Source of the DNA: Phycisphaerae bacterium
GTDB taxonomy: Bacteria > Planctomycetota > Phycisphaerae > Sedimentisphaerales > Anaerobacaceae
NCBI GenBank assembly: GCA_017993835.1
Contig: JAGOLX010000007.1
Location: forward strand, 20,913 to 84,912
Direction: 5' to 3'
Length of the DNA stretch: 64,000 nt
In this document: one piece after another, positions 1 through 64,000 of the stretch
Layout: each line of letters begins with the position of its first letter
How positions within the stretch are numbered: position 1 is the stretch's first letter
Program-made: the position numbers and the translations under genes
The notes under the pieces: model-generated
What the model was told of the DNA's origin: nothing
Seen by the model: the letters and a program-made list of their open reading frames with translations, nothing else
The model's database searches: none

Positions 1-1095
1 CCGGGCACTCCGTATCCGTGGGCGGACACCTGGTCTCGATGGCCGGGCACACCGTGTCCACAGTCTTGCACTTCGTCGGCGTCGGCGGGCAACGAGTCTC
101 GTAGACCGGGCACTCCGTCTGGACGACAGGACACTCGGTCTCCACGGGCGGGCACGAGGTCGTGATGGCGGGGCATTTCGTCGTAGTCGCCGGGCAGTGG
201 GTCTCGACCGGCGGGCAGCGCGTCTGGTAGACCGGGCACTCCGTCAGGACGACGGGACACTTGGTTTCCGCAGGCGGACATTTCGTGTCGGCCGTCGGGC
301 ACTTGGTCTCTGTGACCGGACACTTCGTATCGATGGGCGGGCACTTGGTTTCAACGGGCGGACACTTGGTCTCAATCGGCGGGCACCGCGTCTGGTAGAC
401 CGGGCACTCCGTCAGGACGACGGGGCACTTGGTTTCCGCAGGTGGACATTTCGTGTCGGCCGTCGGGCACTTGGTCTCTGTGACCGGACACTCGGTCTCG
501 ACGACGGGGCACTTCGTGTCGGCGGTTGGACACCTGGTCTCGACTGCCGGGCACCGCGTTTTGAAGGGCGGACACTCCGTCAGGACGGCGGGGCACTTGG
601 TCTCCGCAGGCGGGCACTTCGTGTCGACCGGCGGGCACTTGGTCTCTGTGACCGGGCACTTCGTCTCGATGGGTGGGCACTTGGTTTCAACGGGCGGACA
701 CTTGGTCTCAATCGGCGGGCACCGCGTTTGATAGACCGGGCACTCCGTCAGGACGACGGGGCACTTGGTTTCCGCAGGCGGACACTTCGTGTCGGCCGTG
801 GGGCACTTGGTCTCTGCGGGTGGGCACTTGGTTTCGACCGCGGGGCACTTGGTCTCTGCGGGCGGACACTTGGTCTCGACCGCGGGGCACTGGGTCTCGC
901 CGGTCTGGCACTCCGTCGCTACGGGCGGGCATTTCGTCTGCACCGGCGGACAGCGGGTTTCTACCAGTGGGCACTTGGTCTTCGTGGGCGGGCACTTGGT
1001 CTCTGCCGTCGGGCAGCATGTCTCGACCACTGGGCATGTGGTCAGTGCCGTGGGGCACTTCGTCTCGACTACCGGGCACTGCGTGTGGGCCGTAG
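1..1095 (-). repeat. Tandem 21-bp repeat encoding CPxxxT(K/E/R) heptads
   Basis: About 52 uninterrupted 21-bp units, read on the minus strand as Cys-Pro-x-x-x-Thr-Lys/Glu/Arg, one Cys each. A higher-order period is visible: the plus-strand word ccgtcaggac recurs at 241, 409, 577 and 745, and a decayed form sits at 913, exactly 168 bp (8 units) apart. A further copy at 115 is 126 bp (6 units) before the first. The array continues past the window start. Confidence 0.95.
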
Positions 1096-4000
1096 GTTGC
1101 GACGTGGGAACGGGCGGGTCCTCCACGGTGAATCTGAGACAGAACGCCAGATCGATCGAATTGGTTCTGATATCTGCAAAGGGGTGGCCGGACGGATATC
1201 GCAGTTCCGCCCAATTTGCGGCCGAGCCATCACCCCATACGGCGTCATCCATGAAGTGCTCGGGCCATTGTCGAGTCTTCCATCCGAACTGGCCGTCGGT
1301 GGTCTTGACCTGGACGGACAGCCAGTAGATCACCGGTTTGTCGTACGTACCCTCCTGCAGGAAGGCCTCCTCCGGCTTGACGGTCATGCCGATCAGCCAG
1401 ACCTGCTTGTCGCCCTCCGGCGTCAGGTCTCCCGTCCAGGGGTCCCACCACCACTCATATCCGATGTCCATGGTGTGGTAGAGTTTCTCGGCGAATTCGC
1501 CCGAGGTGAACGTCCTGCCCCACAGGACCTCGGGTCCGGGCTTGGAGTACTGGTTCTCCTTGTCGTATCCCTCGGTTCCCACGGGATCGTCGGGGTGGAT
1601 CTGCACGCTGACGCTCCGAATTTCGCCCTTGACGTCGCCTTTCCAGGAGCCCCACAGGCGGATGTCGGTCAACCGGCCCCGACTGGTACACTGGAAATCG
1701 TCCGCGAGCGTGCGCGAGGCGTCATTGCTGGTGTCCACGCAGATGTCGATCCCTCGCGGCGTCAGGTCGGGCGTCTGGCACCATCCCTTTTCGCCCGTAC
1801 CCGTCGACGGCGGGCCGATCTTCACGATGTGGTCCTCGACCTCGCCGTCCGGCGCCGCGCCGTCCGGGGCGAGTCCGCCGTTCGTGCTGATGCGGAACCG
1901 CGCGAAGGTCACGCCGACAGCCGCACTGTTGGGGACCACGAATGGAACGACATGGACCCCATCGGGAAGGAAGGCGTCGTGGATCTTCTCTGCGACCTGC
2001 CAGGTGAAGTCTCCATTGAAGTCGATCCACGCCTGGACTACGCCGCCGCCCCCGTTGACTTCGACCGTTGCAGAGGCGAGTTGGCCGACGATGAGCGGCG
2101 AGAAGATCACGCCTCGCTCATCCGAGTTTCCAGAGTTGTCGTCGCCGAGGGCGCTGGGGTCTGGCTGGCCGTCGGGTTCAGAGTCGGGCATATTCTGTGC
2201 ATCGCCCAGCCACGGGCCGACCGGGCGGTGCCTGGCGCCGTTTTCCGCGGCCAATGTGGGGTAGCCTAGCGCAGCCGCGGTGGTGGGGGCGTCGCCCCAA
2301 TCGAACTTCAGCGGGAATGCCTCAATCATAGGCTGGACCAGGTAGTCCTCCGTCTCGCCATACAAATAGCCTCCCGCCGGTCCGGCGCCCTCGAATCCAG
2401 GCGCCGCGCCCACCAAGATGATGGACGGAAGATGTTGCTGCTCGCTGATTGTGATCCGGACCCACAGTGGGTCGAGCCCTTGTCCCTCGGGGTGCCAGCA
2501 TTGGAATGCCGGCGAATCGATCACATATGTGCCCGGCGCGACCAGAGGGAAGACGTGATTCTGCACGGCCCACTCGGGCGCTATCGTGCCGTCGGCGCAC
2601 GTGTGCACGTCGTCCCAATCGCCGTCGCGGTTCCAATCGAACCACATATTCACATAGGCCTGCCAGGCCGCTACACCTGTCACGGTCACTGTGTACTGGA
2701 CAGTGGTCGCTTGGCAGGACGGCAGGATCAGGGGAAGCGTCAGACCATCATCGGCGCCGTCCTGGTTTGGCGCGTCATTGAGTGGATCGATGTTGTTGAC
2801 GGTGTCCTCATCCGCGCCGATGTCCGCTTCCGTCTCCAGACTGACCGCATTGCCCAGGAAGAACATGCGCCGCGGCTTGAGGTGGATCGGGCCATACGGC
2901 GGCGAGCCGGCCTGGTAGACCGTCGGATAGTGCGCGATCACGCCGGACGGATACGCAAGCATCGTCGCGCCTGCGACGCTGTTCGAGCTGTCCGGGGCGT
3001 CCCCGAGGTCCTTCTCGGGCTTCCCTTCATCGTCCCCTGTGATGACGAAGGCCATATCGAGCGACAGGCCTGCGTAGCGGTGCTCGTCGGGATAGACCAT
3101 CTCGACCCAGCCGGCAGTGCCCGGGATGGTATAGACAGCATCGTCATTCCAGCGGCACTGCAGCGACGCTGTCTTCCACCCGAAGGAAGCGCCCGCAGTC
3201 GCGGCGGAACTCGTGACCGCGGGATAGCACGCTACGGCCAGCCAGTAGATGGTCCCCTCCTGTTGCTCGAAGGCGTTGTCGTCGATGCAGAAGTTGTACT
3301 GGAAGGCATATCTGTGATTGTCCGGCAGATAGCGGCCCGTCATGGGATCGTACCATCCCTCGGGACCGTTGTGGACCCTGCGGACGGTGTACTGGCCGGA
3401 ATGGAACGTCCGGGTCCACAGGAGGCTGCCCGGCCGGCTCCAACCGTTGGCGGTCGCCGGGATGTCCGAGTAGATGCTCAGGACGAAGGACAGATTGCCC
3501 GGGCCTTGCTGGGGCAGGACGTCTGCGCGGAACGATCCCCAGAGGTGGATGTCGTGAATGGGACCGGTTTCGGTGCATTTGAAGTCGTCGGCCAGGGTGA
3601 CCTGGGACAGATCGACATCCATTCCTGTGGAGGCCAGGTCGGGCAACTGCGGCCAGTGCATCTTGTGGGGTTTGCCTGCCGCCCAGTCGCAGGCGCCGCC
3701 CTCGCCGGCCGCGATCGACAGGCCCGGCTGCGTCTCGTAGGCCCAGCCACTGATGACGACGCTGTGCGTTTCCGTCCCGATGTCCGACTGGCTCCCTATG
3801 AGCAGCCAGCCATACTGGCCCATCGCCGTGCGAAGACCAACGTACCCGCCGTCTTCGCCGAACTCGCAGGGTCCCAGCAGATAGGCTGAGTCCAGAAACG
3901 TCGCGTCGGGACCAATGGCAGACCCCATGGACAGGTTGGGTGCGAGGAGCGCAAGACCCAGGATGCCTCCCGCGCCCATCCCCATGCCCAAGTCCATCCC

Positions 4001-4285
4001 CATACCCAGGTCCATGTTCATGCTGCTGGCCATGCTGCCCGGCCCGAAGATGCCCAGGTGGGTCCCCATGCCCATGTCCATCGCGGACATGTCCCCCGGC
4101 ATGCCCATGTCCAGCCACAGCTCGACGCGGAAGTCGTCCCAATCGCCGTCCATGGCGCCGAGTTGGATGATCCGGGACTCCATCGGATGGAGGATGACAT
4201 TCTGGGAGCCTGAGTAGACAATTGCCGCGAACGTAGGCGAGGTGGCTGCTGCGATTACGGCACAGAGAATCGTGACACGTCTCAT
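1..4285 (-). CDS. Giant secreted GEVED-like protein with C-terminal Cys heptad repeats, 3' end outside the window
   Basis: The frame is open from an ATG at 4285 to the window edge (1428 codons seen, no stop). AAGGAGG lies 8 nt upstream of the ATG. A signal peptide covers residues 1-20. Residues 58-106 are rich in Met and Gly. Two copies of a roughly 220-residue domain (about 175-410 and 830-1055) share ADDF(K/Q)CT, HLWGS/RLWGS and FGWKT motifs; I think this is the DUF7901 type, from memory. Between them lie two GEVED-like segments with WIDFNGD or WFDWNRDGDWDD and GE(V/T)ED motifs (about 420-650 and 660-830). From about residue 1063 the chain is only CPxxxTK heptads. It is probably exported and cell-surface or matrix associated. 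The function is unknown. Long plus-strand frames over this stretch are shadows of the repeat. Confidence 0.88.
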   Translation of the reverse strand, partial: MRRVTILCAVIAAATSPTFAAIVYSGSQNVILHPMESRIIQLGAMDGDWDDFRVELWLDMGMPGDMSAMDMGMGTHLGIFGPGSMASSMNMDLGMGMDLGMGMGAGGILGLALLAPNLSMGSAIGPDATFLDSAYLLGPCEFGEDGGYVGLRTAMGQYGWLLIGSQSDIGTETHSVVISGWAYETQPGLSIAAGEGGACDWAAGKPHKMHWPQLPDLASTGMDVDLSQVTLADDFKCTETGPIHDIHLWGSFRADVLPQQGPGNLSFVLSIYSDIPATANGWSRPGSLLWTRTFHSGQYTVRRVHNGPEGWYDPMTGRYLPDNHRYAFQYNFCIDDNAFEQQEGTIYWLAVACYPAVTSSAATAGASFGWKTASLQCRWNDDAVYTIPGTAGWVEMVYPDEHRYAGLSLDMAFVITGDDEGKPEKDLGDAPDSSNSVAGATMLAYPSGVIAHYPTVYQAGSPPYGPIHLKPRRMFFLGNAVSLETEADIGADEDTVNNIDPLNDAPNQDGADDGLTLPLILPSCQATTVQYTVTVTGVAAWQAYVNMWFDWNRDGDWDDVHTCADGTIAPEWAVQNHVFPLVAPGTYVIDSPAFQCWHPEGQGLDPLWVRITISEQQHLPSIILVGAAPGFEGAGPAGGYLYGETEDYLVQPMIEAFPLKFDWGDAPTTAAALGYPTLAAENGARHRPVGPWLGDAQNMPDSEPDGQPDPSALGDDNSGNSDERGVIFSPLIVGQLASATVEVNGGGGVVQAWIDFNGDFTWQVAEKIHDAFLPDGVHVVPFVVPNSAAVGVTFARFRISTNGGLAPDGAAPDGEVEDHIVKIGPPSTGTGEKGWCQTPDLTPRGIDICVDTSNDASRTLADDFQCTSRGRLTDIRLWGSWKGDVKGEIRSVSVQIHPDDPVGTEGYDKENQYSKPGPEVLWGRTFTSGEFAEKLYHTMDIGYEWWWDPWTGDLTPEGDKQVWLIGMTVKPEEAFLQEGTYDKPVIYWLSVQVKTTDGQFGWKTRQWPEHFMDDAVWGDGSAANWAELRYPSGHPFADIRTNSIDLAFCLRFTVEDPPVPTSQPTAHTQCPVVETKCPTALTTCPVVETCCPTAETKCPPTKTKCPLVETRCPPVQTKCPPVATECQTGETQCPAVETKCPPAETKCPAVETKCPPAETKCPTADTKCPPAETKCPVVLTECPVYQTRCPPIETKCPPVETKCPPIETKCPVTETKCPPVDTKCPPAETKCPAVLTECPPFKTRCPAVETRCPTADTKCPVVETECPVTETKCPTADTKCPPAETKCPVVLTECPVYQTRCPPIETKCPPVETKCPPIDTKCPVTETKCPTADTKCPPAETKCPVVLTECPVYQTRCPPVETHCPATTTKCPAITTSCPPVETECPVVQTECPVYETRCPPTPTKCKTVDTVCPAIETRCPPTDTECP

Positions 4286-4547
4286 GATCTGTTCCTCCTT
4301 CTGCGACAACCGATCCCGACTTCGGTGTGCGCACTCCCACCGAGAACCGCCACGGCCTTGTTTGACTTGTAAGATATGCTCTGTTGCCGTCTCGGATGGT
4401 GCGTATGGCCTTTGGCGCACGCACGGAGTAACAATCTGAGTATACGCTATCTTCTTCCGTCCGGCGTGTCAAGATGAAAAACGATTTTTCCGGAAGCCCA
4501 GGTCGCCTTCGCAATTCCGAGTGCAAGTGCGGAGAAGAAGGCGTCGA

Positions 4548-6854
4548 TCATCTGGCTCCGGGCTCCCGACAAGGTTTGCCGGCCAGGTATAACTCCAGGC
4601 GGGCATCGAGCGTCTGCGTCGATCCCTGAGAACTGTTTCGGACGATCTCGATAGCCTGCCGGACGGTCCGGATTGCCTGCTCGAATTGGCCCGTCTCCGC
4701 GTAGGCGGCCGCCAGGCTGTCCAGCAGGGGAGGCGACTTGTGGTCCGTCGCCTTGCAGGCCCATTCGGCCAAGCGCAGCGCCTGCTCCCCGTTCCGGCAC
4801 GTCGCGTCCGGACAGGTCGCGAGCAGCCAGGCCAGGTTGTTCGCGATGCCCACGTCGCCGGGATTTGCCAGATGAGCGGCGCGAAGGTGAGCCAAGGCCT
4901 CCCGGTACTGCCCGGCGCTGCACAGGAGACCGCCCAGCAGGCCGTGCGTCATCGGACTGCTCGGCGCCAGCAAAACCGCCTTCCGGGCATGGGGGATCGC
5001 CTCCTGCTCCTGATGGAGTCGGGCCAGGCAGGACGCCAGGAGGTAGAGCGATTCCACGTGGTTGGGCTCTTCGCTCAGGACCGTGTGGAACTCCGCGATG
5101 GCCTTGGCGTACTCGTGCCGGCGTTCGCAACCGAGCCCGATGCGGTAGTGGGTGTAGTAATCCGCGAACTCCTGTCGGATCTCCGCGAACCGGCGGAAAT
5201 CGACGTTCACGAATTCAGGGATGTTGGCGGCGCGATTGGACGCGGTGAAGTGCTCCAGCAGGACCGCGGGACTGTCGTTGCCTTCGGCGTCGATGTGTGT
5301 CAGCCAGAGTTGTGTGAACGGCCCGTCGGCCTTCGATGCAAACACCAGCCACCTGCCGTTGGGGGACCAGCTATGCCAGGAGTTCATCTTGTCGGGAAAG
5401 TTGCATCGCATCCGTCGCGGCGTGCCTCCGTCGGCGGGCAGGATGTACAGCGTGCTGTCCGGCTGGAGGAGCATGAACGAATCGCTCTGGCAGAACACGA
5501 TCCACCGCCCGTCCGGCGAGAAACGCGGAAAGAAGTTGCTCTTGCCGTTTCCCGAGGCGCCGGGCAACGGAATCGCCTGTCCGCCCAGGCCGTTGTTGAA
5601 GGGGATTCGGTAGAGGTCGTAGCGGAATTTCTTATCGCCCTCGAAGAACTCGGCGACTTCCTCTCGCTCGACCACCACGGAGGCGGCGTCCTTCAGGCCG
5701 GTGAGCTTGTACGCTGGGGCATAGGCGAACAGGATCGTCTTACCATCGGGACTCCACACGGGATTGCTGTGTACGTATTGACGGTCGTCGGCGCCCGGAA
5801 GCGGGAAGAATCGCTGGGTTTGCCGGTCGTAGACCACCAGAATGCCCGTCACCGGGAAGAACCGCTGCGAATAGTACAGGTCGTCCACCGGCGCGAACAC
5901 GGACCGGTCCTTGACCGTGCTGACGACGTACCGCCCGTCGGGCGAGATCTGCGAGAGCAGGCCGAACGTCGGCTCCTTGTCGTCCCGCAGGTAGTCGCTC
6001 CAGGAGATCACCTTGTCCTTGCTCAGCACGGTCTGCGGCTGGACCTCGGCGATGACGTAGGACCCCTTGTCGCTGCCGTAATCGACGTCCATCGCGAGGG
6101 TCTTGCCGTCGGGGGTGAAGGAGTGACAATTGCCGCAGACCTTCATGCCGGTCAGCAGGGTGCGGGACTCGTACCTGGAGACCTCGCCCAGTCGCCAGCG
6201 AATGGAGTCCAGATTGGCCAGGACGTGACGAAACGGCAGCGGCACATCGCGAAAGAAGATCGGCGCCCCGACCGGGTCCTCGTAGAGATTCAGTCTCACT
6301 CGCCCCTGCGACAAGGCCCTGTCCGGCCGGTCGCTGGAAAAGCCGGTGATTGTGACCACGGCAGCCCCGCGACCCCACAGCCCTTTGATTTGGTCCCACT
6401 CCTGCGGATCGGGTCGCCATCGCCTGGTGGGGACCTCCGGCGCGGGCGGCTGATAGGCGGCGCCGGCCTGTGAGATGGACTGCGGATCGTCGTCCGGCGC
6501 CCGCGGCGGCGTGGTCCCCTGGGTGAGCACGTACACATGATTGGCGTCGAACGCCAAGTCGATCAGCCAGACGTCGGCTTGCTGCGTCGGGTCGCTCCAC
6601 ACGAACGTCGGCGCTGCGATGTCCTGCGGAAGAACCGCTTCATCCAGAGGATAATTGACCGCCAGGGTCGCCAGATTGTCACTGGTTGAGGCTGCCCTCA
6701 CAGCCTCGCCAATTCGCCCTTCGGCAATCGACGGAACCGTCTGCGACGGGAAGCACACGACCGCATTGGCTTGTCCGAGAAGTGGATGGTCCGCCGACCG
6801 GGCCGGACCGGCCATCGCCACCGCAATTGCGACCCAGATGATCGTGTCTCTCAT
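4548..6854 (-). CDS. Secreted PD40 beta-propeller protein with CxxCH motif and C-terminal TPRs
   Basis: 768 residues from the chosen ATG at 6854, which opens a clear signal peptide (MRDTIIWVAIAVAMAG). In-frame starts at 6884 and 6977 would put extra residues ahead of the signal. The middle has several TolB/WD40-like PD40 blades, seen as SPDGRYVVST, SPDGKTILFAY, SPDGRWIVF and SPNGRWLVF. A CGNCH motif at about residue 239 matches a c-type haem site, just before one blade. The last 190 residues are TPR-like (repeated EAI..ARKAV, EALAHLRAAH), with NNLAWLLATCPD as seen in planctomycete TPR proteins. It is probably periplasmic. The substrate is unknown. The gene stands alone on the minus strand. 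Confidence 0.85.
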   Translation of the reverse strand: MRDTIIWVAIAVAMAGPARSADHPLLGQANAVVCFPSQTVPSIAEGRIGEAVRAASTSDNLATLAVNYPLDEAVLPQDIAAPTFVWSDPTQQADVWLIDLAFDANHVYVLTQGTTPPRAPDDDPQSISQAGAAYQPPAPEVPTRRWRPDPQEWDQIKGLWGRGAAVVTITGFSSDRPDRALSQGRVRLNLYEDPVGAPIFFRDVPLPFRHVLANLDSIRWRLGEVSRYESRTLLTGMKVCGNCHSFTPDGKTLAMDVDYGSDKGSYVIAEVQPQTVLSKDKVISWSDYLRDDKEPTFGLLSQISPDGRYVVSTVKDRSVFAPVDDLYYSQRFFPVTGILVVYDRQTQRFFPLPGADDRQYVHSNPVWSPDGKTILFAYAPAYKLTGLKDAASVVVEREEVAEFFEGDKKFRYDLYRIPFNNGLGGQAIPLPGASGNGKSNFFPRFSPDGRWIVFCQSDSFMLLQPDSTLYILPADGGTPRRMRCNFPDKMNSWHSWSPNGRWLVFASKADGPFTQLWLTHIDAEGNDSPAVLLEHFTASNRAANIPEFVNVDFRRFAEIRQEFADYYTHYRIGLGCERRHEYAKAIAEFHTVLSEEPNHVESLYLLASCLARLHQEQEAIPHARKAVLLAPSSPMTHGLLGGLLCSAGQYREALAHLRAAHLANPGDVGIANNLAWLLATCPDATCRNGEQALRLAEWACKATDHKSPPLLDSLAAAYAETGQFEQAIRTVRQAIEIVRNSSQGSTQTLDARLELYLAGKPCREPGAR

Positions 6855-7184
6855 ACGCCACCGGTCAGATGCGACACTAATCATCCTATTCTTCCACGGG
6901 CCGGTTGTCAATTGACCGTGGCGGTCGGAGCGGACGATTCCGGAGTGTTTCCTCACGATGCGAAAATACGTAGTCATACGTATGGAATTGTCCCATCGAG
7001 AACGGCTATAATGGAATCATCGCCGGCGGTGGGGAGTGGGGTCTTCCTGCTCCCGTACTGCTGTTGGCTGTTTTCATGCCGAGCCGCTGTTCACGCCAGG
7101 CTCGCAGATCGGGAGGTGAGTAGATGCACGCCACGCGCAGATTCCGGGGGATGCTTGGAGTAGCGCCGCGCCCACCACGGAACG

Positions 7185-7300
7185 ACTCGAAACCGCAGAT
7201 GAACACTGATGAACGCGGTCGGGCATTCGGCCGCAGCCAGGATCGACTCACGCAGAGGTGCAGGGACGCAGGGGTAGGGTGGGCTATGCCCACCGTTCAT
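7185..7300. repeat. Cluster of small interspersed intergenic repeats
   Basis: The stretch upstream of the GLUG gene contains ccgcagatgaacactgatg and gtagggtgggctatgccca. Close relatives of both recur at about 32945 and 33131. The same mosaic also carries cagaggtgcagggacgcag-like sequence. A long frame continues through it from 7124, but its codons are repeat sequence and not part of the gene. Confidence 0.6.
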
Positions 7301-7321
7301 CAACCGAACAGGAGGCAGAAC

Positions 7322-10300
7322 ATGGACAGCTCAAGCAGATTCCAAACGTATGCAGCAGCAATCATCCTGGCTCTCGCCATCGTTCCCACTGCCGCAGCCC
7401 AATACAGCGGCGGGACGGGAGAGCCGAACGACCCGTACCAGATCGCCACGGCAGAGGATCTGATTGCCTTGGGGAACGAGCCCAACGATTATGACAAGTG
7501 CTTTATCCTGACGGCCGACCTCGATCTGGACCCGAACCTGCCCGGTGGCAAGGTTTTCGACACCGCCGTTGTTGCGCCGGATGTCAATGATGCCGACGAC
7601 TGGTTTGACGGGCCTTCCTTCACCGGGTTCTTCGACGGCGCCGGCCATACAATCGCCCATCTGACGATTGCGGGCGGGGACTTCCTGGGCCTGTTTGGCC
7701 AGGTCGCCGGGAGATGGAGGCCGGCTTCTCCCGGCACAGGCGTGGAGAATCTCGCCGTTGTAGACGTCCGTATTACCGGGACAGGCGACTACGTCGGCGG
7801 AGTCGTGGGGCACAACTACGGCGGCACTGTGACGCAGTGCTACAGCAGCGGCGTCGTCAGCGGCAACTTGTACGTGGGTGGCCTGGTGGGTATGGAGACT
7901 ATTCCTCGTTGGGGCGGCAGGACCATCATGGACTGCTATTCGACAGCCGCCGTTTCGGCCACGACCGCCTATGCCGGCGGCCTAGTGGGATACAATGACG
8001 GGAGGATCATCAGATGCTACTCCACCGGTCCGGTCTCGGCGCCCGTTGGTGCCGGTGGATTGGCGGGAGGCGAAGAGTACTACGGATCCGTGACGGACTG
8101 TTTCTGGGACATCGAGACCTCGGGGCAGACCACGAGCTTCGGAGGCACGGGCCAGGCAACTGTGGAAATGCAGGCCGCGAGCACGTTCGTCCCGTGGGGC
8201 GCGTGCGCGTCAGTCTGGACCATCGAGGACGGCCGCGACTATCCGCGCCTCGCGTGGGAGAACACGCCCGGCCAGATCATCGCCGGGCCAACTTACGCCG
8301 GGGGCGCTGGTACAGACGAAGATCCGTATTTGCTTGCCACAGTTGAGCACTTGGAGACCCTCGGATTGTGCTCCTGCCACTGGGACAAACACTTCAAGCT
8401 CCTGGCCGACATCGATCTGTCTGGCCGGACGTGGACCGGCTCTGTCATAACGAGTTTCTCCGGCGTCTTCGACGGGAACGGCCACATTGTCTCCGGCCTG
8501 ACGATTGCGGGGCCAGGCTCTCTGGGACTGTTCGGACAACTGGCCTCGGGCGCCCGTGTCAGGGACCTGGGCATCGTCGACGTCAACATCGTCGGTGCCG
8601 ACAGCTACGTGGGCGCCCTGGCGGGACGCAACGATGGCGGTATGGTGACCCACTGCTTCAGCACCGGTCTGGTCAGCGGCACCGGGTATGTCGGCGGACT
8701 CATGGGATCGAACGGCGGCGATGTGCATTGGTGTTACAGCGACTGTACGGTCAGTGGCGATCAGCGCGTCGGCGGACTGGCGGGACGCAACTCGGGCGAT
8801 GTGGCTCGCTGCTATGCTACCGGTTCCGTCAGTGGCAATACGCTCGTGGGCGGGCTGATCGGCGACGGCTCGCCTGCGGGCGCCCTGCACTGTGTCTGGG
8901 ACGTGGAGACCTCCGCGCAGTCGGGCAGTGCTGGTGGCGTGGGCTTGACCACCGGGCAGATGATGGATCCCAACATGCTCGGGCTCAACGGTTTCGCCGA
9001 CGATCCCGACTGGGTGCTCGATGCAGAGCCGGACTATCCGCGACTCGCTTGGCAAGGCACGGCGGGCGCGACCATTCCTGAGCCGACGGTCGACTGGCTG
9101 GAAGGTCAGGGAACGGCCGAGGAGCCGTACCGGATCGACGTAGCCGACCAGCTCATCCTCCTGGGCAAGGCGAGTGTCCTGTGGGACAAGCACTTCGTGC
9201 TCGGCGCGGATATCGACCTGGACCCCAACCTGCCGGAGGGAGCTGTCTTCGGGCAGGCGGTCGTGCCGGCCTTCTGGGGCGTCTTCGATGGCGATGGCCA
9301 CACGATGTCGAATCTGACGATCCAGGGAGGCAGCTACCTGGGACTGTTCGGATGGGTAAGCGATCCCAACTCCGAGATCAGGAACGTCAGACTCATTGAC
9401 CCCAACGTGCATGGCCGGGATCATGTGGGTGCCGTGGCGGGCCAGATTGGCGAGGGGTCTGTCGCCAATTGCACCATCGCCAACGGTCTTGTCCGGGGCG
9501 TAAACAACGTCGGCGGACTGGCAGGGACGCACCAGAGCGGAACGATCACCGACTGCTCCGTCCTTGATGGCCGTGTATCGGGCAACAGCACCGTGGGAGG
9601 CTTGGTCGGCAGCGGCGACAGGATCATCCGGTGTTCCATTCGACAAGTCGAAGTCGTCTCACCAGGAGAGATCTTCGGGGGGAGCGTGGGCGGGCTGGCC
9701 GCCAGCGCCAAGGAGATCGTTGACTGTCGGGTGACAGGCGGACTGGTTCGCGGCCTCTCGGAGGTTGGCGGGCTGGTGGCCCGGGTGACGGGAGGCACCA
9801 TCTCGGGCTGCTGCACGTCGACATGTGTCGAGGCAGCGGCTGACGGCCTTGCCCTGTGGCTCGCCATGGGTGGATTGGTGGGCGACAACGGCGGGACCAT
9901 CGAGAACTCCTATTCGACCAGTAGTGTAACGCAGGCCAATGTGGGCAATGTCCTTCTCCTTGGCCTAATGCCCTCAGGCGCCGGCGGACTGGTGGGATCT
10001 AATCGTGGCACCATCCGCCTGTCCTACGCGACAGGCGCTGTTGTCACCGCGCCGAGCGTTGACGCTTTCGGCGCGGCGCTGGACGCGGGAGGATTGGTCG
10101 GCTACAGCTATGGCGATGCCATCGAGCACTCGTTCTGGGACACGGAAACGAGCGGCCAGGCGACCAGCGCGGGCGGCACAGGCCTGACCACGGCCGAGAT
10201 GCAGGCGGCCAGCATATTTCTTGAAGCCGGGTGGGACTTCGTGGGCGAGACGGCCAACGGGACGGAGGACATCTGGAAGATTGCCGAAGGGTTGGATTAT

Positions 10301-10339
10301 CCTCGCCTGTGGTGGGAAACCACAGAGGAATCAAACTGA
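7322..10339 (+). CDS. Secreted GLUG-motif repeat protein
   Basis: 1005 residues. The start at 7322 is fixed by AGGAGG 7 nt upstream and by a signal peptide ending near AAAQ (residues 1-26). The body has three modules, each opening with GxGTxEDPYxIAT-like and DKxFxLxADIDLD motifs (about residues 30, 320 and 595). Each is followed by GLUG repeats such as GGLVGxNxGxIxxCYSTGxVSG. Two modules end with FWDxETSGQxTSxGGTGxxTxEMQ. GLUG repeats fold as parallel beta-helix-like surface domains in secreted adhesins and IgA-protease-type proteins. No sorting signal or catalytic domain is visible. The likely role is surface or matrix attachment (inference). Confidence 0.9.
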   Translation: MDSSSRFQTYAAAIILALAIVPTAAAQYSGGTGEPNDPYQIATAEDLIALGNEPNDYDKCFILTADLDLDPNLPGGKVFDTAVVAPDVNDADDWFDGPSFTGFFDGAGHTIAHLTIAGGDFLGLFGQVAGRWRPASPGTGVENLAVVDVRITGTGDYVGGVVGHNYGGTVTQCYSSGVVSGNLYVGGLVGMETIPRWGGRTIMDCYSTAAVSATTAYAGGLVGYNDGRIIRCYSTGPVSAPVGAGGLAGGEEYYGSVTDCFWDIETSGQTTSFGGTGQATVEMQAASTFVPWGACASVWTIEDGRDYPRLAWENTPGQIIAGPTYAGGAGTDEDPYLLATVEHLETLGLCSCHWDKHFKLLADIDLSGRTWTGSVITSFSGVFDGNGHIVSGLTIAGPGSLGLFGQLASGARVRDLGIVDVNIVGADSYVGALAGRNDGGMVTHCFSTGLVSGTGYVGGLMGSNGGDVHWCYSDCTVSGDQRVGGLAGRNSGDVARCYATGSVSGNTLVGGLIGDGSPAGALHCVWDVETSAQSGSAGGVGLTTGQMMDPNMLGLNGFADDPDWVLDAEPDYPRLAWQGTAGATIPEPTVDWLEGQGTAEEPYRIDVADQLILLGKASVLWDKHFVLGADIDLDPNLPEGAVFGQAVVPAFWGVFDGDGHTMSNLTIQGGSYLGLFGWVSDPNSEIRNVRLIDPNVHGRDHVGAVAGQIGEGSVANCTIANGLVRGVNNVGGLAGTHQSGTITDCSVLDGRVSGNSTVGGLVGSGDRIIRCSIRQVEVVSPGEIFGGSVGGLAASAKEIVDCRVTGGLVRGLSEVGGLVARVTGGTISGCCTSTCVEAAADGLALWLAMGGLVGDNGGTIENSYSTSSVTQANVGNVLLLGLMPSGAGGLVGSNRGTIRLSYATGAVVTAPSVDAFGAALDAGGLVGYSYGDAIEHSFWDTETSGQATSAGGTGLTTAEMQAASIFLEAGWDFVGETANGTEDIWKIAEGLDYPRLWWETTEESN

Positions 10340-10360
10340 ACCAGGGACGTAGCAACAACA

Positions 10361-10423
10361 AATGACACGAATCACCCAGCGCGGCCGAGCGCAGCGAGGC
10401 CGCGCTGGGTGATTCGTGCCATT
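10361..10423. repeat. Long hairpin downstream of the GLUG gene
   Basis: An arm of about 25 bases (gacacgaatcacccagcgc core) pairs with its inverse, separated by about 12 nt. There is one mismatch and no T-run after it. It may stabilise or end the upstream mRNA, but it looks more like an interspersed palindrome than an intrinsic terminator. Confidence 0.6.
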
Positions 10424-10663
10424 CGTGGTTCAAGAACATCGTGGTGCGAATCCCAGTACGGGGTATCGATGGGAATGGGTGGATCACCAGGACTCTATCA
10501 CAGGCCGTGGGAAGAAGGTGTGGAGCCGCTGAAGACCTTCTCGCTCCAAGTCACAGTGCCTTAGGCCGACTTGACTCGAATAAGTTTTGACGAGCAAGAT
10601 CGGCAATCGAACCGTGTGGCCATGTGGCCATGTGGCACCCCCGCCCTCGGGGGTGATCCCAGC

Positions 10664-10727
10664 GATCCCAGCCGGGGGCGGCTGGGCTGCATTACGATCC
10701 CAGCCGAGGGCGGCTGGGCTACACTAC
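10664..10727. repeat. Two 32-bp tandem repeats overlapping a gene end
   Basis: Two copies, 10664-10695 and 10696-10727, start with gatcccagccg and share ggcggctgggct. The second copy holds the stop codon of the minus-strand EndoIII-like gene, so the last few residues of that protein are encoded by repeat sequence. Confidence 0.75.
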
Positions 10728-11393
10728 GTTGCGGACGCCGGGGATGACGCCTGCGGATTCGAGGGGGCAGCCTGAGCAGTGCGGACGGGGCTTGCAGTAG
10801 TTCTTACCCGCCATGACGAGCAAGGCGTGGAACTCGTTGAACAGGGCCACATCGGGCTCCAGGTTCGATGTGAACAGGTCCTGCAACTGCGGATAGTCGA
10901 GTTCCTCGCCGATCAGGCCGTGACGGACCATCACCCTCGCGGTGTACGTGTCCACGACGAAGACCGGGCGGTTCAACGCGTACAGCAGGATCGAGTCGGC
11001 GGTCTCGGGACCGATACCGGAGACGGCCAGCAGTTCCTCCCGCAGGCGGCCGGTGGGGACGTCCTCGAAGCTCTGCATGTCGCCGTCGTATCGGTCGCAC
11101 AGCCACGTGAGGAAGTTGCCCAGACGCTTGGCCTTCACGCGGAAGTAGCCGGCCGGGCGGATCAGCGTCGCGAGTTCCTCCGGATCGAGCGCGTGCAGCT
11201 TGCTCGCGTCGAGCAGGCCCGCGGCCTTGAGATTGGCGATGGCCCTCTCGACGTTGCTCCAACTGGTGTTCTGCGTCAGGATGGCGCCAACCGCGATCTC
11301 GAACGGGGTCTCGCCCGGCCACCAATGCTGCGGGCCAAAGGAGTCCAGGAGCAGGCGGTAGATCTCCAGCAGGCGTTCTCGTGTCGTCTTCAT
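10719..11393 (-). CDS. Endonuclease III-like HhH-GPD DNA repair protein
   Basis: 224 residues from the ATG at 11393; an upstream in-frame start at 11495 would only translate MITE-like DNA. The HhH motif is VSGIGPETADSIL (124-136), followed by the catalytic Asp in VVDTYT (D148). These belong to the base-excision repair glycosylase fold. The position equal to the lyase Lys of Nth is Glu (E130), as in MutY-like or EndoIII-related enzymes without a Lys lyase. The Fe-S loop has only three Cys (C200, C206, C209) and ends soon after in LESAGV. It is therefore a divergent member, not a standard Nth. The target lesion is unknown. Confidence 0.85.
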   Translation of the reverse strand: MKTTRERLLEIYRLLLDSFGPQHWWPGETPFEIAVGAILTQNTSWSNVERAIANLKAAGLLDASKLHALDPEELATLIRPAGYFRVKAKRLGNFLTWLCDRYDGDMQSFEDVPTGRLREELLAVSGIGPETADSILLYALNRPVFVVDTYTARVMVRHGLIGEELDYPQLQDLFTSNLEPDVALFNEFHALLVMAGKNYCKPRPHCSGCPLESAGVIPGVRNVV

Positions 11394-11440
11394 CCGATCC
11401 GGTATCCTCGTTCGTCTATCACACTCCACATGCGTCGGAG

Positions 11441-11594
11441 CAGGGCGGACGCAACGTCGCCGGACGAGTCTCACGGATGTCATTGCGAGGAGCACCGCGA
11501 CGAAGCAATCTCAATTCCCGGCATGGGAGATTGCTTCGCGTCGCTCGCAATGACATTCTCAGCAGCTCTCTGAAACGACTTCGCGTTCGCCCTG
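11441..11594. mobile_element. 154-bp MITE-like element, copy 1
   Basis: Ends are imperfect inverted repeats: cagggcggacgcaacg on the left and the inverse of cagggcgaacgcgaag on the right (13 of 16 match). Inside lies a palindrome built from attgcgaggagc...gaagcaatctc and its inverse gagattgcttcgc...gctcgcaat. No coding capacity. Copy 2 at 14481-14634 has the same length and orientation and I estimate about 85-90% identity by eye. It lies between the EndoIII-like gene and the CPBP gene. Confidence 0.8.
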
Positions 11595-11726
11595 TCGCCT
11601 GGAGCGGAGGCTATTGTAATGTCTTTGGGTTTGAAGTACACTCCGAGAGATCTCACCGGTGTGGAATCCGGATGGGGGTATCGAAGACTCGCGGAATCGC
11701 AGGACCACGAAAGGCGACGGTTGGCC

Positions 11727-12656
11727 ATGGTCGGCCGGAAGAACCCGAAGAACAGCTACGCAACCGCTCAACTGCTCAACTACGCTCGCGACTCGTACCT
11801 GGAGCGGACGAGCCGGCCCGTCTACGCCATCGCCTTCCTGCTGCCCTTCATCATCTTCTATGAGATCGGCACGATCCTTATCAACACGGACGTCCTGAGC
11901 CAGTACCAGGTCCGCGTAGTGGCGTTCGTCTGGCTTCAGGACCTTCTGCGCTACTTGGGGACGGGGGACCGGTTCGCCTGGGCAGCGCCGCCTGTCGTGG
12001 TCGTCATCATCCTGGTCGGTTTGCAGGTCGCGTCGAGGAAGCCGTGGTACTTCTGCCTGAGCGATTACGCGCCGATGGTCTGCGAGAGCGTCTTCCTTGC
12101 GGTGCCGCTGATCCTCCTGAGCCTGCTGTTCAACAGCCCACCCGCACAGTCCGACGGCGTTGCGCAGGCCGGCCGGAGTCGTCCTGCCCTCATGGTGTGT
12201 GCCGCCCAGCAGTCGGACCAAATGCCGAGCGAGGAGGCCTCTCCCCCGGCGGGGACGCCGACCAACGACCGGCGAGCGGGCTCCCTCATGACCGATATTG
12301 TCACCGGCGTGGGGGCTGGAATCTACGAGGAACTGGTCTTCCGACTGATCCTGATCTGCGCCCTGATGGTCCTGTTCCAGGACCTGATCGGAATGGGCCA
12401 CCAGAACGCGATCGTGCTGTCGGTGATGATCTCGGCGGCCCTGTTCAGCGCCCATCACCACATCATCTGGGTGGATGGCCGGCTTGGACGCAGCGCCCCG
12501 TTCCTGTGGACGGAGTTCGGCTTCCGCACCATCGCGGGCGTGTACTTCGCGATCCTGTTCGCCCTTCGCGGGTTCGGCATCACCGCCGGCACCCATGCCT
12601 TCTACGACATTATCGCCACCGTCGTGAATGCGATTTTCTTCGATGCGCAGGCGTAG
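11727..12656 (+). CDS. CPBP-family intramembrane protease (Abi/Rce1-like)
   Basis: 309 residues, several membrane segments. The three CPBP motifs are present: EELVFR (E201, E202, R206), FSAHHH (H243 region) and GTHAFYD (H290). They form the metal site of Rce1-type intramembrane glutamyl proteases. A hydrophilic, low-complexity loop sits at about 150-190. The start is not settled. An ATG at 11619 has an excellent GGAGG 8 nt upstream, but the 36 codons it adds have much lower GC3 than the rest. I prefer 11727 (MVGRKNPKNS). The substrate is unknown. Confidence 0.8.
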   Translation: MVGRKNPKNSYATAQLLNYARDSYLERTSRPVYAIAFLLPFIIFYEIGTILINTDVLSQYQVRVVAFVWLQDLLRYLGTGDRFAWAAPPVVVVIILVGLQVASRKPWYFCLSDYAPMVCESVFLAVPLILLSLLFNSPPAQSDGVAQAGRSRPALMVCAAQQSDQMPSEEASPPAGTPTNDRRAGSLMTDIVTGVGAGIYEELVFRLILICALMVLFQDLIGMGHQNAIVLSVMISAALFSAHHHIIWVDGRLGRSAPFLWTEFGFRTIAGVYFAILFALRGFGITAGTHAFYDIIATVVNAIFFDAQA

Positions 12657-12788
12657 GGGAACTCGCCATTTCTCTCCCTTGCGGCGTGTGAAAAATTCTG
12701 ATTCTCCGTTACTCGTTTCACCTGCACAGTTTGCGGCACAATCGTCCCATAAGGGCCGCCACCGCCCTTATCAGTGCTGATATTGCAC

Positions 12789-12817
12789 TTGAATTGGGCC
12801 CCCGGATCGGGTATAAT
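12789..12817 (+). promoter_or_regulatory. Sigma70-like promoter for the DUF2617-like gene
   Basis: TTGAAT (12789-12794) and TATAAT (12812-12817) are separated by 17 nt. Transcription would start near 12824, about 34 nt before the ATG at 12858. Confidence 0.65.
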
Positions 12818-12857
12818 AAGCCCAACGATCGAGCTGAATGTTTCGGGGTTTACCGTT

Positions 12858-13403
12858 ATGGAATCGCCGCAAATCAACGTTGCCATCGACCAACTGACCT
12901 TCAGCCTGTTCCAGAGGCCGCTGCATCCGGAACTCTTCCAGATCTACGCCAGTCGCCAGATCAAGACCGAGAAGTACGAGGCGCTGATTTGGGTCACCGG
13001 CTGCACCCACGTGGCGAGCGTTTTTGCAGGCGATGTGTGTCTGAGCGAGGTCGTGAGCACGCCCGGGCAGTTGCTTCCACACCGGGGATTGGTCGAGCGA
13101 TTCCAGTTTCGCGGGCCGCGGACGCACAAGTGCACGCTCAGCCGGGGCGTCAGCTACATGACCGACTTCCAGATCGAGAAGATGAGCCAGAACCTCTATC
13201 GCCAGAGCCACACGGACCTGGAGCGTTTCGCCCGCAATCGCGGGGTGTTCGTGAAGTTCCCCGATCTGGAGGTGGACAGCCTTCAGCCGTTCTGCTACGT
13301 GGATTTCGAGGCGCGGCGCAGCGAACTGCACATCCACACGTTCGCGGCGTATCCCGACCAGGTCACGATGGTCAAGACGCAGTCGCTGTTTGACTTCCAG
13401 TGA
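12858..13403 (+). CDS. DUF2617-like protein of unknown function
   Basis: 181 residues from MESPQINVAI; the upstream in-frame ATG at 12774 lies before the predicted promoter, so it is rejected. The chain contains LTFSLFQRPLHPELF, ALIWVTGCTHV and HTFAAYPDQVTMVKT. This resembles my memory of the DUF2617 family, a small soluble family without known activity. It has no signal peptide or membrane segment. Its stop is 1 nt from the stop of the convergent gene at 13405. Family assignment is from memory and only moderately sure; the gene itself is well supported. Confidence 0.75.
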   Translation: MESPQINVAIDQLTFSLFQRPLHPELFQIYASRQIKTEKYEALIWVTGCTHVASVFAGDVCLSEVVSTPGQLLPHRGLVERFQFRGPRTHKCTLSRGVSYMTDFQIEKMSQNLYRQSHTDLERFARNRGVFVKFPDLEVDSLQPFCYVDFEARRSELHIHTFAAYPDQVTMVKTQSLFDFQ

Positions 13404-13404
13404 G

Positions 13405-14388
13405 TCAGCTCGTCTGCAACTGGACGTTTTGCCTGAGCACCTGAAGCTTCTCTCGAATCTCGCCGCACATCCGGCTGTTCGGGAAGTCCCGCATGATCTG
13501 CTGCCCGATGTCCAGGGCATTGGCCCACTGCTTGTCTGAGACCGCCATCGCGAATTGCACGCCCAGGTTGTGCAGCTTCGTGCGGAAGACGTCCTTGGCC
13601 GCCTCCTGCAGGGCCAGGGCCTCGTTCGGCGTCAGGTACATGTCCAGCTCGCGAAGGATCGCCAGGCTGCGGTCGGTTTCCTGGCGCGTGACCGCGTCGT
13701 CCCACGCCGCCAGCAGGATTCTCTTGCGTTCCTCCTTCCGCTCGACCAGCCGCAAACGCAGCGACTTCATCTTCTCCGATTGCGGATGGGCGCGAATCAA
13801 GGACTCGACTTGCAGACTGGCCTTGACCCACTGGCAGGAGTCGAAGAGCCGCTCGACCTCCACGATTCCCTGGTCGACACGCTCGTCTTCCGTCGCATTG
13901 CGGTAGTCATCGACCTGTCGACGGAGCTGCTCGGCCAGGAGGCGGTATTCCGAATGATTCTCGATCTCATCGACGATCTCGTAGGCGCCATTGAAGTCGT
14001 TCTGCTTGAGACGCTCGAAGACCGCCTCGCGGAGCGACCGCCGATCCTCCTCGCGGAACGCGATGGCCTTGGCAGTGTCGCTGATCCGCGTGCTGTGGTT
14101 GATCTGCATCAGCCCGTCGCGGATGTGGGAGAGCGCCTTGCTGGCCTCCTCGAGCTTGGAGCTGTTCTCGTTGAGCGTATCGACGATCCTGGAAACCCGC
14201 GACAGGGTGGCGAGCAGCGCCCCCAGGAAGATCAGGGCGCCCATGAGCAGAACGGGCTGCCGGATGCTCTCGGCCTTCTCGAAGAGGTTCGTGAAGATCG
14301 CCAGAAGAAGGACGACCCCCACCGCGGCGACAACGGTCGCGATGTGCCACTTGTATCGCCATACCTGGCTGTCTTTCCCGGAGTCCAT
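13405..14388 (-). CDS. Membrane-anchored coiled-coil/TPR-like protein
   Basis: 327 residues. GGAGA lies upstream of the ATG. Two membrane helices occupy about 15-35 and 44-63. A predicted coiled coil follows (about 65-100, SRIVDTLNENSSKLEEASKAL). The rest is helical and rich in charged residues, with TPR-like units (FNGAYEIVDEIENH, WVKASLQVESLIRAHP, WANALDIGQQIMRDFPNS). I do not recognise a named family. The layout fits a cytoplasm-facing scaffold or assembly factor of the envelope (inference). Confidence 0.8.
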   Translation of the reverse strand: MDSGKDSQVWRYKWHIATVVAAVGVVLLLAIFTNLFEKAESIRQPVLLMGALIFLGALLATLSRVSRIVDTLNENSSKLEEASKALSHIRDGLMQINHSTRISDTAKAIAFREEDRRSLREAVFERLKQNDFNGAYEIVDEIENHSEYRLLAEQLRRQVDDYRNATEDERVDQGIVEVERLFDSCQWVKASLQVESLIRAHPQSEKMKSLRLRLVERKEERKRILLAAWDDAVTRQETDRSLAILRELDMYLTPNEALALQEAAKDVFRTKLHNLGVQFAMAVSDKQWANALDIGQQIMRDFPNSRMCGEIREKLQVLRQNVQLQTS

Positions 14389-14480
14389 AGGCCATCTCCT
14401 AAAGAGCAGGAAACTCTCTTGCAGCCACCCCTATTGTAAGGATCGAGCGTCGCCGAGTCAACCTTGGTGCCGGGCCAGCC

Positions 14481-14634
14481 CAGGGCGAACGCGAAGGCGC
14501 TCGACAAGTCTTACGGATGTCTTTGCGAGGAGCATCGCGACGAAGCAATCTCAACTCCCGGCATGGGAGATTGCTTCGCTCCGCTCGCAAGGACATGCCC
14601 GGCAGGGCTCTGAAACGACTTCGCATTTGCCCTG
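14481..14634. mobile_element. 154-bp MITE-like element, copy 2
   Basis: Same length and orientation as 11441-11594. Terminal inverted repeats are cagggcgaacgcgaag and the inverse of cagggcaaatgcgaag (14 of 16 match). The internal palindrome gcgaagcaatctc type is conserved. No obvious target-site duplication is visible by eye. It lies between the genes ending at 14719 and starting at 14388, both minus strand. Confidence 0.8.
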
Positions 14635-14718
14635 CGGACGACCTGCGACACGACCCCGAGTTGCAGAGTCGCGTTGCATGCGTCATTATTATCGGGAAAG
14701 ACGTTTGAGAGGGTGGAT

Positions 14719-15051
14719 TTATTCCGCCGCGGGGGCGACGCAGTAGATGTAGGCCAATGGCCCGGACCCGGTGTTCTTGACGTCGTGGAGCGTCTCGGGT
14801 GGGATGTAGGCCACTTTCCCTGCGCCAACCGTTAGGCGGTCGTGGTCGCCGATCAGCAATTCGCCCTGGCCGGCCAGGAAGACGAGCAGTTCCTCGTGGT
14901 TCTTGGTGCTGTGCTGGCCGCAAGCCTTTCCGGGCTCCAGGTAGACCCGGCCGGAACGCATGCCGTGCGTCTGCGGCTTGCCCTCCAGAATCCGCTGATA
15001 CTCGGGTTGCTGATTCAGTTCGAGTGTGAATGCTCCGTGTGCCGATGCCAT
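14719..15051 (-). CDS. Small single-domain cupin protein
   Basis: 110 residues; GGAG lies 5 nt before the ATG at 15051. A single cupin_2 barrel: H47, H52, E54 in HSTKNHEELL and H89 in PPETLHDV would form the metal site. The loop GQGELLIGD is typical. Proteins of this kind bind a metal and act as dioxygenases, isomerases or small-molecule sensors; the substrate cannot be told from sequence. It stands alone, divergent from the operon starting at 15268. Confidence 0.85.
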   Translation of the reverse strand: MASAHGAFTLELNQQPEYQRILEGKPQTHGMRSGRVYLEPGKACGQHSTKNHEELLVFLAGQGELLIGDHDRLTVGAGKVAYIPPETLHDVKNTGSGPLAYIYCVAPAAE

Positions 15052-15167
15052 CGATACTCCTCAAATGCCCGTTGACGTTGCGTACTGTCGTCGTTCATAG
15101 GGGTTCAGAGTTCCCCTGTCAACTTCCTGTCAATTCGAAAAAAACTTTCGCATCGCCCCTTATTCCC

Positions 15168-15196
15168 TTGGCGCGACCGGGATGATCCACTATCCT
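15168..15196 (+). promoter_or_regulatory. Promoter of the secreted-protein/metal ABC operon
   Basis: TTGGCG (15168-15173) and TATCCT (15191-15196) with a 17-nt spacer. Transcription would start near 15203, about 65 nt before the first gene. No clear Zur-like palindrome was seen. Confidence 0.5.
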
Positions 15197-15267
15197 AACG
15201 GTGGTAACACGAATTGAGAAAGCGTATGCGCAACTCTTTTCAGGCTTCAGAGCCAGGAGGTAGGAGA

Positions 15268-16203
15268 ATGAGAAGGGGTATCATGCTGGGAACGATCCTT
15301 ACGTTGGCGTTTGTCGGGGTGCTGCAGGCCGCCGATCCGACCGTGGCGCAGGTCACGCATCGAGAGTTCCAGGCGGTCAACAGCCTGGGCGAGCAGACGT
15401 ATACAGCCACGCAGAACGTCGTCCTGGAGGGCATTGTGCTCCACAACCCCGCCGATATGCTGGACCCGACGCCGGACGACAGCGTCACGACATTATACAA
15501 CCTGGTTGCCCAGTGGCAGTTCTTCTTCCAGGGCGAAGGGGAGGACCACGCCGGCACCGCGGTCTTCATGGGCCAGCTCTATGACAATCTGCCTTGGGTT
15601 ACGACGGGCGGCTACTCGAACGAAGAGTGGATCGCGGAGATGGCGCGCCTGAATGCCGCTCAGTTTGCGCCCGGTGACCGCATCCGCGTCACAGGGTACT
15701 TCCTGTCGTACAAGGGCAAGTGCAATGTGAACGAACAGCACAACAAGAACGCCGACCACGACTTCACCATCGAGCTGCTCGAGCGCGGCGTCGGTCTTCC
15801 GAAGCCGCAAGTCGTTTCTCTCAGCGAGCTGAAGGATGAGCAGGACCGGTTTGTGTTCGATCCCAATCGACTCGTCGGTTGCGAGTACTACCAGGGTTGT
15901 CTGGTCAAGATCGAGGACGTCAACATCGTGGATGCCGGCGCCTGGGGTCCCGGCGGCACGCTGACCATTACCGACGGGGTCAGGACTCTCCCGGTCAAGC
16001 TGGGACGCGGCAATGGGATCTACGCCGGCTCGTTCAACCTGAGCCAGCCGTGTGACGTCATCGGGATCGTGAATCAGGAGAGCACCGCTTTGACCGCCGG
16101 TTACGAGTTGTACGTGGTGAATTACGACGGCAATGGGCAAGTCCTGGCCGCCTACGAGCATCGGATGGCCGACCAGACGGTTGCTGTCGATCCGAACGAA
16201 TAG
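15268..16203 (+). CDS. Secreted protein of unknown function, first gene of a metal ABC operon
   Basis: 311 residues. Two GGAG-like stretches (ccaggaggtaggaga) precede the ATG at 15268, which opens a signal peptide (about 1-22, ending near VLQAAD). The mature chain has a segment GDRIRVTGYFLSYKGKCN and a second, LVGCEYYQGCLVKIEDVN followed by LTITDG, that look like OB-fold strands. Two Cys pairs may form disulfides. I do not recognise the family. It lies 101 nt before a pseudopilin and three metal-transport genes on the same strand, so a role in envelope capture of metal or ligand is possible but not shown. Confidence 0.75.
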   Translation: MRRGIMLGTILTLAFVGVLQAADPTVAQVTHREFQAVNSLGEQTYTATQNVVLEGIVLHNPADMLDPTPDDSVTTLYNLVAQWQFFFQGEGEDHAGTAVFMGQLYDNLPWVTTGGYSNEEWIAEMARLNAAQFAPGDRIRVTGYFLSYKGKCNVNEQHNKNADHDFTIELLERGVGLPKPQVVSLSELKDEQDRFVFDPNRLVGCEYYQGCLVKIEDVNIVDAGAWGPGGTLTITDGVRTLPVKLGRGNGIYAGSFNLSQPCDVIGIVNQESTALTAGYELYVVNYDGNGQVLAAYEHRMADQTVAVDPNE

Positions 16204-16304
16204 ACGCTGTACGCAGAAAAGATTCGGGCAGGACGCCGACCGATCCCTCAAGAAGCGGAGGTCGCTGTTTCGTTGCCCGCCAGGTTGTTTCGGGAGTCGC
16301 CAAA

Positions 16305-16943
16305 ATGGCACGGGCCTTTTCGCTGATCGAGTTGCTGGTGGTCACGGCGGTCATCTCGCTGGTCCTCGGCATTCTGCTGCCCGTAACCGGGCGGGCCAGG
16401 CTCCAGGCGAAAGTGCTCGCAGTCAGCGCGGAGTTGAAGGACATCGGCTTGGCGCTGGAGGCCTATTCGTTTGATCACGAGGGCGCATATCCCCCGACTC
16501 GCGTCGACTGCATGTTGGGCGACCATTTCTACCAGCTTCCCCTGGAACTGGCGGATGGCGGGTATCTGCCTGCTCCCCCGGCGGGCTCCGACATGGCGGT
16601 CGGAATCGAAGACCGATTCAATCGCGGGTACACCTACAAGTACCGCTCGGTCGGCACCCTGATCTACAACCGGACTACCGTGGTCGAGGAAGGGGCATAT
16701 CTATGGGTGCCCGACGGATTCCCCGACAACGAGCAGAGCGAAGGACGGACCTACTGCAACCTCAAGGAGTCGCCTGTGAGCTGGGTCCTGTACAGCCAGG
16801 GACCCCGGTTTGACCTGGCGGATATGAGGAGCCGGCAGTATCCCGTTCCTCGTGAGACATGGTACGGCACGCAGACCAATCAGGGCGTTGTCGTGCGGAT
16901 GAGGCTCAAGAGCGGCCGGCAGCTCGGCTCGTTCGGGGAGTGA
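16305..16943 (+). CDS. Type II secretion/type IV pilin-like pseudopilin
   Basis: 212 residues with a prepilin signal, MARA then FSLIELLVVTAV; E9 is the conserved Glu five residues into the mature protein. The residue before cleavage is Ala, not the usual Gly. GGGAG precedes the ATG. The hydrophobic helix runs to about residue 27. The C-terminal domain has no recognised fold. It would be processed by PilD-like peptidase and assembled or held in the inner membrane. It is 7 nt ahead of the metal-binding lipoprotein gene, an unusual neighbour. Confidence 0.85.
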   Translation: MARAFSLIELLVVTAVISLVLGILLPVTGRARLQAKVLAVSAELKDIGLALEAYSFDHEGAYPPTRVDCMLGDHFYQLPLELADGGYLPAPPAGSDMAVGIEDRFNRGYTYKYRSVGTLIYNRTTVVEEGAYLWVPDGFPDNEQSEGRTYCNLKESPVSWVLYSQGPRFDLADMRSRQYPVPRETWYGTQTNQGVVVRMRLKSGRQLGSFGE

Positions 16944-16950
16944 ACGCACG

Positions 16951-17787
16951 ATGAAGGCGGTGACGGGCACTCTGACAGTTGCGATAGCGTTCTTGTGCCT
17001 TCTCTCGTCGGGCTGCGGTGAGGGCGACGCGCCGGCAGGCGGCTATTCGATTGCCGTCACGAACTCGTATCTGGAGTCCGTGGTGCGGGACCTGTGGGGA
17101 CAGGATGGCGGCATCCTGTGCCTGGCGCCGCCCGGCATGTGCCCGGGGCATTTCGACATCTCGCCCGCCCAGGTCCGACAGTTGAAGGATTGCTCGCTCT
17201 TGTTCCGGTTTGATTTCCAGCAGGGGGTCGAGGACCGACTGGCCAGGCTCCGCGAAGGGGGCCTGGACATACAGCAGATTCAGCCGCAGGGCGGGCTGTG
17301 CGTGCCCGATACGTACATCGCGAGCTGCCGGCAGGTCTGTCAAATCCTGTCGCGAGCGTACCCGGATCGGACAGGGGAGTTCGAGACTCGCCTGGCGGCT
17401 GTCGAATCGCGTCTGGCCGCCCTCGCGGCCCAACTGCGTGCCTCGGTCGCCCAATCCGGCGTCGCGGGCGCTGCGGTGCTGTGCTCGAACCATCAGGCCC
17501 GGTTTGCCCGGTGGCTGGGTCTCGATCCGATTGCCACCTTCGTCGGCAGCGACAGCGAGACCGTCGCGAACCTCGACCACTGTCTCAGGCAGACCGCCGG
17601 CAGGGAGGTGCGATTCGTCATCGCCAATCGGCAGGAAGGCACGGCCCTGGCGCAGGCCCTGGCGGACCGGTGTCGAGCCAAGGCCGTCGTGTTCGGTAAC
17701 TTCCCCGAGGACTGTCGACAGGGCGCCGGTTTTGACCGGCTCCTGCAGGACAACGTCAGGCTCTTGTGCGAGGCCGTGTCACGATGA
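16951..17787 (+). CDS. Zn/Mn-type ABC transporter substrate-binding lipoprotein (ZnuA-like)
   Basis: 278 residues. The lipobox is LSSGC (C22). Next come the cluster 9 solute-binding features: a short N-terminal lobe, CPGHFD with H67, a long linking helix (about 130-170), then CSNHQARFARWLG with H181. It binds metal outside the membrane and hands it to the permease encoded downstream. H67 and H181 are likely ligands; a third His of classic ZnuA/TroA proteins is not obvious, so the exact metal is uncertain. The stop overlaps the next start as ATGA. Confidence 0.85.
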   Translation: MKAVTGTLTVAIAFLCLLSSGCGEGDAPAGGYSIAVTNSYLESVVRDLWGQDGGILCLAPPGMCPGHFDISPAQVRQLKDCSLLFRFDFQQGVEDRLARLREGGLDIQQIQPQGGLCVPDTYIASCRQVCQILSRAYPDRTGEFETRLAAVESRLAALAAQLRASVAQSGVAGAAVLCSNHQARFARWLGLDPIATFVGSDSETVANLDHCLRQTAGREVRFVIANRQEGTALAQALADRCRAKAVVFGNFPEDCRQGAGFDRLLQDNVRLLCEAVSR

Positions 17788-18608
17788 TCGATGGCTTGCT
17801 GACCCTCTCGGATATCTGCGTCCGCAGTCCCGGACGGACCCTCTTGCAGATCGACCATCTGCACGTTCCCGCCGGCGATTTCGTCGGCATCGTCGGGACC
17901 AACGGCGCGGGCAAGACGACCTTGCTGAAGGTCGCGGCCGGCCTGATCCGGCCCGACGGCGGCCAGGTGACGCTCGACGGCAGCGACCTGACGCGCCTGA
18001 GCGGCTGGCGCAAGTGCAGGCTCCGCAAGCACATCGGATATATCCCCCAGTCGGCGGAGTACAACGCGGAACTGCCCTTCACCGTGCGGGAGGTCGTCGC
18101 GATGGGCCGAACCAGCGTCCGACCCCTGTTGACACGTCTGAACGCGGATGACTACGGCGTCATCGACCGCTGGATCGATGCCCTGGGTCTGTCGGATCGT
18201 CGGCACCAGACGTTCAGGAGCCTCTCCGGCGGCGAACAGCAGAAAGTCCTCATCGCCCGCGCCATGGCGCAGGACCCGCGAATCCTCATGCTGGATGAGC
18301 CCTGTGCGAGCCTGGATTTCCACTGGAAGTATGAGATCTCCGAGATCGTCGAGCGTCTTCACCGCCAGACGCGAATGACGGTGCTCATGGTCTCGCATGA
18401 TACGGGCGTACTGCCCTCGACGTGCAGGCGGGTCGTGCTGTTGGCGGAAGGCCGCCTGCTCGGCGATGGCGACGTTGATGCGATACTGACGCCCGAGAAG
18501 CTCCGCCAGGCCTATCACGGCGACCTCGTGGCCGCCACAGTGGGCGGGCGGCGGCATATCCTCGCTGCCCCGTCGGGCGGCGGTTCTCCAACGAATCGGG
18601 AGACGTGA
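17784..18608 (+). CDS. Metal ABC transporter ATP-binding protein (ZnuC-like)
   Basis: 274 residues. Walker A is GTNGAGKTT (38-46), the signature is LSGGEQQ, Walker B is ILMLDEP and the switch His is in MVSHDT. The ATG overlaps the preceding stop (ATGA), which suggests translational coupling; an in-frame ATG at 17766 inside the previous gene is less likely. It powers the cluster 9 permease for Zn, Mn or Fe uptake. Confidence 0.92.
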   Translation: MIDGLLTLSDICVRSPGRTLLQIDHLHVPAGDFVGIVGTNGAGKTTLLKVAAGLIRPDGGQVTLDGSDLTRLSGWRKCRLRKHIGYIPQSAEYNAELPFTVREVVAMGRTSVRPLLTRLNADDYGVIDRWIDALGLSDRRHQTFRSLSGGEQQKVLIARAMAQDPRILMLDEPCASLDFHWKYEISEIVERLHRQTRMTVLMVSHDTGVLPSTCRRVVLLAEGRLLGDGDVDAILTPEKLRQAYHGDLVAATVGGRRHILAAPSGGGSPTNRET

Positions 18609-19408
18609 TGGACCCGTTCTTCTATCTGATTATCGCGGCCGGTGTGATCGCAGGGGCCAGTTGCGGCCTGCTCGGCGCCTACATCGTGGGTTTGCGTCTG
18701 CCCTTCGTCGGCATCTTCATCTCGCACACCGCCATGGCGGGCACCGTCTTCTCCTATCTCCTGGGCCTGAATCCCGTCGTCGGCGCCGTCGCGATTTCGG
18801 CCCTGGCCGCGATGAGCCTGGCCGCGATCCGACCGGGCAGAACCCGTATCGATCCTAACGTCGCGATGGCGATTCTGTTCTCCCTTGTGCTCGGCCTGAC
18901 GTTTCTCGGCGTCGGTCTGATCCAGGGGACCCGCACCGAAATCCTCGGCCTGCTCTGGGGCAGCATCCTGTTCGTTCGAGGAAGCCACGTTGTGGTCATT
19001 GCGGTCGCCGCCGCGACGTTCGTCCTGTTCGCGGCGTTGTTCAACAAGGAGCTGAAAGCACTGCTGTTCAGCCGGGGGATTGCTTCCGCCACCGGGGTCC
19101 ACGAGACCTTCATCTACGCGCTGTTCCTGGCCCTGTGTGGCGTCATCCTGGCGGTCAATCTGCCGCTGATCGGAGGCCTGATGATCTTCAGTCTGATCAC
19201 GAATCCGCCCGCCGCGGCCTACCAGATCTGTCGCGGCCACCGCGCCGTTCTCGTGGTCTCCACCGCCTTCGGCGTCCTCAGCACGGTCGGCGGCTTCCTC
19301 GTCTCCTATCACCTCAATCTGCCCACCGGCGCCTGCATCGTCCTGGCCAGCACGCTGCTGTTCGCGCTGTCCGCAGGCTACAGGGCCCTCAGCGGCCGAC
19401 GAGACTGA
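18608..19408 (+). CDS. Metal ABC transporter permease (ZnuB-like, ABC-3 family)
   Basis: 266 residues, seven or eight membrane helices. The start ATG overlaps the previous stop as TGATG. The N-terminal segment with GLLGAYIVGLRLPFVGIFIS and the later HETF...GVILAVNLPLIGGLM are typical of ZnuB/MntB proteins. It forms the channel for the metal delivered by the lipoprotein at 16951. The ATPase at 17784 energises it. Confidence 0.92.
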   Translation: MDPFFYLIIAAGVIAGASCGLLGAYIVGLRLPFVGIFISHTAMAGTVFSYLLGLNPVVGAVAISALAAMSLAAIRPGRTRIDPNVAMAILFSLVLGLTFLGVGLIQGTRTEILGLLWGSILFVRGSHVVVIAVAAATFVLFAALFNKELKALLFSRGIASATGVHETFIYALFLALCGVILAVNLPLIGGLMIFSLITNPPAAAYQICRGHRAVLVVSTAFGVLSTVGGFLVSYHLNLPTGACIVLASTLLFALSAGYRALSGRRD

Positions 19409-19422
19409 TTCCCGAATTCTGA

Positions 19423-19485
19423 CTCATCCGGTTTTAGCGTACTTGCCGATTCAGGCACGCCCGAAGTACGCTGAAACCGGATGAG
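19423..19485. terminator. Long hairpin after the metal ABC operon
   Basis: A 21-bp stem (ctcatccggttttagcgtac and its inverse, one G-U pair) around a 21-nt loop. It lies 14 nt after the permease stop. No T-run follows, so it may be a Rho-type or mRNA 3' end-stabilising structure and not a classic intrinsic terminator. Confidence 0.5.
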
Positions 19486-19496
19486 CCCAAATTCTC

Positions 19497-19525
19497 TTGT
19501 GATCCGGACGGGGAAAGCGTAGAAT
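19497..19525 (+). promoter_or_regulatory. Promoter of comM
   Basis: TTGTGA (19497-19502) and TAGAAT (19520-19525) with a 17-nt spacer, 37 nt before the ATG at 19563. Confidence 0.5.
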
Positions 19526-19562
19526 CTCCGAGTGACGGTGTTCTGGATTCGGAGATGAGCCT

Positions 19563-21092
19563 ATGCTGGCGAGATTGCACAGCGTGACCCTTGAGGGGAT
19601 CGAGGGCGTGATCTGCGAAGTGGAAGTGGACGTCTCGCGAGGCGGCCTGGAGAAGTCCATCATCGTGGGCCTGCCCGACGCGGCGGTCAAGGAGAGCATC
19701 GAGCGCGTCCACAGCGCGATCGTCAACTGCGGATTCCGCTACCCGAAGACGCAGTCGCTCATTAACCTCGCGCCCGCGGACATCAAGAAGGCGGGTCCGG
19801 CGTTTGATCTGCCCATCGCCCTCGGAATGCTCGCGGGCGAGGGCGTCGTCGCGGGCACCTCGCTCAAGGAGTACGTGATCGTCGGGGAGCTGGCTCTCGA
19901 CGGTCGGGTCCGCCCGGTCAACGGCGTGCTCAGCATGGCCATGACCGCGGCGGCCAACGGTTTCTCCCGGATGATCGTACCTCTGGAGAACGCCCGGGAG
20001 GCGGCGGTCGTCCAGGACATCGAGGTCTACGGCGTCGGCTCGCTGTCCCAGGCGGTGGGGTTTCTCTCGGGCCAGCTTCTGCTCGAAACGACGGTGACCA
20101 GCGTGGACGACTTGTTCGCGGTGGCCTCGCACTACGACGTCGATTTCGGCGACGTGAAAGGCCAGGAGAGCGTCAAGCGGGCACTGACCATCGCGGCGGC
20201 GGGGGCCCACAACATCATGATGATCGGGCCGCCGGGGGCGGGCAAGACCATGCTGGCCCAGCGACTCGCGACGATCCTGCCGACGCTGAGTCTCGAAGAG
20301 TCGCTCGAAACCACGCGGATCTACTCCGCGGTCGGGCTGCTCAAGAAGGACCAGGCGCTGCTGGCGACGCGACCGGTGCGAGCGCCGCACCATTCCGCCA
20401 GCGCGCCGGCCCTCATCGGCGGCGGGTCCGCTCCACGTCCCGGAGAACTGTCCCTCGCCCACTACGGCATCCTGTTTCTGGACGAGTTCGTCGAGTTCCC
20501 GCGTCACGTGCTCGAAATGATCCGCCAGCCGCTCGAGGACGGCTTCGTGATTGTCTCGCGGGCCAAAAAGACGATCCAGTTCCCGGCCCAGTTCATGCTG
20601 GTGGCCGCGATGAATCCCTGTCCGTGCGGGTACTTCGGGAGCAATCTGAGGACGTGCAAGTGCTCGCCGGGGCAGATCGCGCGGTACCTGGCCAAGGTTT
20701 CCGGCCCGTTGGTGGACCGGATCGACATCCACATCGACGTGCCGGCGGTGGCGTTCGGCAAGCTGCGGTCCCAGGCCAGGCAGATCGACTCGCAGACCCT
20801 GCGAGCGTCCGTCCTGGCGGCCCGGGAGCGGCAGACCCGCCGGTTCGGCGACGGCAAGGTCATGACCAACGCCCACATGAGCCATCGGCAGTTGGAACGG
20901 TTCTGCAAGATCGACGCCGCGGGCGAGATGGTGCTCAAAGAGGCGATGATGGAGCTGGGACTGAGCGCCCGGGCCCACGACAAGATCTGCAAGGTGGCTC
21001 GCACCATTGCGGACCTTGAAGACAGCGAGAATCTCCACGCCGAGCACGTGGCCGAGGCGATCGGCTACCGCAAGCTCGACAGAAAGCTGTGA
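19563..21092 (+). CDS. comM: YifB/ComM-family Mg-chelatase-like AAA+ ATPase
   Basis: 509 residues, the usual length. Three domains: an N-terminal Lon/ChlI-like domain (about 1-190), an AAA+ Mg-chelatase domain with Walker A GPPGAGKT (222-229), Walker B ILFLDEF (about 302-308) and the MNPCPCG loop (about 349), and a C-terminal chelatase domain. ComM is a hexameric branch-migration helicase that helps natural transformation in some bacteria; the role in planctomycetes is not established. GGAG precedes the start. It is not a real magnesium chelatase gene. Confidence 0.93.
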   Translation: MLARLHSVTLEGIEGVICEVEVDVSRGGLEKSIIVGLPDAAVKESIERVHSAIVNCGFRYPKTQSLINLAPADIKKAGPAFDLPIALGMLAGEGVVAGTSLKEYVIVGELALDGRVRPVNGVLSMAMTAAANGFSRMIVPLENAREAAVVQDIEVYGVGSLSQAVGFLSGQLLLETTVTSVDDLFAVASHYDVDFGDVKGQESVKRALTIAAAGAHNIMMIGPPGAGKTMLAQRLATILPTLSLEESLETTRIYSAVGLLKKDQALLATRPVRAPHHSASAPALIGGGSAPRPGELSLAHYGILFLDEFVEFPRHVLEMIRQPLEDGFVIVSRAKKTIQFPAQFMLVAAMNPCPCGYFGSNLRTCKCSPGQIARYLAKVSGPLVDRIDIHIDVPAVAFGKLRSQARQIDSQTLRASVLAARERQTRRFGDGKVMTNAHMSHRQLERFCKIDAAGEMVLKEAMMELGLSARAHDKICKVARTIADLEDSENLHAEHVAEAIGYRKLDRKL

Positions 21093-21316
21093 CAGGCTGG
21101 GCCAGCGGATCGTCCCGGCCCGGACGCCCTCGGGGCGGACCTGGCCAAACCCTTGGAAGTCCCGGCTTTGTCGGGGGACCCAGTACGGGGACCGGGGTCG
21201 TTATCGACCCCTCCGCGCCGCGGAAGAAAGTTGCCCCTTTTTCCTTAATGCCCCGCATGGACCTGCCGATATTACGCCTGACACGTGAGCACAACACGAA
21301 ACCAGAGGAGATTGAA

Positions 21317-21652
21317 ATGGGCATTCAGAACTGGTCCGAAGACATCATTCTCGTGGACTTGCCGGCCGAGCCGGAGATGGGCGAAGAGCTCAAGACGGTT
21401 ACCCAGATGGCTCGCGACCGGGGCGACTGCGAGGTCGTGGTGGATTTCTCGAAGGTCGATATCGTCACGTCTTCGAGTCTCTCGAAGCTCCTGCGACTCA
21501 AGAAGCTGATGAGCGACTGCGGCCATCGCCTGGTCTTCTGCAACGTCGCTCCCGCGACCAAGGGAATTTTCACGGTGACGGGTCTTGACGGGATCTTCGA
21601 AATCGTGGACGATAAGTTCATCGCCCTGGCCAGTCTGCAGATGGTCGGGTGA
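21317..21652 (+). CDS. STAS-domain protein (anti-anti-sigma factor-like)
   Basis: 111 residues, one STAS domain. The phosphorylatable Ser site lies in VTSSSLSKLLRLKKL (residues 50-64). AGAGGAG precedes the ATG at 21317; longer in-frame starts would translate a region without coding bias. STAS proteins bind anti-sigma kinases or carry signals in partner-switching. No kinase or sigma gene is next to it, so the partner is unknown. Confidence 0.85.
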   Translation: MGIQNWSEDIILVDLPAEPEMGEELKTVTQMARDRGDCEVVVDFSKVDIVTSSSLSKLLRLKKLMSDCGHRLVFCNVAPATKGIFTVTGLDGIFEIVDDKFIALASLQMVG

Positions 21653-21764
21653 GGACGGGCCGGAAGATAGAGCCGGAACGGACTGATGGCGCCTGCGGGT
21701 GGAAGATGGTCAACGCCGCCCGCAGTCGGAAAGACAGGTATCAAGTGAGTCGCCTGATGGCGGA

Positions 21765-21812
21765 GCGAATCACGAAGATCGCTTAGCGGAGCGGCGTTCG
21801 TGATCTGCTCGC
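21765..21812. repeat. Inverted repeat before rnc
   Basis: gcgaatcacgaa and ttcgtgatctgc form an imperfect stem around a short loop in the gap between the STAS gene and rnc. Role unknown. Confidence 0.4.
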
Positions 21813-21882
21813 AGGGCATGGGCAGATTTCTGGGACGACCCGCGCTGCGGTTTCGCGCAGGTCCGAAGCACGCACAGAGCCT

Positions 21883-22593
21883 ATGGACAACGACGTTCTG
21901 CATCAAGTCGAGCAGATTCTCGGACATCCCTTCACCGACACCGCCCTCCTGGCCAAGGCCTTTACCCATTCCTCCGCGGTGGACAACCGTCTGGACAGCA
22001 ACGAGCGACTGGAGTTCCTCGGCGACGCCATTCTCTCGATCGTGATCTGCCAGAAGCTGTTCGAGATGTTCCGCGAGTACCCGGAAGGGGAGCTGACGAA
22101 GATGAAGAGCATGCTGGTCTCGCGGGGCACCTGCGCCCACGTGGCTCGTCGGCTCGGCCTGCCCAAGTTCCTGGTCGTCGGCAAGGGAATGGCCTCGCAC
22201 AAGGCGTTTCCCACATCCCTGGCGGCCGGGCTGCTGGAGGCGGTGATCGCGGCGGTCTACATCGACCTGGGTTTCGACGCGGCCCGGGACTTCATCCTGC
22301 AGAACTTCGCCTCGCTCCTCGATGAGATCGATTCCGAGGAGGCCCACGGCAACTACAAGTCTCTCCTGCAGCAGCACGCGCAGGAACGCTTCAGCGCGGC
22401 GCCGTCCTACGTTCTTCTGGACGAGAAGGGCCCCGATCACAACAAGTGCTTCGAGTCGGAGGTGGTCATCGACCAGCAGCATTTCCCCAGCGCCTGGGGC
22501 GCGAACAAGAAGGAAGCGGAGCAGAAAGCGGCGTACAACGCCCTGGTGGAACTGGGGGTCGTTCAGAGACCCGTCGTCCACGATGCAACTTAG
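21883..22593 (+). CDS. rnc: Ribonuclease III
   Basis: 236 residues with an endonuclease domain (1-155) and a double-stranded RNA-binding domain (about 165-230). The signature NERLEFLGDAIL (40-51) keeps E41, E44 and D48. E119 is also kept, but the usual Asp three residues before it is Gly (G116, in LAAGLLEA). In E. coli the matching Asp114 helps bind Mg. RNase III cuts double-stranded RNA in rRNA processing. The unusual Gly is discussed separately. The gene ends 4 nt into the convergent gene on the other strand. Confidence 0.93.
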   Translation: MDNDVLHQVEQILGHPFTDTALLAKAFTHSSAVDNRLDSNERLEFLGDAILSIVICQKLFEMFREYPEGELTKMKSMLVSRGTCAHVARRLGLPKFLVVGKGMASHKAFPTSLAAGLLEAVIAAVYIDLGFDAARDFILQNFASLLDEIDSEEAHGNYKSLLQQHAQERFSAAPSYVLLDEKGPDHNKCFESEVVIDQQHFPSAWGANKKEAEQKAAYNALVELGVVQRPVVHDAT

Positions 22594-22874
22594 AAGGCCG
22601 AGCGGTCCAGGAGGCCCGGAAGCTGTCCGGTGACGATCCAGGCGACGCCGTACAGGATGACCGCGGCCACCAGAATGAACACGAGGATCGACCCGAACAA
22701 TCCCGCGGTTTCCTTGGCGAACGGCCGCAGGCGGATGCTGCCGACCTTCGTGGCCTTATAGACGATGGAAATCGTGGCCACCAGCGGCAACAGCCAGAGC
22801 ACGGATGCCGGCGTGGTGCCGATTCTCATCGGCGTCGTGAAGCTGGCCAACAAGGCGATCGCGAAGACGGTCAT
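22590..22874 (-). CDS. Small membrane protein, last gene of the chaperone operon
   Basis: 94 residues from the ATG at 22874, which comes 1 nt after the stop of the upstream gene, so translation is probably coupled. Two or three membrane helices (about 1-15, 20-38, 58-82). No recognised family. Probably a partner of the two upstream membrane proteins. Confidence 0.7.
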   Translation of the reverse strand: MTVFAIALLASFTTPMRIGTTPASVLWLLPLVATISIVYKATKVGSIRLRPFAKETAGLFGSILVFILVAAVILYGVAWIVTGQLPGLLDRSAF

Positions 22875-22875
22875 C

Positions 22876-23349
22876 TCAGGCGTGCCCTCCCCCAACCACT
22901 CGCAGGTGAGCCACGTAGATGGCGTTGACGATGCACAACAGATTGAGCAGACCGGCCACGCTGGTGTAGATCTGCCCGATCTCGCCGGCCCGTCCGAAGA
23001 CCAGGTAGGCCTGGGTCGTTCCGCCGGCTTCCTCCCGTCCGGCCGTCACTTCTCCCTGGGCGGCATCCCGCGCCCGATGGTAGGCGTCCGCGACGTGACT
23101 GCCCAGCAGGAACACCACGGGCGAGTTCATCACCTGGGCGGCATACCAGGGTTTGGCGTTGACCGCATCGATCACGCCGATCGAGCCGACATAGAGACCG
23201 ACCAGGAAGGTCAGCGTGACGGCCACGAGGATGACCGCGGCCCGCCTGTTCTCCTTGAGCAGGTAGTGCCCGCCGCCGGGCACGAGCCATGCGACCGCCC
23301 CGACGACGATCAGGTACAGAGCGTGATTCTCCTTCCACGACTGCCCCAT
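22876..23349 (-). CDS. Membrane protein with PGGGHYLL motif (DUF6677-like)
   Basis: 157 residues, four likely membrane helices. The ATG overlaps the stop of the PpiD-like gene as TAATG. N-terminal WLVPGGGHYLLKENRRAA resembles TM2/DUF6677-type helices with a turn-forming GGGH motif. The family name is from memory. It lies in one coupled transcription unit with the chaperone above and the small membrane protein below. Confidence 0.75.
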   Translation of the reverse strand: MGQSWKENHALYLIVVGAVAWLVPGGGHYLLKENRRAAVILVAVTLTFLVGLYVGSIGVIDAVNAKPWYAAQVMNSPVVFLLGSHVADAYHRARDAAQGEVTAGREEAGGTTQAYLVFGRAGEIGQIYTSVAGLLNLLCIVNAIYVAHLRVVGGGHA

Positions 23350-25574
23350 TACGACGTACCCTTCGACTCCTTCTTGGTCTCTTTCCCGTCCGGCTGATCC
23401 TTCTGATCGACGAAGCGGAAGCCCGTGCGTTTGAGGATGTTCTGGGGGTTCAGGTGGACTACGGCCAGACTCTGCGTCTGCCCGTACTCCTCCCGATTGA
23501 TCGCCATCCCCTTCATCTTCTGGAACTGCTCCTGGTAGAGCGGGCGAGGCGTCAGGCTCTTGACTGCGTAGTAGCAGCGTCCCGGCTTGAACTCCAGGAT
23601 CTGGGGCGCCTGTGCGACGGACGCGACCAGCGAGAACAGACGATTCGCGAGTTCGCTCTCCTTGCCCGCCTCCCTCAGGTAGCTGCTTGCCCCGGCGCTG
23701 TTGGACAACTGGGCGGTGAGCGTCTGGATGTCCGCCTGCGAGATCCGCTGGATGCTCATCCGCCGATCCATTCGGAACACGTTCGGGTCGTTCGGATCGG
23801 CCTTGGCCTGCTCGCCGTACAGCTTGTTGAACTCGGTGATTGCCTTGTCCCATCCGTCTTTGGTGGCCAGAGCCAGGAACTCCTCCGCCTTTGCGCGGGT
23901 CGTATCCCACGCCGCAAGGGCTTGCAGATCCTTGACCACCTGGTCCGTGACGACCACCGTCTTGTCCTCAGCGTCGGTGACCTCGCCCAGATTGAGGGCC
24001 CGCGTGCTGTAGCTGTCCTCGAGGCTCGCAGGGGCCGCGGACGGCTCGGCCGCGACGACGCGCACGATGACCATGATGTGCTTGGAGATATCCTTGGCGG
24101 AATCGACCAGCGGGTCGCGGGCCGGACCGAGGCTCAGGAACATCTTGGCCGGCGAGACCGAGAACAGGATCGTCGCGTCATCCCCCAACTCTTCCACCGA
24201 GAACATGGCCTGGCTCAAGGGGATGGGGTTGCGACCGTAGCTCACCAGGGACATCCGTCGCAGGTACGAGTCGCTGCGGACATCCGCGGCGCTGAGCATG
24301 CCGGTCCGCCCGCTGTGGAGCGGGACGTTGTGCCTGGCGCTGAGGTCCTGGGCGATCCGGGCGTAGTTGTGCTCGGGCTTCGTGGCCCGGACCCTGCGTT
24401 CGCTGGTCGTCGGCTCATTGCCATCGGCTCCGGCCGCGCTGATGCCGGAGTCCGCGAGATTCCGGGCGTCCATGAGGATTTGCTCAGCCTTCATCAGGAT
24501 CCGCTGCCGCGTCAGTTGCCTGGCGATGTCGTCGACCACCTCGACGTAGCTCTTGACCTTGTCCACCTGCGGGGAGTTCGGGTCGTTCGGGTCGGTCGGC
24601 ACCTTCTCCGTGAACTCGCGTTCGCGGTTCTGCTGATAGTAGGTCTCGGTGTCCTCCACCGTCGGCGTCCTGACGATGCCGGCGACATCGGAGAGCTTCA
24701 GTGCGATGTAGTCCAGGCGGACGCGAGCCGGCAGCCGATACCCGAAGCCGAAGGGATTCGCCTCGTTCGCGTCGCCGGCGAAGCTCGCCTTGTACTTGTC
24801 GAAATGCTCGAGCAGTGCTTCGTTGGAAGGCGTCTGTTGCTTGTCCGCGAAGGCCGACGCGTCGAACTGCACGTACTCGGCGCTGAGCGTCTCGGCCTCG
24901 TTGTTGGCTATATGTCGGATCTGGGAACTCGTGAGGCTCTCCATGGAGGAGATGACCTGGGCGTATTGCAGCACCGCCAGCAGCTTACCGTACGTCGCCA
25001 GGATTCTGTCCTCCGGCATCGCGCTGCGGTTGACCCAGACCTTCATCATCTGCGTGTAAGTGGCGCCGAACAACTGCGGAACGATTCTTCCCAGCAGCTC
25101 GCCCACCTGCTCATTCGATACCTGGATGCCGGCCGACTGGGCCTCCTCGCGAAGCAGAATCCAGTACAGATCGCTCGGCACCGTGCGGTCCTTGTACATG
25201 GCGACGAGCTGGGCGTCGCTGATGTGGTACTGGTTTCTCTGGATGGCTTCCCTCGCCGCCTCCAGCATGCCGGCGGAATCCCGGCTCTGCGGGAACAGCA
25301 GTTCGGCCAACAGCAAGCCACGAAGATCCTGACGTTGCAGCAGCGCCACGACGCCCAGATCCTCCAGGAGCTTGAGTTCCGCATCCGCTTCCATGCGGTC
25401 TGCGTGCGAGATCGTCTGCTTGCCGCCGTAGTACGCGACCGCCTTGTTGACGCCTCCGCTGCCGCGCATCAGGTAACTGAACGAGGACCCGCCGATAAAG
25501 GCGACCATCAGGACGATGACCACGACGGCCATCAGCTTCTTGTTGTTCTTCCGCATCCACTTCATCAAGCTCAT
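23349..25574 (-). CDS. PpiD/SurA-like membrane-anchored periplasmic chaperone
   Basis: 741 residues. A cytoplasmic N-terminus is followed by one membrane helix (about 13-34) and a long periplasmic part. The first 180 periplasmic residues match a SurA N-terminal-like helical domain (DLYWILLREEAQSAGIQVSNE and similar). No clear parvulin catalytic block is seen, so a PPIase activity is not claimed. The long coiled, charged chain and the C-terminal FRFVDQKDQPD tail fit a holdase of the PpiD type. It starts a three-gene minus-strand operon. Confidence 0.75.
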   Translation of the reverse strand: MSLMKWMRKNNKKLMAVVVIVLMVAFIGGSSFSYLMRGSGGVNKAVAYYGGKQTISHADRMEADAELKLLEDLGVVALLQRQDLRGLLLAELLFPQSRDSAGMLEAAREAIQRNQYHISDAQLVAMYKDRTVPSDLYWILLREEAQSAGIQVSNEQVGELLGRIVPQLFGATYTQMMKVWVNRSAMPEDRILATYGKLLAVLQYAQVISSMESLTSSQIRHIANNEAETLSAEYVQFDASAFADKQQTPSNEALLEHFDKYKASFAGDANEANPFGFGYRLPARVRLDYIALKLSDVAGIVRTPTVEDTETYYQQNREREFTEKVPTDPNDPNSPQVDKVKSYVEVVDDIARQLTRQRILMKAEQILMDARNLADSGISAAGADGNEPTTSERRVRATKPEHNYARIAQDLSARHNVPLHSGRTGMLSAADVRSDSYLRRMSLVSYGRNPIPLSQAMFSVEELGDDATILFSVSPAKMFLSLGPARDPLVDSAKDISKHIMVIVRVVAAEPSAAPASLEDSYSTRALNLGEVTDAEDKTVVVTDQVVKDLQALAAWDTTRAKAEEFLALATKDGWDKAITEFNKLYGEQAKADPNDPNVFRMDRRMSIQRISQADIQTLTAQLSNSAGASSYLREAGKESELANRLFSLVASVAQAPQILEFKPGRCYYAVKSLTPRPLYQEQFQKMKGMAINREEYGQTQSLAVVHLNPQNILKRTGFRFVDQKDQPDGKETKKESKGTS

Positions 25575-25589
25575 ACGGATCCCACTACC

Positions 25590-25745
25590 TATTCTCGATT
25601 TGCGATTTGTGATTTACTATTTACCACCAGTTCCGCGCCGTCTACAATCCATCCATAGGGCTTCCGACGTCCGGATGCGCCGAACGACGGAAAACATACA
25701 TTCTAAACGGAAAACAGCGAATTGCAAATGGTAAATCACAAATCC
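25590..25745. repeat. Palindromic intergenic repeat spanning the hemL start
   Basis: The left arm, cgatttgcgatttgtgattt (about 25595-25614), is matched by an inverse arm, gtaaatcacaaatcc (about 25731-25745). The right arm includes the hemL ATG region and its first codons, so hemL begins inside repeat DNA. Confidence 0.6.
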
Positions 25746-27026
25746 ACCGCGGCCTTCGAGCAGGCCTGTCGGTACCTGCCCGGCGGGGTGAACTCCCCGG
25801 TCCGCGCGTTTGGCGGGGTGGACCTCCAGCCTCTCTTCATTGACCGGGCGGCCGGATCTCGAGTCTTCGATCTCGACGGCAGCGAGTACATCGATTATGT
25901 CGGGTCCTGGGGGCCCATGATTCTCGGACATTCGCACCCGGCGGTCGTCGCCGCCATCGAGAAGGCGGCCCGGAAGGGGACTTCCTTCGGCGCCCCCACG
26001 CTGGCGGAGACGGAACTGGCCACCCGGATCGTTCGGGCCTTCGGCTCCATCGAGAAGCTCCGCCTCCTGAGCAGTGGGACCGAAGCGGTGATGACTGCCA
26101 TCCGCCTGGCGCGGGCCCACACGGGTCGCGATGTGATCGTCAAGATGGCCGGCTGCTACCACGGGCACAGCGATTCGCTGCTGGTGGTCGCGGGTTCCGG
26201 CCTGGCGGAGCGGGGCACCGCGGCCAGTCCCGGCGTGCCGGAGGCGCTGGCCGCACTGACCGTCGTCGTCCCGTACAACGACCTCGACACGCTCGGGCAG
26301 GTCTTCCGCAGGCAACCCGGGGATATCGCGGCCGTGCTCGTCGAGCCCGTCGCGGCCAACATGGGGGTCGTTCCCCCCGAGCCGGGCTACCTCGAAGGAC
26401 TGCGCCGCCTCTGCGACGAGAACGGAACGCTGCTGATCTTCGACGAGGTCATCAGCGGATTCCGCGTGGCCTTCGGCGGCGTCCAGGAGCGATACGGCGT
26501 CCGGGCCGACCTCACCTGCCTGGGCAAGATCGTCGGCGGGGGGGTGCCCCTGGCTGTCTGCGGCGGGCGGGCCGAGATCATGGACCTGCTGGCCCCTGTC
26601 GGGCACGTCTACCAGGCGGGGACCCTCAGCGGCAATCCGCTGGCGACCGCCGCGGCCAACGCGACGCTGGAGGTTCTGGAGGCCGACGACGGGCCCCGGA
26701 AGAAATATGCCCAGCTCGAATCCACCGCTGCCGATCTGGAAACCGGCCTGGCCCGGGCGGCTGCCGATGCCGGCGTGCCGGTCACGATCAACCGCGTGGG
26801 CTCGATCCTGAGCTGCTTCTTCACCGCCAAGTCGGTGCGGAACTTCGACGACGTTCGTGCGACCGACGTGCCCGCTTTCAAGCGGTTCTTCGCGAGGATG
26901 CTCGAACGCGGCATCTACCTGGCGCCGAGCGCCTACGAGGCCATGTTCGTCTCCCTCGCGCATACGGAACGGGATATCGAGCGGACCGTCGAGGCCGCCC
27001 GCGAGAGCTTCCGCAGTTTGTGGTGA
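25728..27026 (+). CDS. hemL: Glutamate-1-semialdehyde 2,1-aminomutase
   Basis: 432 residues, the usual length. It is a PLP enzyme that turns glutamate-1-semialdehyde into 5-aminolevulinate in the C5 haem/tetrapyrrole pathway. Typical motifs: GGVNSPVRAFGGV near the N-terminus, SSGTEAVMTAIRLAR, GCYHGHSDSLL, FDEVISGFRV, the PLP Lys in LGKIVGGG (about K267) and VYQAGTLSGNPLA. The ATG at 25728 lies in a palindrome and has no clear ribosome site; TTG at 25722 is the only longer choice. No glutamyl-tRNA reductase gene is nearby. The stop codon is inside another small repeat. Confidence 0.93.
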   Translation: MVNHKSTAAFEQACRYLPGGVNSPVRAFGGVDLQPLFIDRAAGSRVFDLDGSEYIDYVGSWGPMILGHSHPAVVAAIEKAARKGTSFGAPTLAETELATRIVRAFGSIEKLRLLSSGTEAVMTAIRLARAHTGRDVIVKMAGCYHGHSDSLLVVAGSGLAERGTAASPGVPEALAALTVVVPYNDLDTLGQVFRRQPGDIAAVLVEPVAANMGVVPPEPGYLEGLRRLCDENGTLLIFDEVISGFRVAFGGVQERYGVRADLTCLGKIVGGGVPLAVCGGRAEIMDLLAPVGHVYQAGTLSGNPLATAAANATLEVLEADDGPRKKYAQLESTAADLETGLARAAADAGVPVTINRVGSILSCFFTAKSVRNFDDVRATDVPAFKRFFARMLERGIYLAPSAYEAMFVSLAHTERDIERTVEAARESFRSLW

Positions 27027-27082
27027 CGCCGCAAGGCGTCTAGTAGCATGGGCGTCCCGCCCATGATTCCGAGTCACGGGCA
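27023..27082. repeat. Intergenic repeat mosaic after hemL
   Basis: The hemL stop is embedded in gtgacgccgcaaggcgtc, a motif also found as gtgacgccgtaaggcgtt at about 31900. Next come two short palindromes, catgggcgtcccgcccatg and cacgggcaagatgcccgtg. Confidence 0.6.
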
Positions 27083-27138
27083 AGATGCCCGTGCTTCGAT
27101 GCATGACGCGGTCCTCCCACTTGCTTTGGGGTGCCCCA

Positions 27139-28278
27139 ATGATGACAAGAGTCCCGGTGTCAATTGCGATTGTGAGCATCGGTTTCCTCGGTCTTGTGTC
27201 GGGCCAGACGGCCAGGGAGGTTCGTGACGTCGTCGGCGTCGTGCACGTCGCCGGGCGATACCATCTGACGGACAAGGACTTCCTCAACGAGGGCGCCGAC
27301 CAGATCCTGGCACTCGGCTCGCGGGTGATCAAGGTCTGGTTCTACGGAAAGCGTCACGAGCACCCGGACGGTGTCTATCCGTACAACTCGCATTGGCCCA
27401 AGGCCGGTTCGCTCGTCGAAGGGGCCCAGACGCCGTACTACAGGGACCTGTTCAGCAAGCCCTTCACGACGTACATCCTGGTGGTCACGTCGTTGGGCCG
27501 CGACGACGGCTACTGGCGCAACGGTATCCGCGACGAGCAGAAGGCCGACGAACAACGCCAGTTCTACGAGCTGACCAGGCATCTGCTGACGACCTACGAA
27601 GGCACGGGCAAAACCTTTGTCCTCCAGCACTGGGAGGGCGACTGGATGGTCCGAGGCAACTTCGACGCCAACGCCAAGCCGAGCGAACTGGCTCTCAAGA
27701 GCATGATCGAGTGGCTTAATGCCCGCCAGGCGGGCGTCAACCAGGCCCGCGAGGAGGCGGGCCAGCAGGGGGTTCGCGTCTACCACGCCACCGAGGTCAA
27801 TCGCGTCGTCCAATCGATGCGGCAGGACTTCCCCAACATGGTCACGAGGGTCCTTCCCCACACGCATCTGGACCTGGTCTCGTATTCCGCCTGGGATTCC
27901 GCGACTGAGCACTACAGCGATCCGAACGTCCTTCGCCAGGCGCTGGACTTCATCGCGGCCCACACGCCGGACAGTGCCGACTTTGGCGATCGCAACGTCT
28001 ATATCGGCGAGTTCGGCATGCCCGAGAGCGGCTACACCCTCGAGCAGATCCGCACCGCCATCCCGAACGCGGTCCGCACCGGCCTGGACTGGGGTTGTCC
28101 CTACGTCGTCTACTGGCAGCTCTACTGCAACGAGCAGAAGGACCCCAACGCCAAGCCCCCGGTCCAGAGCAACGACGCGGTCCGCGGCTTCTGGCTCATC
28201 CGTCCCGACGGCACGAAGTCCTGGCTCTGGGACTACTTCCACGACTTGTTCGCGCGGAATCGCCCGCCAGTTTTGTAG
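27139..28278 (+). CDS. Secreted TIM-barrel-like hydrolase candidate
   Basis: 379 residues from the ATG ATG pair at 27139/27142; the longer frame from 27085 starts in repeat DNA. A signal peptide (about 1-21, ending before QTAREV) is clear. The mature chain looks like a (beta/alpha)8 glycoside-hydrolase fold. HWEGDW (E166) and YIGEFGMPE (E291) sit where clan A enzymes carry acid/base and nucleophile Glu. I cannot place it in a known GH family. It lies alone between repeat DNA and a long leader region. Confidence 0.7.
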   Translation: MMTRVPVSIAIVSIGFLGLVSGQTAREVRDVVGVVHVAGRYHLTDKDFLNEGADQILALGSRVIKVWFYGKRHEHPDGVYPYNSHWPKAGSLVEGAQTPYYRDLFSKPFTTYILVVTSLGRDDGYWRNGIRDEQKADEQRQFYELTRHLLTTYEGTGKTFVLQHWEGDWMVRGNFDANAKPSELALKSMIEWLNARQAGVNQAREEAGQQGVRVYHATEVNRVVQSMRQDFPNMVTRVLPHTHLDLVSYSAWDSATEHYSDPNVLRQALDFIAAHTPDSADFGDRNVYIGEFGMPESGYTLEQIRTAIPNAVRTGLDWGCPYVVYWQLYCNEQKDPNAKPPVQSNDAVRGFWLIRPDGTKSWLWDYFHDLFARNRPPVL

Positions 28279-28421
28279 GGTGATCTGTGCCGCGACGCTG
28301 GATGGAATCGATTGTCTCATAATAGATTGTGGTGATTCACCAGGATGCCTGGGAACGTCTTTCCCTGGCTGTGAGTTGGCGATGCGAGTTGTCTTGTGCG
28401 TCAGGATCATCTACATTTTAC

Positions 28422-28450
28422 TTGACTTGTCTGCTGGAAAACGGTATAGT
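28422..28450 (+). promoter_or_regulatory. Strong sigma70-like promoter of the DUF5648-like gene
   Basis: TTGACT (28422-28427) and TATAGT (28445-28450) with a 17-nt spacer, close to consensus. Start near 28457 would give a leader of about 250 nt before the ATG at 28707. Confidence 0.7.
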
Positions 28451-28517
28451 GGGAAAACTGGGGTGGTTGAAGTGTTTGCGAAGCATGGTGTGTGCTGATT
28501 TCGGAAATATGGGCTAT

Positions 28518-28576
28518 GGCGATGGTCCGACGACGAGTTGTCTTGTATCGCCAAAGGCCCAGAGATGTATCGGACC
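28518..28576 (+). other. Possible structured leader RNA (pseudoknot)
   Basis: GGCGAT (28518-28523) can pair with ATCGCC (28547-28552). GGTCCGA (28524-28530), in its loop, can pair with TCGGACC (28570-28576). Together this is an H-type pseudoknot topology. I cannot match it to a known riboswitch. It may be chance in a region of this size, so the call is weak. Confidence 0.3.
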
Positions 28577-28706
28577 TTGGCTGATGTCGGGGTCTTCTGT
28601 AAGCGCTTCCGTAGAGGTTCAGAAGTAGAAACGAGGGGGTGGAGCGGTTCTCCCGGTCAACGAAGGGGGGCGGCCGCACCGAGGAACAGTCTCGACTGGA
28701 GGTTGG

Positions 28707-29801
28707 ATGATGAAAACGATCCGAATGTCCGTATTGACGACCTGTGTCCTGCTGTTGGCTGGCGTGGCGAGTGCCGACACCGTCACGATCAAGCACACGA
28801 TGAACTACCTGGACAACGACTGGGCGGCCGGCGTCTGGTTCGTCGAAGAAGGCACCATTCTCGACCACTCTCCCTATTGTCGAAACACCACCGAGGACTG
28901 GGGCTGGACCCATGTCGTCACGGACAACATCCCGAAGGGCGCCACCGGCATCGAATCGGCTACCGTGACCATCATTGCGTGGAATATCGACGTGGCGGCC
29001 GGCGAGGACGACATGATCTACGCGCTGGCCGAGCCGGCAGCTTCGACCACCGAGGCCAAGACGAACGGAACCGAGCTGGGCATTCTGAACAGTTACCTGA
29101 CGTCGCCGATCACTGTGGAATGGGCGAGCATGGACGGGGACTCCCACCAGATAAACGGCTACGAGGACCTGTGGTCCACCACGACGTTCGAGCTGACGGC
29201 CGACATGCTCGAGGATCTCTGGACGAACGGCGAGATCAGCTTCTACATGAACATCGACGCGACCGGCGGCAACGGCATGCGGGCCACGCTGGAGAGCGCC
29301 GTGCTCGAGATCGATTACATCGCCCCGAAGCCGGAGGTGACGTATGTCAACATCCACCGGTTCTGGTCGGAATCGCTGCGCGGACACTTCTACACCGCCA
29401 GCGAGGACGAAGCGAACTTCGTCATCGACAATTACGCCGCTACGTATGAGTACGAAGGCGTTGTCTACATCGCCATGGCCGATGACAGTGATCCGATGTC
29501 CGTCCCGGTGTATCGGTTCTATTCGCCCACGGGGAACGTTCACTTCTACACCGCCGATGCGGGCGAAGCGAACTTCGTCATCGACAACTACTCGGGCACC
29601 TGGACGTATGAAGGCATCGTGTTCTACGTCTATCCGTCGGACTATCAGCCGGACGGCGCCTCCCCGGTGTATCGGTTCTACTCGAGTTTGCTGAGTCGGC
29701 ACTTCTACACCATCAACGAGGACGAAATGAACTTCGTCTGCGACAACTACTCGGCTGTGTGGACCTACGAGGGAATCGTCTGGTACGCCTTTGCGCCCTG
29801 A
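28707..29801 (+). CDS. Secreted protein with three DUF5648-like repeats
   Basis: 364 residues. GGAGG is followed by two ATGs (28707 and 28710); the second gives the best spacing. Signal peptide about 1-23. An N-terminal beta-rich domain of about 190 residues (LDNDWAAGVWFVEEGTILD) is of unknown type. Three copies of about 50 residues follow, starting near 215, 268 and 321, with (V/I)(Y/H)RF(Y/W)S, HFYT, EDE, NF and Y.YEGI. These resemble DUF5648, a small beta unit of secreted proteins. A role in binding carbohydrate or protein outside the cell is likely (inference). Confidence 0.85.
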   Translation: MMKTIRMSVLTTCVLLLAGVASADTVTIKHTMNYLDNDWAAGVWFVEEGTILDHSPYCRNTTEDWGWTHVVTDNIPKGATGIESATVTIIAWNIDVAAGEDDMIYALAEPAASTTEAKTNGTELGILNSYLTSPITVEWASMDGDSHQINGYEDLWSTTTFELTADMLEDLWTNGEISFYMNIDATGGNGMRATLESAVLEIDYIAPKPEVTYVNIHRFWSESLRGHFYTASEDEANFVIDNYAATYEYEGVVYIAMADDSDPMSVPVYRFYSPTGNVHFYTADAGEANFVIDNYSGTWTYEGIVFYVYPSDYQPDGASPVYRFYSSLLSRHFYTINEDEMNFVCDNYSAVWTYEGIVWYAFAP

Positions 29802-29833
29802 TGTCCGCCGGGTCCTGAAGAACGCCAACCTGT

Positions 29834-29878
29834 GCTGCCGGGGGATGAACAAGTCATCTCCCGGCAGCTTCATTCTTG
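29834..29878 (+). terminator. Intrinsic terminator of the DUF5648-like gene
   Basis: A GC-rich stem, gctgccggg...cccggcagc, with a GATGA/TCATC extension and a short loop, followed by ttcattctt. It lies 33 nt after the stop. Confidence 0.75.
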
Positions 29879-29899
29879 CGCTCGCCCCCCGTCGCAGGG

Positions 29900-30994
29900 T
29901 CAATCGTCGATCTGCCACCAGTCGTCGTCGAAGAAGTGCCACTGCGGCGTAGTGATGACCACGGAGTTCTCGCTCTTGTACCGAATGCAGTTGGCCTGGG
30001 CGTGTTTGCCGTCCTTGCTGAGTTCCACAACTCGCACGTACAGCTTGCGGGAGCCCTTGAATCCGCCGCTATCGATGAATCGCTGCACGAGCTCCTGTGG
30101 GCTGGCCACGTCGCCGAATCCCTGTCGCAGCCGCTCCAGGTCGGCCTCGTTGCCGCCGAATCGCTGGGGATCGTAGCTCTCCTGGCCCTTCACGAGCTTG
30201 AACATGTATTGGACGTTGCCGTTGGCGATATATGCGGTCGCGTTATTGGCCTCCAGGGCTTCGAGCATCGCGACGATGCGTTCTCTGAGCCGGGCCGGCA
30301 GCGTTTCATCCTGGCGGAAGTCGTACGGGGCGCTGTCCATCCCGACGACGACGTTTTGTCGCTCGCCCAGCGTCTTGGCGCCTTTGGCGTTGCGGACTTC
30401 GACGGACCCCTCCGTGACCTCTACGGACAGTAGCTTCACCTGCTGCCTGGTCTGAGCGTCCATGGCGTCGACCATGTCCACGGTGAACTGCGTCCCGAGG
30501 GCCTTCACCTCGCCGTAAGGAGTCGTGACGATGAACTCGCCGTGCCCCTTGGCGACGGTGACCTCGACCCGGCCCGCAACGTGCGCGAAGCCTCTCTTCT
30601 CGGCTGTCGCCAGTGTGCGGATGCTCGCGCCCTCGCACAACCTGGCGCTGGAGCCGTCGGCAAACATGCACGTCGTCGGACCCACGACGGTCTCCTGGGT
30701 GACCGGTTCGCCCGGGGACGGATTGTCCGCAGGATGGTGCGTGAGCCAGGTGACTCCGACGATTCCTGCAACCGCGATGACGGCTGCCGCCGCGATCTTG
30801 ACGTAATGGGTGTTCATAGAGGTTCTCCATATCCTGTGCGGACGCTGTCCTGGGGACCGGGTCCGCGAAGTGAGCATTTCCACGGCCTCGGGGTGATCCG
30901 CCTTCCACTTCTGGAAGTCCGGCCGCGTGTCGTCCGAGTGGATGGCCTTGTTCAGAGCCTCGTCCAGCCATTGGTCGTCGTTTACGCGTCCCAT
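29900..30994 (-). CDS. FecR-domain membrane protein (anti-sigma candidate)
   Basis: 364 residues. The N-terminal part (1-50, WLDEALNKAIHS, FQKWKADHPEAVEML) resembles the cytoplasmic anti-sigma segment of planctomycete FecR proteins. A membrane helix lies at about 66-85, and a FecR domain follows (VEVTVAKGHGEFIVTTPYGEVKALGTQFTV). Its start is 13 nt inside the sigma gene at 30982, so the two are one unit. In Fec-type systems such proteins relay an outside signal to the sigma factor. No TonB receptor lies beside it. Confidence 0.85.
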   Translation of the reverse strand: MGRVNDDQWLDEALNKAIHSDDTRPDFQKWKADHPEAVEMLTSRTRSPGQRPHRIWRTSMNTHYVKIAAAAVIAVAGIVGVTWLTHHPADNPSPGEPVTQETVVGPTTCMFADGSSARLCEGASIRTLATAEKRGFAHVAGRVEVTVAKGHGEFIVTTPYGEVKALGTQFTVDMVDAMDAQTRQQVKLLSVEVTEGSVEVRNAKGAKTLGERQNVVVGMDSAPYDFRQDETLPARLRERIVAMLEALEANNATAYIANGNVQYMFKLVKGQESYDPQRFGGNEADLERLRQGFGDVASPQELVQRFIDSGGFKGSRKLYVRVVELSKDGKHAQANCIRYKSENSVVITTPQWHFFDDDWWQIDD

Positions 30995-31545
30995 GATGCA
31001 CTCCCGAAACCGTCTCGTTCCAACAATTCCACAATTCTGCGTTTGGCCCGCGTGAGCCGGCCGTTGACCGCCGCCGGCGTCAAATCGAGCACCTGGGAGA
31101 TCTTCGCCTGAGAGAACCCGTTGAAGTACCGCATCACGATCAGTTCCCGTTCTCCGTCCGGCAGTCGCCAGACGGCCCGTCGAACCGCCTCCGACTCTTC
31201 CTGCCGCTGGGATTGCCCATTGGCGTCAGGTTCGATCGGTTCCTCCGGCAGGGGGGCGGTCCGGGTCCTGACTCGCCGCATCTGCCGGCATACGTTCCGG
31301 CAGATCCCGCCGAGCCAGGGGCCGAACTTGTCCCGATCCCGAAGCGACCGCAGGTCCCGGCACGCGACCGCGAAGACCTCCTGTGCCGCGTCTTCCGCCA
31401 GGTGCCGGTCGCCCAGTTGAGCATAGGCCAACGCCACGATCGGGTTGTGATAGCGTTCGTAGAGAGCGCCGAAGCCGTCCAGCCGGCCTTGCCGGGCCGC
31501 TTCGACCAACGCCGCGTCGGACTGTTCCACAGACTCGATTCTCAT
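30982..31545 (-). CDS. ECF RNA polymerase sigma factor
   Basis: 187 residues. Region 2 is seen in ALYERYHNPIVALAYAQLGDRHLAEDAAQEVF and the adjacent helix; region 4 in RELIVMRYFNGFSQAKISQVLDL with a helix-turn-helix. The ATG at 31545 (MRIESVEQSD) is chosen because an earlier in-frame start at 31599 adds residues without family support. It overlaps the downstream FecR gene, its likely regulator. A TATAAT-like box lies upstream at about 31654-31659, at the start of repeat DNA. Confidence 0.88.
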   Translation of the reverse strand: MRIESVEQSDAALVEAARQGRLDGFGALYERYHNPIVALAYAQLGDRHLAEDAAQEVFAVACRDLRSLRDRDKFGPWLGGICRNVCRQMRRVRTRTAPLPEEPIEPDANGQSQRQEESEAVRRAVWRLPDGERELIVMRYFNGFSQAKISQVLDLTPAAVNGRLTRAKRRIVELLERDGFGSASWDA

Positions 31546-31655
31546 CGGAAACCCTGCTGCTTTCACCGGTGCGTTTGCTCCATTCCGGGTTCTCACCAAT
31601 AGGTGTGCCCATCCGCCCGGAATGAGCGCGAAAAACGCGAGATTCCTCCGAGGAA

Positions 31656-32651
31656 TTATACGCGGGCAGTCGGGGCTGGAAAAGACCCGCCGCCCGCGTC
31701 TTCAGGACAGTCGCAGGGGAGTGTCGCATGCACCTGTGGCATCGGCGTGGGCGTCCCCATTTGTCGCTCTGGTTCCCTCGCACTCCCAACCTGAGACTCC
31801 TGGTCCCGAGATTGGCTTCGTTTCGCACAATCGACTGGGAAGCGTGAAGGCTGAAGTGTCTCGGCCGAGGACCGCGCCGCGGGACTCACGTCGTTCGTAG
31901 TGACGCCGTAAGGCGTTGTCTTCTCTTGGAGTTCGAAGTGTGAGGTTTGAAGTGTGAAGTCAGAGTCGTTACCCGCAACCCCACGCGTCGCGTCGGACGT
32001 TCCCTCCGGCGATGGTTGTGCGCCAAACGAACCCAATTCCACCCCTGCTACGGCCTCCTGACCCGCCGGAAGGCCGCTTTCCAAACGGGGAGCTTCCCCC
32101 GGCCCGGCCGTCGTACGCGCCTGCCGCTCCCTCCGCAGTTCCGCCATCGTGCGGTACAGGCTGCTCTCGATCCGCCGTTCGTACATGAGCAGCCGGTCCA
32201 GTACCCGCGCCTCCGCGAAGTCCTCGACGACCAGCCTGCCTAAAGTCGCGTTCTTGTCCACCACGCCGGCGATGCCCCGATCCCACTCGTTGCCCTTGAG
32301 CTGCTTCCACTCTTCGAGCCGGGCTTCCAGGAGCGGTTCCGGCTCCCCCTCGTCGAGTGCCGCGAAGGCCGCGTGCTGGAGCCGCTCGGCCCTTTGCAGC
32401 CGCCACGAGAGTCCGACGACCCGCTCCGCGAGCATCGTCTCCACCGCTCCGGCCGGGTGCAGCTCCTGGAGCATCCCCTCCCGGTAGGTCTCGAAGTCTG
32501 CGGGGTCCTCCCCCTGAATGACCGCGTCCCGCGCCAGCAGCCCATGCTTGATCGCATTCCGCGAAGCCGTTTCCTTGCCTTCCGCCGTACGCGGACCCGT
32601 GGACTTCTGGGCATTCAAACGATTCGCCTGGATCTGTACCATCGTCGCCAT
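31656..32651 (-). CDS. Conserved protein with ANRLNAQKSTGPRT motif, tail made of repeat DNA
   Basis: 331 residues; GGAGG lies 7 nt before the ATG at 32651. The first 180 residues contain QIQANRLNAQKSTGPRTAEG and RNAIKHGLLA, a motif seen in proteins common in Acidobacteria and planctomycetes with no known function. Helices rich in Arg and Glu follow. From about residue 235 the sequence becomes low-complexity and mirrors intergenic repeats (DFTLQTSHFELQ, TPYGVTTNDVSPAARSS, CAKRSQ). The tail is thus repeat-derived and probably not part of the original protein. Function unknown. Confidence 0.65.
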   Translation of the reverse strand: MATMVQIQANRLNAQKSTGPRTAEGKETASRNAIKHGLLARDAVIQGEDPADFETYREGMLQELHPAGAVETMLAERVVGLSWRLQRAERLQHAAFAALDEGEPEPLLEARLEEWKQLKGNEWDRGIAGVVDKNATLGRLVVEDFAEARVLDRLLMYERRIESSLYRTMAELRRERQARTTAGPGEAPRLESGLPAGQEAVAGVELGSFGAQPSPEGTSDATRGVAGNDSDFTLQTSHFELQEKTTPYGVTTNDVSPAARSSAETLQPSRFPVDCAKRSQSRDQESQVGSAREPERQMGTPTPMPQVHATLPCDCPEDAGGGSFPAPTARV

Positions 32652-33351
32652 GACAATCCCTCCAAATCTGCGATCTGCGCTTCACGATTCACGCTTCGTC
32701 GCCATCCCAACGGGGTGGCTGTTATGGGTATTATACCATAGAATTAAGGCGATTTCAACAAAAATACAACACAACACGCAAGTATTCCTGTCTCACAACC
32801 CCTTGTCCCGCCGGGACTAACAAGACACCGTGAAAGAATCTTCACCACAGAGGCACAGAGGTCACGGAGAAGGCTGTTTGTGGTGTGCCCGTAAGAGCAT
32901 ATCTTCAGGTCACGGGGCACGAGCCACGGATCACGGCCCAGGAACCGCGGCTGAACGCTGATGAACGCCGACGCCGACCGTGTCCTTCCCGCGGAGCCGT
33001 TCATGGTCCTTTGGCCCACCCTACGTGTCGATGCCGCATTTTTCAGAGGAGCGGGAATCCAGATTCTGTTCGGCACAGAGGATGCCGAGGGCCACAGAGC
33101 CAGAAGGGTACGTGGAACTCGGCATCAGCGGTAGGGTGGGCTGTGCCCACAAATCCCCCTGGGGAAAGTGGGAAGTGTCCCCACTCACCAAAAACCGAGT
33201 ATGCCTATCGGCGTACCGCCCAAGAGAGCAATGTATTCACAACATGCCGCAGAACTTGTTGTGAAACACATCTCCTATAGGTTAGGATAATCTGGTGTTG
33301 TGGCAAGTTGCAGACCGTAGTCTGAGAGTCCTTCTACTAAGGAGACCGTCG
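32652..33351. other. Gene-free, repeat-rich intergenic DNA
   Basis: A 700-nt stretch with no convincing gene. It contains accacagaggcacagaggtc, ccgcggctgaacgctgatg (also near 7195) and gtagggtgggctgtgccca (also near 7275). A weak promoter-like TAGGAT/GATAAT element lies near 33285-33292 before the gene at 33352. Confidence 0.6.
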
Positions 33352-33726
33352 ATGAAAAAGACCCATATTGGAATCATCGTGCTTTGCGCAGTTCTCTGTG
33401 TCTGCCTTGCCGGCATCGCCATCGCCAACAGCGCGGTGGACAGCGATGAGCCAGCCATGATGATCTCCCCCAGCGTCATCGTCCTTGCCAAGGTGTCAAC
33501 TATCACGGTCCATACAAACATCGCACTGTCCGAAGTCGATCGCAGTACGATTGCCCTCGATGACGTTGCGGCAAGCGGCGTCTTCGCCGATAGTCTCGGC
33601 CACCTTGTTGCCAAGTTCGCAATAGCGGGCCTTCACCTGACGCCCGGCCCAGTGACTCTAACGCTGACCGGGGACTTCAAGACTGGCGGGGGCTTCTCCG
33701 CCACGGATGACGTCATCGTCAAGTAG
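33352..33726 (+). CDS. Small secreted protein of unknown function
   Basis: 124 residues. AGGAG precedes the ATG at 33352; a longer frame from 33295 lacks this. Signal peptide about 1-26. The short mature chain is beta-strand-like and threonine-rich (VSTITVHTNIALSEVDRSTIAL) and may be one Ig-like domain. No homology recognised. It stands alone after the repeat-rich stretch. Confidence 0.7.
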   Translation: MKKTHIGIIVLCAVLCVCLAGIAIANSAVDSDEPAMMISPSVIVLAKVSTITVHTNIALSEVDRSTIALDDVAASGVFADSLGHLVAKFAIAGLHLTPGPVTLTLTGDFKTGGGFSATDDVIVK

Positions 33727-33795
33727 TCGCTGCGGCAGGCCACAGCACTCGCCAAGGAAGGCGAGTCCAGTCGACAAAATGCATAGTTCCGGGAT

Positions 33796-34140
33796 CTAAC
33801 AGACCAGGAACACCCAGGCGAGTACTGGAACAGTGACGGCGATAGGGCCTGCGAAGACTACCGTACCCATGGCTTCTGGCATATCGAGGCCAAAGGCCAC
33901 ACGGGCGGCGCAAACCCATGCCCCCGCGACAACCGCGGCCAGGGCGTGCTTCCATCGCCGAGCCCTCGCTCTTGACGCGGTCCCCTGATTGACGGGCACA
34001 CTGTTCGAGCATTCAGAACATCTTGTGCACCACCACCACGCAAGCGGATTCCGTGTGGCCGTCCCTCTCGGGGGAGGTCGATCTTCTTCAGGAGATTGCA
34101 GGCGGTCCGCCCGAAGAGAACAGAATCGTGAGAGTTTCAC
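33796..34140 (-). CDS. Possible small membrane protein with zinc-ribbon-like Cys pairs
   Basis: A GTG-started frame of 114 residues. CTRCSEC at about 38-44 resembles half of a zinc ribbon, followed by two hydrophobic stretches (about 67-85 and 90-114). The start is uncertain and no clear ribosome site was seen. It could be a fragment or a chance frame. Kept because the hydrophobic plus Cys layout is coherent. Confidence 0.3.
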   Translation of the reverse strand: MKLSRFCSLRADRLQSPEEDRPPPRGTATRNPLAWWWCTRCSECSNSVPVNQGTASRARARRWKHALAAVVAGAWVCAARVAFGLDMPEAMGTVVFAGPIAVTVPVLAWVFLVC

Positions 34141-34308
34141 GCACTCGTGGAATCGTGTTGCGTACTATGCTCTCATCGAATCATAGTATGGTGGTGTGCC
34201 ATTGCTGAAACTGGGTGTCTAAGTGACATCGATATCCAAAGCCTGCCCCCTTATCCTCCGCGGAGCGGAATCGGTCAAGCTGTCCTTGGAACATGTACGA
34301 CGGCGGGA

Positions 34309-35733
34309 TCATATGAGATTGAAGTCTTCGACGACGATCCGATGACTGTCAACGCCCATGGCCCGGAATTGAGCAATCAAGGCATTGGTCATGGGAGAGG
34401 GGCCGCACAGAAAGATCACCTTGTCTTGGACGCCTCTGCGGACCTTGTGATCCACGTATTCGGCGGTGAGTCTGCCCTTCTGGTCGCTCAGATAGAGCTC
34501 ATAGTGATGCCCGCGCTGCTCGAATTCCTGGAAGCCGTGAAACTGGCTGCTCATTACCTCAGTTCGGATGTCCTTGTCGAAGCTCGCTTCCTCGAGGGTG
34601 CGACAGACGTAGAACAGGCTCACCAGAGGGCTCTTCCATGTCCGGATGATTTCCGGATGCAATTGGGTGAGTGACTGGGGCAACTCGTCCGGGTCGTAGC
34701 GGTCCTCTGAGTGGAGCGCGACGTGCCACATTCCGATGAACGGGGTGATGCCGATGCCCCCGCCGATGAACACACAGTCTCGCTCGGCCGCCAGGAACTG
34801 GTCACTGAAGTGTCCGTAGGGCCCGGATACCGTCACGGCGTCGCCCACCTCCAGGCGGTTGAGCGTGCGGGTATGATCGCCGGCCTGTTTGATCCCCAGC
34901 TTGAATCGGGCCCCGAGGCGATAGCCGCAGGCGATCGAATAGGGATGCGGCTCAGGAGTGATTCCCTCCTTGTGGATGACCAAGTAGACGAACTGGCTGG
35001 GCTTGAAGTCCATCGGTCTGCCCCTGGGTGCGAACGTCACGTCGAGGATTTCTCCCGCTCTCACGATGTCCGAGACGACATACTCGAAGCGCGGGCCCAG
35101 GAACCGGTAGAGGAAGCGGATGTACACGAATCCCGCCATCGCCGCCAGCAGGATCGCATACATCCAGAACCGCAGCAGCGGATACCTGGCGACATCTGCG
35201 TCGACCAGGAAGATGTGCACGATCACCAGCGGCAGTACCAGGCCGAACCATTCATGGGTCCTCTTCCAGCGGTGGTAAGGGATCTTGATCCAGAGCGTCA
35301 CGGCAATCAGAGCCCCGAAGCCCATCAGGGCCGCGACGCCGACGTTCTGTCCCCACAGGTACCGCCCGCCGCTGGGATACTGGAACCACATCGCTCCCAG
35401 GAACCCGAGGACATCGGGTAAGCGGTCCATGGCCAGAAACAGCGGATGAAGGAGGATGATGAAGAACGACAGGCGTCCCAGGCGTTTGTGGAGCTGATAG
35501 ACCTTGTCCAGTCCGCCGAAGTGGCCCTCGATTACGCGAATTCGTGTCGAGAGGAGGATGCTCAGGCACATTAGAATCGTGGCCGTCAGCGAGGCGGCCT
35601 TGGCCGGATACTTATAGGGATTGGCAAACCAATCCTGGTAGTACCACTTGCTGCCAAGCCATAGCAGCAGTGTGGCGCCGACGACTCCGATTGCCGGAGC
35701 GATCTTCACATGGGTTCTGGAGGTGGTCAGCAT
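34309..35733 (-). CDS. Ferric-reductase-like flavocytochrome
   Basis: 474 residues from ATG 35733; a TTG at 35790 would add 19 residues. The N-terminal half has about six membrane helices with haem-ligand His pairs (HKRLGRLSFFIILLHP and HRWKRTHEWFG...VHIF), as in ferric reductase/NOX-type membrane domains. The C-terminal half binds FAD (HPYSIA) and NAD(P)H (GGGIGITPFIG), ending in CGPSPM and VEDFN. It should move electrons from NAD(P)H through FAD and haem across the membrane, with ferric iron or another acceptor. No iron-uptake genes are beside it. Confidence 0.9.
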   Translation of the reverse strand: MLTTSRTHVKIAPAIGVVGATLLLWLGSKWYYQDWFANPYKYPAKAASLTATILMCLSILLSTRIRVIEGHFGGLDKVYQLHKRLGRLSFFIILLHPLFLAMDRLPDVLGFLGAMWFQYPSGGRYLWGQNVGVAALMGFGALIAVTLWIKIPYHRWKRTHEWFGLVLPLVIVHIFLVDADVARYPLLRFWMYAILLAAMAGFVYIRFLYRFLGPRFEYVVSDIVRAGEILDVTFAPRGRPMDFKPSQFVYLVIHKEGITPEPHPYSIACGYRLGARFKLGIKQAGDHTRTLNRLEVGDAVTVSGPYGHFSDQFLAAERDCVFIGGGIGITPFIGMWHVALHSEDRYDPDELPQSLTQLHPEIIRTWKSPLVSLFYVCRTLEEASFDKDIRTEVMSSQFHGFQEFEQRGHHYELYLSDQKGRLTAEYVDHKVRRGVQDKVIFLCGPSPMTNALIAQFRAMGVDSHRIVVEDFNLI

Positions 35734-35995
35734 ATGTGGTAGTTCACCGGCAGTCGTCTCCGTTGAGACCTCGGATGGATTGGAGGACAACGAGGACCAT
35801 CACTTGTTCTCGTTCTCTTCTATCCTGGTTCACCTGACATTCGGACCTGCACGACCGTTCGACTCATCTCGACCTCGCGAGGTTCGTCCGACACTCCGGA
35901 ACCGCCGCTCACTTCGTCGCAGCCTGATCCAATGCTTTTCTGCGGACAATTGTCGCGAAATGGGTGGAGGGAAGCAAGAACAAAGCCGGAAGATC

Positions 35996-36145
35996 GGCTC
36001 GGAAATCCGGAATTTGAATGTCGAAATGCGAAACAAGCACGAATGGTCAGAAACTCAAAGTCCCAAACGGACCCTTGGGCGGGCGAAAGCGTTTCGGTCA
36101 TTTGGATTTTGGTGCTTTGGAATTGTCTCGGATTTCGTGCTTCTG
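35996..36145. repeat. Palindromic repeat B, copy 1 (inverted orientation)
   Basis: About 150 bp. Left arm ccggaatttgaatgtcgaaa, right arm gtctcggatttcgtgctt, with the core gcgtttcggtcatttgg. It is the reverse complement of the core of copies at 39419 and 41115. Confidence 0.65.
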
Positions 36146-36172
36146 TGGCCGTGTTTCGCGGCAATCTCCGCG

Positions 36173-36201
36173 TGGACACGAGGGGCCGACGGTGCTATGA
36201 T
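36173..36201 (+). promoter_or_regulatory. Promoter abutting the MNT start codon
   Basis: TGGACA (36173-36178) and TATGAT (36196-36201) with a 17-nt spacer, both one mismatch from consensus. The -10 ends 6 nt before the ATG, so the mRNA would begin at or next to the start codon. Confidence 0.6.
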
Positions 36202-36207
36202 AGAGCC

Positions 36208-36531
36208 ATGGTAACGACACGGGAACAGGCGTTGGAGATTGCGGCGAAGGTGCAGGCGGGGCTGGAGACGATCTACGGCCCGCGGCTTCGCGGCGTGTAC
36301 CTATACGGCTCGGCCGCCTGCGACCAACTGGCGCCGGACAGCGACATCGACGCTGCCGTGGTCCTTGACAGGGTCGAGGACTCCGAGCATGAGCAAGCTG
36401 GTGATCTCGGCTGCGACCTCAGTCTCGAGTATGCGGCACTTGTCAGTTTTCTGTTTGTCAGCGAAGCGGATTTCCAGAGGGGGCGTTTTGCGATTCACAG
36501 GATCATCCGAAAGGAGGGAATCGCGGCGTGA
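36208..36531 (+). CDS. MNT-type minimal nucleotidyltransferase (TA-like)
   Basis: 107 residues. The pol-beta-like motif YGSAACDQLAPDSDID (33-48) has G34, S35, D46 and D48 for metal and nucleotide binding. MNT proteins pair with HEPN proteins in toxin-antitoxin modules and AMPylate the HEPN partner. The stop overlaps a GTG that would begin a HEPN gene (GTGA), but that partner is broken. The length is close to normal. This half of the module may be a relic or act alone. Confidence 0.82.
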   Translation: MVTTREQALEIAAKVQAGLETIYGPRLRGVYLYGSAACDQLAPDSDIDAAVVLDRVEDSEHEQAGDLGCDLSLEYAALVSFLFVSEADFQRGRFAIHRIIRKEGIAA

Positions 36532-36694
36532 ACGAGGAAACGATGTGAGGTTCCACAAGTATCTCAAGGAGTCCTTCGATCTTCGCCAGGAGGGTGATTA
36601 TCAGCCGGTGGTCCGCCTCACGGAAACGCGGGGGCGCGAGGTGCTGAATTGGGCGAAGGAATTCGTCGCGACCTGCCGGAAGTCATGCGAGTGA
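36528..36694 (+). pseudogene. Wrecked HEPN partner of the MNT gene
   Basis: A GTG at 36528, coupled to the MNT stop, begins MNEETM and then meets a stop at 36546-36548. In another frame the next bases read RFHKYLKESFDLRQEGDY and EVLNWAKEFVATCRK, up to 36694. This looks like the C-terminal third of a HEPN protein (R-x-x-x-DY-type end, then a helix). The middle, with the usual catalytic R-x4-6-H region, is missing. I read it as an internal deletion with frameshift. Confidence 0.65.
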
Positions 36695-36738
36695 CGAGTA
36701 ACTCGGGCCTCTCTCCCTGAAGACGTCCGTGTAGATTC

Positions 36739-37944
36739 TCAGGGATTCGGCGGCAAGGGGCAGTAGACGCTGAAGGTCGTGCCGGCCTTGGGGGTGCTGG
36801 TGAACGAGACGCTGCCCTTGAGGTACCGCTCGGTGAGCAGCTTGATGCTGTAGGTGCCCAGGCCCCGCCCTCGACCCTTCGTGGAGAAAGACCGCTGGAA
36901 GATCTGGAGCTGGACCTCTCGCGACATGTGGCCTGGATTGTGAACCCAGAACTTCGCCATGCTGTTCGCCGCGGTGCAGCCGACGGTGACGGTCTCGCGG
37001 GCGTGGCAGGCCTCCAGTGCGTTCTTGACCATGTTGCCCAGAATCCTCGCCAGCAGGGTCTTGTCGCAGACGAGGGCGACGTCGGCGGCCTGTTCGTCGA
37101 GATGGAGTTCCCGGTCGTGGCTGGCGGGGTGCCTGCGGTAGATCGCGATCATCTCGTGGAGCACCTGGAGCGAACTGACGCGTTCGGGTTTGAGGGTCAG
37201 CTCGCCGCTCTCGGCCCGCAGCAGGATTCGCTGGGCGTCGATCTCGTCGATCAGCTCGCCGCAGAGGCGATGGATCGTGTCGGCGTACTCCTCGACCTTG
37301 TCGGGCGTCCCCTTTCTCAGGAAGTCGGCGTACCAGGACAGGCCGTAGGCGACGTTGTAGATGTCGTGCAGGAAGATGTGCTCCAGGGCCTGCCGGCGCT
37401 TCTCGTGACTGATGTCCAGCGCCGCGCAGATCGTGAATCGCTCCTCCCCGACCACCACGGGCGTTGTCCAGATCCTCAGGTCGACCGCTTCGCTGTTGTG
37501 TTTGCGGATGATCCGGCATTCCTGGATGTCGCCGTGGCCGCTCTGGCCCGCCAGGATGGCGTGGACGGCCCCGCACAGGCTGCAGAACTCCGTGGTGCCG
37601 CAGCCGCCCTCGGACTCGAAGCCATGGGTGCAGTCCAGCGCCTCGCCCGGACGCAGGCCGAGGAGGCTCTTGCCCCGGCGCTCCGGCGACACCAGGTCCG
37701 CGAGCCGCTGGTTCGAGAAGATGATCTGGCGATGCTCGTTGAGCACCATGAGAACGCAAGGCATCATGTCGGGGAGCATGCCCAGGAACCGTTTGCCGGT
37801 GAAGAGCTGGCTCTGCCGCACGACCTCTTCCGGCGAGGCCCGTTCGGCCGGAGCGAACTTCGTTGCCATCTTCTTTGCGGTCATTCCTTGCGATCCAACA
37901 ACCACGGCGTCTCTGTGCCTCCCCTGATCCTTGGAGTCATTCAC
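36739..37944 (-). CDS. PAS-domain sensor histidine kinase with a Cys cluster
   Basis: 401 residues. GTG 37944 is used; ATG 37884 or 37869 are later options. A PAS domain (about 55-180) has C105, C115, C121 and C124 (C-x9-C-x5-C-x2-C), with HGFE between. H193 in LEHIFLHDIYN is the likely phosphoacceptor. The N box is NMVKNALEA and the G box is KGRGRGLG. It is a cytoplasmic kinase, as no membrane helix is seen. No response regulator lies beside it. It may sense redox or metal through the Cys set (inference). Confidence 0.85.
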   Translation of the reverse strand: MNDSKDQGRHRDAVVVGSQGMTAKKMATKFAPAERASPEEVVRQSQLFTGKRFLGMLPDMMPCVLMVLNEHRQIIFSNQRLADLVSPERRGKSLLGLRPGEALDCTHGFESEGGCGTTEFCSLCGAVHAILAGQSGHGDIQECRIIRKHNSEAVDLRIWTTPVVVGEERFTICAALDISHEKRRQALEHIFLHDIYNVAYGLSWYADFLRKGTPDKVEEYADTIHRLCGELIDEIDAQRILLRAESGELTLKPERVSSLQVLHEMIAIYRRHPASHDRELHLDEQAADVALVCDKTLLARILGNMVKNALEACHARETVTVGCTAANSMAKFWVHNPGHMSREVQLQIFQRSFSTKGRGRGLGTYSIKLLTERYLKGSVSFTSTPKAGTTFSVYCPLPPNP

Positions 37945-37970
37945 CGGAGTCTGTCTGCGACACTCGCATC

Positions 37971-37999
37971 ATTGTGGCAGGATCGGCCCGGGGAATCAA
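37971..37999 (-). promoter_or_regulatory. Promoter candidate of the histidine kinase
   Basis: On the minus strand, TTGATT (37999-37994) and CACAAT (37976-37971) with a 17-nt spacer, 27 nt before the GTG. The -10 is weak. Confidence 0.4.
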
Positions 38000-38050
38000 G
38001 AGGAAATATGCGTGCCTCGCGGCGTTCGGCGTCGCTGCGAACAGGGCCTG

Positions 38051-39406
38051 TCAGCCGGGCCTTCGGTCCACGACGCGTTCGGCGCCGCCGGGCAGTCGGC
38101 GAAGCGAGCCGGGCTCCAGGAGGATGACCTTGGCTTCGACGTCGAGCGTCGCCTGGATGCGCCGAGCGGCTTCCAGACGCAAGGTTTCGATGGCCTTGAT
38201 CTTGTCGAGCGACCGGATGTCGTCGGCGATCTCCACGCGGATCTGCACGGTGTCGATCCCGCCTTCCTGGTCGAGGACGATCTGGAAATAGGGACTGATG
38301 CCGTCGCACTCCGCGAGGATCTCCTCGATCTGCGAGGGGAAGAAGCCGATGCCGCGAACGAGCACGAGATCGTCCGTCCGCCCGCAGATCGGGGCCATGC
38401 GGACGAACGTCCGTCCGCACGGGCAGGGCTCCGGATTCAGGCGGGTGATGTCCCCGGTCCGGTAGCGGATGAGCGGGAAGCCCTCCTTCACGATGGTTGT
38501 GACAACCAGCTCTCCCTCCTGCCCCTCCGGGACCGGCGCGAGCGTCTTGGGATCGATGACTTCCACGATGAACTGATCCTCGTTGATGTGCAGGCCCTGA
38601 CGGAGGCGGCACTCGCCTGCGACGCCGGGACCGAGGATCTCCGTGGGGCCGTAGGTGTCGATCGACTCGATGTGGAGTCGCTGCTCCAACTGCCGTCGGA
38701 GCGGGTCGCTCCACCGCTCGCCGCTGAACAGGCCCAGGCGGAGGGACAACTGCTCAACGCGGACCTGGGCCTCGTCGAGACTGGCCGCGAGGTTCAGCGC
38801 GTGGCTCGGCGTGGTCGCCAGCACGGTCGTCTTGAAATCCCGCATGACGACGATCTGCTTGGCGACTCCCGCGGCCAGGGAGGCGGGGATCACCGACGCG
38901 CCGATCCGTTCGGCCCCCTGGTGGAAGCCGAATCCTTCCGCGAACAGGCTGTAATGGAGGGCGATCTGGACGACGTCGTGCTGCGTGACGCCGGCGGCCG
39001 CGAGCAGTCGGGCGGCGCACTCGCGCCAGTTCCGCAGGTCGTTGGGTGTGTATCCGACGACGATGGGCTTGGGACCTCCCGATGCGGCCTTATGCGTCGT
39101 GGCCCCTCTGCCCGGGGCGCCCGAGGTCGTGTGTATCCGCACGATGTCCCGCAGCGGGACCGCGAACATGTCGTACGGATAGCTCCGCTGGAGGTCTTCC
39201 TTCGTGGTGAAGGGCAGATCCCGCAGGGCCCGCAGATCCTTGAGACGCCCCAGATCGACCTCGTGAGTGTCGAACGCCGCCTTGTAGAACGCGACGTTGC
39301 GATATACGCGGTTCAGCGTCGATTGCAGGCGCTCGAGCTGGACCTGGGCCAGCTCGTCGCGCGGGATCGTTTCGCACTTGGGGTTGTACATGTTTGCCTG
39401 GTCCAT
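38051..39406 (-). CDS. paaK: Phenylacetate-CoA ligase-like enzyme with insertion in the P-loop
   Basis: 451 residues. It should activate phenylacetate or a related aryl acid with ATP and CoA. The PaaK core is kept: TYGPTEILGPG, YRTGD and DDLVLVRGI. The nucleotide loop is unusual: TTSG (93-96) is followed by APGRGATTHKAASGGP (97-112) before KPIVVGYT. In the family TTG normally sits there, so about 13 residues are extra. The gene follows livF on the same strand, split from it by a palindromic repeat. Activity is uncertain because of the insert. Confidence 0.85.
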   Translation of the reverse strand: MDQANMYNPKCETIPRDELAQVQLERLQSTLNRVYRNVAFYKAAFDTHEVDLGRLKDLRALRDLPFTTKEDLQRSYPYDMFAVPLRDIVRIHTTSGAPGRGATTHKAASGGPKPIVVGYTPNDLRNWRECAARLLAAAGVTQHDVVQIALHYSLFAEGFGFHQGAERIGASVIPASLAAGVAKQIVVMRDFKTTVLATTPSHALNLAASLDEAQVRVEQLSLRLGLFSGERWSDPLRRQLEQRLHIESIDTYGPTEILGPGVAGECRLRQGLHINEDQFIVEVIDPKTLAPVPEGQEGELVVTTIVKEGFPLIRYRTGDITRLNPEPCPCGRTFVRMAPICGRTDDLVLVRGIGFFPSQIEEILAECDGISPYFQIVLDQEGGIDTVQIRVEIADDIRSLDKIKAIETLRLEAARRIQATLDVEAKVILLEPGSLRRLPGGAERVVDRRPG

Positions 39407-39418
39407 GAGGGGATCCTA

Positions 39419-39572
39419 ACACAAATCCGAAATTCGAATTTCGAAATCCGAAACAAATCCAAATCGCACAAACCCAAATGACAGAAACGCTGTCGCCCAC
39501 CCGGACAATCCACTTTGAGTTTCGGTCATTGGTGCTTGTTTCGGATTTCGAGCTTTGAATTTCGAGTTTCTC
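39419..39572. repeat. Palindromic repeat B, copy 2
   Basis: Arms ccgaaattcgaatttcgaaa and gtttcggatttcgagctt flank the core cccaaatgacagaaacgctg. Located between livF and the PaaK-like gene. Same orientation as copy 3 at 41115. Confidence 0.75.
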
Positions 39573-39574
39573 TC

Positions 39575-40309
39575 CTATTCATCGATCGTTCGATACTCTT
39601 TCCCGAGGTAGGCCCGCTGGACCTCGGGGTTGTCGCTGAGCTGTCGCGAGGGGCCCTGCAGGACGATCTGGCCGGTCTCGATCACGTAGCCGCGGTCGGC
39701 CACTGCCAGGGCGGCCCGCGCGTTCTGCTCGACGAGCAGGATCGTCAGGCCGTTACGCTTGAGCGTGACGATGGTCTCGTAGATGTCCCGCACGACCAGC
39801 GGTGCGACGCCCAGCGAGGGCTCGTCCATCATGAGCAGGCGGGGTCGGGACATCAGCGCCCGTCCGATGGCCAGCATCTGCTGCTGACCGCCGGAGAGCG
39901 TGCCCGCGAGCTGGCTCGACCGCTCCTTCAGGATGCCGAAGAGGTCGTACACCTGCTCCAGGCTCTCGTCCAGGTCCCTGTTCTTGCTCGTCCGCCGACG
40001 GCAGAAGGCGCCGAGCCGGAGATTCTCGCGGACGGTCATGGTGGCGAACACATGCCGGCCCTCGGGGACGAGGCAGCAGCCCGTCGCGACGATCTTCTCC
40101 GCCCGCCGACCGACGATGCTGTGCTTGTCGAACACGATCTCGCCCGAGCGGGCCTTCAGAATGCCCGCGATGGTCTTGAGCAGCGTGGTCTTGCCCGCGC
40201 CGTTGGCGCCGATCACGGCGACTGCCTCGCCCGGCGCGACGTGCAGACTGATGCCCTTGAGGACCCGCAGGGGTCCGTATCCAGCTTCGAGATTGCGGAT
40301 CTCAAGCAT
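39575..40309 (-). CDS. livF: Branched-chain amino acid-type ABC transporter ATPase LivF
   Basis: 244 residues. Walker A GANGAGKTT (34-42), signature LSGGQQQ (137-143), Walker B LLMMDEP (157-163). Start overlaps the livG end by 8 nt. One of two ATPases of a HAAT-family importer for branched-chain or aromatic amino acids and related acids. It forms an operon with livKHMG. Confidence 0.93.
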   Translation of the reverse strand: MLEIRNLEAGYGPLRVLKGISLHVAPGEAVAVIGANGAGKTTLLKTIAGILKARSGEIVFDKHSIVGRRAEKIVATGCCLVPEGRHVFATMTVRENLRLGAFCRRRTSKNRDLDESLEQVYDLFGILKERSSQLAGTLSGGQQQMLAIGRALMSRPRLLMMDEPSLGVAPLVVRDIYETIVTLKRNGLTILLVEQNARAALAVADRGYVIETGQIVLQGPSRQLSDNPEVQRAYLGKEYRTIDE

Positions 40310-41072
40310 GGTCGTCCCCCAGGTAGATGCGGATCACGTCGGGATTTCGCTGGACGGCCGCGGGCGGGCCCTCCGCGATCTTGCGACCCTGGTCGAGGAC
40401 GAGCACCTCGTCGGAGATGTTCATCACGAGCGACATGTCGTGCTCGACGATCAGGCACGTGATGCCCCGGTCGCGGATCCGGAGGATCAGGCGGGCGAGT
40501 TCCTGGGTCTCATGGATGTTCAGTCCCGCCGCGGGTTCGTCCAGCAGCAATAGCGCGGGCTCGGTGGCGAGGGCCCTTGCGAACTCTACGAGTCTCTGAC
40601 GCCCGAAAGACAGGTTCGACGCGGTCTCCTTGGCGCAGGACATCAGGCCGAGGTCCATGAGAGTGTCCGCCGCGCGGCACTGGATCTCCCGTTCCTCCCG
40701 CCAGGTCCTGGGCAGTCTCAACATCCCGGCGAGGAAGCCCGCCCGGGTCCGCGGGTGCCGGCCCACCATGACGTTCTCCAGGACCGTCATGTGGGGAAAG
40801 AGCCTCGTCGTCTGGAAGGTCCTCGCGATTCCGAGCGACGCGACGGCGTGCGGCCTCCAGGCGGTGATTCGTTTGCCGCGGAAGAAGACGTCGCCCTGGT
40901 GGGGTGTCGTCGTGCCGGCGATGAGGTTGAAGAGGGTGGTCTTGCCCGCGCCGTTGGGACCGATGACCGCCTTGATCGCGCCGACGGGGACCGTCATGCT
41001 CACGTCCCGGACGGCGTGGACTCCGCCGAAGGAACGATGCAGATTCTTTGTCTCCAGGAGGACGCCGCTCAT
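40302..41072 (-). CDS. livG: Branched-chain amino acid-type ABC transporter ATPase LivG
   Basis: 256 residues. Walker A GPNGAGKTT (38-46), LSFGRQ signature in place of the common LSGGQ, Walker B LLLLDEP. Pairs with LivF. Its gene is separated from livM by repeat B copy 3, so the operon has been split by a small palindrome. Confidence 0.93.
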   Translation of the reverse strand: MSGVLLETKNLHRSFGGVHAVRDVSMTVPVGAIKAVIGPNGAGKTTLFNLIAGTTTPHQGDVFFRGKRITAWRPHAVASLGIARTFQTTRLFPHMTVLENVMVGRHPRTRAGFLAGMLRLPRTWREEREIQCRAADTLMDLGLMSCAKETASNLSFGRQRLVEFARALATEPALLLLDEPAAGLNIHETQELARLILRIRDRGITCLIVEHDMSLVMNISDEVLVLDQGRKIAEGPPAAVQRNPDVIRIYLGDDHA

Positions 41073-41114
41073 AAGGCCGCCTCCAAGACCAAAGACCTGA
41101 CGCTACGCTGGGAG

Positions 41115-41276
41115 GAAATTCGAAATCCGAAATTCGAATTCCGAAACAAATCCCAGATCCAAAGCCCAAATGACCGAAGCGCTGTCGCCGGTCGGCGGGT
41201 GCGTTTTGGATTTTGGGTATCCGACATTCGAATTTGTTTCGAATTTCGAATTTCGGATTTCGAGTTTTCTTTATCC
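41115..41276. repeat. Palindromic repeat B, copy 3
   Basis: Arms gaaatccgaaattcgaattc and cgaatttcggatttcgagtt, core cccaaatgaccgaagcgctg. Located between livG and livM and overlapping the last codons of livM. Confidence 0.75.
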
Positions 41277-42338
41277 ATGCTGCCTCCTCAACAAGAGGGA
41301 GGCCACCGCCTGGAGCTTCGGAACACGCAGGAGGCCCTGGGGAGCCAGGATCATGACGCCGATGAGGATGGCGCCGAAGACCGCGTCGTCGTAGGAGCCG
41401 AAGACGCCGCGCAGGGACAGGAAATTCAACAGGACGCCCATGACCATCGCGCCCCAGAGACTGTCCATGCCGCCGACCGCGACGATGGCGACGTACCGTA
41501 CGGACTTCATCACCGCGACCTCGGACGGCCCGATGCTGGCGTTGTAATGGGTCAGCATGGCGCCGCCGACCGCGGCGAACAGAGCGCTCAGGACGAACGT
41601 GGCCAGCTTGTAGCGATACGTGTTGATTCCGAGCGAGTGAGCGGCCTCCTCGCTCTGGTGGATGGATCGCAGGGCCCGCCCGACCCGCGAGTGGACCAGA
41701 TTCAGGGCCAGGACCATGGCGACGAGGACGACGACCCAGGCGATGTAGTAGTTCTGGACGCGGAAGGGGGCCCGCCCGTTGATCTGGAGGGCGCCGATGA
41801 GAGGGAAGGGCGGAACATTGGAGATGCCGTCGGCCTGGCCGAAGAGCTTGGCGCCGAGGACGATGCGATAGATGATCAGGCCGAAGCCGAGGGTGGCCAT
41901 CGCCAGGTAGTGGCCGGTCAGACGGATCACGGGCAGGCCGATGGCCAGGGCGATCAGGGCGGTCAGGAGCATCGCGGTCGCGAAGGCCGGCCAAGGCGAG
42001 AAGGAGAGGATCTGGTTGCCGTAGAGGTCCTGCCACTGGACGAGCAGTCCGAGCGACCGCAGCGATGCGACCAGCGGCGCGTCGCGCCAGGCGATGAGAT
42101 TGTGCGTGGTCATGACCGCGACGGTGTAACCGCCGATGGCGAAGAAGCCCGCGTGGCCGAGGGAGATCTGTCCGGCGTAGCCCATGAGCAGACACAGTCC
42201 GATCACGACCATCGCGTAGCAGGCGGACATGGTGATCTGCGTCATGTAGAAGGTCTTGCCTGCGGCGGCGAGCACCAGGTGCAGCGCGATGATCAGGACG
42301 ACCGCGGCGAGGACGGGGTAATAGATTCGCAATCGCAT
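41271..42338 (-). CDS. livM: Branched-chain amino acid-type ABC transporter permease LivM
   Basis: 355 residues, about nine membrane helices. Start TGATG overlaps the livH stop. Typical LivM motifs MGYAGQISLGHAGFFAIGGY and ATLGFGLIIYRIVLGAKLFGQADGI are present. The 3' end lies in a palindrome, so the last residues (LLRRQHG) may differ from close relatives. Confidence 0.92.
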   Translation of the reverse strand: MRLRIYYPVLAAVVLIIALHLVLAAAGKTFYMTQITMSACYAMVVIGLCLLMGYAGQISLGHAGFFAIGGYTVAVMTTHNLIAWRDAPLVASLRSLGLLVQWQDLYGNQILSFSPWPAFATAMLLTALIALAIGLPVIRLTGHYLAMATLGFGLIIYRIVLGAKLFGQADGISNVPPFPLIGALQINGRAPFRVQNYYIAWVVVLVAMVLALNLVHSRVGRALRSIHQSEEAAHSLGINTYRYKLATFVLSALFAAVGGAMLTHYNASIGPSEVAVMKSVRYVAIVAVGGMDSLWGAMVMGVLLNFLSLRGVFGSYDDAVFGAILIGVMILAPQGLLRVPKLQAVASLLLRRQHG

Positions 42339-43228
42339 CAGGCGGTCCTCAACGCGGTCGTCTCCCGTCGGGCGAACAGGCCGGTCGGGCGGAAGACCAG
42401 AATCAACAGCAGCACCACGATGGCGACGACTTCCTTGTAGGCGGATGCGAACTGGCTGATCACGAAGGCCTCCAGCAGACCGAGGAACAGACCGGCTGCC
42501 ACGGCGGCCATGCTGTTGCCCAGTCCGCCGACGATGGCGACGGTGAAGCCCTTGATGGCCAGCGGGGCGCCCATGTCGTACTGGGTCTGCGTGATGGGTG
42601 AGACGACGCAGCCGGCCAGGGCGCCGATCCCGGCGCTGAGCATGAACGAGAGCGTGACCATCCATCGGTCGTTGACGCCGCACAGACGGGCGGCCATCCG
42701 GTCGTCGGCGCAGGCCCGCATTGCCTGTCCGGTGGTCGTGTAGCGGAAGAACAGCGTCAGCGCCGCGACGATCACGGCGCTGACGCCGAGGACCCACAGG
42801 ACCTGGGGCGGGATGTACGCCCCGAGGATCTTGATGGTCGAACTGGCGGTGCCGGTGAAGTAGGGCAGGGACCACGGCTTCTCGTCCCAGATGTGGAGCA
42901 TGGCTTCGCGAATCAGGATCGACAGGCCGATCGTGATGATGACCAGCCGGACGACGGACGGATTGCGGACCTGGCGGATGAAGACCAGTTCGAGCAGCCC
43001 GCCCAGGAGGGCCGTGATCAGGACCGCGACGAGGATCGCCGCCGGCAGCGGAAGGACCTGCGCCAGACTGATGGCCGTCATCGCGCCGACGATGAGGAAC
43101 TCGCCCTGGGCGAAGTTGATGATCCCCGTCGTGCAGTAGATGATGTTGAAGCCGATCGCCACGATGGCGTATATGCTGCCGGCCGTGATACCCGAAAGGG
43201 CGTATTGGACGAACAGGGCCAGAGTCAT
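42338..43228 (-). CDS. livH: Branched-chain amino acid-type ABC transporter permease LivH
   Basis: 296 residues, eight or nine helices. N-terminal GITAGSIYAIVAIGFNIIYCTTGIIN and FAQGEFLIVGAM are LivH hallmarks. Overlaps livM by one base (TGATG). It follows the binding protein gene by 21 nt. Confidence 0.93.
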   Translation of the reverse strand: MTLALFVQYALSGITAGSIYAIVAIGFNIIYCTTGIINFAQGEFLIVGAMTAISLAQVLPLPAAILVAVLITALLGGLLELVFIRQVRNPSVVRLVIITIGLSILIREAMLHIWDEKPWSLPYFTGTASSTIKILGAYIPPQVLWVLGVSAVIVAALTLFFRYTTTGQAMRACADDRMAARLCGVNDRWMVTLSFMLSAGIGALAGCVVSPITQTQYDMGAPLAIKGFTVAIVGGLGNSMAAVAAGLFLGLLEAFVISQFASAYKEVVAIVVLLLILVFRPTGLFARRETTALRTA

Positions 43229-43249
43229 CGTGATTCCATCTCGTCCCGT

Positions 43250-44422
43250 CTACTTCTGGTAGATTGCGAACTTCTGATCTTTGACCGTGAGCATCTCGAA
43301 GGCGTCCATGCCCAGGCCGTTGTGATCCTGCGCGGAGAAGTTGAAGACGCCGGCGGTGCCGACGACGCCGGTAAGGCTCTCCAGGGCGTCCCGGACCGCC
43401 TTCTTGTCGGTCGAGCCGGCCTTCTTGATCGCCTCGGTCAGGACGAGCAGGGCGTCGTAGGCATGGCCTCCGAACGTGCTGGCGTCCTCGTGGAACCTGG
43501 ATTCATAGTCCTTCTTGTACTGGGTGAGGATCGCCTTCTGGGGATGGTCCGCCGGCAGGACGTCGGCCACGAGGAGCCGGCCGCAGGGGAAGATCGTGCC
43601 GTTGGCCGCCTCGCCGCTGCCCTGGATGTAGCGGGTGTTGCCGTACCCGTGGCTCTGGAACAGAGGCACGTCGAGCTGGATCTGCTTCATGTTCTTGGCC
43701 ACGATGCCCTGGGCGGGCTCGATGGACCAGTTGACGACGGCCTGCACGCCGGCCCCCTTGACCTTGGTCAGGACGCCTTGCAGATCGGTGGACTCCTTCT
43801 CATAGACCTCGCTGATCACGATCTCGATGCCGTTCTCCGGAGCGAGCTTCTCCAACTGGGCCTTGCCGCCTGCGCCGAAACCGGTGTTGCTCGTGATGAC
43901 GCCGATCTTGGCGATCCCCATGGTCTTCATCGTGTTGAAGATCGATTGGACGGCCTGGCTGTCCTTCTGGGGGGTCTTGAAGACGTAGCTGGCGAGCGGA
44001 TTGACGATGGTCTCCGCCGCGGCACAGGACACCAGAATCGTCTGGCCTTCCTGGCAGATCTCCTTGATGGCCATGGTCTCCCCGCTGGTCGAGGGTCCGA
44101 GGATGGCCATGACCTTCTCTTCCTCGATCAGTTGCTTGGCCAGGGAGATGGCGTTGGCCGGCATGGTCGCGGAGTCCTTGATGATCAACTGGATCTTGCG
44201 TCCGTTGATTCCGCCCGCCTGGTTGATTTTCTCCGCGAACATCTTGACGGTCTTGGCTTCCGGGGCGCCCAGATTCGAGGCCCCTCCGGTCTCCGCGAAG
44301 ATGGCGCCGACCTTGATGGGCTCTGCCGGAGCAGGTCCCGCGGATGGTTTCTTGCACCCTGACACGATCGCAACACCGCTCACAACCAGTATGCCCAGAA
44401 TCCTCGTCAATCGCACTCGCAT
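43250..44422 (-). CDS. livK: Branched-chain amino acid-type ABC substrate-binding lipoprotein
   Basis: 390 residues. Lipobox VSGC (C23). A periplasmic type I binding protein: FAETGGASNLG, GPSTSGETMA and the following fold match the peripla_BP_6 family, whose members bind Leu/Ile/Val, aromatic amino acids, amides or aryl acids. It starts the operon livKHM-GF-paaK. The adjacent CoA ligase suggests aryl-acid or aromatic amino acid catabolites as the cargo (inference). AAAGGA precedes the ATG. Confidence 0.9.
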   Translation of the reverse strand: MRVRLTRILGILVVSGVAIVSGCKKPSAGPAPAEPIKVGAIFAETGGASNLGAPEAKTVKMFAEKINQAGGINGRKIQLIIKDSATMPANAISLAKQLIEEEKVMAILGPSTSGETMAIKEICQEGQTILVSCAAAETIVNPLASYVFKTPQKDSQAVQSIFNTMKTMGIAKIGVITSNTGFGAGGKAQLEKLAPENGIEIVISEVYEKESTDLQGVLTKVKGAGVQAVVNWSIEPAQGIVAKNMKQIQLDVPLFQSHGYGNTRYIQGSGEAANGTIFPCGRLLVADVLPADHPQKAILTQYKKDYESRFHEDASTFGGHAYDALLVLTEAIKKAGSTDKKAVRDALESLTGVVGTAGVFNFSAQDHNGLGMDAFEMLTVKDQKFAIYQK

Positions 44423-45100
44423 GGCTTCTTTCCTTTCCGACCTTGCCGGTCAATGGTTCTCACGCTCGATCTCCTCATCCCGGAGAGAGGATGGTCTTGC
44501 TCAAGACTTCGCGCACCCCCGGTCCGTTCTTTCCGGCCGGCGGGCATCGAGATCAAATGCTCTTGATACGACCCTGGTTTCGCTCTCACGCCTGACGACG
44601 GGCGAGCATCCATCCGCACGAGGGGATTCGGCCGGTTCTCGACCGAGATCTTCGGACGCATCTATTCCCACAGGCTCCATGCCTGGGTCATACAGTATCG
44701 TGTGGAGTTTACCGAGTCAACCCCCTTCTTGACGTGGTGATTTTCCTTGCACACCTGGGGCGAATGTGGTAGACAGGAGGAGTGTGGAGTGTTCTCTGAC
44801 ACGACAGAGAGTAGGCCGGCGCGCCGGCAGAGCAATCCGGAGGTGGGGATTTCACTTCATCGCATGAAAATGTTCCCCCGCGGGTCGGCGGGCCGGATGC
44901 CGCGGCGAGCGGTGTGTTCGGTCATGGTTTCTGCGTATTGACTGAGATGATGTATTGGGCCTCGGAAGGAAGGAGGTGGAGTGAGCAGTTCAGAACACAC
45001 GAGCCCGAAATCTGCATTTTCGATCTAGGGAGTGGTCTGTCTTTGGCGTGTAGCCAGGGCATGGGGGGCTGTGTAGGTCTTTTTTGAACGGAGGACTATC
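44423..45100. other. Intergenic region without a convincing gene
   Basis: 680 nt between the livK and LamG genes, which diverge. Short frames here lack coding bias and ribosome sites. A weak box pair TTGCAC/TAGACA (17-nt spacer) lies near 44737-44765, too weak for a call. A GGAGG precedes the LamG gene only at the very end. Confidence 0.5.
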
Positions 45101-47728
45101 ATGTGTAGAAAGTTGGTTTGCCTGGTTCCTTTGGTTCTTCTGCTGGGACTTGCGGGCAATGTTTCTGCCGAGATTCCCAGGGATCCGAATCTGGTCATCT
45201 ACTACTCGTATGAAGACATCGGCGTGATGGTCCCCGACGAATCGGGCAAGGGCCACCACGGCACCGTATGCGGGGACGTCTCGTCGGTTCCCAGCGGGAT
45301 CAAGTGGTATCTGGCCGGCAAGTTCCTGGGCGAGTGGGGGCCGACCGGCTACAGTTATCTCGATCTGGACAGCCCGCACTATGACGTCGCGGACATTCCC
45401 AAGACGGCGGTTACGCTCTCCGCCTGGGTGCAGTGCACCAAGACCGGCAAGGACCACGCCATTCTCAGTTGCAGGGGGTCCGACAACACCTGGGTCGTTC
45501 ACCCTCAGATCAACGACAACGGCACCTTCCGATGGCTGCTCCGCGCTCCCGGCTCCGTCACCATTTTCAACCTGAACGGCGTGGGGACACACGGTTGGGA
45601 TGAATGGCTACACTATGCCGGCACCTACGACAGCACGACCGGAAAGGGCATTCTCTACATCAACGGCGAGGTGTGCTCCCAGATCGACGTCACCAAGGGG
45701 CAGGTCATCGCCGACTGGGGGACGGGGGCTCGCGTCGGGTACAACATCGACAACGCCAGACCGTTCACCGGCATGATGGACGACATGTATCTGTTCACGA
45801 GGGCGCTGTCGCAGGATGAAGTGAAGGTCCTGCTCGCCTCGGAGGGCCTGCTGACGGAAAAGGCCTCCCATCCCAACCCGAGAAACGGCGCGGAACTGGC
45901 CGTGACCGAAACCACCCTCCAGTGGTTGCCGGGCGCCTACGCGGTCTCCAACGACGTGTACTTCGCCGACAACTTCGAGGATGTGAACAGCGGCGCCGCC
46001 AGCGCGTTCAAGGGCAACCAGACCGACGCGGAATTCGCGCTCAGCGATCTGACCTGGGGCAAGACCTACTACTGGCGAATCGACAGCGTGAACGCCGACG
46101 AACCCAACAGCCCGTGGAAGGGCGACATCTGGAGCTTCCTGCTTGTCCCCTCGACCGCCTGGCAGCCCACGCCCGCCAACGGCGCGGTGTGGATCGACGT
46201 CAACGACGACCTCAGTTGGCGTGCCGGACGCGGCGCGGTCATGCACCATGTCTACTTCGGCGACAGCTTCGACGACGTGAACAGCGCCACAGGGGCCGAT
46301 CCGCAACTGGAGACGACCTTCGACCCCGGCACCCTCGAGTGCGAGAAGACCTACTTCTGGAGAGTCGACGAGTTCGACAGCGCTCAAGTCCTGCACAAGG
46401 GCGCCGTCTGGAGCTTCACCACCCGCCGGGCAGACAGCGGCCTGCGGGGAGAGTACTACAAGGATAAGGAACTGGGCGCGCTGGTTGTGTCTCGCGTGGA
46501 CCCGCAGATCAACTTCAACTGGGATGCCAATTCGCCCGATCCGCTGGTTCCGGCCGACAACTTCTCCGTCCGATGGTCCGGTGAGTTCGAGGTCCCGTTC
46601 ACCTCGTCCTGGACCTTCACCGCCAACTGCGACGACTGCGTCCGTCTGTGGGTGAACGACGTGTTGCTGTTCGACAAGTGGGGACAGCAGTCCGGCGTCG
46701 AGTGGGTCGGGACCCTGGACCTCGTCCAAGGGCAGAGATACAACCTGGTTTTGGAGTACTACGAAAACACCGGCAGTGCGCGTGCGATCCTGTATTGGAG
46801 CACTTCCCCCTCGCAGACTCCGTATCAGCCCAAGCAGCCCATTCCGCAGGGGGCGTTCTCCCTGCCGGTGAAGGCCAGGAGTCCGAAGCCGGCCAACGGC
46901 GCCACAGGGGTGTCGTTGACCTCGACTCTCAGTTGGTCCGCCGGCGAGGCGGCCGTCACGCACGACGTCTACTTCGGCACCGACGCGGACGCTGTGAAGG
47001 ACGCCAACGCCAACTCGCCGGAGTTTCAGGGCAACGTCGCTCTCGGAGCCGAGAGCTTCGACCCCGGTGGGATCGAGTGGGGCGCCACCTACTACTGGCG
47101 CGTCGATGAGATCGAAGCCGACGGTACGATTCGCACGGGCACCCTCTGGAGCTTCACCGGAGCCGACTTCCTCATCGTGGATGACTTCGAAGCGTATGAC
47201 GACGATGAAGCCGGCGGCACGGCCATCTTCCTGACTTGGGCGGATGGTCTGACGAATAGCAGCACGTCATATGTCGGCTACGCGAGCTCCATCAACGGCA
47301 CGTTCGGGGAGACCACCATCGTCCACGGCGGCGGCCAATCGATGCCGCTGAACTACGACAACAGTCGTACGCCGTACTACGCCCAGGCCGACCGGACTTG
47401 GAGCAAGTCACAGGACTGGACGATTCACGGCATCGACACGCTGTCCCTCTACGTCCGCGGCGCCGCGGCCAATGGGGCTGCGCCGCTGTATGTCGCGCTG
47501 GAGGACAGCAACAGCAAGCTCGGCACCGTCGTGTACTCCGGTCCCGCGTTCATCCAGACGGAGACCTGGACTCAGTGGAAGATCCCGCTCAGCCAGTTCA
47601 CCGCCGCCGGCGTGGATGCCGCTCGCATCACGAAGATGCACATTGGCCTGGGCAGCGCGAGCAGCCCGGCCAAGGGCGGCGCCGGCGTGCTCTACGTCGA
47701 TGACATCTGGGTGATCAAGGGTCAGTAA
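45101..47728 (+). CDS. Secreted LamG/PA14-domain protein
   Basis: 875 residues; GGAGG lies 6 nt before the ATG. Signal peptide about 1-23. Architecture: LamG-like domain (about 30-245, VTLSAWVQCTKTGKDHAIL, GILYINGEV), two fibronectin-like modules (about 255-440, TYYWRIDSVN, TYFWRVDEFD), a PA14 domain (about 448-580, GLRGEYYKDKELG, FTANCDDCVRLWVND), a third module (about 595-690) and a C-terminal galactose-binding-like CBM (about 690-875, FLIVDDFEAYDDD). Such proteins are common in planctomycetes. They are thought to bind polysaccharides outside the cell. No catalytic domain is seen. Confidence 0.9.
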   Translation: MCRKLVCLVPLVLLLGLAGNVSAEIPRDPNLVIYYSYEDIGVMVPDESGKGHHGTVCGDVSSVPSGIKWYLAGKFLGEWGPTGYSYLDLDSPHYDVADIPKTAVTLSAWVQCTKTGKDHAILSCRGSDNTWVVHPQINDNGTFRWLLRAPGSVTIFNLNGVGTHGWDEWLHYAGTYDSTTGKGILYINGEVCSQIDVTKGQVIADWGTGARVGYNIDNARPFTGMMDDMYLFTRALSQDEVKVLLASEGLLTEKASHPNPRNGAELAVTETTLQWLPGAYAVSNDVYFADNFEDVNSGAASAFKGNQTDAEFALSDLTWGKTYYWRIDSVNADEPNSPWKGDIWSFLLVPSTAWQPTPANGAVWIDVNDDLSWRAGRGAVMHHVYFGDSFDDVNSATGADPQLETTFDPGTLECEKTYFWRVDEFDSAQVLHKGAVWSFTTRRADSGLRGEYYKDKELGALVVSRVDPQINFNWDANSPDPLVPADNFSVRWSGEFEVPFTSSWTFTANCDDCVRLWVNDVLLFDKWGQQSGVEWVGTLDLVQGQRYNLVLEYYENTGSARAILYWSTSPSQTPYQPKQPIPQGAFSLPVKARSPKPANGATGVSLTSTLSWSAGEAAVTHDVYFGTDADAVKDANANSPEFQGNVALGAESFDPGGIEWGATYYWRVDEIEADGTIRTGTLWSFTGADFLIVDDFEAYDDDEAGGTAIFLTWADGLTNSSTSYVGYASSINGTFGETTIVHGGGQSMPLNYDNSRTPYYAQADRTWSKSQDWTIHGIDTLSLYVRGAAANGAAPLYVALEDSNSKLGTVVYSGPAFIQTETWTQWKIPLSQFTAAGVDAARITKMHIGLGSASSPAKGGAGVLYVDDIWVIKGQ

Positions 47729-47778
47729 CCGATTCGCATCGAGCCCGGTCCTCGCTGGACTCCATACGAAGCAAAGGC

Positions 47779-47816
47779 AAAAGGGCTGTGGACATCGCGT
47801 CCACAGCCCTTTCATT
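47779..47816 (+). terminator. Intrinsic terminator of the LamG/PA14 gene
   Basis: A perfect stem, aagggctgtggac and gtccacagccctt, with a short loop and a T-rich tail (tttcattta). Confidence 0.85.
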
Positions 47817-47938
47817 TATGGCTCATCCTGCGTTTCGCCGTCGGTATGTCAGTATCCCTCCGCGACCTTGATTGATGCAACAATAATCGCGCAGTCCGCA
47901 AGGACCTCCCAAGGCCGACTGTCGCCTCGTTCTGCGGC

Positions 47939-48142
47939 CTACCGCCTGGAGATTCCCGTGGCGCTCATTTCCGCCGTGTCCGCACGTCGGCAGTGGGGGC
48001 ACCGGTAGTGACCCTTGGCGACGAGGACCTCGTGCTCTCGCCAGCCTACCATCTCGTACCCGTATGGACGCACGTGATCCAAAGGGAACATCTGATGGGC
48101 GTGTTCGCTGGGCGTCTTGTTGTGCATTTGCCGCTCATCCAT
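47939..48142 (-). CDS. Small protein with one CPHC motif
   Basis: 67 residues. A strong ribosome site (GGAGG, 7 nt spacing) precedes the ATG at 48142, which supports a real gene. HYRCPHCRRAD at about 46-56 resembles one half of a zinc ribbon. No family recognised. It lies between two terminators and seems to be its own unit. Confidence 0.6.
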   Translation of the reverse strand: MDERQMHNKTPSEHAHQMFPLDHVRPYGYEMVGWREHEVLVAKGHYRCPHCRRADTAEMSATGISRR

Positions 48143-48556
48143 GATCGGTCCTCCATATGCACACGTGCAATGGTGATCAGAACGGCGGCATTGTAGATCT
48201 CGTACTCCGGCGTGTCAACCTTTTTTTTGCCTGGATGCGGGAAAATCGGTCCGGGACATCGGTTGCCCGCTTTGGATTCCGCCGCCTTGCAGAGTTCATT
48301 GAAGAAACGATCCCAGTCCCTTGGAGTCTCTTTCGCCCGCGTCCGGAGTCCGACAGGGTTGGATACCCTCTTCCCGAGGGCAAGTCACAAGATATGTCCG
48401 GTTCGTTCCGCGACGGACCCCCGATTGAACCGGGCGTGGTACTGACGTTGTTCTGATCCCGACGGAGTCGGGATGGGGCCCGGCCCTTGTGCGATGCCCG
48501 AGGGCACGAGGCCCAGATCCAGATGGATGCCTGCACGGGCACACTACGAACTGGAG
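48143..48556. other. Intergenic region with small palindromes
   Basis: About 400 nt with no convincing gene. It contains a short palindrome tcccgacggagtcggga near 48457. Nothing else recognised. Confidence 0.5.
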
Positions 48557-48597
48557 AAATGAAAGGGCCAGCCCAATTCGGGGTTGGCCCTTCAGCT
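48557..48597 (-). terminator. Intrinsic terminator of the ECF operon
   Basis: On the minus strand, aagggccaacccc pairs with ggctggcccttt, with a tail tttcatttctcc. It lies 40 nt after the secretin-domain gene. Confidence 0.75.
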
Positions 48598-48637
48598 TCA
48601 TCGCGATTTCGCAAGGCCCATTCTCTGGCCGGTCTGC

Positions 48638-49621
48638 TCAACCTGCCGAACCTGGTGTCGGGGAGGGGGCATCCGGTTCCAGAAGGATGATCATCGCGCC
48701 CATGGTCCGCACTTTGTCCACCTCGCGATTGTATCCGATAATGATCGGTTTGCCGACCTTGCCTTGGATGGAGTTCCTCAGGATCTCGAATGCGTTATCA
48801 CCCTCCCATTCATCCACTCCGACCTCAATGGAAAGGGCGGTCGTCTGAGTCGGTTTCACTTCCAACTGTATCGACCAGGGCCCGATGGGGGCCTTGATCT
48901 GACCGGGCGAGGACATGCTGCCGAACCAGTACCCGACGGTCTGCACGTCCGCGCCGAGGAACTTGTGGACGTGCTGGCGCAATTGCTCGGGCAACTGACT
49001 GATTTGTGCAGCGGGGACTACGAGCTCGGATGCCTGCTCATCAAACTCCATGCTCGCGATTCCGTCGGGCGGGACCACGTCGAGCACCTGCATGAGGATC
49101 TCGACGGAGGCCGCCCGACCTTGAATCTCGATTCTATGCGAAACGTCCAAACCGGGTACATCGTCGCTGAAGGCGTCGATCACGACCTTCTTTCCTTCGC
49201 TGGCCTTCAGCAGATCCGGCAGAGTCACGACCGAAGAGGGAAGCTGCAGCGCAACCTGGAATGTCTTGAGATCCGACTGCTTGGACGCCAGCTCCACCAT
49301 GTAGACACGGCACAGCAGCGGCTCGCTCTGAGGTGCAGACTCAGTTGGTCTGTCCAACTGTGCGACCAGTTGCTGGATCTCCTCCATACGCTCCGGCGCC
49401 GCGCGCACGATGAGACAGTTTGTGTTCTCATCGACGACGATCTGGGTCCCATCGCCTCCGCAGATTGTCTCGAGGATACGGCTCATCTCCTGAACAGGGT
49501 AGTATTTGAGGTTCATGATCTGAACCGTCATTTCCTGGCGCACAGTCGCTTCCTGGGACCATAGTGCGCCCTGCATCAGAAGGAGCCCCAGGCCGGCAAT
49601 CATCAGTGCTTGCTTTCTCAT
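48638..49621 (-). CDS. Secreted protein with a secretin N-domain
   Basis: 327 residues from ATG 49621 (AAAGGAG 8 nt upstream). Signal peptide about 1-22. Residues 30-95 match a NolW/secretin N-domain (IMNLKYYPVQEMSRILETI and IVRAAPERMEEIQQLVAQLD). The remaining two thirds are beta-rich and lack the secretin barrel core, so it is not a full GspD. It is the last gene of the ECF unit and probably acts in the periplasm or outer membrane. Target unknown. Confidence 0.8.
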   Translation of the reverse strand: MRKQALMIAGLGLLLMQGALWSQEATVRQEMTVQIMNLKYYPVQEMSRILETICGGDGTQIVVDENTNCLIVRAAPERMEEIQQLVAQLDRPTESAPQSEPLLCRVYMVELASKQSDLKTFQVALQLPSSVVTLPDLLKASEGKKVVIDAFSDDVPGLDVSHRIEIQGRAASVEILMQVLDVVPPDGIASMEFDEQASELVVPAAQISQLPEQLRQHVHKFLGADVQTVGYWFGSMSSPGQIKAPIGPWSIQLEVKPTQTTALSIEVGVDEWEGDNAFEILRNSIQGKVGKPIIIGYNREVDKVRTMGAMIILLEPDAPSPTPGSAG

Positions 49622-49638
49622 CGTTCGATCTCCTTTTG

Positions 49639-50178
49639 TTAAAGGTTCCATACCACGTAGATTTCACCATCATCCAGTGTGCCGTAGAGGACCCGTTGCG
49701 GCTTGGCGGACTCTCCGCTCTTCTCGACCACGATCTGGGGGTTCTCGATCCCCGGGTACATCCGCTCGATCGCTTTGCCCTTGTAGACCTGTGTTCGCTG
49801 GATGTGCTCGATGGTCAACGGGGACTCCGACTTCGCCAGCGGGCCATCGACTTGGACCTCAGCGGGACTTGGGCGGCTGCTCAGGGCGAGGAACATCCCG
49901 GCACACCCCAGAGCAATTCCCGCCGCAAACGTCACCGCCGGCCGTCGCAAGACGCCCAGCCAAGCCCAGGTCCAGGACCAGTTGTGTCGGTGCCCCTCCC
50001 AGGTCCGCCGGAAGATCTCCGCCTTCTGACGGTCGGACAGCTCGGGAACAGGCGCCTGGTCCAGTTGCTCGAACACCGCCAGAAAGGACTGGTACTCTCG
50101 CAGCAACTGCTCCTGCGACTCGAACCGGCCGGCGAACAGCGCCGCGAATTCCTCCAGCGAGAAACGCTTGTTGTCCAT
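49639..50178 (-). CDS. Single-pass membrane protein, anti-sigma candidate
   Basis: 179 residues; GAGGTG precedes the ATG. A cytoplasmic N-terminal part rich in Glu and Gln (FAALFAGRFESQEQLLREYQ) is followed by one membrane helix (about 78-100) and a periplasmic tail. No zinc anti-sigma motif is seen. Its place 4 nt after the ECF sigma gene suggests it regulates that sigma (inference). Confidence 0.75.
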   Translation of the reverse strand: MDNKRFSLEEFAALFAGRFESQEQLLREYQSFLAVFEQLDQAPVPELSDRQKAEIFRRTWEGHRHNWSWTWAWLGVLRRPAVTFAAGIALGCAGMFLALSSRPSPAEVQVDGPLAKSESPLTIEHIQRTQVYKGKAIERMYPGIENPQIVVEKSGESAKPQRVLYGTLDDGEIYVVWNL

Positions 50179-50182
50179 AGTC

Positions 50183-50758
50183 CTACACCTCACGATTGAG
50201 CTTGGCCGCGAGTCTGGCCCGCAGCGACAGCAGGCACCGACGAATGTGCGTCCGGACCGTGCCTTCGCGACACCGCAGCGTCCTGGCGATCTCCTCGATT
50301 GGCATCTGCTCGAAGTACCGCAGGACGAACGCGGTCCGCTGGTTGACACTGATTTGTTCCAGGGCAGCTTGGATCTCTCGTCGAGCGGTCTCGTCGTCGA
50401 ACTGCCGGTCCGGCTCATCAGGCTCCGCCACGAGGGATTCCATGCGGACCTCGTCGAGATCGACGGGATGGCCCTGCCTTTTCGACCGACGGTAGAAATC
50501 GATAGCGGTATTGGCCGCCACTGTGTTCAACCACGCGGCGAAGGACTGCTCGCAGCGGAACCGGCCGAGACTGCGGAACACCTTCATCCACACTTCCTGG
50601 ACGCAATCGGGCGCCTGGGACGAGTCCAACACGATCCGATAGCAGATGCGATGAACGCGGTCGATGTGGCGGTGGTACAGGCACGCCGCAGCGTCCCGGT
50701 CGCCCCGCTCAATCGCCTCGATCAAGGCCTCGTCTGAATTCGAATCGTATCGGGTCAT
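50183..50758 (-). CDS. ECF RNA polymerase sigma factor
   Basis: 191 residues from MTRYDSNSDE. Region 2 in ACLYHRHIDRVHRICYRIV and CVQEVWMKVF; region 4 in ALEQISVNQRTAFVLRYFEQMPIEEIARTL. The earlier in-frame start at 50851 is not supported. It leads a three-gene unit with a membrane protein and a secretin-domain protein. Confidence 0.88.
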   Translation of the reverse strand: MTRYDSNSDEALIEAIERGDRDAAACLYHRHIDRVHRICYRIVLDSSQAPDCVQEVWMKVFRSLGRFRCEQSFAAWLNTVAANTAIDFYRRSKRQGHPVDLDEVRMESLVAEPDEPDRQFDDETARREIQAALEQISVNQRTAFVLRYFEQMPIEEIARTLRCREGTVRTHIRRCLLSLRARLAAKLNREV

Positions 50759-50831
50759 TCCAATAGTATGTACGAAGGGACCGCGGAAAGTGAATACAAA
50801 GAACCAGTTCGCGGGCACGAACGGCGCATAG

Positions 50832-50877
50832 AAAAAGGCCGCAAATCGCACATCACGCGGTTGTGGCCCTTTTTCGG
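50832..50877 (-). terminator. Intrinsic terminator of aqpZ
   Basis: aaaaaggccgcaa and ttgtggcccttttt form a stem around a 20-nt loop. On the minus strand it lies downstream of aqpZ and ends in a T-run. Confidence 0.7.
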
Positions 50878-50903
50878 ATTCAACGACTCAGCGGACAGGC
50901 CGC

Positions 50904-51614
50904 TCACTTCGTGGGGCTCGACGGTTTGCCGGCGATGGCCGGGTAGGCCAGTCCCGCGAGGAGCCCGCCGAGCAGGGGGGCCAGCCAGAAGAGCCATAAT
51001 TGCGAGAGCGCCCAGCCCCCGACGAAGAGCGCCGGTCCCGTGCTGCGGGCGGGATTCACCGATGTGTTCGTCACCGGGATGCTGATCAGGTGGATCAGCG
51101 TCAGGGCCAGGCCGATGGCGATCGGCGCGAAGCCCGCGGGCGCCCGGGAATCCGTCGCACCGAGGATGACCATCAGGAACATGAACGTCAGGACGACCTC
51201 CGCGACGAAGGCGGCGGTCAGGGAGTAGCCGCCGGGGGAGTGTTCGGCGTACCCGTTGGAGGCGAACCCGCCACTGAGACTGAATCCCTCCTTGCCGCTG
51301 GCGATCACGTACAGGATGAAGGCCGCCGCGACCGCGCCGATGACCTGGGCGATCACATAAGGGACTACCTCGCTCCAGGGGAACCGCCGGCCCGTGGCCA
51401 GGCCGACCGTCACTGCGGGATTGAGGTGACACCCGGAGATGTGCCCGATGGCGAAGGCCATGGTCAGAACGGTCAGTCCGAACGCCAGGGATACGCCGAG
51501 CAGGCCGATGCCCACATTGGGAAACGCGGCCGCCAGCACGGCGCTGCCGCACCCGCCGAACACGAGCCAGAACGTGCCGAGAACCTCGGCTGTCAACCGC
51601 TTGCTCAGTGCCAT
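50904..51614 (-). CDS. aqpZ: Aquaporin Z-type water channel
   Basis: 236 residues, six helices and two NPA boxes (HLNPAVT near 63 and VNPARS near 186). The selectivity-filter His and Arg are in place (FWLVFGG..., NPARS). It is a water channel of the MIP family, probably for osmotic balance. GAAAGGA precedes the ATG. Downstream lies its own terminator. Confidence 0.93.
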
Positions 51615-52094
51615 ACCCGATTCCTTTCAATTGAGCCTGTTGTTGTGTCGTCCTTCCCGACGCCTGCGAAATCATACCTCCTAATCGCAGGCGAATCCAG
51701 CACAAGACGATGACGGACTCCACGCCGGTCCGGCGGGTGGAGGATCTCCTGATGCAGAAGGTGGTGGCCCGACTGATCGAGTGCGTATACACCGCCCAGA
51801 GCGACGGGGTGCCCCCGCCCAGGCCAGCTTTCGGGAGCGACTGATGGACGAGGCGAGCCAAGCCGTAATTGCGGAGTAGATGACTGACCTCCGGGAGGCG
51901 GAACGAGCCAGACTCCTGACAGATCGGGGGAAGCGAGGCAAATAGCGACACTGGTCCCCCTATTTTGAGTAATAGCCCTGCCCCCCCCCACAAGCCGATA
52001 CAAACTATTGGGCACACAGAAGCGCTGTTGTGCGGAGAGATCCCTCTTCGATGGGTCGATTCCATTCTGTCTCTTATTGTGGAGGCAAGAGACG
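51615..52094. other. Non-coding or decayed region
   Basis: About 480 nt. It has a short frame (51711-51845) reading MTDSTPVRRVEDLLMQKVVA and a neighbouring frame with QASFRERLMDEASQAVIAE, which together look like pieces of one gene broken by a frameshift. Too little to assign. Confidence 0.4.
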
Positions 52095-52325
52095 ATGAGG
52101 ACAATGATTGCCCTGTGGATGGGCCTGTTGATGGCAGGGTGTGCGGAAGCGGTTCCTGCGGGACGATGTCTTTCGCATGGCGATTCTGAATTCTGGGAAT
52201 GCTGTACCTGTCGACCGGCCCAATTGCCTCGGTCAACTATTCTCACATGGGTATCTGCGTTGGCGGATTGTGTCTTCGTCGATGACTGTGAGGGCATTGG
52301 AAAAGGCGGCTTCGGTGCTCTTTAA
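52095..52325 (+). pseudogene. Truncated lipoprotein N-terminus next to a toxin-antitoxin pair
   Basis: GGAGG 9 nt before the ATG at 52095 leads to a complete lipoprotein signal, MRTMIALWMGLLMAGCAEA (lipobox LMAGC). After about 40 residues the frame runs antisense into the DUF5615-like gene and then stops. The start of a gene has been cut, probably by arrival of the neighbouring cassette (inference). Confidence 0.5.
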
Positions 52326-52601
52326 TAGGCCCACGAGGTACCTGCCGGGGTCCTCCGGCCTGAACTGCCTCCACCTGAGGTAGATCACGCCGGCTGGAGG
52401 GCGGTACCCATCTCGGAAGATCAATGCCCCATAATGGTGGTAGAACGTCAAGATGATTCGGCCCTCGCGGATGGCCATCTCCATGACCTCCCGGTCGGTG
52501 ATTCCCGCGAATTCCACCGCCACAGCCTTCACGTCGAATCCTTCTGCTTGAAGGAGGTTGACGCTTCTCAACGGGAAATTCTCGTTTGCGAGGAACCTCA
52601 T
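52233..52601 (-). CDS. DUF5615-like (PIN-fold) putative toxin with degraded active site
   Basis: 122 residues. Family motifs MRFLANENFP and TDREVMEMAIREGRIILTF are clear, but acidic residues expected in a PIN-like nuclease are changed: N6 where Asp is usual, Y54 where Asp is usual and H56 where Asp is usual. Only E7 remains. The ATG overlaps the stop of the DUF433 gene (ATGA), as in a two-gene TA operon. It may be an inactive toxin or a diverged one. Confidence 0.78.
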   Translation of the reverse strand: MRFLANENFPLRSVNLLQAEGFDVKAVAVEFAGITDREVMEMAIREGRIILTFYHHYGALIFRDGYRPPAGVIYLRWRQFRPEDPGRYLVGLLKSTEAAFSNALTVIDEDTIRQRRYPCENS

Positions 52602-52840
52602 GGGGTAGTCTTCGACGAAGGGCTGATCAGCAGACCATCCTCAATACACTCCTGGACATAGGCGAACACCGCCTGCAGGTGCTTGGGTGTCAGCCGCGGA
52701 TAGTTCTCCAGCAGCTCGGTCTCGGTCCAGCCCTGGGCGAGTCGCTGGATGACGAATTCCACCGAGATCCTCGTGCCCTTGACCGTTGGTTTGCCACCCA
52801 GAACGGCGGGATCGGCCACGACATAGTCCTTCCAGTTCAT
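52598..52840 (-). CDS. DUF433 putative antitoxin
   Basis: 80 residues: DPAVLGGKPTVKGTRISVEFV then a helical segment (TPKHLQAVFAYVQECIED). DUF433 proteins are small DNA-binding or antitoxin partners of DUF5615 proteins. The ATG at 52840 is only 6 nt after a good -10 box, so the mRNA may be leaderless. The downstream toxin gene is coupled. Confidence 0.82.
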   Translation of the reverse strand: MNWKDYVVADPAVLGGKPTVKGTRISVEFVIQRLAQGWTETELLENYPRLTPKHLQAVFAYVQECIEDGLLISPSSKTTP

Positions 52841-52846
52841 ACCCCT

Positions 52847-52875
52847 ATTATACGGAATCCAGCTTGTCATGTAAA
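52847..52875 (-). promoter_or_regulatory. Promoter abutting the DUF433 start codon
   Basis: On the minus strand TTTACA (52875-52870), a 17-nt spacer and TATAAT (52852-52847). The -10 ends 6 nt before the ATG, the same layout as the MNT gene at 36208. Confidence 0.65.
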
Positions 52876-52985
52876 TGCCCGCGTGGATCACGAGGTCTCG
52901 TCGCAACGCGCGGTGGGTCCGGCGGGATTTGCGTGTCCCCGTGCAACGAGTTCATTCGAGCCTGTGGCACGGCCTGACCGGGCGA

Positions 52986-54455
52986 TCAGGCGGACTGCCG
53001 CCGGGTCGTCAACAACTGCCTCGTGGCCTCCAGGACTCCCTTCTCCCCCAGGACGAGCACCACATCGCCCGGTTGGAACTCGGTCCCCCCGTTGGGCACG
53101 AGGTACTCGCCATTGCGTTGGATCATGGCAATGAGCGAGCCCTGGGGCAGCCCCAGATGGATGATGGGCCGACCGACCGCGTCGGAATCGGGCGGAACGA
53201 CCAGCTCCATCATCGAGGTGCGAAGGGTCCCCTCGGTCCGCTCGAATTCCAGAGGCATTCGCCTCTTGGGTCGAATGGGCCGGTCCAGTCTCAGCCATCG
53301 GGCGACGCGCGTGAGCGACCGGCCCTGCAGGAGCACCGAGGCGATGACCACGAAGAACACCAGATTGAAGATCATCTCCGCTTTGGGCACCCCGGCCGTC
53401 AGGGGGAATGTCGCCAGCACGATGGGGACGGCTCCGCGAAGGCCAGCCCAGGAGATCAGCAGTTTCTCTCGGAGAGTCAACCCGCTGCGGACGAGACAGG
53501 CGGTGACGGCCAGCGGCCGGGCGATCAACATGAGGAACGTCGACAGCAGGAGCCCCGATCCGATCACCGGCACCAGATGAGACGGGAAGACCTGCAAACC
53601 CAGCGTCATGAACATGGCGATCTGCATGAGCCACGAGAGCCCGTCGTGAAACCGCGCCAGGCTTCGCTTGTGAATGAAATCGGCATTGCCGAGGACCACG
53701 CCCGCGAGGTAGACCGCGAGGAAACCGTTGCCGCCCACCGTCTCGGCGATCCCGAAGGTCAGCAGCACCGTGGCCATGGTGAGGACCGGATACAGCCCCT
53801 CGTATTCCAGGCGGACCCTGTTGAGCAGGCCGATGATGGTCTTGCCCATCAGCATGCCGATCACGCCACCGATGAGCATCTGCTTGAGGAATGCGGGAAG
53901 CGCGGACCACCAGGGCGTCGCGGGATCTCCCAGCAGGCTCAACATCGTGACGGTGAGGAAGATGGCCATCGGGTCGTTGCTGGCGGATTCCAGTTCGAGG
54001 AGCGGCTTGAGCTGTCCCTTCAGACTGACATGGCGGGACCGCAGCACGGCGAAGATGGCCGCGGCGTCCGTGGAAGATATGACCGAGCCCAGCAGCAATC
54101 CCTCCAGCCAGGTGAATTTCAGGACCCAGACCGCGAAGAGACCCACCAGGACCGCCGTTAGCAGGACTCCCGCCGTGGCGAGGATCACGCCGCTGCGGAA
54201 GACCGGGCGGACGCTCTTCCACTCGGTGTCCAGGCCGCCGGCGAACAGGATGTATGCCAACGCGAAGGTGCCGAGAAGACGGACGAGGTGCGGATCGTCG
54301 AAATGGATGCCGCCCGGCCCTTCGGAACCCGCCAACATGCCGACGAGCAGGAACATCAGCAGCGCCGGGACGCCCAGTCGCTCCGAGGCCTTGCTTGCCA
54401 GGACGCTGGCCAGCAGCAGCAGCGCGGTTCCCAGGATTAGGTAGTGTATTGGCAT
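52986..54455 (-). CDS. CvrA/NhaP2-like K+/H+ antiporter with TrkA_C domain
   Basis: 489 residues from MPIHYLILGT. About twelve helices of the CPA1 sodium/hydrogen exchanger type (LLVGMLAGSEGPGGIHFDD, SVISSTDAAAIFAVL, LESASNDPMAI, WAGLRGAVPIVLA) and a C-terminal TrkA_C regulatory domain (about 400-480). The DP pair in ESASNDP is the ion site. These proteins remove K+ or Na+ for H+ and protect from osmotic stress. It stands alone after the TA region. Confidence 0.9.
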   Translation of the reverse strand: MPIHYLILGTALLLLASVLASKASERLGVPALLMFLLVGMLAGSEGPGGIHFDDPHLVRLLGTFALAYILFAGGLDTEWKSVRPVFRSGVILATAGVLLTAVLVGLFAVWVLKFTWLEGLLLGSVISSTDAAAIFAVLRSRHVSLKGQLKPLLELESASNDPMAIFLTVTMLSLLGDPATPWWSALPAFLKQMLIGGVIGMLMGKTIIGLLNRVRLEYEGLYPVLTMATVLLTFGIAETVGGNGFLAVYLAGVVLGNADFIHKRSLARFHDGLSWLMQIAMFMTLGLQVFPSHLVPVIGSGLLLSTFLMLIARPLAVTACLVRSGLTLREKLLISWAGLRGAVPIVLATFPLTAGVPKAEMIFNLVFFVVIASVLLQGRSLTRVARWLRLDRPIRPKRRMPLEFERTEGTLRTSMMELVVPPDSDAVGRPIIHLGLPQGSLIAMIQRNGEYLVPNGGTEFQPGDVVLVLGEKGVLEATRQLLTTRRQSA

Positions 54456-54684
54456 CTTTGCTGCAATTCCCAGCACGGTCCGGCCCCACCCAGGCAGGCA
54501 GCCCATCAGTCGCCGACACGGCGCCAGCGTACGCCGAGTATAGCACGGTGCTCAGGAAAAGTCAGCCAGGGGGGCATGACGGTACTTGCACGCGTGCAGC
54601 AGGAGTCCAGGGCGTCCCTGGACGTAGATGACGCCGTGGGACTCGTCCTGTCCGGCGCTTCGGTCGCTCGATTCGTCGACCGCT

Positions 54685-56061
54685 TCACACGTGCCAGGGG
54701 CTTCGCATGGGGCGGGACAGGAGGCCGTTGGCCTGGTCGTCGTCGAGGAATTTCTCTTTCGCAGGGTCCCAGCGGAGCGGGCGACGGAGCTTGATCGCGA
54801 TTTGCTCCAGCCAGCAGAGCGTGTCGGTGCGGACGGCAATGTCGATCGGCGCGGCCGGCTGCGTTCGGCCCTTGACTGCGTCGACGAAATTGACGTGGTG
54901 GTTGTCGCTCTTGAACAGATGGATGTCGTTCGGGCCCAGCTTGACCTTGAGCAGCGACTTGGGATTCGCGTCGATCCGCTCGCGATCCACGTGGACCCAG
55001 CCTTCGCTGCCGAGGAACAGGACGCCGTGGCCGTGCCCGCCTGTCTGCAGTGGGTGCTTCTTGGCGGTGGCGTCATCCATGTGGACGAGCGTCACGCCGT
55101 TGGCGTAGCGGTTCTGGACCTGCCAGCTCGTGGCGCAGTCGGTGAGCATGTCCTCGGGGAATACGCCGGCGCCCTCGATCTCCGTCGGCCCGGACAGTTC
55201 CGTGCCGTTACCCCACTGTGCGATGTCGAGATGGTGAACGCCCCAGTTGCCGATCATGCCGATGCAGTAGTCCGAGATGCAGTACCAGATGCTCCAGCCT
55301 CCCCAGCCGCCTGGGGTCCGCGGCGTATCGGTGTAGGGCCGGCATCGCTCGTAGCAGTAGGGCGCCATGGGGGCAGGGCCCAGCCACATTTCATAATCCA
55401 GTTCCGGCGGCACCGGCTCGGTGGGCTGCTTCGGGCAGGTCCAACTGCCGGGCACGCCCACGAGGATCGTCTTCAGTTGGCCGATCTTGCCGTTGCGGAC
55501 CAGTTCGCACGCCTGGCGGAAGAAGCCGCCGGAACGCTGCTGAGTCCCGAACTGAAAGACCACGCCGCTCTCGTGTATGGCCTTCTGGACGGCCTTCGCG
55601 GCCTGGAAGCTCCAGCCCATCGGCTTCTCGCAGTACATGTGCTTGGCTTGCTTGGCGGCCTCGATTGCGATCAGCGGATGCCAGTGGTCGGGCGCTGTAA
55701 TCTGCACGGCGTCGATGTCCTTGCGCGCGGTGATCTCGCGGAAATCCCTGGACGCGGCACAATCCGAGTTGTCGTACCATGTGTCCACGACCTGCTTGCC
55801 TTTCTGGAGCTGGGTCTGATGGACATCACAGACGGCGACCACGCGCACTTCCGGGTTGCCCAGGAAGGCCCGCATGTTGCCGGTGCCCTGGATGCCCAGG
55901 CCGATGCAGGCCAGGGCGATCCGATTGCTCGGCGCCTGCGTCCCGAAGACCGAGGACGGCACGATCGCCGGCAACGACACGCCGGCCGTCACTGCAGCGG
56001 CAGACCGGAGAAACTCGCGACGACTCCATCGATCCATTCGAACCCTCTTCTGACGCATCAT
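54685..56061 (-). CDS. Gfo/Idh/MocA-family oxidoreductase with Tat signal
   Basis: 458 residues. A Tat signal, SRREFLRSAAAVTAG (about 13-27), exports the folded enzyme. The NAD(P)-binding part begins IALACIGLGIQGTGNMRAF and the family EKP motif is CEKPMG (about 143-148). It oxidises or reduces a sugar or inositol-like substrate, often at C3 to a 3-keto sugar. It is first-read neighbour of two PmoA-like fusion genes, so it probably works in sugar turnover at the cell surface (inference). Confidence 0.9.
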   Translation of the reverse strand: MMRQKRVRMDRWSRREFLRSAAAVTAGVSLPAIVPSSVFGTQAPSNRIALACIGLGIQGTGNMRAFLGNPEVRVVAVCDVHQTQLQKGKQVVDTWYDNSDCAASRDFREITARKDIDAVQITAPDHWHPLIAIEAAKQAKHMYCEKPMGWSFQAAKAVQKAIHESGVVFQFGTQQRSGGFFRQACELVRNGKIGQLKTILVGVPGSWTCPKQPTEPVPPELDYEMWLGPAPMAPYCYERCRPYTDTPRTPGGWGGWSIWYCISDYCIGMIGNWGVHHLDIAQWGNGTELSGPTEIEGAGVFPEDMLTDCATSWQVQNRYANGVTLVHMDDATAKKHPLQTGGHGHGVLFLGSEGWVHVDRERIDANPKSLLKVKLGPNDIHLFKSDNHHVNFVDAVKGRTQPAAPIDIAVRTDTLCWLEQIAIKLRRPLRWDPAKEKFLDDDQANGLLSRPMRSPWHV

Positions 56062-56076
56062 ATGATCCTCTCGATT

Positions 56077-58212
56077 TCAGTTGTGTGGTGTCACGACCTG
56101 GGGACCCTGGCCCGCGGTTAGGGTGAATGTGTCGCGAGAAACGGAGCCATCCGCGTTCTTCCGCGTCACGCGGTAGTCGCCGTGGAAGCCCTGGAAGGCG
56201 AAGACGCCTGCGGAGTCGGTGCTGCCCGAGACGTTTGTGGACCACTCGGCCATGAGCGACTCGAAGCGCTTGCCTGCCTCGTTCAGAGTCCAATCCCTGT
56301 GAGCCAGGCCGCCGGTGGGTCCACGCCAGGAGTTGCCCGCCCAGAAGACCCAGGCCATGATGCCCTCGACGGCCGGATGGCTGTAGGCGGTGCGGTAGAC
56401 CAGCTCCAGCCTGTCCGCGTTGACCTTCTCGTCCGCGTCGGCCGTGTCGAACTCGCTGATCCAGATCGGAAGACCCAGCGTCGCCACCTTGTCGAGCCGC
56501 TGCTTGACGACCTGCGGATGCGCGAGGATGTCCTCGGACCAGAGGTGGCCCTGGATGCCGACGCCGTCGATGGGGGCGCCCTGCTCGATCAGTCGTCGGA
56601 TGTCCGCGACGTACTCGTCGGTCTGGACCGCGGTGAAGTCCTTGTCCACCGACAGGATATTGAACTCGTTCACGAAGAGCTTCGCGTTCGGATCGAGCTC
56701 CCGCGCCCGCTTGTACATCCAGACGTGGATGTCTGCGCCGAGGCGGTCTTTGAAGAACGAGCCGTGCAGCATTTCGTTGTCCACGTCCCAGTGGACGAAC
56801 GCGCCGCGGAAGTGGCTGACCGCGCTGTCCATGCGGTACTCGACCGCAGCCTTCAGCGGATCGCCATCGAGCTGCGTGAGCCAGCGGGGCTGCCATTTCT
56901 GAGGTTCCCAGAAGATGCAGTGGCCACGCATGGGGATGCCGTTCTCGCGGCACCACTGGACGATGGCGTCGGCTGCGGCGTAGTCGTCGTGGCCGGGCCC
57001 TCTGCCATTGTAGTACCACTTCGATTCGTTCTCGAAGACCGCCCAGTTGAAATGCGACTTGAAGAACTCGCGGTACTGGGCGTTCCGCAGCAGAGCGGTG
57101 CTCACCGCGGCGCCGAAGGGGAAGGCCTTGCGGGTCTGGCGAACCTCGACCGCCGCGCCCGCCAGAGGCTTGCCCTCGCCATCGACGACACGAATCTGCA
57201 CCGGACGCTGGCGGATCTCCTTGATGCGAGCGTCTGCCTCTGCTCGCCACGAGGCGTCCTGGCTCTTCCCTATATAGTCGGCGTAGCGGCCGGCCAGTTC
57301 CTCCCGAGACGGCATCTCGCCCCGGCCGATCCAGAATCGATATCGTACCGTCAGGGCGCCGCCCTTCTCGATGGCGCTCTTGCAGAACGCCCCGAATCGC
57401 CCATAGTCGCGATAGGCGGACCAGACTGTCTCCTTCGGGTTGTCGGGGTGGTTCATCTGCTGGACAAAATACGGCCTGCCGCCCAGGCCATACGACATCG
57501 CCACCCAGGGCAAGTCCTTGTCCTTGCGCGGGTCGATCCCTTCGGCGTGGAACAGGTACTTTGCCTTACCCTCCGCCGGCCCGGTCGACACGTCATTGTG
57601 CGCCCGGTAGTGGGCGCCGGCATGCTCGGGATCGCCGTCGAGGACCACATCGCCCCGAACCGCTTTGAGTTCGCTCTCGAAGTCGATCAGGATGACGGTC
57701 TGACCATCCGGTCTCCATGCCACGACTTGCCGGCGCTCCACGAGGATCGGTTCGCCCGCGGGATCGTTCCAGTGCACGATGGAGACACATTGTGCCGTGT
57801 CGGGATCGACCGTCATCTTCTCGAACCGCTGGTGAATCTGAGCTCCATGCGGCATGTGCCACAGATCGTACCGCTGTCCCTCGAATGTCACGCGATTCCA
57901 GCCGATGAAGATCCCCCGGTGGTGCGGATAGAGGACTTGGTCGGCCACGTAAGGTTGCTCGCCGTCCGGGCCGTTGGTCAGTCGCAGTTCGCCGTCATAG
58001 ATGTGGCAGAACGGCTTGTAGGTTTTGAAACGCCGCTGCGGCGAGCACGGATCCCACGCATACAGGTAGCGCAGGACCGGGCTGCCGTTGAAGGACAGGT
58101 CCAGGTATTCGCCCGGCTTGTCCTGGAAGGCAAACCCTTGCGCCCCTGCCACGGGCGCGAAGAGGGCGACTCCAATGCTCATTGCGACGATCAGATACAT
58201 AGTCCTTCTCAT
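56077..58212 (-). CDS. PmoA/DUF6807-like plus GH10 fusion enzyme, secreted
   Basis: 711 residues from ATG 58212 (GGAG 6 nt upstream). Signal peptide about 1-24. Residues about 25-315 resemble the DUF6807 (PmoA) domain (QVLYPHHRGIFIGWNRVTFEG). Residues about 335-660 are a GH10 xylanase-type barrel: acid/base in HWDVDNEM (E480) and nucleophile in WISEFD (E587). A short C-terminal beta segment follows. It should cut xylan or a related beta-glycan, with a second domain of unclear activity. The fusion is discussed in the findings. Confidence 0.88.
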   Translation of the reverse strand: MRRTMYLIVAMSIGVALFAPVAGAQGFAFQDKPGEYLDLSFNGSPVLRYLYAWDPCSPQRRFKTYKPFCHIYDGELRLTNGPDGEQPYVADQVLYPHHRGIFIGWNRVTFEGQRYDLWHMPHGAQIHQRFEKMTVDPDTAQCVSIVHWNDPAGEPILVERRQVVAWRPDGQTVILIDFESELKAVRGDVVLDGDPEHAGAHYRAHNDVSTGPAEGKAKYLFHAEGIDPRKDKDLPWVAMSYGLGGRPYFVQQMNHPDNPKETVWSAYRDYGRFGAFCKSAIEKGGALTVRYRFWIGRGEMPSREELAGRYADYIGKSQDASWRAEADARIKEIRQRPVQIRVVDGEGKPLAGAAVEVRQTRKAFPFGAAVSTALLRNAQYREFFKSHFNWAVFENESKWYYNGRGPGHDDYAAADAIVQWCRENGIPMRGHCIFWEPQKWQPRWLTQLDGDPLKAAVEYRMDSAVSHFRGAFVHWDVDNEMLHGSFFKDRLGADIHVWMYKRARELDPNAKLFVNEFNILSVDKDFTAVQTDEYVADIRRLIEQGAPIDGVGIQGHLWSEDILAHPQVVKQRLDKVATLGLPIWISEFDTADADEKVNADRLELVYRTAYSHPAVEGIMAWVFWAGNSWRGPTGGLAHRDWTLNEAGKRFESLMAEWSTNVSGSTDSAGVFAFQGFHGDYRVTRKNADGSVSRDTFTLTAGQGPQVVTPHN

Positions 58213-58316
58213 ATCCTGCTCCTTTCCGACAACTCGCATGGTTTCCGGTGATGCCAAGTCCTTCGGCATGGTGGCTACCGCCCGGCGTCAAACCATCAAC
58301 TATCCATCATCGATCG

Positions 58317-60188
58317 TCAATCCAAGGTCGCCATCCAGAGGTTCCGGAAGCTGACCGCGTTGCCGTGGTCCTGCAGTAGGATGGGGGCGGGGTTCGGGCC
58401 TTCCGGCTGGCCCGCGCCGGTCTTGCGCGGGACCTCGACGTCGTCGTGGATCAATATGCCATTCTGGAAGACCGTGATCCGTGCGTTCTGGACTTTCCGT
58501 GCGTTCTCGCCCTCGCCGGCGTAGCGGGCCGCGTGGAAGAGAATGTCATACGTCTGCCACTCGCCCGGCTGCTTGCAGACGTTCCGGTCCGGGGCTCTGA
58601 ACGTGTAGATGCTCCCGCACTCGTTGTTCTTCGGCTCCAGGCCGAACGAGTCGAGGATCTGCAGTTCGTAGCGGCGCTGGATGTAGATCCCGCTGTTGCC
58701 TCGTCCCTGGCCCTTCACGTCCGCCGGCAGGACCGGGGTCTTGAACTCCGCGTGCAGCATGAAGTCCTTCACGTCTCGCTTCGTCATGATGCTGCCGGCG
58801 CCCGGTACGATCTGCATCGCGCCGTCGGCGATGGTCCAGCCGATCTCGCTGCCGTCCTGCTTTTGCCACTGGGAGAAGTCCTGGCCGTCGAAGAGGGGGA
58901 TGGCCCCCGCGGGCTTTGCGAATTCGACCTTCACCTGCGGCGGCTCCGCATAGTCCCGCCAGATCCGCTCGATCTCGTTCACGTCGGGTTTGCCCTCGTG
59001 GACGTACCAGCGATAGCGGAAGACGTGGTCCTCGCCCGGCTTCATCTCCCAGGCGCCCGCCTGCGACGGGCAGAAGTTGAAGAAGATGTAGTTGTCGGGC
59101 TCGGGCCACAGGCGCATCGGCTCGGGGTGCTGGAAGTTCTTCGGATTGCTGAAGAATGTCACGCCCTCCCATTGGCCGTCGATGCAGCCGGCGCTGTCGC
59201 ACCAGCGGGCCCGCGTGCTGTGGCCGTCGGTGCGGGTCTTGCCCTCGCTGGTCAGGTTGGCGGCGTTCGGGCCCTTCCACTGGCGGGTCGCGCGAAAGCC
59301 GAGCCCGCCGTAGCGGTACTCGTCCTGGATCAGCGGCTGATCTGCGACGCACCGCTGCGTGGACTGGAAATCGACCAGCCAGTAGCCTTTATCGGGCCCG
59401 CCCACGTTGTAGACGCGGACGTCCCAGACCTCTTTCAGGATTGTCTGCTCGCCTTTGGAGGTCTTGAGGGCGACGTGGTCCTGCTCCGACTGGAAGCCGC
59501 CGTAGACGGCGCCGCCGGTCGTGGAGACGAACTTCGAGAAGCGAACGGTCCCGGTTCCGTCGCCGACGTTCCAAAAATCGACCATCTTGCCCTCGAAGGT
59601 CGTGTGGGTCCAGGGCATCCAGATGCCGAGGTGATGGATATGGTCCGGCGGGTGGATGTCCGTCAGCACGTTGCCTTTGGGCGACCACAGCGGGTGAATG
59701 AACGCGTTGTGGTAGTACAGGGGCCGACGGGCCTCCGGGATTCTACCCATATTCTCTGGCGGCGGGACCATCGCGTGATGGTATTGCAGCACCTTGTCGT
59801 CGCCGACGCTGACCTGAAGGACTTTGTCGTCCTGGCAGACCTTGACCGCCCGTTCGGCCGTCGCGGTTCCGGGAACCAGTTCGTAGGTCCGCGTCTGGCC
59901 GGCCGGCAGCGTTCCCGCGACGATCCAGTGGAGCTTGGGCGTCGGGCCTTGCTCGATCTGCGAGGGGATCGTCACGCGATCCGTCCCGCCGCGGACCTCC
60001 TGCAGGGACAGGGGCAGACCCTTCGCCGCCTGGGGCACCGTCGCCAGCGAGATCGAGACGGGCGTGTCGGTCCGGGCGTGCGCCCCAGCCTCGACGGTGA
60101 TCGTCGCCAACGGCTCCGCGGCTATCGTCGCAAGAGGGAGAATCATCAGGAATATGCCAATGGTGATTGCGGACAAGCGTGACTGCAT
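58317..60188 (-). CDS. PmoA/DUF6807-like plus DUF1080 fusion protein, secreted
   Basis: 623 residues from ATG 60188 (AAAGGAG 7 nt upstream). Signal peptide about 1-23. Residues about 25-395 match DUF6807/PmoA (PLYYHNAFIHPLWSPKGNVL, DIHPPDHIHHLGIWMPWTH). Residues about 415-620 match DUF1080, the 3-keto-disaccharide hydrolase domain (IPLFDGQDFSQWQKQDG, LQDHGNAVSFRNLW). DUF1080 proteins split 3-keto-glycosides made by Gfo/Idh/MocA enzymes, which fits the neighbour at 54685. It is one step of an oxidative sugar-cleavage route (inference). Confidence 0.88.
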   Translation of the reverse strand: MQSRLSAITIGIFLMILPLATIAAEPLATITVEAGAHARTDTPVSISLATVPQAAKGLPLSLQEVRGGTDRVTIPSQIEQGPTPKLHWIVAGTLPAGQTRTYELVPGTATAERAVKVCQDDKVLQVSVGDDKVLQYHHAMVPPPENMGRIPEARRPLYYHNAFIHPLWSPKGNVLTDIHPPDHIHHLGIWMPWTHTTFEGKMVDFWNVGDGTGTVRFSKFVSTTGGAVYGGFQSEQDHVALKTSKGEQTILKEVWDVRVYNVGGPDKGYWLVDFQSTQRCVADQPLIQDEYRYGGLGFRATRQWKGPNAANLTSEGKTRTDGHSTRARWCDSAGCIDGQWEGVTFFSNPKNFQHPEPMRLWPEPDNYIFFNFCPSQAGAWEMKPGEDHVFRYRWYVHEGKPDVNEIERIWRDYAEPPQVKVEFAKPAGAIPLFDGQDFSQWQKQDGSEIGWTIADGAMQIVPGAGSIMTKRDVKDFMLHAEFKTPVLPADVKGQGRGNSGIYIQRRYELQILDSFGLEPKNNECGSIYTFRAPDRNVCKQPGEWQTYDILFHAARYAGEGENARKVQNARITVFQNGILIHDDVEVPRKTGAGQPEGPNPAPILLQDHGNAVSFRNLWMATLD

Positions 60189-60394
60189 CGCAATGCTCCT
60201 TTCTGAACGAGCGACCCGGGTCCCTCGGGACCCCACCCTTACGCACCGATCCCTCCGCTACCCAAAGACGGATTCTACCCGCCGATTATTCCCAGGGCAA
60301 GGGAGCGACGCGAGGCGACATTCGGATTGACGGTCGCAGGCGTGGTCGCATACCATTGCCCAAAACGGATTCTATCCCTTGGAGGTATGATGCC

Positions 60395-61684
60395 ATGACC
60401 AGATCGAAATGCGTTCTCCTATGTGCCTTGGCGGTTGTGATTGCCCTGGCTCCGCTGGCAGCGGCGCAGGGACTGCCCAAAGTGTCACCCAAGTCCGTCG
60501 GCCTGTCCCAAGACCGACTGGACCGAATCACCGCAGTGATGCAGAAGCACGTGGACGAGGGCCTCCTGGCCGGCGCGGTTGCGGCAGTCGCTCGCGAGGG
60601 CAAGGTCGCGTACTTTCAGTGCGTCGGCATGCAAGACCGCGAGAAGGGCGTCGAGATGAATCCGCAGACGATCTTCCGAATCGCTTCGATGTCCAAGGCC
60701 ATCACGAGCGTCGCTGCGATGATGCTCTATGAGGAAGGGAAATTCCAGCTCAAGGATCCGGTCTCGAAGTTCATTCCGGAATTCGCGAATGTCAAGGTCC
60801 TCGCGACCGCGGGTGGTGCCTCCGCCCAGGATGGGCTCGTCCCCGCGAAGCGTCCGATCACGATCCGCCACCTCCTGACGCACACCTCCGGCCTGACCTA
60901 CCAATGGGACGACCGGGTGGGCAAGCTCTACGCGGACGCGGGGATCACGCACGGCCTGATTCAGGACGAGGACCTGCTCGCCGACGACATGAAAAAACTG
61001 GCCCAGATCCCGCTGGTACACCAGCCGGGCGAGGCCTTCACCTACAGCCTTTCGACGGACGTGCTCGGCCGGGTGGTCGAGGTTGTCTCGGGCATGCCCT
61101 TCGACGAGTTCCTCCAGAAGCGGATCTTCGGGCCGCTCAAGATGAACGACACCGGTTTCCGCCTGCCCGAGGGCAAGGTATCGCGACTCGCGGCGGTCTA
61201 TGCCCCCGACCCGAGTGGCGGCCTGACGCGTCTGCCCAACGGCATCCTCGGCGAAGGCAACATGAAGGCCACGGTGACCTATCCCTACGAAGGGACGCAT
61301 CGCTACCGCTCCGGCGGCGGCGGGCTGTGCTCGACGGTTCCGGACTACGCACGGTTCATTCAGATGCTGCTCAACGGCGGCGAGCTGGACGGCGTTCGTC
61401 TGCTCAGCCGCAAGACAGTCGAATTGATGACCACGGACCACGTCGGCGAGCTGAACCAAGGCTCCGGCTTCGGCCTGGGCTTCGGCATCACGCGGAACCT
61501 CCGCGAGGCAGGCGAGTCCACCAGCGTCGGCGCCTACCGCTGGGGCGGCTACTGGTACACGACCTTCTTCATCGACCCCGCTGAGAAATTGATCGGCGTC
61601 TGCATGGCCCAGATCAGCCCGAGCGGCAAGGCCACCCTCAACGACCAGTTCGAGGCCCTTGCCCACCAGGCAATCATCGACTGA
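60395..61684 (+). CDS. Secreted serine hydrolase of the beta-lactamase/DD-peptidase fold
   Basis: 429 residues. GGAGG precedes the ATG at 60395. Signal peptide about 1-25. Class C-like motifs: S98-M-S-K101, Y217 in FTYSLSTD, HTSGL and a GGGGL near the third box. Proteins of this type cleave beta-lactams, D-peptides or esters; the sequence alone cannot decide. It diverges from the sugar cluster and may not be part of it. Confidence 0.85.
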   Translation: MTRSKCVLLCALAVVIALAPLAAAQGLPKVSPKSVGLSQDRLDRITAVMQKHVDEGLLAGAVAAVAREGKVAYFQCVGMQDREKGVEMNPQTIFRIASMSKAITSVAAMMLYEEGKFQLKDPVSKFIPEFANVKVLATAGGASAQDGLVPAKRPITIRHLLTHTSGLTYQWDDRVGKLYADAGITHGLIQDEDLLADDMKKLAQIPLVHQPGEAFTYSLSTDVLGRVVEVVSGMPFDEFLQKRIFGPLKMNDTGFRLPEGKVSRLAAVYAPDPSGGLTRLPNGILGEGNMKATVTYPYEGTHRYRSGGGGLCSTVPDYARFIQMLLNGGELDGVRLLSRKTVELMTTDHVGELNQGSGFGLGFGITRNLREAGESTSVGAYRWGGYWYTTFFIDPAEKLIGVCMAQISPSGKATLNDQFEALAHQAIID

Positions 61685-61694
61685 GGACGGATGT

Positions 61695-61889
61695 CTACTC
61701 CCAATACCAGACGGTGACCACGCCGTCGCACTGGTCATCGCTGTGGGAGATGCTGATGACCCGGTCGGGCCCAAGCCGGGAGGCGAAGTCCGCGGCCTGT
61801 TGGAACAGCGCGGGCCAGGTCGTGAACATTCCTCTGAAGACCTCGAACTTCACGGTCTTGCGGATGTCTCTTGGATTTGTCGTATTCAT
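61695..61889 (-). CDS. Small conserved protein of unknown function
   Basis: 64 residues; AAGGGAG lies 4 nt before the ATG at 61889. A compact alpha/beta unit, FTTWPALFQQAADFASRLGP and ISISHSDDQCDGVVTVWYW. I recall similar small proteins in other planctomycetes but no function. It ends 11 nt from the serine hydrolase stop, converging. Confidence 0.75.
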   Translation of the reverse strand: MNTTNPRDIRKTVKFEVFRGMFTTWPALFQQAADFASRLGPDRVISISHSDDQCDGVVTVWYWE

Positions 61890-62003
61890 ACTTCTCCCTT
61901 CGGTCTTTGTGTGTCGCGTTCTGTTCAGAAGACCCCTCTATGATACCCGCCACGCGTGAGCAGGGAAATAGCGGCGTGCTGCCCCCGTCGTACACGAGGA
62001 GTT

Positions 62004-62032
62004 TTGCAGGGACAACTGTGCGACGATACAAT
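62004..62032 (+). promoter_or_regulatory. Promoter candidate for the gene at 62132
   Basis: TTGCAG (62004-62009) and TACAAT (62027-62032) with a 17-nt spacer, about 93 nt before the ATG. The -35 is weak. Confidence 0.35.
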
Positions 62033-62131
62033 ATGCGCCGGCGGGGCGGTGGATGGAATCGCATGGACGTGTGAGACCGACTGTGGAGTTGGAATCGCGG
62101 CGGGCAGGCTGTGACGCATGGAGGTACCGCA

Positions 62132-62995
62132 ATGAGAATCCCGAGGCACTGGACGAAGGGCTCCTACACAGGGCGGGATGACCAAGGCAAGGAAGTCACA
62201 TACAGTGCCTGGGGCTGGTCTCTCGACAGCCCGGGCGCAGCGAAGGAAGATGCGATCGCGCGGGCCAGACGCATCTTTGACCACCTCGTCAATGGCAAGG
62301 ATCTCGGCACGTACGAGTACTCCGACCGCCCGCTGCGAGAGGAGATCGTCGAGACGCTGCAGGACGGCGGCAAGGAGGTCGCCATCGTCACCCGCAATCG
62401 CTACGGCGCGCTCGTGCTCAACGCGGCGTCGGTGTTGTTTGCCGATGTGGACTACCCTCGCGTCAGGGCAACCGGGCCGTGGGACGCGGTCCTTCTGGTC
62501 TTCTCCGGGGCGCGCAGGCGGCGGCGGGCTGCCGCCCTCCAGGAGGCCACGTTGGCAGCGGTGCGGGAATGGTCGCAGGAGAATCCCAGTCAGGCGTTTC
62601 GCATCTATCGCACGCGGGCCGGCCTGCGGCTGCTCTTCGTGGACAAGCTCTACGAGCCGAAGTCCGAGGAGACGGGCCGGATTCTCTTGGAACTGGGCAG
62701 CGACCCGCTCTATCGCACGCTCACGCTGAAACAGGAATGCTTCCGGGCGCGTCTGACGCCCAAGCCTTGGCGGTGCGGCTGCAAGAATCCGCCGCATCAG
62801 TATCCCTGGAAAGACCCGCAGGCGGAGCGGGCGTATCGCGACTGGGAACGGAGGTACGAACAGGCGTCGCGACGGTACGGAGTCTGCGAGTTCGTGGAGG
62901 CCTGCGGCGCCGTCGCTTCCAACGATGTGATCGGTGCGGTTGTGGAGTTACACGACCGCCGGACCGGCGGTGGTCCGGACATGGAACTGGCCTAG
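62132..62995 (+). CDS. Conserved hypothetical protein
   Basis: 287 residues. GGAGG precedes the ATG at 62132. The N-terminal part is alpha/beta with WGWSLDSPGAAKEDAIARARR. The later part has IYRTRAGLRLLFVDKLYEP and ECFRARLTPKPWRCGC, which I recall from hypothetical proteins but cannot name. Cys C254/C256 and a nearby Cys pair (VCEFVEACG) might bind a metal. No neighbour suggests a role. Confidence 0.75.
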   Translation: MRIPRHWTKGSYTGRDDQGKEVTYSAWGWSLDSPGAAKEDAIARARRIFDHLVNGKDLGTYEYSDRPLREEIVETLQDGGKEVAIVTRNRYGALVLNAASVLFADVDYPRVRATGPWDAVLLVFSGARRRRRAAALQEATLAAVREWSQENPSQAFRIYRTRAGLRLLFVDKLYEPKSEETGRILLELGSDPLYRTLTLKQECFRARLTPKPWRCGCKNPPHQYPWKDPQAERAYRDWERRYEQASRRYGVCEFVEACGAVASNDVIGAVVELHDRRTGGGPDMELA

Positions 62996-62997
62996 TC

Positions 62998-63474
62998 TCA
63001 GGGTCGGCGCTGTGCGGCGTCTTGCCAGAGCTGCTGCACTTTCTGGAAGTGGGAACGGGTGCTCCGATCCAGGAGTTCCAGGGTCCGGCGCAACGTCGGG
63101 CTGTCGCTGGCGAACACCTCGAAGTACTTGTTCTCCAACAGCGCCCTCTCGATGTCCATGGCTGCGGAAAGGGCCTTCACGCGGGTCAGACTCGGATGGC
63201 TCGCCTGGTCGATGAGCTTGTTCACGTAGCCGATGGAGTGTTGAATAGCCGCGGTGGGGAAGCGGTCCACGATTACGCCGGCCGGATCGTCTTCGATCTT
63301 CGACTGGAGCGTCTCGATCCAATTGGCGTGCTGCTCTTCCTCCTGCGAGAGACTGACCCAGAATTCGCGCTCGTCCGGGAACCTGTCGGCATACACGGCG
63401 TACAGTTTCCCGATGAGCCTCTCGTGTTCTCTGAGCAGATTCAATGCCTGAGAGGTCGTGTCTTGAGCATTCAT
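62998..63474 (-). CDS. Ferritin-like (rubrerythrin-type) diiron protein
   Basis: 158 residues from MNAQDTTSQAL, preceded by GGGGG; ATG 63489 is an alternative. A four-helix bundle pattern is seen with REHERLIGKLY, SQEEEQHANWIETL (EExxH) and a second half with MDIERALLENKYFEVF and RSHFQKV. These are likely diiron ligands, so it probably handles iron or peroxide. Ligand order is inferred by eye. Confidence 0.75.
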   Translation of the reverse strand: MNAQDTTSQALNLLREHERLIGKLYAVYADRFPDEREFWVSLSQEEEQHANWIETLQSKIEDDPAGVIVDRFPTAAIQHSIGYVNKLIDQASHPSLTRVKALSAAMDIERALLENKYFEVFASDSPTLRRTLELLDRSTRSHFQKVQQLWQDAAQRRP

Positions 63475-63702
63475 GTCGTCTACCCCCATCTTCCTGTTCT
63501 TCAGCTTGGCGACAGCCTCGGCACGGGGTCGTCATCGGATGACGCCTGGCGGCCGGTCCGCGCCCGCAGACACCCGGCCCACAGCGGGCACGGCCTCTAT
63601 CGACTGCAAGCAAGTGACACTTGAGGTCCGGGAAAGACGCTTATTCCGATATGCAACCGACGGATCGATCACTTCGGCCTTGTTCCGTCGGGCGAGCCAG
63701 TC

Positions 63703-63939
63703 TCAGAATCGCTTCGCGCGGGATGAACGATCCGCGCGTGCGGCCGGCGCCGGATTGCGGTTCCTCACGCGGCAGTCCTTCGGCAGGAGCGTTCCCTCGT
63801 TGTGCCAACAGATGTAGCATTCGGTGGGTCGCACCCGCTGTCCCTGCACGGCGCAGTGGAGGGCGTGCGGGCAGTCGGTGCAGAGGTATTCACATCGCCT
63901 GCAGGGGCGCAGTCGCATCTTGATCGAGCCGGTATTCAT
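63703..63939 (-). CDS. Small Cys-rich zinc-ribbon-like protein
   Basis: 78 residues; a strong ribosome site (GGAGGAGG) precedes ATG 63939. Cys are paired as CRRCEYLCTDCPHALHC and ECYICWHNEG, enough for two metal sites. The C-terminal tail is Arg-rich. Family unknown; a nucleic-acid-binding or metal-carrier role is possible (inference). Confidence 0.65.
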   Translation of the reverse strand: MNTGSIKMRLRPCRRCEYLCTDCPHALHCAVQGQRVRPTECYICWHNEGTLLPKDCRVRNRNPAPAARADRSSRAKRF

Positions 63940-64000
63940 CCACCACCTCCTCCCAAGGGCCGGCCGCGTACCTGAATCGTCGCCGACAGACATCCGGCTT

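Follow-up and report, generated by a model that had tools for sequence, protein, structure and literature searches.

Cys-Pro-Thr heptad arrays and a downstream membrane-protein pair in planctomycetes and related bacteria: a candidate surface scaffold

Envelope proteins of the chlamydial OmcB type, which belong to the PVC superphylum, are Cys-rich, extracytoplasmic and linked by disulfides. The heptad array analysed here is likewise Cys-rich, extracytoplasmic and of PVC origin, but no sequence match to the OmcB type was seen, its cysteines keep a strict seven-residue spacing, and its own genome, which is 99% complete, holds no detectable VKOR or DsbB, the two oxidising families tested. Fibrillar adhesins of the CshA type offer a likeness of another kind, being secreted, modular proteins in which GEVED domains are followed by a long repeat stalk (PMC10952558); in our protein, however, the stalk is built from Cys-Pro-Thr heptads that lie outside Pfam, no anchor domain was recognised, and a dedicated GIFT/DUF4350 membrane pair is encoded downstream. 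Planctomycete DUF7901 proteins (PF25470) share with it the DUF7901 domain, of which it carries two copies and its genome nine, but among the DUF7901 proteins of this genome it alone bears the array. The two downstream proteins, which we call dn1 and dn2, resemble GIFT proteins of the GldG, ABC_transp_aux and IFT52 kinds in matching PF09822, PF23355 and PF14258, yet unlike GldG-type proteins they have an additional N-terminal multi-span membrane part and no conserved ABC permease partner. No family in the profile libraries tried covers the array, and the literature searched contained neither a description of it nor a relevant paper on CPxxxT repeats or on Cys-rich planctomycete walls.

The window, by which we mean the whole 64,000-nucleotide stretch of DNA that was analysed, holds 51 complete CPxxxTx heptads on its minus strand at positions 8 to 1078, with the consensus CPxxxT(K/E/R), the Cys of the first unit lying at 1078. 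An earlier note on this DNA had claimed a ladder of one Cys per seven residues with an exact 168-bp super-period, preceded by a 126-bp step, and had suggested block duplication as its origin; the ladder and its steps are as described, the duplication is supported, and the note indeed understated the case. The landmark CACTCCGT recurs at positions 6, 111, 237, 405, 573, 741 and 909, that is, at spacings of 105 and 126 bp followed by four of 168 bp, which reproduces both the positions and the steps, and TRF agrees (168-bp period over 200-897, 83% matches). Four 8-heptad (168-bp) blocks, units 16-47, occupy 92..763 on the minus strand. Units 16-23 and 32-39 are 94% identical, while units 24-31 are 81-85% identical to either of them; the last block, units 40-47 (92-259, minus strand), has decayed, its 64-71% identity lying near the 60-65% background of heptad-to-heptad comparisons. 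DNA identity is 60-65% at the other heptad lags and 24-32% out of register with the 21-bp unit. The array is not a chance product, since a DNA pattern for three successive units has 48 matches in the genome, every one within the array gene, and the reversed-pattern control has none. Elsewhere in the window, at 10663-10728, lies a 32-bp tandem repeat of two copies that is unrelated to the array.

The array does not end where the window does; the earlier note counted about 52 terminal heptads, and the window contains 51 complete units. Directly to the left of base 1 are 100 N, a scaffold gap at C17:20813-20912 of the genome, and the contig ends that flank it share an exact overlap of 127 bp, identical to window positions 1..127. 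This looks like a k=127 assembly join, in which two contigs sharing one k-mer were separated by a gap of default size; three gaps of this kind, each again with an exact 127-bp overlap, occur in the same-genus relative G397, one of them within its own array. When the ends are joined at the overlap the frame stays open and gives a protein of 1504 aa with 56 heptads followed by CPICDAGTNSGGELKTLLGDACVAVNTPCMTIGDYMAIARAMR and a stop codon. The figure of 56 is a reconstruction across the gap and the true copy number could differ, because a join of this type marks a branch in the assembly graph; the worry that the array might be an assembly collapse is therefore justified for its copy number, though not for its existence. 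Behind a short non-heptad linker a last Cys-x6-Cys forms a C-terminal cap in 14 array proteins (CVAVNTPCMTIGDYM in the window protein, CPAIEVKCPTIIEDA in L131, for example), of the form C-x-x-(V/I/L/A)-(E/D/N/Q)-(V/A/T)-x-C-x-(T/S/L)-hydrophobic, a pattern formulated after inspection of the tails.

The array is the C-terminal part of a longer protein, encoded in an open frame at 2-4420 on the minus strand with a likely start Met at 4285. Reading from its N-terminus, the order is signal peptide, DUF7901, GEVED, GEVED, DUF7901, the 56-heptad array and the Cys-x6-Cys cap. The signal peptide, MRRVTILCAVIAAATSPTFA, lies at 4226..4285 (minus strand, as are all features of this protein), its cleavage region judged by eye. 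A Met/Gly-rich segment, MDMGMGTHLG...MDLGMGMDLGMGMG, covers 3956..4120; own-genus orthologues carry versions of differing length and family orthologues lack it. Within it TRF finds an 18-bp repeat at 3976-4015. The first DUF7901 copy lies at 3038..3661 (PF25470; genome C17:23950-24573) and the second at 1136..1783 (genome C17:22048-22695, 1.9e-43), the two together scoring 303 bits against a cut-off of 24 (1.3e-90). The GEVED copies between them, the first at about 2321..2576 (bounds approximate, motif GETED at 2359) and the second at 1823..2038 (residues 750-821, 2.7e-21), match PF20009 in two stretches with 76.6 bits against a cut-off of 24.4. These two families are the only Pfam matches of the window protein, the array having none, and NCBIfam gives no match for the protein. 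The signal peptide and the modular secreted architecture bear out the earlier description of a secreted protein, and since GEVED domains occur in fibrillar adhesins (PMC10952558), secretion, modular build and GEVED domains together place it at the surface. AlphaFold2, applied to the DUF7901-GEVED-GEVED-DUF7901 part, models the DUF7901 regions with pLDDT of about 80-90; weak, long beta-sandwich alignments to integrin alpha-V, complement and RbmA structures in the PDB stay below a TM of 0.3, and we draw no function from them. Directly upstream of the array gene a PD40/TPR protein is encoded at 4548-6977 (minus strand), matched in the same-genus loci L064 and L066 and in none of the other loci compared.

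What is kept within the heptad can be read from its codons. Over the 56 units the first and second positions of the C1 and T6 codons are invariant, whereas third positions vary, with an entropy of 0.84 bits for Cys and 1.21 bits for Thr (TGC/TGT 41/15; ACC/ACG 30/24), and the codons of Pro at position 2 behave nearly alike. Because the Cys and Thr amino acids are fixed while third positions drift, the array protein is under purifying selection. The same residues stand out among 40 array proteins with 1838 heptads, in which C1 is present in 100%, T6 in 97% and P2 in 90%. Pro also occupies position 3 in 25% of heptads. Where the Cys spacing is 8-11, Thr still stands two residues ahead of the next Cys in 86-100% of cases. 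Heptads without proline are rare (about 9%) and tend to have CPPx(P/A)T before them and CP(A)V after them, a context common to planctomycetes and verrucomicrobia.

CPxxxT tandem arrays, which the earlier note proposed to seek in planctomycetes, occur in secreted proteins there and, beyond them, in Verrucomicrobiota and Victivallales. Six of the nine genomes of the window's own genus have one, as do two genomes from other genera of its family (G417, G423). Among the matches listed, in-frame arrays occur in Phycisphaerae/Sedimentisphaerales, Pirellulales, Brocadiia, several Verrucomicrobia and Victivallales, and also in two bins labelled Deltaproteobacteria and Nealsonbacteria, label assignments that are provisional; this spread comes from a pattern scan of named genomes, a sample rather than a census, and nearly all array-bearing genomes are metagenome-assembled. 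Pattern matches in Haloechinothrix, Nostoc, Prauserella and others proved to be short runs and not real arrays. The partners of the array vary, from DUF7901 and GEVED in the own genus and family to dockerin-like ends elsewhere (L075:1-549 and L152:1-2571, where arrays are followed by dockerin-like duplicated calcium-binding motifs). Some verrucomicrobial array proteins exceed 1200 residues. In L069 (a 510-aa frame) and L160 (582 aa) the array stands nearly alone behind a signal peptide, and it can therefore make up almost the whole mature protein. Two further variants may be recorded: an array protein at L082:2521-3237 (plus strand) ends in a cytochrome-c-like region (CSCHGPLAQSSKRG...), possibly a haem domain, and in L063:4453-8850 and L131:2-1549 recurrent inserts (CxAITVCQGSSETIC) interrupt the heptad spacing.

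Beyond the gap, and thus outside the window, dn1 (870 aa, L001:3843-6455, array strand) abuts the stop codon of the array gene, and dn2 (940 aa, L001:1318-4140, same strand) comes next. A simple hydropathy scan gives 8 hydrophobic segments in dn1 and 10 in dn2. Both belong to the GIFT/DUF4350 superfamily: dn1 exceeds the cut-offs for PF14258, PF09822 and PF23355 (DUF4350 5e-24), and dn2 those for PF09822 and PF14258 (ABC_transp_aux 1.5e-11), falling just under that for PF23355. They are not GldG, their scores of 11.1 and 14 bits standing against an equivalog cut-off of 389.85 for TIGR03521. Pfam and NCBIfam profiles detect no glycosyltransferase catalytic domain in either and, even with E allowed up to 1, no exosortase family; a resemblance to exosortase/PEP-CTERM motifs around GATFAGLDFLVL is an impression only. 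A dn1 homologue comes next after the array in the own-genus loci L065, L067 and L068, in L062, L063, L090 and L131, and in the distant loci L069, L071, L082, L127, L128, L153, L146 (Verrucomicrobiia) and L141 (Victivallales), in most cases no more than about 0.3 kb away and on the same strand, with dn2 usually behind dn1 where the contig is long enough. To these loci genome-wide searches add L235, L236 and L239 (Pirellulales) as well as L240 (Verrucomicrobia). The dn1 homologues that were aligned are 44-65% identical to the window organism's dn1. The dn1 of G398 (L068:3757-6440, minus strand) is interrupted by a stop and spread over two frames, through pseudogenisation or sequencing error. Beyond dn2 no gene is conserved across families, apart from one partial match in one family relative.

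How specific is this partnership? In the own genus dn1 occurs in 6/6 array genomes and in 0/3 without arrays (Fisher p 0.012), and in a phylum sample of 392 genomes a dn1 homologue is present in 6/7 array genomes against 9/385 others (p about 7e-9), after inspection had removed 4 of the 11 pattern-positive genomes (G027, G092, G194, G256) as short or chance repeats. Among the matches listed, 18 of 19 array-bearing genomes hold a dn1 homologue at E <1e-20. The adjacency is not universal. In G046, G103 and G114 dn1 is present only in a more distant form that does not lie immediately behind the array; in some array-bearing genomes the only homologues are distant ones on other contigs; and at seven loci (L072, L073, L080, L099, L136, L160, L170) no dn1 adjoins the array although the sequence downstream is long enough to accommodate one. 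Genomes that lack arrays (G203, G259, G293, G354, G357) can carry distant dn1 homologues too, and the flanks read there show no evident common upstream partner. Plasmids gave no dn1 match. The tight pairing of array with dn1 and dn2 is thus the core of a looser association, and the window's array belongs to a widespread family whose pair of membrane partners is conserved.

The 8-heptad step of the window belongs to a limited repertoire of block lengths that recur across phyla. For each heptad lag we compared the self-resemblance of the variable positions with that under shuffled unit order. Among the 25 runs that reach 20 units or more, seven resemble themselves best at lag 8, four each at lags 16 and 11, three each at 5 and 3, two at 6, and one each at 4 and 20; none does so at lags 2, 7, 9, 10 or 12-15. 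The combined z is positive at lags 3, 5, 6, 8, 11 and 16 and negative at lags 1, 2, 7, 9, 10 and 15, a sign pattern that largely persists when the own genus is left out, when Verrucomicrobiota are taken alone and, lag 11 apart, in runs without strong duplication. Segments added later, which are new sequence but mostly from genes or genomes already sampled and so amount to a partial, not fully independent replication (L235 overlaps in source with L179, L236 with L109, L239 with L124, L240 with L114 and L221 with L066), gave combined z of 2.1, 2.3, 1.8, 7.4, 5.9 and 3.2 at lags 3, 5, 6, 8, 11 and 16, and of -3.6, -2.1, -2.3, -2.6 and -2.2 at lags 4, 7, 9, 10 and 15; the means are +3.8 for lags predicted positive and -2.2 for those predicted negative. 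Four of the six later-added runs have a best lag of 6, 8 or 11, and two weak runs fall off the set (L221, lag 7, z 2.1; L235, 12 units, lag 2, z 1.1). A spectral analysis peaks at 4 and at 2.7 heptads, and because the former is driven by recently duplicated arrays we prefer the lag test with its later-added segments. The set of lags is consistent with a quasi-period between 8/3 and 11/4 heptads, or some 19 residues, and we infer that the array may wind with a period of about 2.7 heptads and that duplications which keep the phase are favoured. Alternatively the favoured lags could reflect descent from a common ancestral block, a relatedness that the shuffles leave in place.

What kind of element could such an array be? 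A coiled coil is excluded because proline sits in 90% of the units at position 2 (and in a quarter of them at position 3), and the only PDB match by sequence is a designed Cys coiled coil at E 0.28. Nor is it like a metallothionein, which would show CxC/CxxC clusters: 1838 Cys-Cys spacings are of 7 and only 26 of 2 or 3. Two array proteins (L114, L153) reach 25.6 bits, above the cut-off of 22, for the Pneumocystis major surface glycoprotein (PF02349), matches that are short, confined to Cys-rich repeats, absent from the window protein, and taken by us as compositional. The simplest shape is an extended, proline-stiffened rod, and the array is probably a structural element of that type, decorated with cysteines that would join rods to one another. 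The winding of such a rod would be quasi-periodic, repeating about every 2.7 heptads (19 residues), with block duplications surviving best when they keep phase at 8, 11, 16, 5-6 or 3 heptads, and the polytopic proteins dn1 and dn2 would export, modify or anchor it at the cell surface. A surface scaffold is our best guess for the role of the protein, in which the array follows DUF7901 and GEVED domains; the crosslinking or metal binding that the earlier note envisaged for it is a hypothesis. The fuller proposal, in which the scaffold is a secreted rod and a membrane module dedicated to it carries out assembly, perhaps including glycosylation, is one we put forward tentatively, as a reading that falls a little short of an even chance. 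Several points weigh against it: AlphaFold2 gave an unusable model of the array (21 heptads, 31 alignment rows, pLDDT 37, pTM 0.18), dn1 adjacency is not universal and its distant homologues also occur without arrays, and gene order is association rather than mechanism.

Other readings share part of this evidence. If the threonines of T-x-C-P were O-glycosylated with the help of dn1 and dn2, the array would be a glycosylated stalk, and the main task of Cys and Pro would be to hold the rod straight. That T6 is better conserved than P2 and holds its place before the next Cys when the spacing changes would then make sense, as would the GIFT, ABC_transp_aux and DUF4350 matches of dn1 and dn2, for GIFT domains have been proposed to bind sugars and are present in the oligosaccharyltransferase subunit Wbp1 (PMC7226087); but the pair has no detected glycosyltransferase catalytic domain, no further conserved gene follows dn2, and packing alone could fix the threonine, and we regard this reading as a reasonable second hypothesis, though an unlikely one. 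The Cys density of one in seven could instead serve an extracellular metal binder or thiol store, in effect a giant metal sponge. With neither VKOR nor DsbB found in the genome, reduced cysteines are conceivable in anoxic habitats, and own-genus proteins have the Met-rich segment as well. Against this, the spacing is almost always 7, unlike the CxC/CxxC of metal-thiolate proteins, the fixed Thr and Pro have no evident metal-binding role, and no metal transporter or regulator was seen in the cassette as conserved, which leaves the sponge unlikely too in our judgement.

A regular Cys ladder on a secreted protein of the PVC group, reaching more than 1200 residues in relatives, also recalls a wall or coat crosslinked by disulfides in the manner of Cys-rich chlamydial envelopes. 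The oxidising machinery speaks against it, DsbB being found in 0/12 genomes searched and VKOR in 4/12 that do not track the presence of arrays; DsbD_TM, though in 12/12, belongs to a reductant-type or CcdA-like family, and we think such a coat likewise unlikely. That the repeat expanded neutrally or arose in assembly, and does not function as an array, might be entertained on the ground that arrays break assemblies, as the 127-bp overlap gaps at the window edge and in one relative's array attest. The codon pattern already contradicts it through the purifying selection on Cys and Thr, the same heptad recurs across phyla, and both the C-terminal cap and the gene order are conserved, so that this last account is scarcely credible.

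Returning to the scaffold rod, we consider it possible, if doubtful, that the array and dn1/dn2 constitute a PVC secreted-repeat system not described before, a phase-locked Cys/Thr rod polymer built at the membrane and perhaps glycosylated. If this is true, the system would give PVC bacteria a protein-based surface layer or stalk. An unclassified Cys-rich repeat from several phyla whose members are mostly uncultured is tied to a specific pair of membrane proteins, and its assembly is therefore genetically testable. The restricted block lengths provide a rare clue, taken from sequence only, to the geometry of repeats for which structure prediction gave no usable fold, and the arrays bear on the composition of the unusual envelopes of planctomycetes and their relatives.
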